Positions 1-35,340 of a stretch of DNA of 35,340 bases are shown piece after piece. The stretch lies in the IMG/VR virus record IMGVR_UViG_3300030107_000940, positions 1-35,340 of that record; one strand, written 5' to 3'. The first letter of the stretch is position 1, and every line of letters begins with the position of its first letter. The position numbers and the translations under genes were made by a program. The stretch comes from a virus. The notes below the pieces were generated by a model that saw nothing but the letters and a program-made list of their open reading frames with translations, was not told where the DNA came from and made no database searches.

Positions 1-749
1 ACAGTTGCGACTCCAGAAGAGCCAGCAATTACGATAGAGATTCCAGCAACATCAGTAGAACCAACTACAACAGTAGCAGTTGAAGTTCCCGAAGTAGCCG
101 TAGTAACTACTGAATTAACTCCAGTAATTTGTCCAGCTACTGGTGATGGAACTACACAATCAGTTCCAGCAGCAAATCGGGTTGCATCTACTTCAACAGC
201 AACTTCTACTGGATCAACAGGCATACTTACATCGTTTTCGGTGTAAGAAAGAATCTTCTGGGCCTTATAAGGAAGACCAAGACGATCTGACCAACCGATA
301 TCAACAGTATCTCCAGAAGCTCCAGAAGCAATAGCCATTGAATCAACGTACTTAAACGCCTTATTGCCATGAATAACAGTGGTTCCAGAAAGAGTAAGAC
401 TCTCTTGCATCCTTTGACCAAGGTAGTCACGACCAGTAATCGTGCATACATGGTTTGAACCACCAGAACCCGTAGCAGTAAGACAACGACCATAAGTAGC
501 GTCAATCATACCAGCAGTTGAGGTTAGTGAAGTTGAACTACCATCGAAAGTAGTTTTGTAATCGGAACTGGTATAAGAAGTGTCACTATTAGTAGCACTT
601 ACTCCATCCCAAATTCCGTCAGCATCCGCAGCAGCCGGACTTCCGAGTGCTACAATGTGAACATCCCCAACAACATCAGCCGCAAATTCCATGTTAGGAA
701 CATACTGACTAATACTACGAGGATAGTTATCAGCGATAACTTTAGACAT
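1..749 (-). CDS. Virion structural protein, C-terminus cut by window edge
   Basis: An open frame reads leftward from an ATG at 749-747 and stays open to position 1, giving at least 249 residues; its end lies outside the window. The protein starts MSKVIADNYPRS and becomes rich in Ser, Thr, Gly, Val and Ala with alternating beta-type patterns, typical of a secreted or particle-surface beta-rich protein. I do not recognise a named family. It lies last in the visible head operon, two genes after the major capsid protein, where phages usually keep decoration, head-completion or tail proteins. A GGAGTAAAAGGATG context gives a good ribosome binding site. Function beyond 'probable structural' is inference from position and composition. 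Confidence 0.75.
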   Translation of the reverse strand, partial: MSKVIADNYPRSISQYVPNMEFAADVVGDVHIVALGSPAAADADGIWDGVSATNSDTSYTSSDYKTTFDGSSTSLTSTAGMIDATYGRCLTATGSGGSNHVCTITGRDYLGQRMQESLTLSGTTVIHGNKAFKYVDSMAIASGASGDTVDIGWSDRLGLPYKAQKILSYTENDVSMPVDPVEVAVEVDATRFAAGTDCVVPSPVAGQITGVNSVVTTATSGTSTATVVVGSTDVAGISIVIAGSSGVAT

Positions 750-761
750 CCTTTTACTCCA

Positions 762-1106
762 TTATGTCACATGATGAACTTTAGAAGATTTGGTAACTTT
801 CTCTTTTTGCTCTGAGCGAGATTTAAGAGAAGCATTCGCAGATGGACCCATATCATCACCTGTTTCCATATTAACTAGATTAGGCGCAGATAAAAATCCT
901 TGTCGATCCATTTCTTCTTTAGTCCAAACTCTTATGGAACTTCCATTAGGAAAGTAAACCATCCATCCAGCATCTACTTCAACGTCTTCATATTCAAAGC
1001 CGCCTAATAGTTTTCCTTTACTGTCTGTCTTGGGTTTAGCAATCTGCTTGGAAGCTGTACCTTCTAACTTGTGTGCTTCATACCTTGGTTTGATATTCGC
1101 GTTCAT
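762..1106 (-). CDS. Hypothetical protein next to the major capsid gene
   Basis: 114 residues, hydrophilic and basic near the C-terminus (many Ser, Lys, Glu). The middle part, around residues 35-70, contains an aromatic and beta-like stretch (GWMVYFPNGSSIRVW). No family is recognised. The start has a strong GGAG/AGGGG ribosome binding site just upstream. It sits between the capsid gene (18 nt away) and the edge-truncated structural gene (12 nt away), so it is probably co-transcribed with late head genes and may be a small head or head-completion protein. This role is inferred from position only. Confidence 0.7.
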   Translation of the reverse strand: MNANIKPRYEAHKLEGTASKQIAKPKTDSKGKLLGGFEYEDVEVDAGWMVYFPNGSSIRVWTKEEMDRQGFLSAPNLVNMETGDDMGPSANASLKSRSEQKEKVTKSSKVHHVT

Positions 1107-1124
1107 CCCCTTTTACTCCTTATA

Positions 1125-2084
1125 TTACGAATTGATCAAAACAGCGTGAGTACGGAAAGCTTTCCACATGCACCATTGTCCTTGCCACACAATACGACGG
1201 CCATGAGCGTCAATCGTCCAAGGAGCGACTAACTCTTTTACCTTCATATTAACGTGTTTAAGAACATGCAGACGGAGAAACTTACTATTAATAAAGTATG
1301 CTTTATTAACAGGACAGTCTTCGTCATACATCATGGGAATGTTTTGGTGCTTAACTCCTGAAAAGCCCAAGTCCATCATCTTCTTACCTGAATTAGATTC
1401 AGACAAGTTAATAACAACCTTGTCCCTTACAGCAGTACGATAGTGACGATACAAGTTTCTGCCACAAAGAATAACATCAGGCTTGTCACCTTTAAGCGTC
1501 AAGTCCATTAGCATATCATCCATAGCTTCTTCTATGTTCGTGCTATCAAGGTTTCCGTTGAAGTCATAAGCCGAAGTACGCCACTGAGTTTCATTGGCGC
1601 GGTTAATGTTTCCAACAGTTCCCGTTGTCGGATCATCTGGAATAAGAAGACCAAGACCTTGAGGATCAGTACCAGCACCAGAAGCATAAAGATAAGAAGA
1701 GAACTTCTCTTTAATACTTTCTTCTAATACATCAATCTTAGCTTTCATAAGCTTAAAGATTTGTGCTGAACCTTGGTTTTCGTCTTCTTCCTGATCTGAA
1801 ATAACAACTGAACCAGCAACTCGCGCCCAATTATAGGTCACGGTATCGAATTCATTTGTTTGTGCAATAGGAAGCTCATCATAGTATTCGTAAGATGAGA
1901 TGTTTGGGTTACGGCCCAACGTCAGTGGGTTCGTAATTTCGTGACCACCATCCTCAAACTCTACTCGATTGTTTGCAAAAGCCCATGCCATAAGTGCATT
2001 AGACTTAATAGAAGCTAAGATTAACTTCTTGCGGCTTCGAGTAAGAGTAGATTCAAGAACAGTGGCAATAGGTGTAGATGCCAT
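1125..2084 (-). CDS. Major capsid protein
   Basis: 319 residues, the expected size for an HK97-fold capsid protein without a long delta domain. It starts MASTPIATVLESTLTRSRKK and is a globular alpha/beta protein with no signal peptide or membrane segment. A patch around residue 256 (MMYDEDCP) and the C-terminal APWTIDAHGRRIVWQGQWCMW segment resemble capsid proteins of short-tailed aquatic phages. The strongest support is gene order: small and large terminase, portal, acidic Gln-rich scaffold, then this gene. I infer that it assembles the icosahedral shell around the product of the gene upstream (2102-3073). No internal protease gene is visible, so maturation cleavage cannot be judged. Confidence 0.85.
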   Translation of the reverse strand: MASTPIATVLESTLTRSRKKLILASIKSNALMAWAFANNRVEFEDGGHEITNPLTLGRNPNISSYEYYDELPIAQTNEFDTVTYNWARVAGSVVISDQEEDENQGSAQIFKLMKAKIDVLEESIKEKFSSYLYASGAGTDPQGLGLLIPDDPTTGTVGNINRANETQWRTSAYDFNGNLDSTNIEEAMDDMLMDLTLKGDKPDVILCGRNLYRHYRTAVRDKVVINLSESNSGKKMMDLGFSGVKHQNIPMMYDEDCPVNKAYFINSKFLRLHVLKHVNMKVKELVAPWTIDAHGRRIVWQGQWCMWKAFRTHAVLINS

Positions 2085-2101
2085 GTTTTTAAGTCCTAAC
2101 T

Positions 2102-3073
2102 CTAGTTAATGCCAGCCTCTGCCATTGCCTGACGAATAATGTCATCGGTAGAGGTATTTACATCGGCCACTTGAGGAGTATCCGTAACATTAGTTGTTGG
2201 AATACTTCCACCCTCTGGCGGTTGAGGTTGCGTATTAACACTAGCTTGCGGAGCAGCTTGTTGCTCTTGTTGCAAGTTTTCTAGGGATTTCGTCCAATCT
2301 AGCCCCCTTGAGGCATAATAAGATTGGAGTTTATAATACGCAGCTTCAACAGATAAGTTAGGTTCTTGTTGTAAAAGCCGGGAAAGAGAATTTTCGTGAA
2401 CAGCAGCATCTGGAAAACGGGTCATAAAGTCGTTGTAGATTTCTGTTGCACGTTGTTGTGCTGCTTGCTCCTCTACTTTCTCTTGTCTATCTTGAACTAA
2501 CGGTGCTAGAGCATTATCAAGCATTTGCTTGACGGCACTCATATCAGTAGAACCGCCACTCGTGATATTATCAACATTATATCCACTACTCTGAGCTTGA
2601 GTCAACATGTATTGAATAGTATCAACAGGATTGTTCTTATAAGAAGATATAAGCTGCGCTCCAGTAGTTAGTTCTTCTGGAGTTAAATTATACTGTGTTC
2701 CTAAAGTTCCAGCATCATTTACTGCTTGTAACTGTGATTTAACAGTATCTAGTTCTTTTTGGAGGCCTTCTGCTCTTCCTCTTTCTCTTTGAGCAGTTTC
2801 GTAGAATCTTCTTTCTTTTCCTCCTGCGGCAATAATATTTCCGTTTGCATCAACGAGGTCTTGGGGACCAGCAGCTTGTCGTTGTTGCTGTTGATCATTG
2901 CTTCCTTCAGTACCTTGTTCACTACTGGCTGTAGATGCCTCTTCTGTAGTGTCCGATGATGCTCCCGCATTTTCTTCGTTAGTACTTTCGCTTGTAGTCG
3001 GTTCATCCCCTTCTCCAATACTATTAAGTATTGCTTCGTCAGTAGAAAATTCTACTTCATTTTCTTCACTCAT
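2102..3073 (-). CDS. Putative capsid scaffolding protein
   Basis: 323 residues with a very acidic N-terminal 60 residues (Glu, Asp, Ser, Thr), a Gln/Arg-rich linker, a central helical region (about 95-235) with coiled-coil character, and a Pro/Gln/Thr-rich tail. This low-complexity, elongated, acidic composition is typical of phage scaffolding proteins. The position between portal (10 nt upstream) and major capsid protein (17 nt downstream) is also the classical scaffold position. GGGGAT precedes the ATG as ribosome binding site. No protease motif is seen, so it is probably a scaffold released or retained rather than a protease-scaffold fusion. The assignment rests on composition and order, not on a named family. 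Confidence 0.75.
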   Translation of the reverse strand: MSEENEVEFSTDEAILNSIGEGDEPTTSESTNEENAGASSDTTEEASTASSEQGTEGSNDQQQQRQAAGPQDLVDANGNIIAAGGKERRFYETAQRERGRAEGLQKELDTVKSQLQAVNDAGTLGTQYNLTPEELTTGAQLISSYKNNPVDTIQYMLTQAQSSGYNVDNITSGGSTDMSAVKQMLDNALAPLVQDRQEKVEEQAAQQRATEIYNDFMTRFPDAAVHENSLSRLLQQEPNLSVEAAYYKLQSYYASRGLDWTKSLENLQQEQQAAPQASVNTQPQPPEGGSIPTTNVTDTPQVADVNTSTDDIIRQAMAEAGIN

Positions 3074-3083
3074 TAATCATCCC

Positions 3084-5249
3084 CTAATTTGGTTGTTCAG
3101 CAGCTTGTCCTTGTGAGGCTTGTTGCATAGCACCTTGCAAGGCTTTCTGCGGTGACACTCCAGATTCTATTGCACTTTGAACTTGCTGTTTAGCTTCTGG
3201 AGGTAGTTGTGCCAGTATTTGTTTTAGTTGTTCTGGACTTGCAGAACCAACATCAGGACCACCAGCTTGCCCTTCTTGGCCTTGTCCTCCTCCTTGCTGT
3301 TGTTCTATAGCTTGGATGAGTTCTTGCCAATCTTCTTCTCTCATTGTTACTTCATCAAAAGCTTTCTCCATTACTTGAAGCATAACTTTTAGTACGGGAC
3401 CGGGAGCAGCATTAACAAACTGTCCTAACACTTGTCCGAATTCTAACGCTTCTTCTTTCTTCGCAGCACTTGTAGGTTTCTGAGTAGAACCACCAACTAC
3501 TGTATGAGAAAGAGTGGAAATTTGATCAGCCGTCATATTTTCCCATTGCGCTCCCGGCTCTCCTATAAGACTTATAACAGTTTCTCTATCCATATACATA
3601 AGACAGAGTTGAGCAATTCCCCAATAAATCTGTCCAATCCAATCTTCGATCTGGTCAGACTTTTCATCTACTCTCATATTAGATGCACCAACATTAGCTT
3701 GAACAGCTTGTTGGTTAGTATTCGTTTTAAACTGTTCGCCCCTCATAACTGTAGATACAGAAGAGATTCGATCTGTAGCTCTATACAGACTTTCCTTATC
3801 AAATATCTTATCAAATTGCATTGATGGAGGAGGAACAGATCCTATTACATCTGCTATTCGCATCTCTGGAGGAATGTTAAGACCTCTAGCTGTTCCATCA
3901 TCTCCATTAAGAACGGCTTGAGCATCTTCTTGTGATATCACATTAGTATTAAAGAATATATTACGCCTTGCCCAACGTCTTGCTCTACGCATTTCATCAG
4001 TGATCTCATTAATAGCATCTTGTTGATCTAAGTAATAAGACACTTCTCCTTTAGTTAAAGGACCGTTAGGAGATTCAAAGAATGTAAGAGGAAAGTATGG
4101 GAAGAAAGTATCTAACTGTAATGGATCGTCCCAAACCCAAATAGGCCATGTCCAATCATTACCATTAAACATAAGTACTCTTCGTGTGACTTTATCCCAC
4201 ACTATATATACTTTAGTCATCTTAGCTTTATCGAAAGATTCTTCATCCATAAAGCCATAAGACTTTGCGGTTTCTTCTTTCTCATTAGAGAAGATACTGA
4301 AGTTTTCAGCTTTATCTATTCCATCATCACCTTGTAGTGTGGCCTTCATCACATGCGTAGGCTGGTAAATTGATTTATACTCATTACCTTTTGACTTCCT
4401 TGCATACTTAGCAAGAATGAATTCAGTAGGTAACATCTCTTCTTCAATAATCCAATTTGCATCAGACAGATCTATCTCTTTAGCATTTGGATCAACCAGT
4501 ACTTGAAATGGTGATTTAACTTTAACAAACGGACCAGATGGCTGAAGGATATCAATACTTTCCTCTAAAGCACTGATCTTACCTTCAATCTCTACGATAG
4601 CTTTACTATCTTTAGCTTTCTCTAGTTGTTTGGATAATTTCTCCAAATCTACAAGTGCTTGCTCACTACTCTCAGCTTTAGGGGTCCAACCGATCTTAAT
4701 CCATGAACGATTGGTTAATAGAGTTGTAACAACACAACGCTTGGCTTTAGGCTTTAAGTTAATTCCGGGAGAAGACTTTCTAGAACCTATTACATTAACA
4801 AGACGTTCTACTACCGTTGCAAGTTCGGAATTGTTTTCTGTATTAGAAGTAAACTCTGCTTCTGGATTTCTCGCATACAAAGCTGGAACCATTGTAGTTA
4901 CATTTGCAAATACAATATTCTCTGTCTCTGTAATATTATTGTTTAACTTTCTATTACCTAATCTATTGCCGCTACCATGTTCTTCACCTTGTCGGTGGTT
5001 TAGTTGATCGTTTTCATAATAGCGAATAGCTTCTGACCACGCCTCTCTTACATTTTGTGTATGACGTAATACTTGTGAAACCCGTGACTTCCAAACTTTG
5101 CCCGTAGCTTTTGATACAGGGATCTTTGTATCACCTATTACTTTATAAGAAGGATCTCTACGCTTACGACTTCTACGTTTTGGAGCCGATTCACCAAGGG
5201 ATGCATCAATAGTAGCATCTACATCTTGGGGGATAATTTCTTCAGCCAT
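3084..5249 (-). CDS. Portal protein (head-tail connector)
   Basis: 721 residues. The portal forms the ring at the capsid vertex through which DNA is packaged and ejected, and docks the large terminase. Evidence is size, position between terminase and scaffold, and content: a basic N-terminus (RSRKRRD), a long mixed alpha/beta core with a region around 395-470 containing PLTFFESPNGPLTKGEVSYYLDQQDAINE and a run of Arg residues, and a C-terminal tail (from about 640) that is rich in Gln, Gly and Ala, as in podovirus portals with an extended barrel. The segment with SDQIEDWIGQIYWGIAQLCL fits the helical wing. It starts 2 nt after the stop of the upstream gene, so translation is probably coupled. 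Confidence 0.85.
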   Translation of the reverse strand: MAEEIIPQDVDATIDASLGESAPKRRSRKRRDPSYKVIGDTKIPVSKATGKVWKSRVSQVLRHTQNVREAWSEAIRYYENDQLNHRQGEEHGSGNRLGNRKLNNNITETENIVFANVTTMVPALYARNPEAEFTSNTENNSELATVVERLVNVIGSRKSSPGINLKPKAKRCVVTTLLTNRSWIKIGWTPKAESSEQALVDLEKLSKQLEKAKDSKAIVEIEGKISALEESIDILQPSGPFVKVKSPFQVLVDPNAKEIDLSDANWIIEEEMLPTEFILAKYARKSKGNEYKSIYQPTHVMKATLQGDDGIDKAENFSIFSNEKEETAKSYGFMDEESFDKAKMTKVYIVWDKVTRRVLMFNGNDWTWPIWVWDDPLQLDTFFPYFPLTFFESPNGPLTKGEVSYYLDQQDAINEITDEMRRARRWARRNIFFNTNVISQEDAQAVLNGDDGTARGLNIPPEMRIADVIGSVPPPSMQFDKIFDKESLYRATDRISSVSTVMRGEQFKTNTNQQAVQANVGASNMRVDEKSDQIEDWIGQIYWGIAQLCLMYMDRETVISLIGEPGAQWENMTADQISTLSHTVVGGSTQKPTSAAKKEEALEFGQVLGQFVNAAPGPVLKVMLQVMEKAFDEVTMREEDWQELIQAIEQQQGGGQGQEGQAGGPDVGSASPEQLKQILAQLPPEAKQQVQSAIESGVSPQKALQGAMQQASQGQAAEQPN

Positions 5250-5251
5250 AT

Positions 5252-6535
5252 TTATTTCCCATCCTTCAATGTCTGTTTAAGAGCATCCAATAACACTGAC
5301 TGAGCATCTTGGTGTACCGTAGGATATTCCATGATTGAGTAGTCCGTTCCGGGAACAACTGTCGAAGGTGAAGTTTCTATTTTACCTGAACTTCTTCTTT
5401 TTAAATTTTCTGGATTAGGACTAACTTTAGGACCAAGTTCGTCAACATCACTACGTCCTCTATTACCGAATTGATCTGAGGTAGTAGTTGGTTTCTTGCC
5501 AGCTAAATGTTCAGTATGAAGATCTTTTCCTATCATTGTCATAGTAGGATTAGCAGGGACTTCTCTCATTGGACCTTCTAAATTTGCAGGATCAGGATTC
5601 CTAGCTGTTTTGTGTAACCAGTTATCAAAGTTACGGACAACAGCTAATGCTTCTTTATTTCCTTCTCTTGCTTTAGCAGCAGCGTTAGATAGTTTTTTCC
5701 ACCCATCCCATAACCTACTATTTAATTTTATCTTTTCTACTTCAGCAATAGCTTTGCGATCTCCAGCAGCCGCAGCTTTCTTTACGGCTGAAGTAGGATT
5801 AAGCGGAGCCTTCTTCAATTTCTCAATGTCAAATAGACCTTGTTCTTCACTTCTCTTTTTAAATCTTGATATAACATCTTGTACTTCAGCATTGATTTCT
5901 GTATTTCGCGCTTCACCTTTAATCGCTTGTCTAGTAGCTGAACGAGGATGTTGGGGATTAGGAAACAATGGGTCAAGAGTCACTTCATCTACAAGAATCT
6001 TTTCTACACGGTCTACACCTTCATCAAATCGTTTTCCTTCAAGATCAAGTTCCTGTGTTTCCTGTCGTTTGACTTTACGTTCAGCTTTCCCTGCAACATT
6101 TTCCATCAAGTCATCAAGTTTCATGTCATCACCAGCTAAACGCGCAGAGCTTCCATGCACTGGATCAAATACACTACTCTTATCTGTTGGGTCGTAAAGT
6201 TTGCCTTTGGATTCTAATAATGCTTTTTGGAACTGATTATAATTACGAGGAGCAACATTCATAATTTCATCAGATTCTAAGCCAAGATATGGATCTGGAC
6301 CCGGACCTTCATCGAATCTTAATAGGTTATCTTGTCTAAGTGAAATATTGTCTGGATCATCTGAGTAACGAGTTAAAGTTCCTGATCCCCCTAAAGACGA
6401 TGGATTTGTTGGATCTGTAACAGGAATATCATCGCCAGATTGTCCTGTAATAGATTTAAGTACTTTGTTTTCTGGTGTTCCGGGACGTAATGCGTTTAGA
6501 ATAACTTCAAGAAGTTTTCTTTGTGTTTCAGCCAT
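5252..6535 (-). CDS. Hypothetical protein between large terminase and portal
   Basis: 427 residues if the ATG at 6535-6533 is used. The frame is open 57 nt further upstream, but the 6535 start overlaps the terminase stop by 8 nt (ATGGCTGA) and has AGGA about 9 nt before it, so I prefer it. The protein is strongly hydrophilic, rich in Lys, Asp, Asn, Pro and Gly, with a helical Ala/Lys-rich stretch around 235-290 and probable disordered ends. No membrane segment and no family recognised. It sits inside the packaging/head operon, so a role as head-associated or DNA-packaging accessory protein is possible. The homologous slot in many phages is empty. Confidence 0.75.
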   Translation of the reverse strand: MAETQRKLLEVILNALRPGTPENKVLKSITGQSGDDIPVTDPTNPSSLGGSGTLTRYSDDPDNISLRQDNLLRFDEGPGPDPYLGLESDEIMNVAPRNYNQFQKALLESKGKLYDPTDKSSVFDPVHGSSARLAGDDMKLDDLMENVAGKAERKVKRQETQELDLEGKRFDEGVDRVEKILVDEVTLDPLFPNPQHPRSATRQAIKGEARNTEINAEVQDVISRFKKRSEEQGLFDIEKLKKAPLNPTSAVKKAAAAGDRKAIAEVEKIKLNSRLWDGWKKLSNAAAKAREGNKEALAVVRNFDNWLHKTARNPDPANLEGPMREVPANPTMTMIGKDLHTEHLAGKKPTTTSDQFGNRGRSDVDELGPKVSPNPENLKRRSSGKIETSPSTVVPGTDYSIMEYPTVHQDAQSVLLDALKQTLKDGK

Positions 6536-8075
6536 AACGAGCAATCCTACGTTCTTCTTGAATGTCTCGCTCTCCCCATTGTCGCCAACCAACTTCTTTT
6601 GGATTTTTAGCTACAATTAGCTTAGACACATTCGGTCTGTTGGATAACATATATTTTGTAGTATCCATTGCGTGATCATCTTTGTCTATAGGTTTATCTA
6701 TCTGTTCGCCAGTAGGATTCTTCTGCCAATAGTAATCACTTATCTCTGATATCCACCATTCTAACTTATCACTTACATATAAGTAAGGAGCTTCCCACAA
6801 TCCTGTAACTGGATTCTGATGGTTTCTTTGTGGTACTAAATACTGATTAACTTTTACTATACCATTAGCTATATCATTATTACCACGAATGCACATGATT
6901 CCTTCTTCTAGAAACATGTCAGCTATCGACTTACCTACTAATTTCTTTCCTACAGACTTCCTTCTAAAGATATCTGGATCAGATAATATCATGTTACTTG
7001 GATCTACCTGATACTCTTCCCTAATTTCTTTTATCATATTTAAATGGTCTTCTAATGGTAACTCTTTCTCATAAGCCCCATCTAATAGAAATACATTTCC
7101 CTTATCGTCACAGAATCCCATGATATAACAAAACGGAACAGCCAAGCCGTAATCATATCCTTCTATTTGTGTTAGACCATTTGTTTTTATTTGTAACTGT
7201 TTATAATAATTATGCATAGAATGATGGGACATTATATGAGTCGATTCACTAAATGCTGGATATACTAGTCCCTCATAACTAGCCCATTCACCTAATAAGA
7301 ATCTGGATCGCATCTGTCCTTTATAAGATGATTCTAATGTCTTGATAAAATCCGGTTCCAGATTGTCTTGATTTTCGTAAGTGGAGCCTTCAAAAATTTC
7401 GATGATAGGAATCGGTTTTTTATTTTCGCCATAAATGATTTTACCGTTGCTATCAGTTTCACAAAGAAGATCATCATTTAACATTCCATTATTTAAATCG
7501 TGAATAGGTTTAACAATTTTTCTGTATACCCAATTCCTTGTTGGGTTCGTTGTCATAATAAACCAACGAGGCCCACTATCAGGCATTGAAGAATCATTAC
7601 CTTCATACTTGGTCATACCACGCAAACGGCCTAACAAATCTAAGAAGTCTTTGTGGACAATTTCGGGATCTTCCATTTGATCCACGATGACCGCATCATA
7701 AGTAGCAGATAATAAGTTAGAAGTTGTAGCTTCATTTCCTAGTTTACCTTGCTGTGCTATATATCTAAAATTAATAGTAGTTCCATTTTTTAGTGTACAA
7801 GTATTGGAACCATTAGCACTTTTAGGAAATGAATCTATCCAATCTGAAGGACACCACTTTAGAAATTCTTTCCTTAGTGTATCATTCAACTTTGGATAAG
7901 TAGAACGAGCCATAAGAATATTCGCTCCGGGATAGTCTTTTGCTATTCGGATACATTTAATACAAGCAGCGGAAGTCTTGCCGTTTGCAAAACCTCCACC
8001 ATATAATTGTACTTTCGCCTTAGAATTTAGAAATCTATCTTGAAGGCTATCTCTTTGTAGCTTGAATGTGGGCAT
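6528..8075 (-). CDS. terL: Terminase large subunit (packaging ATPase-nuclease)
   Basis: 515 residues. It pumps DNA into the procapsid and cuts the concatemer. Visible ATPase motifs: Walker A-like GGGFANGKTS (residues 26-35), Walker B YDAVIVDQMED (126-136) with the catalytic acidic pair around 132-135, and coupling motif MTTNP (174-178). The C-terminal RNase-H-like nuclease is suggested by GYDYG with a following beta-hairpin (CDDKGNVFLLDGAY), the ILSDPD segment and DKDDHAMDTTKYM near the end. Each supplies an acidic residue typical of the two-metal site. It follows the small terminase and a 77-aa gene, and its end overlaps the next gene by 8 nt. Confidence 0.95.
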   Translation of the reverse strand: MPTFKLQRDSLQDRFLNSKAKVQLYGGGFANGKTSAACIKCIRIAKDYPGANILMARSTYPKLNDTLRKEFLKWCPSDWIDSFPKSANGSNTCTLKNGTTINFRYIAQQGKLGNEATTSNLLSATYDAVIVDQMEDPEIVHKDFLDLLGRLRGMTKYEGNDSSMPDSGPRWFIMTTNPTRNWVYRKIVKPIHDLNNGMLNDDLLCETDSNGKIIYGENKKPIPIIEIFEGSTYENQDNLEPDFIKTLESSYKGQMRSRFLLGEWASYEGLVYPAFSESTHIMSHHSMHNYYKQLQIKTNGLTQIEGYDYGLAVPFCYIMGFCDDKGNVFLLDGAYEKELPLEDHLNMIKEIREEYQVDPSNMILSDPDIFRRKSVGKKLVGKSIADMFLEEGIMCIRGNNDIANGIVKVNQYLVPQRNHQNPVTGLWEAPYLYVSDKLEWWISEISDYYWQKNPTGEQIDKPIDKDDHAMDTTKYMLSNRPNVSKLIVAKNPKEVGWRQWGERDIQEERRIARYG

Positions 8076-8080
8076 AAACC

Positions 8081-8314
8081 TTATTCAACTCTAGCCCAAT
8101 CTGTATTAGCCAAAGCAGTTGTGCTAGTAACATCAGTACGTTGAGCAATCCACACCTCATCGTTAGTAGTGTCAGTTCCTTTCTGACCTACAAAAGTAGG
8201 AACAGTTGATCCATACAAAGCACTAGCTGTAACACTTGGGCGACTAAATTCTCTATCTGGTCCTGCCCCAGTTTGTCCACCACCATTACCACTTACTTCT
8301 GTGACTGTAGCCAT
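8081..8314 (-). CDS. Small hypothetical protein between the terminase subunits
   Basis: 77 residues, Thr/Ser/Gly-rich N-terminal half, then a short beta-like segment (STVPTFVGQKGTD and EVWIAQRTDV). Its ATG overlaps the stop codon of the small terminase in a TAATG arrangement, and the large terminase starts 5 nt after its stop, so the three are translationally coupled. Family not recognised. Composition resembles the 157-aa protein at 8926-9399 (Thr/Ala/Gly-rich, ends in a similar Gly-rich style), and both may be surface or decoration-type proteins. This is speculative. Confidence 0.7.
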   Translation of the reverse strand: MATVTEVSGNGGGQTGAGPDREFSRPSVTASALYGSTVPTFVGQKGTDTTNDEVWIAQRTDVTSTTALANTDWARVE

Positions 8315-8916
8315 TAGAATTCTCCATTAGGTGTTATATCAATAGTAGGAATGTCGTCTTTCTTCTCTACATATTCAATAGTAAGACCACCTTCCATCTT
8401 GTGTCTATGTTCCACAACATCAACAGGACGTTGCCCTGCGCGGTCTAGTACATCTTTGGCTGCTGCCATTCTGGTTACTATACCATGTTCTTCATTGTTC
8501 ATAGCACTAAACATAACTTGTGCTGCGCCATGACTTTGTTGAACGAACATTCCACGCACGTCAGACAAATCCGATTCTACAATATTCTTAATAAGTTGAG
8601 ATTGTAGTTCCTCGTATGCATCAGACTTCTTTATCTTCTCAATCTGATCAAGAGGTAGTGAGATAACATTAGAGATGTCATCATCAGATATCCCAAACAA
8701 CGAATAGGAAAGTATAACACTTATAGTATTCATTTGTTCAGGAGGGACAGGAAGATCACTTACTCTTTTTCTAGAGGCTGTGATCTCCCTTTTAATGTCC
8801 TGTGTATTAGGAACTTCAATAACCGCTTCACTAATATCAGTTACGACATTTCCATCAATAGGATTTATCTTAGTACCATCTGCTAGTACTAACGGTTCAG
8901 TTCCTTGTGGCAACAT
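8314..8916 (-). CDS. terS: Putative terminase small subunit
   Basis: 200 residues. Small terminases recognise the packaging site and stimulate the large subunit. The evidence is position (two genes before the large terminase) and architecture. A helix-turn-helix-like segment lies around residues 64-96 (SVILSYSLFGISDDDISNVI and LPLDQIEKIKKS). Then comes a helical oligomerisation region around 100-165 with HGAAQVMFSAMNNEEHGIVTRMAAAKDVLDRAG, which is the pattern seen in phage small terminases. A beta-rich C-terminus follows. Its stop overlaps the start of the 77-aa gene. Assigned by pattern and order, without a named family. Confidence 0.75.
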   Translation of the reverse strand: MLPQGTEPLVLADGTKINPIDGNVVTDISEAVIEVPNTQDIKREITASRKRVSDLPVPPEQMNTISVILSYSLFGISDDDISNVISLPLDQIEKIKKSDAYEELQSQLIKNIVESDLSDVRGMFVQQSHGAAQVMFSAMNNEEHGIVTRMAAAKDVLDRAGQRPVDVVEHRHKMEGGLTIEYVEKKDDIPTIDITPNGEF

Positions 8917-8925
8917 TAGTCTGCC

Positions 8926-9399
8926 TTATCGTCCAGCATCCATCTTACCACCACCGCCATTACCAGCGGCATCAGTGGGATAAGTAGATGGCGCACGATT
9001 AGCTCGACTTCCAGAAGGAATGATTTCCGTCTGAATTGCCGTTACATCAGCAGCCGTAACAGCACGGGCCGTGTTTGCACTTGCATCATCTTTGTCACTA
9101 TTAATAGTAAGATCCATAGTTTCATTGGACGTAACAGTACGAACACCACCTTGGCTATTAGTTCCACCGGGAGTTGCTGTGTGGTCAATCTGTGCAGTAG
9201 TAACACTAGCAGTAGAAGAAGGAGAAGAATCAGTTAATAGTGTACTAAGTATCTCTCCGTAGTTTCTCATACCACGTTTACGCAGTAATCTTGTTAGATG
9301 ATATCTATTAGGAGAACGAGCATTTAAGAACTCATAAGTAGCGTTAGAGTCTCCGGGACCGTAACTAGACGACTCCCAAAATTCAGTGCTTGTAGCCAT
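8926..9399 (-). CDS. Hypothetical protein, first gene of the leftward late operon
   Basis: 157 residues when started at the ATG at 9399-9397, which has AAGGAAGAG five to six bases upstream. A TTG 15 nt earlier is in frame but lacks a binding site. The N-terminal 55 residues look folded (WESSSYGPGDSNATYEF, then a basic YHLTRLLRKRGMRNYG). The rest is Thr/Ser/Ala/Gly-rich with a low-complexity TAADVTAIQTEII segment and a Gly-rich end. No family recognised. As the first gene downstream of the putative late promoter region, it may be abundant. A virion or packaging-associated role is inferred from the operon. Confidence 0.7.
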   Translation of the reverse strand: MATSTEFWESSSYGPGDSNATYEFLNARSPNRYHLTRLLRKRGMRNYGEILSTLLTDSSPSSTASVTTAQIDHTATPGGTNSQGGVRTVTSNETMDLTINSDKDDASANTARAVTAADVTAIQTEIIPSGSRANRAPSTYPTDAAGNGGGGKMDAGR

Positions 9400-9437
9400 A
9401 ACTCTTCCTTTCAATTGTTTTGTTAGTGGCGACTAGT

Positions 9438-9447
9438 TTGTGTGTCA
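9438..9447 (-). repeat. TGACACACA element, copy 1 (late-operon leader)
   Basis: TGACACACAA on the minus strand, 39 nt upstream of the 9399 start codon. An ATGACA ... TAACAA pair with 17-nt spacing could be read as a weak promoter. It belongs to a set of five intergenic TGACACACA sites (others at 10574, 14046, 18978, 19931). Confidence 0.45.
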
Positions 9448-9476
9448 TGTTTTTGTTAGTATTCTCCTGCTCTCTT

Positions 9477-9510
9477 ATTGTGAAATATCATATCCACAAT
9501 CTTCCGTCAA
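9477..9510 (-). promoter_or_regulatory. Putative late promoter with overlapping operator-like dyad
   Basis: On the minus strand TTGACG (9510-9505) is followed after 16-17 nt by an AT-rich ATATTT/TATTTC hexamer, which could serve as -35 and -10 for the leftward operon starting at 9399. The spacer and -10 are covered by the 24-bp dyad ATTGTG-N12-CACAAT (9477-9500), the size of a typical dimeric repressor or activator site. The -10 is weak, so use by host sigma-70 is uncertain. Confidence 0.4.
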
Positions 9511-9518
9511 CTATATTA

Positions 9519-9538
9519 CAGGCAACGCTAGTTGCCTG
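9519..9538. other. Perfect 8-bp hairpin in the control region
   Basis: CAGGCAAC-GCTA-GTTGCCTG is a perfect inverted repeat with a 4-nt loop. No T-run follows on either strand, so it is not a simple intrinsic terminator. It may be an operator or a transcript-stabilising stem. Confidence 0.6.
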
Positions 9539-9591
9539 ACAGCGCACAATCGCGTCTTAAAAATTTTACAGGGACTTAGGAATTTAACAGC

Positions 9592-9618
9592 CGCCCCCTC
9601 ATTTTTACAAAGGGGGTG
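9592..9618. other. C-run/G-run hairpin
   Basis: CCCCCT (9594-9599) pairs with AGGGGG (9611-9616) across an 11-nt loop; one G-T and one C-G pair can extend it. No uridine tract follows on the plus strand, so a terminator is not supported; role unknown. Confidence 0.45.
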
Positions 9619-9630
9619 ATGCCTGATCTG

Positions 9631-9689
9631 TATTTAGTAACACCGTACTAAATAACTAATGCACGTTTTTAAAAACGGGGGGTGTTACT
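9631..9689 (+). promoter_or_regulatory. Two mutually exclusive stems plus inner palindrome
   Basis: Stem 1 is TATTTAGTA (9631-9639) with TACTAAATA (9646-9654), loop of 6. Stem 2 is AGTAACACC (9636-9644) with GGTGTTACT (9681-9689), and encloses the perfect palindrome CGTTTTTAAAAACG (9664-9677). Stems 1 and 2 share 9636-9639 and cannot form together, as in attenuators or riboswitch-like leaders. The stems may instead be DNA operator sites. Pairings are directly seen; the switching role is inference. Confidence 0.45.
9645..9659 (+). repeat. 15-bp direct repeat, copy A (GTACTAAATAACTAA)
   Basis: An identical copy lies at 9730-9744, 85 bp downstream. A shorter relative, TAAATAACTA, occurs at 9991-10000 just before the start codon of the 108-aa gene. 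It could be an iteron, an operator or part of a duplicated leader. Confidence 0.6.
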
Positions 9690-9729
9690 TTAACAACTAA
9701 CTCAGAGTAGGGAGGGTGGGTCTACGTCT

Positions 9730-9744
9730 GTACTAAATAACTAA
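9730..9744 (+). repeat. 15-bp direct repeat, copy B (GTACTAAATAACTAA)
   Basis: Identical to 9645-9659. It is placed immediately before the first CTGGCCGGT element, so the repeat and that element together form the leader of the first early gene at 9790. Confidence 0.6.
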
Positions 9745-9745
9745 C

Positions 9746-9764
9746 GTCTGGCCGGTAGGTGGAG
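9746..9764 (+). repeat. CTGGCCGGT element, copy 1
   Basis: GTCTGGCCGGTAGGTGGAG, located 33 nt before the ATG at 9790 (core at 9748-9756). The same core occurs at 9937-9945 and 10813-10821, each time upstream of an early gene. Copies 1 and 3 share the longer pattern GTCTGGCCGGTnnGTGnAG. The core is a near-palindrome. Confidence 0.55.
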
Positions 9765-9789
9765 TAATTAAACAGAAGGAGATCGAACT

Positions 9790-9900
9790 ATGAAAGACAG
9801 AACTTTACGCGACATACTAATAGACGTTGCGGTTGCATCCGTATTCTTCGGAACGTGTTACCTACTATCGTTACTCGTTATCATTATCGGACCTCAGTAG
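9790..9900 (+). CDS. 36-aa single-pass membrane peptide
   Basis: A short frame with a textbook ribosome binding site (AAGGAG, 7-8 nt before ATG). The peptide has a charged N-terminus (MKDRTLRDILID) followed by a hydrophobic helix of about 20 residues (VAVASVFFGTCYLLSLLVII) and a short GPQ tail, so it should insert in the inner membrane with N-terminus in the cytoplasm by the positive-inside rule. It is the first frame of the rightward early region and is preceded by the CTGGCCGGT element. Function unknown. Early membrane peptides of phages often modify the host or act in exclusion, but nothing here shows that. Confidence 0.6.
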   Translation: MKDRTLRDILIDVAVASVFFGTCYLLSLLVIIIGPQ

Positions 9901-9936
9901 GTTCGTGTGGTTACCCTTTCCCCGGTCAATTAAGTT

Positions 9937-9945
9937 CTGGCCGGT
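9937..9945 (+). repeat. CTGGCCGGT element, copy 2
   Basis: Core CTGGCCGGT, 57 nt before the ATG at 10003 and just after the stop of the 36-aa frame. The surrounding TTCTGGCCGGTTATTGGGG diverges more from copies 1 and 3. Confidence 0.5.
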
Positions 9946-10002
9946 TATTGGGGTGTTCTTGCAGTAAGCAAGTTAATTCTAGACATGAGGTAAATAACTA
10001 TC

Positions 10003-10329
10003 ATGGATATTAAAGTTAATGTGCCAGCTATACGCACTGAAGTTGTAGCATCTCCTAGCGGTAAGAACTTCAGCATTAATGTATATCAGGATTCTAGCGA
10101 CTTTGATTATCAGCTAACTCCTGAGTACTTCGCTAAAGTCGTCAAGATGACGGGACTTCCACAGGATTCACTCACCGCTGAGAAGATCGCAGAGAACTTC
10201 GCTGAGAGATATGAGTCAGAAGCACAGCCAATACGAGTTGGTGACGCTCGACCATATCATATCCTTGGAACTCTGTACGATCATGGATTGGCAAGACGTC
10301 GACGCAAGCTCGCAAAGGCATTTGCATAA
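10003..10329 (+). CDS. Hypothetical early protein (108 aa)
   Basis: 108 residues, start MDIKVNVPAIRTEVV. The first half looks like a beta-rich small domain; the second is helical with a very basic C-terminus (LARRRRKLAKAFA), which suggests nucleic-acid or membrane-surface contact. No family recognised. The best ribosome binding site is GAGG about 12 nt before the ATG, which is distant. It is followed with 1 nt spacing by the 55-aa gene, so the two are probably coupled. Confidence 0.65.
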   Translation: MDIKVNVPAIRTEVVASPSGKNFSINVYQDSSDFDYQLTPEYFAKVVKMTGLPQDSLTAEKIAENFAERYESEAQPIRVGDARPYHILGTLYDHGLARRRRKLAKAFA

Positions 10330-10330
10330 T

Positions 10331-10498
10331 ATGCGTCACGAAATATCTGATTACACGGATGGTGACCTCGCGGTTGCCATCCGTTCACCCTTCAACTCAA
10401 TCACAAGACAATACGAGCTTGAAGCTGAGATCAACAAGCGTGAATATGAACGCGAATCAAATATCAAATATGTGAAACGCTTCATCGCTACATCATAA
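10331..10498 (+). CDS. Hypothetical early protein (55 aa)
   Basis: The frame is open further upstream, but the ATG at 10331 directly follows the stop of the preceding gene (TAATATG), which avoids a long overlap, so I chose it; an ATG at 10283 is the alternative. The peptide has an acidic start (RHEISDYTDGDLAVAI) and a highly charged helix with coiled-coil look (ELEAEINKREYERESNIKYVKR). No family recognised. It is last in its unit, with a strong intrinsic terminator 11 nt after the stop. Confidence 0.55.
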   Translation: MRHEISDYTDGDLAVAIRSPFNSITRQYELEAEINKREYERESNIKYVKRFIATS

Positions 10499-10508
10499 CG
10501 CTAATGGG

Positions 10509-10544
10509 GATTGGGAGTCGCATCTGGCTCCCAATTCTTATTTT
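10509..10544 (+). terminator. Intrinsic terminator
   Basis: ATTGGGAG (10510-10517) pairs with CTCCCAAT (10528-10535). The stem can extend inward by two pairs, and TCTTATTTT follows. It closes the first early unit right after the 55-aa gene. Confidence 0.85.
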
Positions 10545-10744
10545 AGATCGGTACATGCTCCCTAGTCTCAGTATGTGTGTCATCTTACAGCGTTATATGC
10601 ACACTTAAGCACACATAACGTCATATAAGGCGCATTAGTGTGGCATAGTAATCAAAAACTCACCATTCAACATTATCAAACACTTAGTTAAATCATACTA
10701 TCCTGTATAAACGTATCAATATCAACAGTTAGGACAAGAATACC
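10545..10744 (+). promoter_or_regulatory. 200-nt intergenic leader with dyads
   Basis: No convincing gene. It holds copy A of CCCTAGTCTCAG (10560-10571), a TGACACACA element on the minus strand (10574-10582), and two competing stems: TATGTGTG (10572-10579) with CACACATA (10610-10617), or CGTTATATG (10591-10599) with CACATAACG (10612-10620, one mismatch). TATAAA at 10706-10711 could be a -10 for the following small genes, but its -35 is poor. Confidence 0.4.
10560..10571 (+). repeat. CCCTAGTCTCAG, copy A
   Basis: A 12-bp identical copy lies at 13054-13065. Both copies follow an intrinsic terminator by about 16-20 nt and are preceded by a related CGGT...TGC segment, so a larger module appears duplicated. 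Role unknown; possibly a promoter or regulator site that restarts transcription after termination. Confidence 0.5.
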
Positions 10745-10810
10745 ATGTTATTCAGTGTGTTAGCACCATTAGTCTGTGCCGTGTTGATAGCTTGTTACTA
10801 CGCTTCTTAG
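10745..10810 (+). CDS. Possible 21-aa hydrophobic peptide
   Basis: ATG at 10745, stop at 10808-10810, AGGA about 10 nt upstream. Nearly all residues are hydrophobic or small (FSVLAPLVCAVLIACYYA), enough for one membrane helix. Immediately after the stop comes CTGGCCGGT copy 3, mirroring the arrangement around the 36-aa frame at 9790. The length is so short that chance cannot be excluded. Confidence 0.35.
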   Translation: MLFSVLAPLVCAVLIACYYAS

Positions 10811-10829
10811 GTCTGGCCGGTGTGTGCAG
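10811..10829 (+). repeat. CTGGCCGGT element, copy 3
   Basis: GTCTGGCCGGTGTGTGCAG (core 10813-10821), 41 nt before the NADAR start codon. It matches copy 1 over the extended pattern. Confidence 0.55.
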
Positions 10830-10862
10830 TGTAGTTGTTGTAATAAATAGTAAGGAGTTAAT

Positions 10863-11261
10863 ATGATATTTAGAAATGAATATTATTTCTTAAGTAATAT
10901 GTATCCTTGTAATATTTGTTATGAGGAAGGTTCTTATAAGAGCGTTGAAAGTGTATTTCAGATGATGAAATGCGCTGATGATAATGAAAAGAAAGGCTTT
11001 GAATTCTTAAATGGATTTGAAGCTAAGAAGCGTGGAAGGAGAGTTAAATTAAGAAGTGATTGGCATGAAGTAAAAGTTGATGTGATGAAAAGCATCTTGG
11101 AAAGTAAATTCTCAGACCCTGAATTATTAAATAAATTAAAAGCCGTGAAAGGTGAAATCGTTGAAGATAATCATTGGGGAGATCGGTATTGGGGAAGATG
11201 TAATGGAGTAGGAAAGAATATGCTTGGTAAGTTGTTAATGGAAATAAGAGATGGAGGTTAA
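10863..11261 (+). CDS. NADAR (YbiA-like) family protein
   Basis: 132 residues covering the whole NADAR/DUF1768 fold. Recognisable family blocks are FLSNMYP (9-15), YKSVESVFQ (25-33), the GRRVKLRSDWHEVKVDVM segment (58-75), WGDRYWGRCNGVGKN (105-119) and the C-terminal LGKLLMEIR. NADAR proteins are predicted or shown to act as N-glycosidases on ribosylated substrates, including removal of ADP-ribose from guanine in DNA and cleavage of riboflavin intermediates. The ribosome binding site is AAGGAG, 5 nt before the ATG. It is directly followed by a SLOG-family gene with 1 nt spacing. A role in countering host ADP-ribosylation defence or in NAD-linked metabolism is an inference. Confidence 0.88.
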   Translation: MIFRNEYYFLSNMYPCNICYEEGSYKSVESVFQMMKCADDNEKKGFEFLNGFEAKKRGRRVKLRSDWHEVKVDVMKSILESKFSDPELLNKLKAVKGEIVEDNHWGDRYWGRCNGVGKNMLGKLLMEIRDGG

Positions 11262-11262
11262 T

Positions 11263-11709
11263 ATGTATGATCAAAGTGTAAGAGTATTAGTATGCGGAGG
11301 AAGAGACTTTAATGATGCGAGTACACTCCGAGAAATATTAGATCAAGTACATGAAGACTTGAACATCAGTTGCATCATTGAAGGTGGAGCAAGAGGTGCT
11401 GATAGATTAGCTGGTGCATGGGCATTGGTTAGCGGAATAGATCGGGAAGTCTATCATGCTGATTGGAATAGATACGGCAGACGCGCTGGATATCTACGCA
11501 ATGTACAAATGGCTAATGAAGGTAAGCCAGATCTGGTAATTGCATTCCCCGGTGGTAGAGGAACAGCAATGATGGAATCAATAGCTAAAGACAGATCTAT
11601 TCCAGTTTATAAAGCTAAAGAATGGATGATAAGAAGAGTATCTGTACACGGTTATGGATCTTTAAAGTGTTGTCTAGCTACTGCAATGGAAATGACAGGA
11701 GAACGGTAA
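11263..11709 (+). CDS. SLOG-superfamily (DUF2493/YspA-like) protein
   Basis: 148 residues from the ATG at 11263, chosen because GGAGG lies 4-5 nt before it; an in-frame ATG at 11251 has no site. Rossmann-like nucleotide-binding motifs: VLVCGGRDF (8-16), EGGARGADRLAGAWA (40-54), the DWNRYGRRAGYLRN block (67-80) and FPGGRGTAMM (95-104). These are the hallmarks of the cpYpsA-related SLOG family, which binds nucleotides or nucleotide-derived ligands. Its ligand is not known. It is coupled to the NADAR gene (ATG one base after the stop) and followed by an unrecognised gene after 1 nt, so the group acts as one operon. Confidence 0.88.
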   Translation: MYDQSVRVLVCGGRDFNDASTLREILDQVHEDLNISCIIEGGARGADRLAGAWALVSGIDREVYHADWNRYGRRAGYLRNVQMANEGKPDLVIAFPGGRGTAMMESIAKDRSIPVYKAKEWMIRRVSVHGYGSLKCCLATAMEMTGER

Positions 11710-11710
11710 G

Positions 11711-12112
11711 ATGCCTAGTTATATATCAGAAGAACAGAATCAAATGCGGTATGATCGTGGATCTATCATGGCTTATGGAACTATCTATCAAGATAAATCT
11801 CCAGCCATCATGTTACGAGGGGCAGAAGATTCAGCACCCATCGCTAAAGCTACGATCAATATACCACAAGAAGATATTCCATTCGCACTATTCGATGATG
11901 ATCCTCAACCTCATCGAGTAGTAGCAATCAAGAACTATTCAGAGAATGAAGGAGTATTAGAAACTCTTATGAATGCAGACATAGTTGTACCTCTAATAGC
12001 AGTACAACAAGGACATATAATCATTCACTACGCTTACATCACAAGTGAGAGCGTCATCAATGACATCAATGAAGCTTTGGGTTTGTGTGGTAAAAGTCTG
12101 TCTGTTGGTTAA
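11711..12112 (+). CDS. Hypothetical protein downstream of the SLOG gene
   Basis: 133 residues, acidic. Residues 12-60 form a possible beta-sandwich (GSIMAYGTIYQDKSPAIML, ATINIPQED), and the C-terminal half has HIIIHYAYITSESVINDINEAL. No family recognised. The ATG follows the SLOG stop by 1 nt, and GGAGAACGG lies just before it. Co-transcription with NADAR and SLOG makes it a candidate partner of that pathway, but no sequence feature confirms it. Confidence 0.7.
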   Translation: MPSYISEEQNQMRYDRGSIMAYGTIYQDKSPAIMLRGAEDSAPIAKATINIPQEDIPFALFDDDPQPHRVVAIKNYSENEGVLETLMNADIVVPLIAVQQGHIIIHYAYITSESVINDINEALGLCGKSLSVG

Positions 12113-12130
12113 GAAGGTAAGGAAAATGCT

Positions 12131-12397
12131 ATGGCTTTAATACCTTATATGACTGACAGAGAAATAAAAGATTATCTATATAACTATGATGAGGTCGGAT
12201 TCGATGACCTACCTGATTGGTTACAACTAGAACTAAAATCAAGAAGTTTAACATTCGATAGTAGACAACCAACTCCGCAAGAAATGAAAGAGACGGAGCA
12301 AGATGCAGAAGATCATCGCATCTTAAACAACGAAAGAAATATCAAAGACATAACAAAACAATGGACACAAAGGAGAGCAAGACATGTGGAATCTTAA
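12131..12397 (+). CDS. Hypothetical protein (88 aa)
   Basis: 88 residues, start MALIPYMTDREIKDYL with AAGGA about 7 nt upstream. It is acidic and mostly helical by composition; the C-terminus (NIKDITKQWTQRRARH) is basic. The segment DDLPDWLQLELKSR resembles short protein-interaction helices. No family recognised. It overlaps the next gene by 14 nt. Confidence 0.65.
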   Translation: MALIPYMTDREIKDYLYNYDEVGFDDLPDWLQLELKSRSLTFDSRQPTPQEMKETEQDAEDHRILNNERNIKDITKQWTQRRARHVES

Positions 12398-12893
12398 TGC
12401 ATATCTAAGTGATTTAGTAGTTGAACAAGACGATGAAGAATTCTTGGCAGCTAAAGACTTAGTAGAAGCATCTGCTATATTATGCAATGACAAGTGGCTG
12501 ACTAGGCAAGCACACTTTGGAATGGCAGGTGCAATGGAACGCCAATTAGAATTTCTAGGAGGAACATTACTTCCTAATGCTGAAGATAAGCTACGTCGCA
12601 TGGAAAGTAATGGAATCATAGGTGAATCATATACCAAAGATTCATGGTTCGGAGCTACTAATGAGGAAGATCCTCATATCAATGATGAAATACCATTTGA
12701 TCAAGTTAAAGATGATCAACAAACATTCATCGAAGAGATCAGAACAAGGATGCGTACTGCGGCAATCATATTTGTAGTGCATGTGCGAGCGCATGATCTA
12801 TTAAGCTCTATATTGCAGCCACAACAACTATCATATTCTGCTATCAAGACTAAGAGTAAGCAGAAGATGGAATCAATGCGACGAGCAAGCTAA
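12384..12893 (+). CDS. Hypothetical helical protein (169 aa)
   Basis: 169 residues, start MWNLNAYLSDLV with AAAGGAGAG 6 nt upstream. Predicted mostly helical: acidic helices in the first half, then IRTRMRTAAIIFVVHVRAHDLLSSIL around 118-143, an amphipathic helix rather than a clear membrane helix. The basic C-terminus ends in SKQKMESMRRAS. No family recognised. Last gene of the NADAR-SLOG unit; two hairpins and a terminator follow. Confidence 0.65.
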   Translation: MWNLNAYLSDLVVEQDDEEFLAAKDLVEASAILCNDKWLTRQAHFGMAGAMERQLEFLGGTLLPNAEDKLRRMESNGIIGESYTKDSWFGATNEEDPHINDEIPFDQVKDDQQTFIEEIRTRMRTAAIIFVVHVRAHDLLSSILQPQQLSYSAIKTKSKQKMESMRRAS

Positions 12894-12897
12894 TTCG

Positions 12898-12922
12898 TAT
12901 AACTAACTGATCACTAGTTATA
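12898..12922 (+). other. Hairpin after the NADAR-SLOG unit
   Basis: TATAACTA (12898-12905) pairs with TAGTTATA (12915-12922), loop of 9, 5 nt after the stop of the last gene. No T-run follows. Confidence 0.5.
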
Positions 12923-12927
12923 TGATA

Positions 12928-12975
12928 GGGGATAAGGTGATATAAGTGAGTACTGAATCTAACAGCCTTATCCCC
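12928..12975 (+). other. Purine-arm hairpin with 28-nt loop
   Basis: GGGGATAAGG (12928-12937) is perfectly complementary to CCTTATCCCC (12966-12975). No T-run follows. Two similar purine-left, pyrimidine-right stems occur at 19550-19583 and 19885-19920. Confidence 0.55.
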
Positions 12976-12996
12976 GATCTACTTATCTTAAATAAG

Positions 12997-13034
12997 AATG
13001 AGAGATAGCATCAATACGCTATCTCTCATTTTTT
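12997..13034 (+). terminator. Strong intrinsic terminator
   Basis: AATGAGAGATAGC (12997-13009) pairs over 13 bp with GCTATCTCTCATT (13018-13030), loop of 8, followed by TTTTTT (13029-13034). It ends the NADAR-SLOG unit; the left arm carries an A tract upstream, so weak activity leftward is possible. Confidence 0.9.
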
Positions 13035-13053
13035 ATTCTCGGTGGTATTTGCA

Positions 13054-13065
13054 CCCTAGTCTCAG
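13054..13065 (+). repeat. CCCTAGTCTCAG, copy B
   Basis: Identical to 10560-10571 and in the same context: about 20 nt after a terminator. Here it lies 19 nt before the ATG at 13085, so if it is a promoter part, the transcript would have almost no leader. Confidence 0.5.
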
Positions 13066-13084
13066 CGTTTTATGAGAGATTATT

Positions 13085-13321
13085 ATGACCTACAAGACCC
13101 CTATGAGAATACCTTTAGCAAGCAATATAAAACAGCTACGGGTAGATAATTTTGTTAAACAAACATATATGGGGCCAGCTACATGTTGGAGGATTTGGCT
13201 AACAGCTAATGGTGACTTCACATTAGGAACATTCATACAACTAAACTATGATGGTACTGTTCAACGCATAACTTGGCATGAAGATGGTACTGAGTCTATA
13301 TTCGATATTATTAATAAATAG
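13085..13321 (+). CDS. Hypothetical protein (78 aa)
   Basis: 78 residues, start MTYKTPMRIPLASNIKQLRVDNF. GAGA precedes the ATG. The second half is beta-rich with aromatic and polar alternation (CWRIWLTANGDFTLGTFIQLNYDGTVQRITW), like a small antiparallel sheet. No family recognised. First gene of a short unit that ends with the HNH gene. Confidence 0.65.
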   Translation: MTYKTPMRIPLASNIKQLRVDNFVKQTYMGPATCWRIWLTANGDFTLGTFIQLNYDGTVQRITWHEDGTESIFDIINK

Positions 13322-13330
13322 GAGAGGACA

Positions 13331-13519
13331 ATGAAATGTTCATTATGCGATGGGGAAATAGAAAAATTTAAATCCCCAGATGGCGTAGTATATTGGGATG
13401 AAGGACACAATGCCGAACCGTTATCAAATGGAAGATGTTGTGGTATTTGTAATACTACTAAAGTAATTCCAGCTAGAATATTTATGATGCGTGAACAAAC
13501 AGATGCCGAAAATGCCTAA
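13331..13519 (+). CDS. Small zinc-ribbon-like protein
   Basis: 62 residues with two Cys pairs, CSLC (3-6) and CCGIC (36-40), and a conserved-looking middle (DGVVYWDEGHNAEPLSNGRC). This matches a recurrent class of very small phage and bacterial zinc-binding proteins; their role is unknown, possibly protein or nucleic-acid contact. AGGAG lies 6 nt before the ATG. Its last 17 nt overlap the start of the HNH endonuclease gene. Confidence 0.75.
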   Translation: MKCSLCDGEIEKFKSPDGVVYWDEGHNAEPLSNGRCCGICNTTKVIPARIFMMREQTDAENA

Positions 13520-13937
13520 CAAACCTAAAGACATCTTCAAACATATTAACATGCATGGAGGCAACAAAGATGAATGTTGGGAATGGAAAGGAAGACTCAA
13601 TCCAAAAGATGGACGTCCATACTTCACTATTAATGGATTACGGCGTCCATCGTATGCAATCGTCCTTGAGGCAACAACGGGAGAAGCGCAAGAAGATCGT
13701 ATCGCAAGGCATAATTGCGACAACCCTATTTGTTGTAATCCTTACCATCTTGTATGGGGTGATCACCAAGATAATATGAATGACATGAAAGAACGAGAAC
13801 GTCATGGACTACCAAAGATAGTAGTTAAAGCTATTAAGAAACTAATAGAACAAGGAAAAACACAATCAGAAATAGCTGAACTATATGGTATATCTAGAGA
13901 AACTGTATCTAGCATCAGCACTGGACGAAGAACTTGA
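13503..13937 (+). CDS. HNH homing-type endonuclease
   Basis: 144 residues from the ATG at 13503; an ATG at 13512 or a GTG at 13491 are alternatives. The N-terminal HNH_3-type nuclease has CWEWKG (25-30), ARHNCDNPICCNPYHLVWG (68-86, His70 and the Cys/His cluster) and DNMNDMKER. The C-terminal 35 residues (GKTQSEIAELYGISRETVSSI) form a helix-turn-helix for DNA binding. This domain order is standard for free-standing phage homing endonucleases that nick DNA near their own locus. It overlaps the zinc-ribbon gene by 17 nt and is followed by a terminator, so it looks like an inserted passenger. Confidence 0.88.
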   Translation: MPKMPNKPKDIFKHINMHGGNKDECWEWKGRLNPKDGRPYFTINGLRRPSYAIVLEATTGEAQEDRIARHNCDNPICCNPYHLVWGDHQDNMNDMKERERHGLPKIVVKAIKKLIEQGKTQSEIAELYGISRETVSSISTGRRT

Positions 13938-13946
13938 CCACAACAA

Positions 13947-13990
13947 GAGAACAGAGTAACCTGTATTAGTTTACTAGTTTTTCTGTTCTC
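13947..13990 (+). other. Hairpin with 28-nt loop after the HNH gene
   Basis: GAGAACAG (13947-13954) is complementary to CTGTTCTC (13983-13990). The loop contains TAGTTTACTAGTTTTT. The loop length equals that of the hairpin at 12928-12975. No T-run after the stem. Confidence 0.45.
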
Positions 13991-14006
13991 CCAGTGAACC
14001 ACTTAA

Positions 14007-14041
14007 CCCCCTGCGTACCCCCATTCGCAGGGGATTTTTTG
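14007..14041 (+). terminator. Intrinsic terminator
   Basis: CCCCTGCG (14008-14015) pairs with CGCAGGGG (14026-14033), followed by ATTTTTT. It ends the zinc-ribbon/HNH unit and lies directly before the promoter at 14045. Confidence 0.9.
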
Positions 14042-14044
14042 TGT

Positions 14045-14073
14045 TTGACACACAACGGTTTTTGTGGTAAAAG
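14045..14073 (+). promoter_or_regulatory. Sigma-70-like promoter with TGACACACA element
   Basis: TTGACA (14045-14050), exact 17-nt spacer, TAAAAG (14068-14073) preceded by TGG (extended -10). It lies between a terminator and the DUF932-like gene at 14109, leaving a leader of roughly 30 nt. The same string pattern TTGACACACAAnGG-N4-TGTGGTA recurs at 19930, so a regulator may read the dyad ACACA...TGTG overlying the promoter. Confidence 0.7.
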
Positions 14074-14108
14074 AGTTCTATTAACCAATAAAGGTTAAGG
14101 AGGAAAAA

Positions 14109-14999
14109 GTGAATAACATAGTACAACTAAACGCTAATAAACCTGAAGCATTCTCTGAAGATTCTCCATTATACTTTGATGTGTGGGAAAGACCTGCTTA
14201 TTTCAAAGGAAATGAAGATAAATATTACTTAGATCCTAATCATAAACATATAGTACGCATGTGGGACAATAAACCCATTAGCATTGGTACTGTTGGATCT
14301 AATTATACATTATTAAAGAACAAAACGTGGGGCGAAGCAGTAGAAGATGTCTTCATGCAGACCCTATCAAGGGAAGAACTTCATGGAGTACAGCGACGAG
14401 ATAGAATCTCACATTTGGGAGCTAAATCTGTCAGAGATTACATATTCCCAAACATCAAGGCAGATATCAACTCAGACAGAAGCTCCGTCAGCTTTCGAGC
14501 TATCACTGTTAATGGGTATGATGGTTCATCAAGCTTCAAGTTTTACCACGGAGCTATCGACTTTTTCTGTACGAATGGAATGGTCACAGGATCATATGAT
14601 ATGATCACTAGGAAACACACAAAAGGATTAACAATTCCTAACCTCACAGACAGACTAAGAAAATCAATAGAAATATTTTACAAGCAAGCAGAACAATGGA
14701 AGCACTGGGTAGGCAAGGAAATATCAGATGAAGACGCAGAACAATGTTATAAGGCGATGCCGAATATTTCCGACCGTCGAGTGTCACAACTCATGCGACA
14801 GTTCCAAATCGAAATTGGATCTCACGGCAGAACAGTGTGGGCTTTGTATTCGGCAGCTACATACTACGCATCCACAGATGACGGTGAGTTCCGTATTAGA
14901 GAGACTGAATCGGATCACCGAGCGACTACTCTCTTAAATAGAGAACAGCAAGTCCGTAGCTGGTTAAACACGGACGAATTTCAACAAGTAGCAGCTTAA
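14109..14999 (+). CDS. DUF932-like phage protein
   Basis: 296 residues from a GTG with an excellent AAGGAGG site. Family-like features are the VGSNYTLLKN strand (62-71), a beta-rich middle with SFRAITVNGYDGSSSFKF, and the signature FFCTNGMVTG (152-161) followed by helices. These match the DUF932/plasmid-like TIGR03299 group often found near phage and plasmid replication or recombination genes. The biochemical role is not established. It is the first and longest leader-proximal gene of the unit running to the Sak4-like gene, so it should be the most strongly expressed of that group. Confidence 0.78.
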   Translation: MNNIVQLNANKPEAFSEDSPLYFDVWERPAYFKGNEDKYYLDPNHKHIVRMWDNKPISIGTVGSNYTLLKNKTWGEAVEDVFMQTLSREELHGVQRRDRISHLGAKSVRDYIFPNIKADINSDRSSVSFRAITVNGYDGSSSFKFYHGAIDFFCTNGMVTGSYDMITRKHTKGLTIPNLTDRLRKSIEIFYKQAEQWKHWVGKEISDEDAEQCYKAMPNISDRRVSQLMRQFQIEIGSHGRTVWALYSAATYYASTDDGEFRIRETESDHRATTLLNREQQVRSWLNTDEFQQVAA

Positions 15000-15020
15000 G
15001 CCCAATGAAAGGGGAGAACT

Positions 15021-15518
15021 ATGTTTACTAAAGGAAATCTTGTGCGCCGAATCACTGAAGAAGGTGATGGAAAAATTATGATTGTAGAAGAAGATAGTGA
15101 CTCTTCAGGTATAACATTATGTAAAGAAGGATTTGGTATAGAAGGACAAGAACCTTTTGAATCTACATTTGATACTAATGATCTTGAATTAGTTGCTGAT
15201 AGCTTAGAAGAAAAAGAATCACAACCAATGGAACTCAATGAACCAGATAGAACAACAGAAGATATCCAGAATGATATATCTAAAATGTTTATCCAAGCAG
15301 TACAATATATGGAGTCTGCATTGGATGGAGAAAACATAGAACTAAGAATCTGCACAGAATATAGATCTGGAAACAATCTCGATGTTACATTTGAAGCAAG
15401 AGTACAATTCGATTCTTGGGTATCATCCAACAGCCTATTTAAATCAGCACAAATAGCAGTTAATCGTCATCTAGAAGATGAAGGACTAAACAAACTATCC
15501 CTTCCAATGTATAAGTGA
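15021..15518 (+). CDS. Hypothetical acidic protein (165 aa)
   Basis: 165 residues. Residues 1-60 look like a small beta-barrel (MFTKGNLVRRI ... GKIMIVEEDSDSSGITLC). A Glu/Asp-rich linker (60-85) joins this to an alpha/beta domain with helices and strands (ELRICTEYRSGNNLDVTFEARVQF). GGGGAG precedes the ATG. No family recognised. Possibly a nucleic-acid mimic or regulator given its acidity, but this is only composition. Confidence 0.7.
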   Translation: MFTKGNLVRRITEEGDGKIMIVEEDSDSSGITLCKEGFGIEGQEPFESTFDTNDLELVADSLEEKESQPMELNEPDRTTEDIQNDISKMFIQAVQYMESALDGENIELRICTEYRSGNNLDVTFEARVQFDSWVSSNSLFKSAQIAVNRHLEDEGLNKLSLPMYK

Positions 15519-15525
15519 GGGGATC

Positions 15526-16002
15526 ATGGATACCAAACAAATGATGATGGCAATAAATGATGCCGTATCAAATCTAAAAACTAATACAAAAGAAGTATTA
15601 GATTCCGCCACCGCTAAAGTCCAATTAGATCCCATAGAAAATAACGAAGAAGCTGATCAGGCATTTGATATATTCTATAGGCTGGCAAGGCATGAAGTAT
15701 TATCGGCACAGAACTCTTATATAAAGAAAGAGTTTGATGAGTCCAAGAAAGGATTAGATGACACTTTAAACAAAATGGGAATTAACCCGGAGCCAATACC
15801 GGGAACTACACAAGAACTATACCATGCTAATGGTATCAAATTCTCTAAACGCCAAAATAAAAATAGTACTCAAGTTAATACAACAGACTTATTAACTCAA
15901 CTGGCTCGGTTGGGGGTGGAAAAAGCTGTCGTTGATAAGGCGGTGGAAAACGCCACTAAAGAGAAGCGTGGAAATGTGTACTATATAATAGAGGTGGACT
16001 AA
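15526..16002 (+). CDS. Hypothetical protein (158 aa)
   Basis: 158 residues, GAGGGGATC just before the ATG. N-terminal helical half (ARHEVLSAQNSYIKKEFDES), then a linker with Pro-Glu-Pro, then a helical C-terminus LLTQLARLGVEKAVVDKAVENATKEKRG ending in a short strand YYIIEVD. The last stretch resembles a small DNA- or protein-binding helical domain. No family recognised. Its stop overlaps the next ATG by one base (TAATG). Confidence 0.68.
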   Translation: MDTKQMMMAINDAVSNLKTNTKEVLDSATAKVQLDPIENNEEADQAFDIFYRLARHEVLSAQNSYIKKEFDESKKGLDDTLNKMGINPEPIPGTTQELYHANGIKFSKRQNKNSTQVNTTDLLTQLARLGVEKAVVDKAVENATKEKRGNVYYIIEVD

Positions 16003-16289
16003 TGAAAGCAGACACTCCAATTGCTTTAGCATCCCTAAAAGAAATGTCACCAGAAGAAAGGGAGGTGTTACTTGTTGGGATACGGGAACGTAGACTTAAG
16101 CCCGTTAAAGTTTATGAAGAACTATCTCTGATGCAAGCTGAAGCCCGTAAAGAAGGACTAGAGAAACAATGGGAAAAGCAATTGGAGATGTTTGCGAAAG
16201 AATTAGAACGAGCAGACAAAGCTTACGATAAATTACAAGCACGACATACTAAGCTTCGTGCATTGGAATTAGAAATGGAGGCATTATGA
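16002..16289 (+). CDS. Hypothetical coiled-coil protein (95 aa)
   Basis: 95 residues. The first 40 residues resemble a short helical unit (LKEMSPEEREVLLVGIRERRLKPVKVYEE). Residues 45-95 are one long charged helix with heptad pattern (EKQWEKQLEMFAKELERADKAYDKLQARHTKLRALELEME), a probable coiled coil. TAATG coupling to the upstream gene and 4-nt overlap (ATGA) with the next one. Family not recognised. Confidence 0.68.
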   Translation: MKADTPIALASLKEMSPEEREVLLVGIRERRLKPVKVYEELSLMQAEARKEGLEKQWEKQLEMFAKELERADKAYDKLQARHTKLRALELEMEAL

Positions 16290-16567
16290 CATACAGCAAA
16301 GACAACCCAGACGTACCAGTAATTATTCATAGCCGTGAATGGCTAATAAATGTAGTTCAACAAGCCATTACGGCTAACAACGCAGTAATAGAATCAGTTA
16401 AACGCAAACGGGCTATAGCTGAGTCAGTAAGAAAGATGGACCTTGCTGATCTTAGACAACGCAGAGCGATGTTGCTGTGGGTACGGGACGATGTGATACG
16501 AGGGCGTGGCGTACCAGAAAACATTCAAATAAACCGAATAGGAAAGGATGTAACTCCTGATGAGTGA
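16286..16567 (+). CDS. Hypothetical protein (93 aa)
   Basis: 93 residues, starts in the ATGA overlap with the preceding gene. Largely helical and basic (AVIESVKRKRAIAESVRKMDLADLRQRRAMLLWVRDDVIRGRGV), suggesting nucleic-acid or protein contact. No family recognised. Overlaps the next small gene by 8 nt. Confidence 0.65.
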   Translation: MTYSKDNPDVPVIIHSREWLINVVQQAITANNAVIESVKRKRAIAESVRKMDLADLRQRRAMLLWVRDDVIRGRGVPENIQINRIGKDVTPDE

Positions 16568-16721
16568 CAATAATAGTTTGCTGGATATCCCTGAGTTTTT
16601 ACGAAGGAATCCAAAAATAAAACAAGCTGCGGAAGCTTATGAAAGAACAGATTTCTTAGACAAAAAAGAGGAGGAAAAACCAAATGAGAGCAAGAGAAAT
16701 ACGAGAAGCATTGCAGCATGA
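16560..16721 (+). CDS. Small protein with IPEFLRR motif (53 aa)
   Basis: ATG at 16560 inside the end of the upstream gene, stop at 16719-16721. The peptide starts SDNNSLLDIPEFLRRNPKIK and continues with a charged helical tail; the D-I-P-x-F-L-R-R core recurs in many small phage proteins of unknown role. AAGGA is found 13 nt upstream. It overlaps the following 73-aa gene by 38 nt in another frame, which is more than is usual here, so one of the two may use a later start. Confidence 0.6.
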   Translation: MSDNNSLLDIPEFLRRNPKIKQAAEAYERTDFLDKKEEEKPNESKRNTRSIAA

Positions 16722-16905
16722 CTACGAACCTAAACTAGTCAACTGTATGTGCGCGATAGCGGAATCGTTATCAGCACAACAACAAGAGATACAAACTTTA
16801 GCTGAGATGTTGAACCAGTTATCAGATATCTTAATGCAACTTGGAGCAACTACTGAAGCAGCTACTAATGCTGTAGATGAAATAAAGAAGCAAAGGCAAA
16901 ACTAA
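16684..16905 (+). CDS. Hypothetical helical protein (73 aa)
   Basis: 73 residues with a GAGGAGGAAAA site about 7 nt before the ATG, the best site in this cluster. The chain is one or two long helices with hydrophobic heptads (LVNCMCAIAESLSAQQQEIQTLAEMLNQLSDILMQL), probably a coiled coil or helical bundle. No family recognised. Its stop overlaps the start of the nuclease gene by one base (TAATG). Confidence 0.68.
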   Translation: MRAREIREALQHDYEPKLVNCMCAIAESLSAQQQEIQTLAEMLNQLSDILMQLGATTEAATNAVDEIKKQRQN

Positions 16906-18017
16906 TGAGCAACTTCTTCAAGCTAAAAGATCTAAATACAAGGATGGCTACCAATGAAGATTCTCATTTACCGGCTTATGATCACACTAAACTTAGTGCA
17001 GTCAATACTTGCCCAACATGGGGTATACTTAGGTACTCGCATCACAAGAAGATGCCGGGAGAAGCAAGGGCTATGGCATTGGAAGCTGGATCAGCTTCAC
17101 ATGAAGCTTTTGCGGCTATACGCTTATACCAGTACAAATACTTTCAAGCTAAGAGCGAAACTCAACGAGATATCGCAAAGGCCGCTGGCATACGTCTTTT
17201 TGGAAATGATAGGTATCAACGTCTATGCAGTGTTCTATCTGAAACCGCTACACATAGAACCAACGCTATCAACTTCGCAATCGAATCAATTGAATCAACA
17301 GACTTCTACGACGACATTGGAGATAGTAGACGAACCCTCTCAAACATCTCAGAAAGCATCATAGCTTATATAGATGCTTATGATATGGAACGATATCCTA
17401 TCTGGGAACGCAACCCAGAAGATCCCAACTCTGATATCGGAATAGAAATTCCATTCGATATTGTTGTAAGTATTGAATGGGACAATGCCATGTTTCCAAT
17501 AGCAATTGATGGCAATAACTTAACATCTAAAACAATAGAATGTAGATTCACTGGTAAATTAGATGGATTACATTGGAACAAAGATAAACTAATTGTAATC
17601 GAAAATAAAACTGGCGCACGATTAGATGATAGCTGGTTAGCTCAATGGATACTATCTCATCAAATCACTGGATACTGTATAGCAGCAGCTACATTCACAA
17701 ACATCTCTTGCTTACATGCATTAGTATCTGGAATGAGAATCCCAATAGGTAAAGTACCAGCCGAAGGAATAAGAAAAGAACTAGTACCAAGAAGTTCTAT
17801 CTTATTTGAGAAGTGGGCGAACTGGTTTGTTACATCCGTTGAAACAGAACAACAATGGAGAAACAATGTAGTTGACGCTCCCATGTATACACATAGCTGC
17901 AATAGATATTTTCGTAGCTGCTCATTTCTTCCATTCTGCGCTGCTGAAAGTGTAAATGAAAAGAAACAAATCATTGAAGAAATGGATATAGATGAATGGA
18001 GTCCTCTACACGATTAA
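16905..18017 (+). CDS. Cas4/RecB-like PD-(D/E)XK nuclease with Fe-S cysteines
   Basis: 370 residues. Nuclease core: GSASH (62-66, motif with His66), E181 in IGIEIPF, the GKLDGL turn (Asp220), VIENKTG (Glu233-x-Lys235, the E-x-K of the family) and QITGY (253-257, QxxxY motif). Four cysteines for a 4Fe-4S cluster: Cys36 (NTCPTW) and a C-terminal trio Cys332, Cys339, Cys345. This is the Cas4/AddB pattern. Members degrade or process DNA ends, typically 5'-3' exonuclease on single strands. It lies upstream of the Sak4-like ATPase and SSB-like protein, so it probably supplies the resection step of phage recombination. Confidence 0.85.
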   Translation: MSNFFKLKDLNTRMATNEDSHLPAYDHTKLSAVNTCPTWGILRYSHHKKMPGEARAMALEAGSASHEAFAAIRLYQYKYFQAKSETQRDIAKAAGIRLFGNDRYQRLCSVLSETATHRTNAINFAIESIESTDFYDDIGDSRRTLSNISESIIAYIDAYDMERYPIWERNPEDPNSDIGIEIPFDIVVSIEWDNAMFPIAIDGNNLTSKTIECRFTGKLDGLHWNKDKLIVIENKTGARLDDSWLAQWILSHQITGYCIAAATFTNISCLHALVSGMRIPIGKVPAEGIRKELVPRSSILFEKWANWFVTSVETEQQWRNNVVDAPMYTHSCNRYFRSCSFLPFCAAESVNEKKQIIEEMDIDEWSPLHD

Positions 18018-18211
18018 GCATAATAGTTAATGAAGCTTTTATCGTAATAAGAGGACAGATCAGTAAAGGTCTATCCTTCTATGGACCCTTTAGTACATAT
18101 CAAGAAGCTAAAGATTTCTGTGGTAAAAGCCTTTCTGCGGAAACAACAGAAATAACAACAATAAGAAAGGAGACAGTAGTATATGAGCAAGATGACTCTG
18201 GGAACAATTGA
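17996..18211 (+). CDS. Hypothetical small protein (71 aa)
   Basis: 71 residues. The ATG at 17996 lies 22 nt inside the nuclease gene and no strong binding site is seen, so the start is uncertain, although this is the only ATG/GTG/TTG near. The core (FIVIRGQISKGLSFYGPFSTYQEAKDF) resembles the small alpha/beta proteins common in phages. No family recognised. It overlaps the Sak4-like gene by 29 nt. Confidence 0.5.
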   Translation: MESSTRLSIIVNEAFIVIRGQISKGLSFYGPFSTYQEAKDFCGKSLSAETTEITTIRKETVVYEQDDSGNN

Positions 18212-18980
18212 AGTTACTACTCCCAAAACACAAGTCCGTAGAATGAGTATGATTATTTGGGGACCATCTGGTGCTGGTAAAACAACACTAGCTGCTACAG
18301 CTCCTAGACCTATTCTATGGGTAAACTTTGATCCCGATGGTACTTCGTCCCTAATGGATCAAGATGGAATCTACATAGCCGATTTCAGCATGGAAAATCC
18401 TAATAAAGTCGTAACATTCAAACATGAAAATGCTGGAGGGATTAAACAGATTCTAGAAGAAAATCCTGACATCCAAACTGTTGTATTTGATTCAGTAACA
18501 TCATTTAACGAGATGTCACTGAAACATGGAATAACAGAAGTCCGAGGAGCAACTATGGAAATGCCAACACTCCAAGGATACGGAAGACGGAACAGTTATA
18601 CCATGCAAGGAATTATGTCAGTAGTTAAAGCAACTGGCGCAGCCAATAAACATGTAATCTTCATAGCACATGAAGATGCCCCGGCTAAAGATGAACTAAC
18701 AGGAGCCATAATGGTTTCAATCCTTGTCGGTGGTAAAATGCAGTCTGAAATACCAATCAAGTTGTCTGAAGTTTGGCATCTTGAAGATACCGGGAAGAAT
18801 AGAAAAATAACTATACGTTCTTCGCGCCTTCGCAAGCCTATGAAATCTCGGATGTTTATTTCTAGTGGAGATAGTGACTTCACATGGAATTTCGATCCCG
18901 AATCATGGAAGGGGGAGGGAATAACTGATTGGTATGAAAGATGGGTAGATGGAAACGGAAAGAAAATCAACCTACCCTGA
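18183..18980 (+). CDS. Sak4-like RecA-fold ATPase (single-strand annealing)
   Basis: 265 residues with P-loop GPSGAGKT (27-34), Walker B-like hydrophobic strand TVVFDSVT (99-106), a long middle and a C-terminal strand set. This is the AAA_24/Sak4 pattern: a short RecA-core that anneals or promotes strand exchange. AAGGAG lies about 9 nt before the ATG. It ends its unit, with a dyad straight after the stop and the SSB-like gene next under its own promoter, the usual Sak4-SSB pairing. Sak4 needs SSB for activity in characterised phages, so these two likely work together. Confidence 0.85.
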   Translation: MSKMTLGTIEVTTPKTQVRRMSMIIWGPSGAGKTTLAATAPRPILWVNFDPDGTSSLMDQDGIYIADFSMENPNKVVTFKHENAGGIKQILEENPDIQTVVFDSVTSFNEMSLKHGITEVRGATMEMPTLQGYGRRNSYTMQGIMSVVKATGAANKHVIFIAHEDAPAKDELTGAIMVSILVGGKMQSEIPIKLSEVWHLEDTGKNRKITIRSSRLRKPMKSRMFISSGDSDFTWNFDPESWKGEGITDWYERWVDGNGKKINLP

Positions 18981-19003
18981 CACACAACTATATATAGTGT
19001 GTC
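18978..19003 (+). promoter_or_regulatory. TGACACACA dyad after the Sak4-like gene
   Basis: GACACAC (18979-18985) and GTGTGTC (18997-19003) form a 7-bp inverted repeat starting in the stop codon. Inside lies the 12-bp palindrome ACTATATATAGT. It is either a hairpin at the transcript end or an operator. It shares the TGACACACAAC start with the 14045 promoter. Confidence 0.5.
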
Positions 19004-19032
19004 TACTAATACTAACTACTAGATACAGGGGC

Positions 19033-19061
19033 TGGACTAGCAGTTAGGATGCCACTATAAT
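19033..19061 (+). promoter_or_regulatory. Promoter of the SSB-like gene
   Basis: TGGACT (19033-19038, 4 of 6 to the -35 consensus), 17-nt spacer, perfect TATAAT (19056-19061). The start codon at 19103 follows after a leader of about 35 nt with AAGGAGAA. Confidence 0.55.
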
Positions 19062-19102
19062 TACCAGTTCCACAATAAAACAGACAATAAAGGAGAACAT
19101 AC

Positions 19103-19519
19103 ATGTCTGAAGAACTAGCAAGCATCGTTGAATTCAGTGTAGATCTTAAGAATCAAGATGCCCCAGAACCACTTCCGGCTGGATCTTATACCGGGGTAGT
19201 GCGTAATGCTGAAGTTAAAGAATCTCAGCGTGGCACTCGGTATGCTGCCGTAAGCTTTCATATTAGCGCGGACCAATTCCCTGCTGATTATAAAGATGGT
19301 TCTGACGATGGATTAACTCTTATCTATCGTCGAGTCGGACTTGAGGATAATCCCCAAGCTCGGTATGGAACTAAGCGGTTCATCGAAGCAATTGGTGCGC
19401 CACTTAGCAAGTCGGTTGATGTTTCCGAATGGGTAGGTATGGAAGCAGCACTGGAAGTCGTACATGACACCTATGAAGGTGTTACACGCGCCGTGATCAA
19501 TCGAGTTCATGCGGCGTAA
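19103..19519 (+). CDS. Single-stranded DNA-binding protein (DUF669-like)
   Basis: 138 residues. After an acidic N-terminus the chain has the repeating beta-strand pattern of an OB-fold: PLPAGSYTGVVRNAEVKESQRGTRYAAVSFHIS, then LTLIYRRVGLE, and the C-terminal EAALEVVHDTYEGVTRAVINRV. This AGSY...A-E-x-K-x-(S/T) sequence style is typical of DUF669-like or gp2.5-like phage proteins that coat single-stranded DNA. No acidic C-terminal tail, unlike bacterial SSB. It has its own promoter and is followed by a strong hairpin, so expression may be higher than its neighbours. Placed beside the Sak4-like gene. Confidence 0.75.
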   Translation: MSEELASIVEFSVDLKNQDAPEPLPAGSYTGVVRNAEVKESQRGTRYAAVSFHISADQFPADYKDGSDDGLTLIYRRVGLEDNPQARYGTKRFIEAIGAPLSKSVDVSEWVGMEAALEVVHDTYEGVTRAVINRVHAA

Positions 19520-19549
19520 TTAAGATCGCTCCTAATTACAAAGTGTGAA

Positions 19550-19583
19550 GGGAGGTAGGTTTCACCTCATGGGCCTACCTCCC
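19550..19583 (+). other. Purine-arm hairpin after the SSB-like gene
   Basis: GGGAGGTAGG (19550-19559) is perfectly complementary to CCTACCTCCC (19574-19583), loop 14. GC-rich 10-bp stem, no T-run, so at best a weak terminator or RNA-stabilising end. The left arm resembles a ribosome binding site followed by an ATG at 19569 in the loop. Confidence 0.65.
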
Positions 19584-19612
19584 ACCTACATTAAATATAA
19601 AAGGAGAGGCAA

Positions 19613-19834
19613 ATGGCAGTAGAAAATAAAGCCAGTAAGCCAAAGTTCACAAGAACAGCTAAACCTGTCTACGCAATTATGTCCGTAGAAGATGGAAACG
19701 GTAATATAATGGATCTAACTAAAGAGAATGTTACGATCCATCGCGTAGAGAAAAATGCTGAAGCCGTACTAGAGGCTTTAGATGCAGGAACGCTTCCAAA
19801 AGGATGCTTCTATAAAAGAATTGCACTCGCTTAA
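19613..19834 (+). CDS. Hypothetical protein (73 aa) between two hairpins
   Basis: 73 residues, AAGGAGAGG about 7 nt before the ATG. A short basic N-terminus (ENKASKPKFTRTAKPVYA) precedes a compact alpha/beta core (IMSVEDGNGNIMDLTKENVTIHRVEKNAEAVLEALD) and KGCFYKRIAL. This is similar in style to small phage proteins near SSB genes; no family can be named. It stands alone between GC-rich hairpins on both sides, so it may be a separately processed or separately expressed transcript. Confidence 0.68.
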   Translation: MAVENKASKPKFTRTAKPVYAIMSVEDGNGNIMDLTKENVTIHRVEKNAEAVLEALDAGTLPKGCFYKRIALA

Positions 19835-19849
19835 GGTGTGAAAAAAGAT

Positions 19850-19882
19850 ATCTCTCGATTAGAGCGATACTGATTGAGAGAT
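19850..19882 (+). other. Hairpin after the 73-aa gene
   Basis: ATCTCTC (19850-19856) pairs with GAGAGAT (19876-19882), 19-nt loop, 15 nt after the stop; an A6 run sits before it. Immediately followed by the next hairpin (19885-19920). Confidence 0.45.
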
Positions 19883-19884
19883 TA

Positions 19885-19920
19885 GGGGAGAGGTACAGAT
19901 TGAACCTCCGGCCTCTCCCC
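19885..19920 (+). other. Purine-arm hairpin, GC-rich
   Basis: GGGGAGAGG (19885-19893) pairs perfectly with CCTCTCCCC (19912-19920), loop 18. No clear T-run follows. Third member of the purine-left, pyrimidine-right set. Confidence 0.6.
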
Positions 19921-19929
19921 ACCTTTCTA

Positions 19930-19958
19930 TTGACACACAAAGGAATGTGTGGTATGCC
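19930..19958 (+). promoter_or_regulatory. TGACACACA element, copy near the zinc-ribbon-like gene
   Basis: TTGACA (19930-19935), 17-nt spacer, TATGCC with TGG before it. Same pattern as the promoter at 14045. The -10 overlaps the start codon at 19954, so if this is a promoter it feeds 20123 and downstream genes rather than the 71-aa gene; it may act purely as an operator. Confidence 0.4.
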
Positions 19959-20169
19959 TAAAAATAACAAGAAGGAACATAAGCATGAATGGAATTTAGT
20001 AAGTGATTACTGTATCCATTGTGGGCTTAGTAGAATACATAGTGAAGATGTTCTATATCCTTGTATAAGAAATGAAAAAGTAACAGCAATTTCTCACATA
20101 AGATTCATAGCTAGGAATCCAAATGGCATACGAACCTCCACTCAAAATAGCAATACCAACTCCAAGTGA
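19954..20169 (+). CDS. Small Cys/His protein (71 aa)
   Basis: 71 residues from the ATG at 19954, with AAGGA about 9 nt upstream; a nearby ATG at 19945 would add three residues. HKHEW followed by CIHCG (HxHxn-CxxC) suggests one metal site, resembling short phage zinc proteins. A further Cys is seen in YPCIRN. Role unknown. It overlaps the next gene by 47 nt, so its C-terminus is doubtful as a functional element. Confidence 0.5.
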   Translation: MPKNNKKEHKHEWNLVSDYCIHCGLSRIHSEDVLYPCIRNEKVTAISHIRFIARNPNGIRTSTQNSNTNSK

Positions 20170-20425
20170 AATACCACAAGGCTTCGGACCAAATTCCACA
20201 GGAAGAAAAGGCGGCAACTTAAGAATCCGTTGTACTGACAAAGAGTATAACGCGATAGCTTATGAAGCCTCCAAGCTAAACTTATCGTTAGCAATGTTCT
20301 GTAGATGGTGTTCCGTTCAAGTAGCCCAAAAGCTAAAAGAACATAGGGATATGGAATCTACAGCCATATCTATTGGAGAAACAGATGACAGCATTAAAGA
20401 AAATGGAGTACGAAGAGGAGCTTGA
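20123..20425 (+). CDS. Ribbon-helix-helix-like DNA-binding protein
   Basis: 100 residues, AGGAA about 5 nt before the ATG. A disordered Pro-rich N-terminus (1-30) precedes LRIRCTDKEYNAIAYEASKLNLSLAMFCRWCSVQVAQKLKEH (33-74), which fits one strand plus two helices of the Arc/MetJ type, followed by an acidic tail. Such proteins usually bind operators as dimers. It may regulate the operator-like dyads nearby, e.g. TGACACACA, which is inference. It overlaps the RecD-like gene by 41 nt. Confidence 0.6.
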   Translation: MAYEPPLKIAIPTPSEIPQGFGPNSTGRKGGNLRIRCTDKEYNAIAYEASKLNLSLAMFCRWCSVQVAQKLKEHRDMESTAISIGETDDSIKENGVRRGA

Positions 20426-21671
20426 ATTAGATGTTACACAGCGCGAAGCGATTGATGCGTGTTGTGATTCTAAGCGTAGAATTGTTGCCGTTACAGGTGC
20501 TGCTGGTACTGGTAAGACTACTATTCTACAAAACGTCTACCGCACATTATATAAGCAAGGTAGGCGGGTGGTTCTCTGCGCTCCTACTGGTAAAGCAGCT
20601 AAAAGAATCACAGAGGCAACAGGAATTGAAGCTTATACGATTCATAGGCTATTAGAATATCCTCATCCGGGAGAAAGAGATGAGAAAACAGGAAAAGCAC
20701 TCGTATCAACTGACCCTAAACGAGATCGTAACAACCCGATTGAATATATGGTCGTCCTTTGTGACGAGTATGCTATGGTTAATCTTGAGGTGCATCGCAA
20801 TCTTCTTGATTCTCTTCCCAATGGCGGTGTTATTCGTATGTTTGGGGATGCTAACCAGCTTCAGCCGATTGAAAACAACAAAAGGTTGCAAGCACAGCCC
20901 TCATCTTTCTTAAAAATGTTAGATAAGTTCGATGGAATAAGATTAGAAACTATCCATCGACAAGCAGAAGGATCAAACATCATCCTGAATGGTCGTCGTA
21001 TCATTTCAGGTAACATGCCAACTAGAACAGAAGACTTTGAAATAAAGATAACCAATGAACCAGTACAAACTGTATTAGACTTTATCCAAGACAACATCAC
21101 CGAAGAAATAGATTACGGAACTGTTGAAAACCAAATCATATCTCCAACAAAAGCTGGATGGGTAGGAACTGAAGCCTTAAATGCTGCTATCCAACAGTTA
21201 CTCCAACCAACTGATGCCAACTATAGAATCATTGAACGTCATAAATGGAGTAACGTAGAAGAACAGAGGATATATATTGGCGACAAAGTAATCTTTACTG
21301 TCAATAACTATCCCTTGGAAATCTTCAATGGGGAAACAGGAATAGTAGATAGATTCCTAGACGATGGATCTATCGTGATAAACTTTGGAGACAAAGAAAT
21401 AGGCATTCCAGTGTCATTAGAAATGGCAGGAAGACATGGAACCTATTACATGAATCCCCAAAAGGATTTAGATCTAGCATATGTAATCACAACCCATAAA
21501 GCACAGGGAAGTGAATACAATAGAGTCTGCTATGTAATGAATAAATCTAGATCATATCTGTTAAACCGAAAGAACTTTTACACTGGAATTAGTAGGGCAA
21601 GGACTCATGTAACAGTGATCTCTGATGCGTCTTCTATTAATTCAAGTCTATATAAAAAGGGAGATAAATAA
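20385..21671 (+). CDS. RecD-like SF1B DNA helicase
   Basis: 428 residues from the ATG at 20385, chosen because GGAG lies 6 nt before it (TTG at 20373 is in frame but overlaps that site). Motif I GAAGTGKTT (38-46), Ia VVLCAPTGKAAKRI, motif II-like VVLCDEYAM, motif III FGDANQLQPIEN, motif V/VI in YVITTHKAQGSEYNRV and FYTGISRARTHVTVI. This is the AAA_30 plus UvrD_C_2 arrangement of short RecD/Dda-type helicases, which unwind 5'-3'. In phages this type helps origin opening, fork restart or recombination. It directly precedes the polymerase region. Confidence 0.92.
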   Translation: MTALKKMEYEEELELDVTQREAIDACCDSKRRIVAVTGAAGTGKTTILQNVYRTLYKQGRRVVLCAPTGKAAKRITEATGIEAYTIHRLLEYPHPGERDEKTGKALVSTDPKRDRNNPIEYMVVLCDEYAMVNLEVHRNLLDSLPNGGVIRMFGDANQLQPIENNKRLQAQPSSFLKMLDKFDGIRLETIHRQAEGSNIILNGRRIISGNMPTRTEDFEIKITNEPVQTVLDFIQDNITEEIDYGTVENQIISPTKAGWVGTEALNAAIQQLLQPTDANYRIIERHKWSNVEEQRIYIGDKVIFTVNNYPLEIFNGETGIVDRFLDDGSIVINFGDKEIGIPVSLEMAGRHGTYYMNPQKDLDLAYVITTHKAQGSEYNRVCYVMNKSRSYLLNRKNFYTGISRARTHVTVISDASSINSSLYKKGDK

Positions 21672-21958
21672 TGTCAGATAAAACAGACGAGTTACTAAGT
21701 AAACGTGAACAGACTCATGGCCCTGCTGCTGAAACATTTAATGTAGGAATACAATTAATAAATGTCGTTGCTAATCATGCTAAATCAAAAGAGGAGGCAC
21801 TTATAGCACATGACTTTGCCATCATAAATATCCTACACAAAATAGCTCGTATCCTTTGTGGATCTTATAGTCCTGATCATTGGGATGACATCGAAGGTTA
21901 TGCTCGTCTAGGCAAAAAGATACAAGAGGAGAGCAATAATGGAGAACGAAGAGTTTAA
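21671..21958 (+). CDS. DUF6378-like small phage protein
   Basis: 95 residues. Family-like landmarks are the REQTHG motif (12-17), a helical middle EEALIAHDFAIINILHKIARILCG (41-64) and HWDDIEGYARL (70-80). This matches a common small phage family with a MazG-like helical look, whose activity is not defined. Some authors suspect nucleotide hydrolysis, but no catalytic set is proven. Overlaps the helicase stop by one base (TAATG) and is overlapped 20 nt by the next gene. Confidence 0.75.
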   Translation: MSDKTDELLSKREQTHGPAAETFNVGIQLINVVANHAKSKEEALIAHDFAIINILHKIARILCGSYSPDHWDDIEGYARLGKKIQEESNNGERRV

Positions 21959-22172
21959 AATAGAAAAGAATTTTCCTATACCTAAAGGAGGAAAATGGAG
22001 AACCATGCTAATAGAATTAGAGGTTGGAGATAGTGTCTTAATTGATCAAGCAGCGCATAACAAATCAAAATCATCATTAAGAAGTGCATTATTCTCAACG
22101 GCTGCACTTATAGGAATAAAATTAGCAACTCGTACTGAAGGTGATAAAGTAAGAATTTGGAGAATAGGCTAA
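21939..22172 (+). CDS. Hypothetical protein, GDSVLI...VRIWRI type (77 aa)
   Basis: 77 residues, AGAGGAGAG site. The layout (FKIEKNFPIPKGGKWRTMLIELEVGDSVLID, a Ser-rich turn, then an Arg/Lys strand TEGDKVRIWRIG) follows a widespread class of very small phage proteins that I have seen called DUF7303-like; I am not certain of the family name. Its function is unknown. The stop TAA overlaps the ATG of the polymerase gene (TAATG), so it is coupled to polymerase expression. Confidence 0.7.
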   Translation: MENEEFKIEKNFPIPKGGKWRTMLIELEVGDSVLIDQAAHNKSKSSLRSALFSTAALIGIKLATRTEGDKVRIWRIG

Positions 22173-24616
22173 TGTCCGAAGTCACTGAAGCATGGCTAAT
22201 GAGAGAGTTCACTACTAGAGCTAAGTCATGTCAATTACAAGTAGACTGTCTTGGATCTGGAGATGTAAACGCAGAGATATGTATAATAGGGGAAGCTCCC
22301 GGAGAACATGAAGCTAAAATGAAAATGCCACTAGTTGGCGGTAGCGGTAGAATGTTATGGGATATTCTTAGGACATTCGATATATCAAGAAAGGATTGTT
22401 ATGTTACGAATGTGGTTAAGAAACAAGTATCACTTAGCTCTAAAGCTGATGCTAAATCTCCTGTTAAGAAAATTGAACTTGAACATTGGGAAGGGTTATT
22501 GGATTGGGAACTGGATAATTTACCGAACCTCAAATATGTTCTCGTCCTCGGCAATTACGCCTTACATGCTCTTGTCGGGGAAACAAAAATTACTAAGTGG
22601 AGGGGATCAGTTGTCGATTGTGTTGTGGGAAGACAAAGACGAAATGTAAAAGCTGTAATTACTAACAACCCTGCACATATCCTACGCAATCTAGCACTAG
22701 AACCTATGTTCAAATTTGATCTGGCTAAATTAAGGAGAGTGTTAGATGGACAATTCAGAACACACAGAATTACTCCAACAATTAACCCTACTTTCGATGA
22801 CGCTATGCGATATCTCGGAGAGCTTAGTAGTAGCGATCAACCAATCGCGTTCGATATCGAAATTATCGCCAATGAAACCGCCTGTATCGGATTCGCAAAT
22901 AACTCAACAGATGGTATATCAATCAATTTTAGAGATGCTAGAACAAACAGATATAGCACTACTGAAGAAGGATTGCTCCGTGAAAGAATACAACGATTAC
23001 TATCTGATCCAAGATCCAAACTCATAGCACAAAATGGATCGTTTGATTGTGGATGGCTATGGTACAAAGATAGAATTCACGTTCCTAATGTATGGTTCGA
23101 TACTTTATTAGCACACCATACACTATATCCAAGGATGCCTCATAACTTAGGATACCTTACCGCACAATATACTGACCATCCATACTACAAAGATGATGGA
23201 AAGACTTGGCGAGAAGGAGGAAACATAGATGAGTTTTGGGAATATAATGTTAAAGATTGTTGTATCACTTGGGCTTGTCATGCCGCACTTCTAAAAGAAT
23301 TAAAACAACAAAACCTTGAAGACTTCTTCTTTAACCATGTCATGCGCTTGCAACCACACTTAGTTAAGATGCAAGTAGGAGGAGTTCGTGCTGATATATC
23401 ACTCAAAGAAGAAATATCCAAATCACTGAAACAAGAGCTAGATGAAAAGCTTGGACACTTTCATAAACAAGTAACAGATCTTACTGGCGATCCTAGTTTC
23501 AGACCCAATCCAAAATCCCCACGACAACTTAGTGAGTTATTCTTTTCCTATCTTGGACTTGTCGGACGAGGTAGTAGTACCAACAAAGATAACCGACAAC
23601 GTATGCAAGATCATGCAAGGACAACTCCAGAACAAAAACAAATGCTTGTTACATTAGATGAGTATCTAAGAGAGCATAAGTTTTATAGTACCTATGCCAC
23701 CATGCAAGTAGATCCTGATCATAGAATCAGATGCGAATACAAACAGTTCGGAGTTCAATCTGCTCCGGGAAGATTAAGTTCTAGCAAAACATTATGGGGA
23801 TCAGGAATGAATCTCCAGAACCAACCGCATCGGGCTTATCCAATGTTCATAGCAGATGATGGTTACATGCTTAGTTACTTTGACTTACGACAAGCAGAAG
23901 CAAAGGTAGTAGCTTACATCTGGAATGTTCAAGGACTTATAGAAAACTTTACTAGGGCTGAAACAGAAGATGGATTCGATGTTCACCGAGGAAATGCTTC
24001 AAGGATATTTAAGTTACCTTACGAAGAAATTCCTGGTGGTGATTGGGATGATAACCTCCAACCAACTATGCGTTACTTAGGTAAACGATGTGTTCATGGT
24101 CTTAACTATAGGATGCAAGCTCCTAAGTTAGCAGAAGTATGTAACATACCAATGCAACAAGCGTATGAAGCATTCTCTTCTTACCATAGAGCATTTCCAG
24201 AAATACAAGAAGGATGGCGAAAGACTATTAACACAGTCAAAGATGATAAGATGTTGTTCACTCCATTAGGTAGAAGACTTATATGGATAGAACGATTAAC
24301 AGAAGAAAGTTTTGATAGTGTTATCGCATTTGTTCCTCAGTCTACGATTGGGGATAAAGTAGCGAGTGTTATATATAAATGTCACGAAGATCCTGAATGG
24401 CCTGAAGATGCTAGGATGTTATTGAATGTTCACGATGCATTGATAGCTATACATAAACCTAGCAAAGCCAAACTAGTACAAAGCATCATGCGAAAACATG
24501 CTGAAGAACCTATTATAATACGAGGACAACCAGTTACTATTTTCACAGACTTCAAACAATCCAAGCCAGATGAGAAAGGAATTCATCGCTGGTCTACATT
24601 GAAAGATGTAGCATGA
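22172..24616 (+). CDS. UDG-like domain fused to family A DNA polymerase
   Basis: 814 residues from the ATG at 22172, placed in a TAATG overlap with GGAG 9 nt upstream. Residues 15-190 form a family-4-like uracil-DNA glycosylase domain: GEAPGEHE (40-47), MPLVGGSGRML, YVTNVV (77-82), NNPAHILR (165-172). Residues 220-375 are a 3'-5' exonuclease with FDIE (227-230, Asp228 and Glu230), QNGSFD (287-292) and YNVKD (358-362), so proofreading looks intact. Residues 395-800 are a PolA domain: motif A FDLRQAE (Asp571), O-helix Arg634/Lys638/Tyr646, motif C NVHDA (His754, Asp755). It is the replicative polymerase of the phage. Odd: the UDG lacks the usual cysteines and His, and the O-helix has His642 where Phe/Tyr is normal. 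Confidence 0.92.
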   Translation: MSEVTEAWLMREFTTRAKSCQLQVDCLGSGDVNAEICIIGEAPGEHEAKMKMPLVGGSGRMLWDILRTFDISRKDCYVTNVVKKQVSLSSKADAKSPVKKIELEHWEGLLDWELDNLPNLKYVLVLGNYALHALVGETKITKWRGSVVDCVVGRQRRNVKAVITNNPAHILRNLALEPMFKFDLAKLRRVLDGQFRTHRITPTINPTFDDAMRYLGELSSSDQPIAFDIEIIANETACIGFANNSTDGISINFRDARTNRYSTTEEGLLRERIQRLLSDPRSKLIAQNGSFDCGWLWYKDRIHVPNVWFDTLLAHHTLYPRMPHNLGYLTAQYTDHPYYKDDGKTWREGGNIDEFWEYNVKDCCITWACHAALLKELKQQNLEDFFFNHVMRLQPHLVKMQVGGVRADISLKEEISKSLKQELDEKLGHFHKQVTDLTGDPSFRPNPKSPRQLSELFFSYLGLVGRGSSTNKDNRQRMQDHARTTPEQKQMLVTLDEYLREHKFYSTYATMQVDPDHRIRCEYKQFGVQSAPGRLSSSKTLWGSGMNLQNQPHRAYPMFIADDGYMLSYFDLRQAEAKVVAYIWNVQGLIENFTRAETEDGFDVHRGNASRIFKLPYEEIPGGDWDDNLQPTMRYLGKRCVHGLNYRMQAPKLAEVCNIPMQQAYEAFSSYHRAFPEIQEGWRKTINTVKDDKMLFTPLGRRLIWIERLTEESFDSVIAFVPQSTIGDKVASVIYKCHEDPEWPEDARMLLNVHDALIAIHKPSKAKLVQSIMRKHAEEPIIIRGQPVTIFTDFKQSKPDEKGIHRWSTLKDVA

Positions 24617-25848
24617 ACTACAAAAAGATAGTTCCAGAAGACTCATTTATAGGACAATATATGAAGTACATGTCCGTAGTAGAAACAGCAGAGTCTTATG
24701 ATTTCTGGTGTGGAGTATGGGCATTAGGAACAGGAGTTGGTCGTGACGTATATGTGGATCGCCCTAATAGTCCAGTTTATCATAATTGGTATATTATTCT
24801 GGCTGCTGAAGCGGGGGTTACTAGAAAGTCTACAGCTATTAGCAGCATATCAAATGTTGTTAAGGAGTCTTATCCCTTACTTACCGGGAGAACAAGCCCA
24901 GAAAGTCTTGAACTTCTGCTCCATGAACGAACAACAGAAAGCGGAACTGCTAGAGCGCATTTCGCAGTTAGTGAACTCGTTACAATCCTTGGAAAAGAAG
25001 GATACATGAGTACAATGCCGGGACTTTTGACAGATCTATATGACTGTCACGAAGTTAGGCGCATTCCGGGAACCTTAAAGAGTGGGGAGTTAATACATAA
25101 AAATGTCTATGTCTCGTTTATCTCAGCATCTACACCTTCATGGCTTGTCACGGCAATCAATCCAACAGTTATCGAAGGAGGGTTTACTAGCAGAGTTATC
25201 TTTGTTGTTGATGATAATAGAAAACGAGCTATTGCGTGGCCCGAAAGAAGAAGAGAAGGATCAACAACCAATCTCAAATGCCTCTTCAAGAAGACAACAG
25301 AAGCTGCAAGAGATGAGGGAGCAATACGAATATCAGAAGGAGGACTCCGAAAATTTAGGAATTGGTATAACCGTAGAGCCAATCATGTTGATCCTTTCTT
25401 ATCTAGCTTTGAAGCTAGAGAGGATGATCATGTCCTACGACTCGCCTCAACTCTTTCCATCAATGACGGAACACTTGAGCTTCATGCTAGACACATCTCG
25501 TCAGCCATTGGAATTATCAATAGAGCTAAGTCTAGAGCCAATCAACTCTTCGGAGGGGACTTTTCGCAAAAAGCTAGAATTAGTGGAGCCATCGAAAGAG
25601 TCAGAGAAATCCTCATCGAATCAGGAACAGATGGAATTAAACATTCCGACCTCCAACGACGAGTAGTAAGACATGTAGATGTTAAAGAATTAAAAGTACT
25701 AATGAACATACTACATGAGTGTGGAATGATTCAGATATTTAAAGTGGGAAGAGGCACATTCTATAGAGCTACTAGAACTATCGAGAAGTTTGGGGTGCTG
25801 ACCGAAGTGCTTTCGACAATGAATCTGGAGCAGGAGCTTGGGGCCTAG
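24613..25848 (+). CDS. DUF3987-like ATPase, putative replication helicase
   Basis: 411 residues, starting in a 4-nt ATGA overlap with the polymerase. It has the DUF3987 pattern: an N-terminal FWCGVWALG segment, then a modified P-loop EAGVTRKSTA (66-75, Lys72-Ser73-Thr74), GRTSPESLELLL, the FAVSEL strand as Walker B-like, and an ISASTP sensor strand. The C-terminal part ends in a winged-helix-like segment (about 325-390: SDLQRRV, LMNILHECGMI, RGTFYRATR). DUF3987 proteins occur beside phage replication genes and are thought to be helicase-like. No other DnaB-type helicase or primase is seen, so this may be the fork motor. The 3' end overlaps the convergent gene by 71 bp. Confidence 0.75.
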   Translation: MNYKKIVPEDSFIGQYMKYMSVVETAESYDFWCGVWALGTGVGRDVYVDRPNSPVYHNWYIILAAEAGVTRKSTAISSISNVVKESYPLLTGRTSPESLELLLHERTTESGTARAHFAVSELVTILGKEGYMSTMPGLLTDLYDCHEVRRIPGTLKSGELIHKNVYVSFISASTPSWLVTAINPTVIEGGFTSRVIFVVDDNRKRAIAWPERRREGSTTNLKCLFKKTTEAARDEGAIRISEGGLRKFRNWYNRRANHVDPFLSSFEAREDDHVLRLASTLSINDGTLELHARHISSAIGIINRAKSRANQLFGGDFSQKARISGAIERVREILIESGTDGIKHSDLQRRVVRHVDVKELKVLMNILHECGMIQIFKVGRGTFYRATRTIEKFGVLTEVLSTMNLEQELGA

Positions 25849-28800
25849 AAGAAAATTTTGTAAGATCTACATCGATCTTACGTCCTACTCTAAGAGTTAT
25901 TTGTTCTTCTAATACATCTTCCCATCCTCTAATCAGAGCCATTTTTCTAGCGTCTAAAGCTTGGATGCGTGTTACTATAGAATCGTACTCGTCATTCCTA
26001 TCTTGGATATTTTTCCAAGGCGTTCCGGGACCAACAGCAGAAGTTGGAATAGTTTTTAAATGCTTTTCTAGTCTTTTAATATCTGGATCTAACAACTTAA
26101 CTTTCTTTAGTACCTCCGCAGCAGAGCCAGCCACTATTAAAAACGCTGGATCATCTGATAAAGTTCTTAATACAGAATTTCCTTTTACAAGATCACCATC
26201 CACATGGGCTATTCCTCCAGCCTTCAACGTATTTTTAAAATTGGTAGATAAATTCTCTAATACCTTTGTTGCAGAATAGACATTTTTACCTATTTCATCC
26301 CATCTTTTTGGTCTTTGTGTTCCTCCCCACAATGGATTTAGATAGCGCATTGCAGACTTGGCCCCTACTTTTGATTGATCAAGGGCCATGCTTAATCCTC
26401 TTTCAAAATTTCCCCCACCTTTAGGATCTGCTCCAGCTTGGTATGCTTCGTTTACTAATAAGTACTGGCCTCCTGCCCATCCGAATATATCTTGTACTGC
26501 TTGACTAAAAAATCTTTCGTGATGACTACCTACATACTGGCCCTTACCTGTTCTAGATGTTAAACGCTCTCCTCTCATAAACGGATTAGTACGCAAAACA
26601 CTAACATCACTTCCCGGATCATCAGGATCTATTTTTTGCTCTACTGCTAATCCTAATTGAATGTCAGCCCCTGTTAATGATCCTATTAAACTAAGAGAAG
26701 GAGGTAATGCTACATCAGTAACTTTTGCTAACCCTGCCTTCCAGTGTTCCCTTTCAACTCCTTTTGCCATTTTAATGTTTCCAACATCGGAAAAGTTAAA
26801 TACAGCATCCATACCATCCATAACTGCTCCTTTATACAATGACCATTCAGGAGCTACTGGAAGAATAATTGCATCTTTAGGATGCCATCCGGGAACAAAA
26901 TAAATAAAGTTATTTGCTCGTTGTTCTGTAGTATACTTATTATAAAGGTAATCTTGATACGTCCACTTCTTGTTTGGATCGTGGGGATCTGGAAATGTTA
27001 TAGGATCTCCATTCGCATCTACTGATCCTTCATGGACATGTTTGTTCCATATCATTTCACTTACTGTTGGCATCCCAATCAAAGCTGCTGTGCCAGCAAA
27101 GAATTTTACTGGATGCTTTTTAGCTGCGGCTCCCATACTATTCCAAGACTGTAACATTGCCGACCCAAATGGAAATGTCTGATTAAAAACTTTCGTGGCT
27201 CCCGATGCTCCTATTTTTCTCATGTCTCCAGAAACTAATTTAGCTTTATCAACAGCATCACGTTGTATTTGTGACATAGCTTTAGGAGTTAATTTTTTTC
27301 CTGCCTCTTCTACTGCTATTATCTCATCACCTAATGCTCTTAAATATGCTCCATAAGCTGGTCCCTCATGGAAAGCATTAGTTAAAGTATTCCAAAGATT
27401 GCCCATCAAAGCTATTTCATGTTGATCACCAAGGAACTTAGCTATTGGTCCCTTTACAATACCTTCCATTATTTCTGGCATTGTATCACCACTTATTTGA
27501 GAGAAAGAAGTAGGAGCCATTCTTCCTGCTTCTGATTTTGCTCTGGAAATAGCACTGTTTATAAATGAATGTTCAAGTCTAGCTTGAAGCTTTTGTAATG
27601 CTGTAGGAGAAATTCCTTCTATGCCAGCGTGAACTCCAATCCTATTGGCTAAGTACTTAGATAAATCACCAGCAGCATTAACAAAAAATAATCGTCCAGT
27701 ACCAGTTATAGAAGCAAATGGAGATGTCATTCCACGCCAAACACCATCTCTAGCAAAAGTGTTTATAGCTGTCTGCCCTGCGGAATATATACCCGATGTT
27801 GGGGCGAACAAAGAAAGATTACCAGTAGTAAATCTAGTCATTACATTTTTCTGGTGATTTGCTGCTTGCAAAACAGCATTAGTAATTTGTGGACTTAAAT
27901 CTAATGCCGCTTTCAATCCCTTATCAGGAACATAATAAGCTCTAATCTCTCCTCCCTGATGGACAGTAATAATATCTCCGGGAAACTTAGCTTTTAAATC
28001 TTCAACAGTGCCAGAAAAACCTTCGACCATTCTTTTTGATGCTTTATCTCCTGTAAACGGAACAAAAGGAAGAGAGTCAATATTAGATAGATCTGTTGAT
28101 TTTCCTAGATAAACAGTATCTCTCGCAGTAGGACTATCAGTGATAGCATCATTCATCTTTGTCCTAGAAACATTTCCAGCAGCCCCTGAAACAGCATTAA
28201 AGCCTTCTCTATGAATTCCAGCTAACTTGTCTAGTATGTTTCCTTTGAAGCTCTGTTCGTTTGAATCTTTTATTACAGCAACACCATATCTTTCTAGAGA
28301 ATCAAAGACATCTAGTGTTTTATTAAAGTTTATATCATCACTTCTTTTTCCATATACTGATAATAAACTAGCATCTTTTCCTTGGGTGCTATGTACTCCT
28401 AAAAGCGTCCTAGAAAGTTTTCTCATAAACTGGTGTTCGGCTTTATCATGCACATGCATATATGCTAACCGTCCATCAACAGTATTAGATTGTCTAAAAG
28501 CTTCAGCACTTCCATGCTTTCCGGGAGTATGAACTCCTCTATGAACAGCATAATCTAATAAATTATCATACGTTTCATGGATATCTTTCATTAATTTAGC
28601 AACAAGTGGATTATTATCTGCCTCGGCTATTATCTTATCCAGTTCTGTAGAAGGCCGTTTACCTTTTTTCCACAATTCGGCAGGATCTTCTGGCTTCCCT
28701 TTTCTTGCAACTTTCTCTGCTAATGCATTCATCGCTTCTGTAAATAGGTTCTTCTCATCCTTTTTTAATTTTCCAAATCTCGCTCTGAGTTCCATAGGAG

Positions 28801-30094
28801 AATATGATTTTTTTCCGTTTCGAGGAATAAAGTTTTGTCCAAAAGTTCCTGTTCTTAACCAGTTCCTAGCTACCCCTGTACTATCTACATGAGCATTTGA
28901 TACTACCTTTGCGATAGTTTCTGGATGAACACCTATAGCTCTAAGTGAATCACTAATTGCAGTAGCTTTATCTAAATGACGTTCAGTTAAAAAACTTGCA
29001 CTTGATTGATCGTCCGTTCCAGCAATCGTAGTACCCTTACCTCTTCCTGTACGAACATAATAAGCAGCAGATGCAGCAGTAAGTAATGATGCACCAATAA
29101 TATATCCAAGATCTTTTACATCTTCCCAATCTTGTTCCCGTTGTACTTTTTCATCATACTCTCTGAGTATTGCATTCTGCTCACTAATAGAAAGCTCTTC
29201 CCCAGAGGTAAGTGTTCTTCCTCCAACTAAATAATTTCCTACTTGTCCATCATTTATATAACGAACATTAGAAAATATTGTTTCAGGATCTAGATGAGAA
29301 CTATCTGCTACAGCATCTGGTTTCTTGTCTGGCTGTTCTGGTAACTTTTTTACTCCTGCAAGAGCTTCTTCTGAAAATATGGTAGGAGTATCTGTAGCTT
29401 TACTAAGTCCATAATCAAGGCCATAACCAATACCAACTTGCCCTGCTGCTCTCTTTCCAAATCCCTTGCCACCTTGAACAAGAGGAGTAGCAACATACCC
29501 TACGCCCTTAAGAATATTTCCAGCAGTACCTAAATTTGTTAAAGGAGCCGCTGAAACAGGAAGAAAGTTACCAAAAATTCTAGCTGCTTTATCTTCAGAA
29601 GATACAGGCATTTCTATGCCCAAAGCTTTATTCGCTCCAGCTTGAATAGCTTTTCCTGCTTTTATTAGTGCAGCATCAACTCCTTCTTTCGATGCTTCAT
29701 CGTATCTGTCTACCCATGTTTTTTCTCTGTGATCAGCCGATGCTGGATGTCCTACATATTCTACTGGAGTTTTAAATGTTTGAGTCTTTTCATCAAATTC
29801 TGGTTCAGGTTGCTTAGATGAAGCTTCTATTGCAGCACCACCCATACCAAGTAATCCAGCAAGTCCAGCAGACCAATCAGGAATAGTACCAGCAATAAAT
29901 TGTTTGATGGGATCAGAAGGTCGCTTCTTAATAAGAGGAGCGTTTGCTAATTTTCTTTGTCTAGCCCTAATATATCTTGGTAAAGCAAACGCAGTATCAG
30001 GAGGGACAACCTTACGCTTTTCATTATCGCTTTTGTCATCCTCTTGGGAAAGGTATCTGACCTTCCCAAATAATTTTTCTATTTCAGAATCCAT
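25778..30094 (-). CDS. Very large internal/ejection-type virion protein
   Basis: 1438 residues. No enzymatic motif recognised. It is Lys/Ala/Gly-rich with scattered hydrophobic segments: DWSAGLAGLLGMGGAA (about 73-88), FLPVSAAPLTNLG (177-189), a clear membrane-like helix GYIIGASLLTAASAAYYV (330-347), and FFAGTAALIGM further on. An internal repeat of the type (L/I)Fx(K/N)VRY(L/I) occurs at 8-15 and 273-280. Size and position, next to a run of three further structural genes and the lysis genes, match proteins ejected with the DNA in podoviruses (T7 gp16 type). This role is an inference. Its last 71 nt overlap the DUF3987 gene on the other strand. Confidence 0.8.
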   Translation of the reverse strand: MDSEIEKLFGKVRYLSQEDDKSDNEKRKVVPPDTAFALPRYIRARQRKLANAPLIKKRPSDPIKQFIAGTIPDWSAGLAGLLGMGGAAIEASSKQPEPEFDEKTQTFKTPVEYVGHPASADHREKTWVDRYDEASKEGVDAALIKAGKAIQAGANKALGIEMPVSSEDKAARIFGNFLPVSAAPLTNLGTAGNILKGVGYVATPLVQGGKGFGKRAAGQVGIGYGLDYGLSKATDTPTIFSEEALAGVKKLPEQPDKKPDAVADSSHLDPETIFSNVRYINDGQVGNYLVGGRTLTSGEELSISEQNAILREYDEKVQREQDWEDVKDLGYIIGASLLTAASAAYYVRTGRGKGTTIAGTDDQSSASFLTERHLDKATAISDSLRAIGVHPETIAKVVSNAHVDSTGVARNWLRTGTFGQNFIPRNGKKSYSPMELRARFGKLKKDEKNLFTEAMNALAEKVARKGKPEDPAELWKKGKRPSTELDKIIAEADNNPLVAKLMKDIHETYDNLLDYAVHRGVHTPGKHGSAEAFRQSNTVDGRLAYMHVHDKAEHQFMRKLSRTLLGVHSTQGKDASLLSVYGKRSDDINFNKTLDVFDSLERYGVAVIKDSNEQSFKGNILDKLAGIHREGFNAVSGAAGNVSRTKMNDAITDSPTARDTVYLGKSTDLSNIDSLPFVPFTGDKASKRMVEGFSGTVEDLKAKFPGDIITVHQGGEIRAYYVPDKGLKAALDLSPQITNAVLQAANHQKNVMTRFTTGNLSLFAPTSGIYSAGQTAINTFARDGVWRGMTSPFASITGTGRLFFVNAAGDLSKYLANRIGVHAGIEGISPTALQKLQARLEHSFINSAISRAKSEAGRMAPTSFSQISGDTMPEIMEGIVKGPIAKFLGDQHEIALMGNLWNTLTNAFHEGPAYGAYLRALGDEIIAVEEAGKKLTPKAMSQIQRDAVDKAKLVSGDMRKIGASGATKVFNQTFPFGSAMLQSWNSMGAAAKKHPVKFFAGTAALIGMPTVSEMIWNKHVHEGSVDANGDPITFPDPHDPNKKWTYQDYLYNKYTTEQRANNFIYFVPGWHPKDAIILPVAPEWSLYKGAVMDGMDAVFNFSDVGNIKMAKGVEREHWKAGLAKVTDVALPPSLSLIGSLTGADIQLGLAVEQKIDPDDPGSDVSVLRTNPFMRGERLTSRTGKGQYVGSHHERFFSQAVQDIFGWAGGQYLLVNEAYQAGADPKGGGNFERGLSMALDQSKVGAKSAMRYLNPLWGGTQRPKRWDEIGKNVYSATKVLENLSTNFKNTLKAGGIAHVDGDLVKGNSVLRTLSDDPAFLIVAGSAAEVLKKVKLLDPDIKRLEKHLKTIPTSAVGPGTPWKNIQDRNDEYDSIVTRIQALDARKMALIRGWEDVLEEQITLRVGRKIDVDLTKFSSRPQAPAPDSLSKALRSAPQTSR
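25860..25881. other. Inverted repeat inside the gene end, near the convergence
   Basis: GTAAGATC (25860-25867) and GATCTTAC (25874-25881), loop 6, lie 11 nt beyond the stop of the rightward DUF3987 gene and inside the coding end of the leftward gene. No T-run follows rightward, so it is a weak candidate for stopping early transcription. Confidence 0.3.
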
Positions 30095-30108
30095 ACCAAA
30101 ATAATATC

Positions 30109-30924
30109 TTACAATTTAATTAAGGATTCAGTAGGAATTGCAAATTCCCTATTATCTGATCTTCTTAACAGTATTGTTTCATAATCATCAACCTTTAACA
30201 TCTCATATGCGCCTTGTGGATTATATGTTGGATGGTAGATATTCTTTGCTTCCATTATAGACAGCGTCGGATCCTTAGGATCTCTAGTGTTATTCAGACG
30301 ATCTAGCATGTCATCTACAATTTCCTGATTTTTAACATCATCTTTAGATTTAACCTCAACCTTCGATCCCCTCTTTATTGTTCTTTCTTCAGGAACTAGT
30401 GCGAGAGAACCCTTTTTTGGTACAAGAAAACTTTGCTTTATTATTTGTTCGCCACTATCGGTTGTTCCTACTGATGTTAAAGGCCGTTCTGATACTCCTT
30501 TAAGTTCGCCCGGTGTAAGTCCCGGTTTGAGTCTCATGTTCGGACCAAGATCTCCCAATTTATCAAGCTTTACAGGCCATCGAGCCATCTTAGTAGCACT
30601 TACTCCTGCATCTCCGAAATTCTTGAGTATATTTGATTCATTTAAATCTAGCTCAGACTGAGTCTTATTTGACATCCAAGCGGCTGCGTCAGGATGCAGC
30701 TTTATCATGGGTTGTGGCATAACACCTTGACCAATCAGAGCAGTCGCTCTAGAAGTATCTCCAGCCATCTTTTGAGCTTCTAGTTGCGCTCTATTCTGTT
30801 GTGCTATTTTAGCTAAACCACTTTGTAAATCAGAAGTAGCTTTAGCACTTTGAGTAAGACGATCACCAAGAGTTGGATCGTTACTGGCCCCAATCATACT
30901 TAAAGGATTTAATCTTTCAGCCAT
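30109..30924 (-). CDS. Probable internal virion protein (271 aa)
   Basis: 271 residues, Lys/Asp/Leu-rich, hydrophilic. The N-terminal 65 residues are helical with coiled-coil character (TQSAKATSDLQSGLAKIAQQNRAQLEAQKMAG); the C-terminal part is a mixed beta/alpha domain (YETILLRRSDNREFAIPTESL). No family recognised. It follows the large 1438-aa gene's upstream side with 14 nt spacing and precedes it in transcription, a position used by ejection proteins. Role by context only. Confidence 0.72.
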   Translation of the reverse strand: MAERLNPLSMIGASNDPTLGDRLTQSAKATSDLQSGLAKIAQQNRAQLEAQKMAGDTSRATALIGQGVMPQPMIKLHPDAAAWMSNKTQSELDLNESNILKNFGDAGVSATKMARWPVKLDKLGDLGPNMRLKPGLTPGELKGVSERPLTSVGTTDSGEQIIKQSFLVPKKGSLALVPEERTIKRGSKVEVKSKDDVKNQEIVDDMLDRLNNTRDPKDPTLSIMEAKNIYHPTYNPQGAYEMLKVDDYETILLRRSDNREFAIPTESLIKL

Positions 30925-30928
30925 TATA

Positions 30929-31780
30929 TTATCTCACTGGAATTGTGGGTGCAGTAGTGCCTTTAAATGCACCAGCATCCCCAAGTTGCCTAATCATTTC
31001 ACCACGATCTCTTCTCTCATCTTCAAGAGCAAGTTGTTGCATAATTTGTTGTGTTAAATTTCCTCCTGCTCTAAAAGGCATAGCCGCACTCATATCAGGA
31101 ATATAAGTTCTTGTTGGCATTTGAGTAGCTACTTGAGCAGCAGTAGATCCCGGATTAGGATCTGTAAATGCAGGGGCTGGAGCATCAAGATCATAAGCTT
31201 GTCTTAGAGCCATAAGATTTTTTAAGTCTTGATTCTGAGAAGTTTGTAGTAATGATGCAGCTTGTTGTTCCCTATTAAGTTTAGTCTTATCTGATACTCT
31301 ACCCATAGCATCCATAAGATTTGCATTATAATTAGATGATGTTGCTCCAAGAGGCGTCTGACCTTGCTTAAGAGCGGCTTGGTTATACATACGATCAATA
31401 GTACTTTGAGCTAATGCGTTATCTCTATCTACCATTCCTTGGGCAGCCGCCATATCAGGAATATTAAACTTAAAGTTTCTTGTAGCTTCATTAGTTGCAA
31501 GTTGTCTTTGTAAGTCTCCAGCCGCAGCTTCTCCTCTAACTTTAGCTGCTGTTGCTCCTCCGACCTGACTAAGATCAATTCCCCCTGCCTCATTAAAATT
31601 TCTAGTAGAAAAGTCAGTGCCAGAAGTACCTGCAAGATTAAGTCCTGTCTTGAACTTTTCATCTTTAGCCTGATTCTCTGCTCTCATAGCAGCTAAATTA
31701 GCTTCATTAACTTTGTCGCCAGCAAGCTTATCTGCTATTGTTCCTACCAAAGCTCCTGTTATAAAAGGTGCTGTTGCCAT
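30929..31780 (-). CDS. Probable internal virion protein (283 aa)
   Basis: 283 residues, Ala/Gln/Asn-rich. It begins with a short hydrophobic segment (PFITGALVGTIADKLAG) and continues in long helices (NEANLAAMRAENQAKDEKFKTG, then Gln-rich stretches and NLTQQIMQQLALEDERRDRGEMIRQL). Such low-complexity Ala/Gln helical proteins with an N-terminal hydrophobic segment resemble gp14/gp15-type ejection proteins. No family recognised. Its ATG overlaps the stop of the upstream gene by one base (TAATG). Confidence 0.7.
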   Translation of the reverse strand: MATAPFITGALVGTIADKLAGDKVNEANLAAMRAENQAKDEKFKTGLNLAGTSGTDFSTRNFNEAGGIDLSQVGGATAAKVRGEAAAGDLQRQLATNEATRNFKFNIPDMAAAQGMVDRDNALAQSTIDRMYNQAALKQGQTPLGATSSNYNANLMDAMGRVSDKTKLNREQQAASLLQTSQNQDLKNLMALRQAYDLDAPAPAFTDPNPGSTAAQVATQMPTRTYIPDMSAAMPFRAGGNLTQQIMQQLALEDERRDRGEMIRQLGDAGAFKGTTAPTIPVR

Positions 31781-33264
31781 TAGAAAGCTCCACTTCCTCT
31801 TGTTCCTAATCCACGTTTATCTCTTCCACCAGATCCTTCTCTAGCTGCTATGGCATCTAAGAAAGATTGATTTGGAGCCGCACCTGAAACTGGACCTTGC
31901 GCTCTACTTCCAGTTCTTAATGCGCCACTAATATCGAAGAGAGGTTCAGAACCAATAGCAGAACGAACATCTTCTCCTAGAGATCCTTGTCGTTCAGTTA
32001 CAAGTTTCTCTCGTTGTTCTGCAAATGGTTTAATATCAAACAAGTCATCACCAAGCCTATAACCAGTGGCTCCTGTTTCAGCTTGTCCACGAAGAAGATT
32101 TACATCTCTTTGTGCGCCACCAAGAACTCCTTGCTCAATTTCTCGTACTCGTTCTTTTGCTCCCTCTTCTTGTCCTGATAAGAATAAGTTAGCTTGTTGT
32201 CCACCTATTGGATTTAAACTTCCTCTAGCTTGTAAATTACTTACTTGTTGTCTAGCTGGCCCTGCTCTTTCGTCAACAATACTTTGTATAATACTGTCAT
32301 CTAAAGATTTAAATGCTCCTCCGGGAAATGTTTCTCCAATTTGTTCCCCAAAGGTTTGCCTTCTAAGACCTTCTTCATCAGCAAGAATAAGTCTACCAAG
32401 ATCAGGATTATCAAAGACTTGTCTAAACTCTGGCTCTGTAACATCTGCTCCTAATCCTACATTCTCACGTTCAATTCCAGCAGCTATTACTTTCCTAAAC
32501 TCTTCATCACTGAGTCCGGGATTTATAGTATCACCTATTAAACGATCAAATGCTTCTTGTGATAATGCATTTCTAGCTTCTTGACGTAATGCTGCTATTT
32601 GTTGTGGAGTAAACTTTTGACTAAGAACATCATCAAGCCCCGGAACGTCTGCATTTAAAGCTTGATTTAATGTAAGTTCTGTTAGACCACCGACAGTACC
32701 ACCAACTATATCAAACGGAACAGCCGCCGTATCAAAGCCTAATTGTCCTAATGTCTTTGCTCCTTCATTAGCCAAGAAATCATATCCTGTTCGGACGACC
32801 CCACCTACATCTCCAAAATTACTTGTGAGGAATTCAGAAACACCAGTATTAATTGGAGCAGTAGCTTCTCCTACAGCGGCTAAACTACTAGTAATGAATG
32901 AAGGATCTGCCGCCGCAGCAGCTAAATCTCCACTTGCTAGGATGTCACCAGCAGTACCAACAGTATTACCAATAATAATTGTTGAACCAGCAGCGTCTGT
33001 TGTTACTGTAGCTGTTCCGTCAGCAATTTGACCAGCTAATTCAGATGCCTTTCCTGCTTCGCTAATAGAACCAGAAACTCCTTGGGAAATTGAAGAGCCA
33101 ATATAACTGGTAGCACCAGCTATTAGTGCTTCTTTAAAAGAACCACCCGTTGCTCCAGTTGCTACAGCACTACCAATAGCAGCACATGGAGGACCACAAG
33201 CCATTCCACCAACAACACTAGCAGCAACTCTAACTACAGTCTTAATTATTCCTCCGTAACCCAT
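31780..33264 (-). CDS. Gly/Ala-rich probable internal virion protein (494 aa)
   Basis: 494 residues. The first 135 residues are almost entirely small and hydrophobic residues (VVRVAASVVGGMACGPPCAAIGSAVATGATGG, SYIGSSISQGVSGS), able to form membrane helices with a Cys-Gly-Pro-Pro-Cys motif at 23-27. The rest is helical and charged, Gln/Glu/Arg-rich. This split, a membrane-active N-terminus and a soluble helical C-terminus, fits an ejection protein that makes a channel in the cell envelope. No family recognised. CGPPC resembles a redox motif, but nothing else of a thioredoxin fold is present. Confidence 0.72.
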   Translation of the reverse strand: MGYGGIIKTVVRVAASVVGGMACGPPCAAIGSAVATGATGGSFKEALIAGATSYIGSSISQGVSGSISEAGKASELAGQIADGTATVTTDAAGSTIIIGNTVGTAGDILASGDLAAAAADPSFITSSLAAVGEATAPINTGVSEFLTSNFGDVGGVVRTGYDFLANEGAKTLGQLGFDTAAVPFDIVGGTVGGLTELTLNQALNADVPGLDDVLSQKFTPQQIAALRQEARNALSQEAFDRLIGDTINPGLSDEEFRKVIAAGIERENVGLGADVTEPEFRQVFDNPDLGRLILADEEGLRRQTFGEQIGETFPGGAFKSLDDSIIQSIVDERAGPARQQVSNLQARGSLNPIGGQQANLFLSGQEEGAKERVREIEQGVLGGAQRDVNLLRGQAETGATGYRLGDDLFDIKPFAEQREKLVTERQGSLGEDVRSAIGSEPLFDISGALRTGSRAQGPVSGAAPNQSFLDAIAAREGSGGRDKRGLGTRGSGAF

Positions 33265-33737
33265 TACTCTCTTCCTCTAAGAACAAATCGCTTCACAGCT
33301 AACAACCTATTAACCATTCTAGGAGGAAGCTGCTCTCTAAAAGCTGTTTCAAGTTGTGCTTGTACTTCTGGAGGTAAAGCAACAAACTTTTCTACCAACA
33401 TAATAAGTTCTTCTTCAGTTAGTAATTCTAGTGGATCTGCTTGTGCATCTTGTAAATCTGCTTGTTCTTCTATCCCTGCTGGCGCACCAATATCATCTAG
33501 CTCTATACCTTTTGATTCTAGTAACCGAACCATACTAGTAATAAAGTCACCTACTTCATCTTGAACTCCCGGTTGCATAGCATCTGAGACAGGAGTAAGA
33601 GATTCAGCCGAAACTGTAGGCTGCATAGGAGCTTGTTGTTGTTGCATAGGAGCAACTTGATCAAGATCATCTTCAAGTGTCATTCCTTGTGGAGGACGAC
33701 CTACTTGATTTCCATAAGTTCCCGGTCCTTGAGGCAT
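33264..33737 (-). CDS. Hypothetical Gln/Pro-rich structural protein (157 aa)
   Basis: 157 residues. The N-terminal 55 residues are Gln/Pro/Gly-rich and probably disordered (PMQQQQAPMQP). The C-terminal part is acidic helices ending in an amphipathic segment with Arg (PPRMVNRLLAVKRFVLRGRE). Its stop overlaps the next ATG (TAATG), and GAGGGGTATTAA precedes its own ATG, immediately after the endolysin stop. No family recognised; a virion role is inferred from its neighbours. Confidence 0.68.
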   Translation of the reverse strand: MPQGPGTYGNQVGRPPQGMTLEDDLDQVAPMQQQQAPMQPTVSAESLTPVSDAMQPGVQDEVGDFITSMVRLLESKGIELDDIGAPAGIEEQADLQDAQADPLELLTEEELIMLVEKFVALPPEVQAQLETAFREQLPPRMVNRLLAVKRFVLRGRE

Positions 33738-34187
33738 TTAATACCCCTCCAAAAATAAATTTCTTTCTGCTTTTCTACGTCTTACTAATCCAGCTAATAT
33801 CTTTCCACCAGCCCTGCGCCACTTAGGAAATTCGTCTGCTGCATCTAAGTATTGCCCACGGTTAATCTTAATTCTTAAACTACTTCTCTGCAAGTTTCCC
33901 GTCCCAATATTGTATGCTAGACTACCAATTGAACTAAACATATTCTCTGTTAGTTCCGCTTTGATAAGTTTTCTAATTGCCGCCTCAACGTGATGCACCT
34001 CTTTCTGTAACAATCCTGTTGCTTGTTTCTTTGTGATTGCTGGATGATCCACGGTGATACGATTGCCATCAGCATCCCATATACTACCAAATCCAATAGT
34101 TGGAATACCGATTGGATCAAGGTAGACTTTGGAGGAGAAGCCCTCAAAAGCTTTTATAATCCCCAGCCCTGCTTTGTTGATCCTCAT
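33738..34187 (-). CDS. Endolysin, GH24 (T4-type) lysozyme
   Basis: 149 residues, full-length for a single-domain GH24 muramidase that hydrolyses the beta-1,4 bond in peptidoglycan. Catalytic triad in canonical spacing: Glu15 (IIKAFEGF), Asp24 (VYLDPIGIPT), Thr30; T4 lysozyme has the same 9 and 6 residue steps. Further family marks are TIGFGS, AYNIGTGNL and the end RRRKAERNLF. No N-terminal signal or SAR segment is visible, so it needs a holin for export. It overlaps the holin gene by 4 nt (ATGA). Confidence 0.92.
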   Translation of the reverse strand: MRINKAGLGIIKAFEGFSSKVYLDPIGIPTIGFGSIWDADGNRITVDHPAITKKQATGLLQKEVHHVEAAIRKLIKAELTENMFSSIGSLAYNIGTGNLQRSSLRIKINRGQYLDAADEFPKWRRAGGKILAGLVRRRKAERNLFLEGY

Positions 34188-34621
34188 TTTCTGTTAAAAC
34201 TTCTTTGACCAAACCAAAAACTAACAACAGCAGCCCAAACAGCTTGAAACTCATCATTCCAAATCATTTTATATTGCTCCATTGTTATCCAATCCATATT
34301 AACACACACAGAAAGTGCAGCAAATTCTATAAACAAACAGTATGTTATTATAGGTCTGACAGAAGAACTTAAGTTAATAACCCACTGACTAGACTTTGCA
34401 GTTATCGTTGCATGTTCTTTATGTAATGTTTCAGTCTCTCGGATATCTGCTTCGATATCCATCATCTGCATCTTTTGGTTTCCAATCTGCAACTGTTGTT
34501 CTAGTTGCTTATCCATCATAGCTAGTTCATGTGCTTGATCTCTTTTCTCTTCAAAGAAACTAAGAACCTTTGGAAGAAAAGAAGTACCGAAACCAAGGAC
34601 TGATCCAACAAGAGATAACAT
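34184..34621 (-). CDS. Holin of the 3TM / gene-transfer-agent type
   Basis: 145 residues. N-terminal hydrophobic segment 1-23 (LSLVGSVLGFGTSFLPKVLSFF), a charged coiled-coil region 24-75 (EKRDQAHELAMMDKQLEQQLQIGNQKMQMMDIEADI), then membrane segments at about 88-108 (VRPIITYCLFIEFAALSVCV) and 125-137 (FQAVWAAVVSFWF). The order, including the SSxVRPIITY and FWFGQR motifs, matches the 3TM holins known from gene-transfer agents and several phages. It makes holes in the inner membrane for endolysin release. It starts in a TAATG overlap with a 20-aa peptide gene. Confidence 0.85.
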   Translation of the reverse strand: MLSLVGSVLGFGTSFLPKVLSFFEEKRDQAHELAMMDKQLEQQLQIGNQKMQMMDIEADIRETETLHKEHATITAKSSQWVINLSSSVRPIITYCLFIEFAALSVCVNMDWITMEQYKMIWNDEFQAVWAAVVSFWFGQRSFNRK

Positions 34622-34683
34622 TATAAGACTCCAATAAGTAACGGAAGTGCTACAGTAAAAATTAGTATAGTTAGTCCAACCAT
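34621..34683 (-). CDS. 20-aa hydrophobic lysis-cassette peptide
   Basis: AGGAG lies 6 nt before the ATG at 34683-34681 (an ATG at 34689 would be too close). The 20 residues are almost all hydrophobic (MVGLTILIFTVALPLLIGVL), exactly one membrane span. The stop TAA overlaps the holin ATG by one base, so translation is coupled. Position between a membrane coiled-coil protein and the holin fits a regulator of holin timing or an accessory pore peptide. Its shortness limits certainty, but ribosome site plus coupling plus composition argue for a real gene. Confidence 0.65.
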   Translation of the reverse strand: MVGLTILIFTVALPLLIGVL

Positions 34684-34692
34684 TAACATCTC

Positions 34693-35046
34693 CTATTTAT
34701 TTATATCTGGGTGCTTCCCATTATGTATTGCATTAAGATGAGCTATTTGACTCTTCATAACTTTAACTTCTGCTTGTAGTGTTGCCATCTCACGATTCTG
34801 ATCTCGTAATGCTCCAACACTATTAATGTCTTTTAGTACATCAATTTGACTAGTAAATACAGCACGTTGACTTTCTGCATCATCTAGTCTGTCATCGAAG
34901 TCTGCCTTCTGCTTTTCATAGCGTTTCATAAATGTTTCAAGGTCGCCCATAACTCTAGCAAGGTTACTCTTAACTACAGCATAACCTCCAGCTACAGTTG
35001 CAAGAACCATAACACCTTGTATTGCATGACTAGCTGTTAGTTCCAT
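34693..35046 (-). CDS. Membrane-anchored coiled-coil protein (117 aa)
   Basis: 117 residues. An N-terminal membrane segment (about 8-25, AIQGVMVLATVAGGYAVV) is followed by a long charged helix (LARVMGDLETFMKRYEKQKADFDDRLDDAESQRAVF and EMATLQAEVKVMKSQIAHL), a probable coiled coil. This topology is like i-spanins and other lysis accessory proteins, but no outer-membrane lipoprotein partner (lipobox) is seen here, so the name spanin is not justified. It lies 9 nt before the 20-aa peptide. Confidence 0.7.
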   Translation of the reverse strand: MELTASHAIQGVMVLATVAGGYAVVKSNLARVMGDLETFMKRYEKQKADFDDRLDDAESQRAVFTSQIDVLKDINSVGALRDQNREMATLQAEVKVMKSQIAHLNAIHNGKHPDINK

Positions 35047-35052
35047 ATTACT

Positions 35053-35334
35053 TTACCTAATTGGTCCTGTATCATATGCAGTAAGAAGCATCCAACCGAT
35101 GCCTATTATAACAATAACTAAAAAGCCGAACTTCAATGCTTCTTGTCCTATCTTCTTCCATTTTTCTTTTGCTTCTTCAGCTTCACGTTTGCGTATTTCT
35201 GCTCGTTCTCTTTTCTGTTTAATCTTTACAGCCTGTATTCGGGACTGCTCTCTCTTAATATTTTCCCACATTGTGGGTTCGCCCATAGGAGTAGGAAACT
35301 TTTTATTTAATTCCCATTCTAAATCTTTAATCAT
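35053..35334 (-). CDS. C-terminally anchored membrane protein (93 aa)
   Basis: 93 residues, start MIKDLEWELNKKFPTP with GCAGAG at the window edge as binding site. A long, highly charged helix (KQKRERAEIRKREAEEAKEKWKKIGQEALK) precedes a membrane helix near the C-terminus (FGFLVIVIIGIGWMLLT). No family recognised. With the neighbouring coiled-coil membrane protein and the holin it belongs to the lysis or envelope cluster; further genes must lie beyond the right edge. Confidence 0.68.
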   Translation of the reverse strand: MIKDLEWELNKKFPTPMGEPTMWENIKREQSRIQAVKIKQKRERAEIRKREAEEAKEKWKKIGQEALKFGFLVIVIIGIGWMLLTAYDTGPIR

Positions 35335-35340
35335 CTCTGC

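Follow-up and report, generated by a model that had tools for sequence, protein, structure and literature searches.

A conserved uracil-DNA glycosylase-fold domain with altered catalytic motifs in a clade of phage family-A DNA polymerases

The combination of a uracil-DNA glycosylase (UDG) domain, a 3'-5' exonuclease and a PolA domain in one polymerase is already known from several sources, namely, PaBG gp205 and the DNA polymerase I of the Lupandier group of Pseudomonas jumbo phages, for which the authors assume uracil removal (PMC7412058), the SPO1-type phages, the protein family phrog_17 and, by structural match, PDB entry 9qhs. The polymerase described here shares this architecture with PaBG gp205 and belongs to a clade without the Fe-S cysteines and the motif-B His. 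The SPO1-type polymerases (CampHawk, Exiguobacterium phage 132, LysYB1) also carry an N-terminal UDG-fold domain with altered motifs, which in CampHawk read QENPF and TSIVK; the CampHawk domain matched the Thermus thermophilus family-4 UDG at 5e-28. Unlike the protein studied here, the SPO1 type has kept the motif-B His and lost the motif-3 Asn. In SPO1, hydroxymethyluracil replaces thymine, and the PDB name of UdgX is "Phage SPO1 DNA polymerase-related protein". Entry 9qhs (2026) is the family-A polymerase of phiLo, a 1142-aa protein solved with a modified template, whose N-terminal part matched our UDG model (Foldseek E 1.5e-5; Z 14.4) and is about 23% identical to it in the domain; no paper on this polymerase was found in the literature searched. 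The nearest named phage relative is the polymerase of Microcystis phage Mel-JY34 (29% identity), a UDG-polymerase fusion of equal length. In contrast to the clade studied here, its type has the motif-B His in 21/29 and Phe54 in 25/29 sequences of a set in which the Desulfofustis-phage group is also counted. In the literature searched, which covered few subscription journals and does not prove novelty, we found no description of a clade-wide form with Asn and without Fe-S ligands, of purifying selection on it, of repeated His loss or of a link to T5-type polymerases.

Architecture and surroundings of the polymerase

The window, i.e., the whole stretch of DNA analyzed, comprises one virus record (IMGVR_UViG_3300030107_000940; 35,340 bases). 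Its replication features relevant here are:

20373..21671, + strand: RecD/Dda-like helicase, upstream neighbor in the replication operon (phrog_4412, phrog_325)
22172..24616, + strand: phage family-A DNA polymerase of 814 aa with UDG-fold, 3'-5' exonuclease and PolA domains
22247..22747, + strand: UDG-fold domain, residues about 26-192 (PF03167; AlphaFold2 pLDDT 92; Z about 23 to family-4 UDGs)
22823..23302, + strand: 3'-5' proofreading exonuclease domain, residues 218-377 (PF01612, DNA_pol_A_exo1)
23417..24502, + strand: PolA polymerase domain, residues 416-777 (PF00476, DNA_pol_A)
24613..25848, + strand: DNA primase-like gene, downstream neighbor in the replication operon (phrog_14296, E 2.7e-24)

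The polymerase gene was translated into 814 aa without internal stops, and Pfam placed the UDG domain PF03167 at residues 28-174 (E 1e-18), in agreement with an initial annotation, made from the sequence alone, that had proposed an N-terminal UDG module followed by a proofreading exonuclease and PolA. With a match to phrog_17 over residues 31-778 (E 4e-87), it is a member of the phage UDG-exonuclease-PolA polymerases, which hold three domains in one chain. The exonuclease residues D228, E230, D292 and D362 are intact and fall in invariant alignment columns, and D571, R634, K638 and Y646 of PolA are conserved; the PolA domain was similar to PolA large fragments with Z about 34-36. As judged from the alignment, the protein is a family-A DNA polymerase in which the catalytic residues of both domains are intact. 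The full-length AlphaFold2 model (pLDDT 91, pTM 0.87) and the TM of 0.82 obtained over the whole length with a similarly long, distant phage protein suggest that the UDG domain is docked in a fixed position. Residue 642 in the O-helix (window 24095-24097), the equivalent of position 762 of Escherichia coli PolA, is His in the window clade as well as in the Mel-JY34 and Desulfofustis-phage clades; the surveyed virioplankton types have Phe, Tyr or Leu.

According to PHROG, the genes around the polymerase encode a Sak4-like annealing protein, the RecD/Dda-like helicase and the primase-like protein, and the packaging, portal and major head genes lie at the opposite end of the window. A 1438-aa ORF without any PHROG match (25778-30094, - strand) opposes the replication operon; a large opposed ORF is also found downstream of the Mel-JY34 polymerase. 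A NADAR-domain protein and, immediately after it, a YspA-like SLOG protein are encoded elsewhere (10863-11709, + strand); they may be a counter-defence pair related to NAD/ADP-ribose.

No uracil- or modified-base gene was recognized among the scanned window ORFs, which is weak evidence of absence given that the record may be a fragment. Five other UDG-polymerase phages (L088, L091, L097, L098, L100) have thymidylate-synthase-like or hydroxymethylase genes beside the polymerase, and most of these also encode a dCMP/cytidine deaminase there. A link of the window clade to modified-thymine DNA was considered and rejected, since no thymidylate synthase or thymidylate-synthase-like gene was found in five of its records.

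Residue changes, conservation and selection in the UDG domain

The AlphaFold2 model of the UDG domain, computed from an alignment of 45 members of the window clade alone, was confident (pLDDT 92). The solved structures nearest to it were the family-4 UDGs of Sulfolobus tokodaii (Z 23.0), T. thermophilus (Z 22.9) and Thermotoga maritima (Z 22.4), ahead of UdgX (Z about 21) and of TDG and Mug, including 1mug (Z about 14). By sequence, the best match to a solved enzyme was T. maritima TM0511 (1.2e-13). On the basis of the model, the domain has the alpha/beta/alpha fold of the UDG superfamily (PF03167). The family-4 profile TIGR00758 (UDG_fam4) also matched (E 1.5e-20), although its 73.6 bits are below the cut-off of 125.3. 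The motif positions are:

22229..22249, + strand: Cys20 and Cys26 where family 4 has CxxC (Cys26 in 58/59 and Cys20 in 28/59 clade sequences)
22289..22303, + strand: motif A GEAPG, residues 40-44, GEAPGE at 40-45 (Glu41 in 59/59, Pro43 in 55/59, Gly44 in 54/59)
22331..22333, + strand: uracil-stacking Phe of PFVG replaced by Leu54 (alignment to TM0511 and UdgX)
22409..22423, + strand: motif 3 NVVK (TNVVK, residues 79-83), followed by Lys84 in place of an Fe-S Cys (alignment, clade counts)
22667..22687, + strand: motif B NPAHILR, residues 166-172, with Asn in place of the catalytic His (alignment, clade counts)

The domain shares with the family-4 enzymes (TM0511, T. thermophilus, S. tokodaii) the fold, the GE(A/G)PG motif A, the motif-3 Asn and Lys (N80, K83) and the motif-B Arg (Arg172); Glu41 of motif A is likewise kept. 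It differs from them in being fused to a polymerase and in several residues. The solved family-4 enzymes read NVVKC and HPSYLLR at the matching sites, whereas the window protein has Lys84 at the Cys position and Asn166 at that of the catalytic His of HPSxLLR. There is no CxxC, the fourth ligand position is not Cys, and the domain's two remaining cysteines, C76 and C150, lie off the family-4 ligand positions, C76 not being conserved. The alignment thus upheld the residue changes described in the initial annotation (GEAPGE, Lys after NVVK, NPAHILR with Asn for His, a C20/C26 pair instead of CxxC) and added one that it had overlooked, namely, Leu54. The hallmarks of UdgX are motif A GEQPG and an R-loop KRRIH with the cross-linking His (PMC10359453); the window protein has GEAPG and, in the alignment, no equivalent of the R-loop. 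In Mycobacterium smegmatis UdgX, each of F65A, N91A, K94A and H178A abolishes activity, F65 being the uracil-stacking Phe, and the Asn equivalent to Asn80 makes bidentate contacts to uracil (PMC10776899). Because the equivalent H178A and F65A variants are inactive, canonical uracil excision has probably been lost or is weak in the window clade.

To determine how widely these changes occur, IMG/VR was scanned for relatives (6 loci, then 80 loci), and residues were counted over 59 distinct UDG sequences of the window clade. Glu41 was present in 59/59, Asn80 in 57/59 and Lys83 in 58/59. Position 166 was Asn in 53 sequences, Glu in 4 and Ser in 2, but never His; position 84 was Arg in 40, Lys in 18 and His in 1, but never Cys; and position 54 was Leu in 46, Met in 11 and Phe in only 2. 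None of the 59 sequences had a genuine CxxC, the one seen in L076 being located far upstream of the domain as an artefact of an extended reading frame, and no conserved alternative His or cysteines were found elsewhere in the domain across the clade alignment. The loss of Fe-S ligands and catalytic His noted for one protein is therefore clade-wide. PF03167 was matched in 45/45 aligned members, which, together with a His loss fixed throughout the clade, argues against a chance finding. When bacterial and archaeal genomes were scanned for relatives, none of the 49 pattern matches was confirmed. In several relatives (L078, L079, L082, L083, L084; L115, L118-L121, L124, L126), the polymerase gene is longer and has in-frame stops and an insert-like interruption; no Rfam family of known introns matched in the seven searched.

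The five pocket residues E41, N80, K83, N166 and R172 were jointly more conserved than random sets of domain side chains (p 0.008) and than random sets of its polar residues (p 0.002). Pairwise dN/dS was about 0.02-0.10 in the UDG domain and 0.06-0.14 in the exonuclease and polymerase part; since the pairs share ancestry, these values are estimates and not independent tests. In one sub-lineage (L010, L012, L013, L014 and others), with dN/dS of 0.02-0.08, motif A reads GEAVN and motif B reads NEPG. By this measure, the UDG domain is under purifying selection like the polymerase, and it is needed even where the pocket is most altered. The term "degenerate", used in the initial annotation, is consequently appropriate for the chemistry of the domain, not for the domain itself, which is conserved and selected despite its residue losses.

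His loss in related fusions and the T5-type polymerases

The tree of the exonuclease and polymerase part, built with a quick method and having long branches among the named phages, requires a minimum of 8 switches between His and another residue. In the supported parts of the tree, His was lost at least 5 further times, 4 in the Mel-JY34 clade and 1 in the Desulfofustis-phage clade. The replacements in the Mel-JY34 clade were diverse, with Ala (L106/L107), Pro (L110 and, separately, L111/L114) and Asn (L112). Other fused UDGs, for example those of ctfzr933 and vir526, have family-4 motifs and cysteines.

A further relative was found by profile comparison:

L099:11098-11565 and L130-L134: N-terminal domain of T5-type polymerases, UDG remnant

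In hhalign, this domain aligned to the UDG profile, in the C-terminal half of the latter, with a probability of 96.7% (E 4.7e-10), as compared with 0.4% for a reversed-profile control. A PDB search with the single T5 sequence retrieved no UDG, so that the link is one between profiles. The comparison identifies the T5-type N-terminal domain as a stripped UDG relative, homologous to that of the window protein but, unlike it, without motif A, the Asn and the His. The N and C termini of T5 polymerase were reportedly the subject of a study by Andraos in 2004. The T5 enzyme is highly processive and strand displacing without accessory proteins (PMC12677585).

Possible roles of the domain

Considering what is established, namely, the fold, the residue changes, their conservation, the selection, the recurrent His loss and the T5-type remnant, we consider it most likely, at a probability of about one half, that the domain is a non-excising DNA-handling module on the replicative polymerase. 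It would have descended from a family-4 UDG, and in the clade ancestor it would already have been without the Fe-S cluster, with Asn for the catalytic His and Leu or Met for the stacking Phe. Efficient uracil excision would have gone, and purifying selection would have held the altered domain ever since. Docked on the exonuclease/polymerase core, its remaining DNA-binding groove and pocket may grip the template or the displaced strand and in this way serve processivity or strand displacement. In favor of such a role are the inactive UdgX variants, the suggested fixed docking and the properties of the T5 enzyme. What counts against this explanation is that E41, N80, K83, N166 and R172 are conserved beyond the need of a plain scaffold.

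That conservation would suit a reader of uracil or abasic sites, a role of the kind considered in the initial annotation. A uracil flipped into the pocket would then be bound but not removed, and the domain would stall the polymerase, or send it a signal, ahead of the fork. Glu41, Lys83 and Arg172 are conserved along with Asn80, whose equivalent in UdgX contacts uracil (PMC10776899), and the domain is fused to a replicative polymerase. We nevertheless regard this role as unlikely, since 57/59 sequences have no stacking Phe, the GEAVN/NEPG sub-lineage changed motifs A and B together while still under purifying selection, and neither other uracil-related genes in the window nor a thymidylate synthase in five relatives were found. 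Slightly more doubtful still is the specific proposal that the Asn-type pocket has been conserved as a site for sensing, not excising, bases, where uracil or abasic positions in the template are read before the fork reaches them. If true, a glycosylase-derived site in the replicative family-A polymerase of a bacterial virus would have an effect comparable to the uracil read-ahead known from archaeal family-B polymerases.

The same pocket conservation, including Asn166 in 53/59, could equally reflect an active glycosylase of altered chemistry or specificity. Mug of E. coli, which likewise carries Asn in this motif and has no Fe-S cluster, is active, so that excision is conceivable here too, and the fold resembles 1mug and TDG (Z about 14). 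Family 2, whose motif B is reported as MPSSSAR (PMC10359453), shows that the motif-B His is not shared by the whole superfamily. Against this stand the family-4 Glu in motif A, in place of the family-2 GINPG, the lost stacking Phe and the dead H178A and F65A variants of UdgX (PMC10776899); furthermore, excision from a single-stranded template beside the polymerase would be expected to leave abasic sites. This alternative, too, is improbable. By far the least probable is a functionless, decaying remnant tolerated at the N terminus. The loss of several canonical residues would fit such decay, which is largely refuted by a dN/dS no higher than in the polymerase; pocket residues conserved above the domain average and the recognition of the domain in all 45 clade members scanned also argue against it.

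UDG-polymerase fusions have so far been read as built-in uracil repair. The selection that followed the catalytic losses, the repeated loss of His and the T5-type remnant suggest that in many phage polymerases the selected role of the domain is not excision. For the N-terminal domain of T5-type polymerases, its recognition as a UDG remnant provides a testable functional idea.
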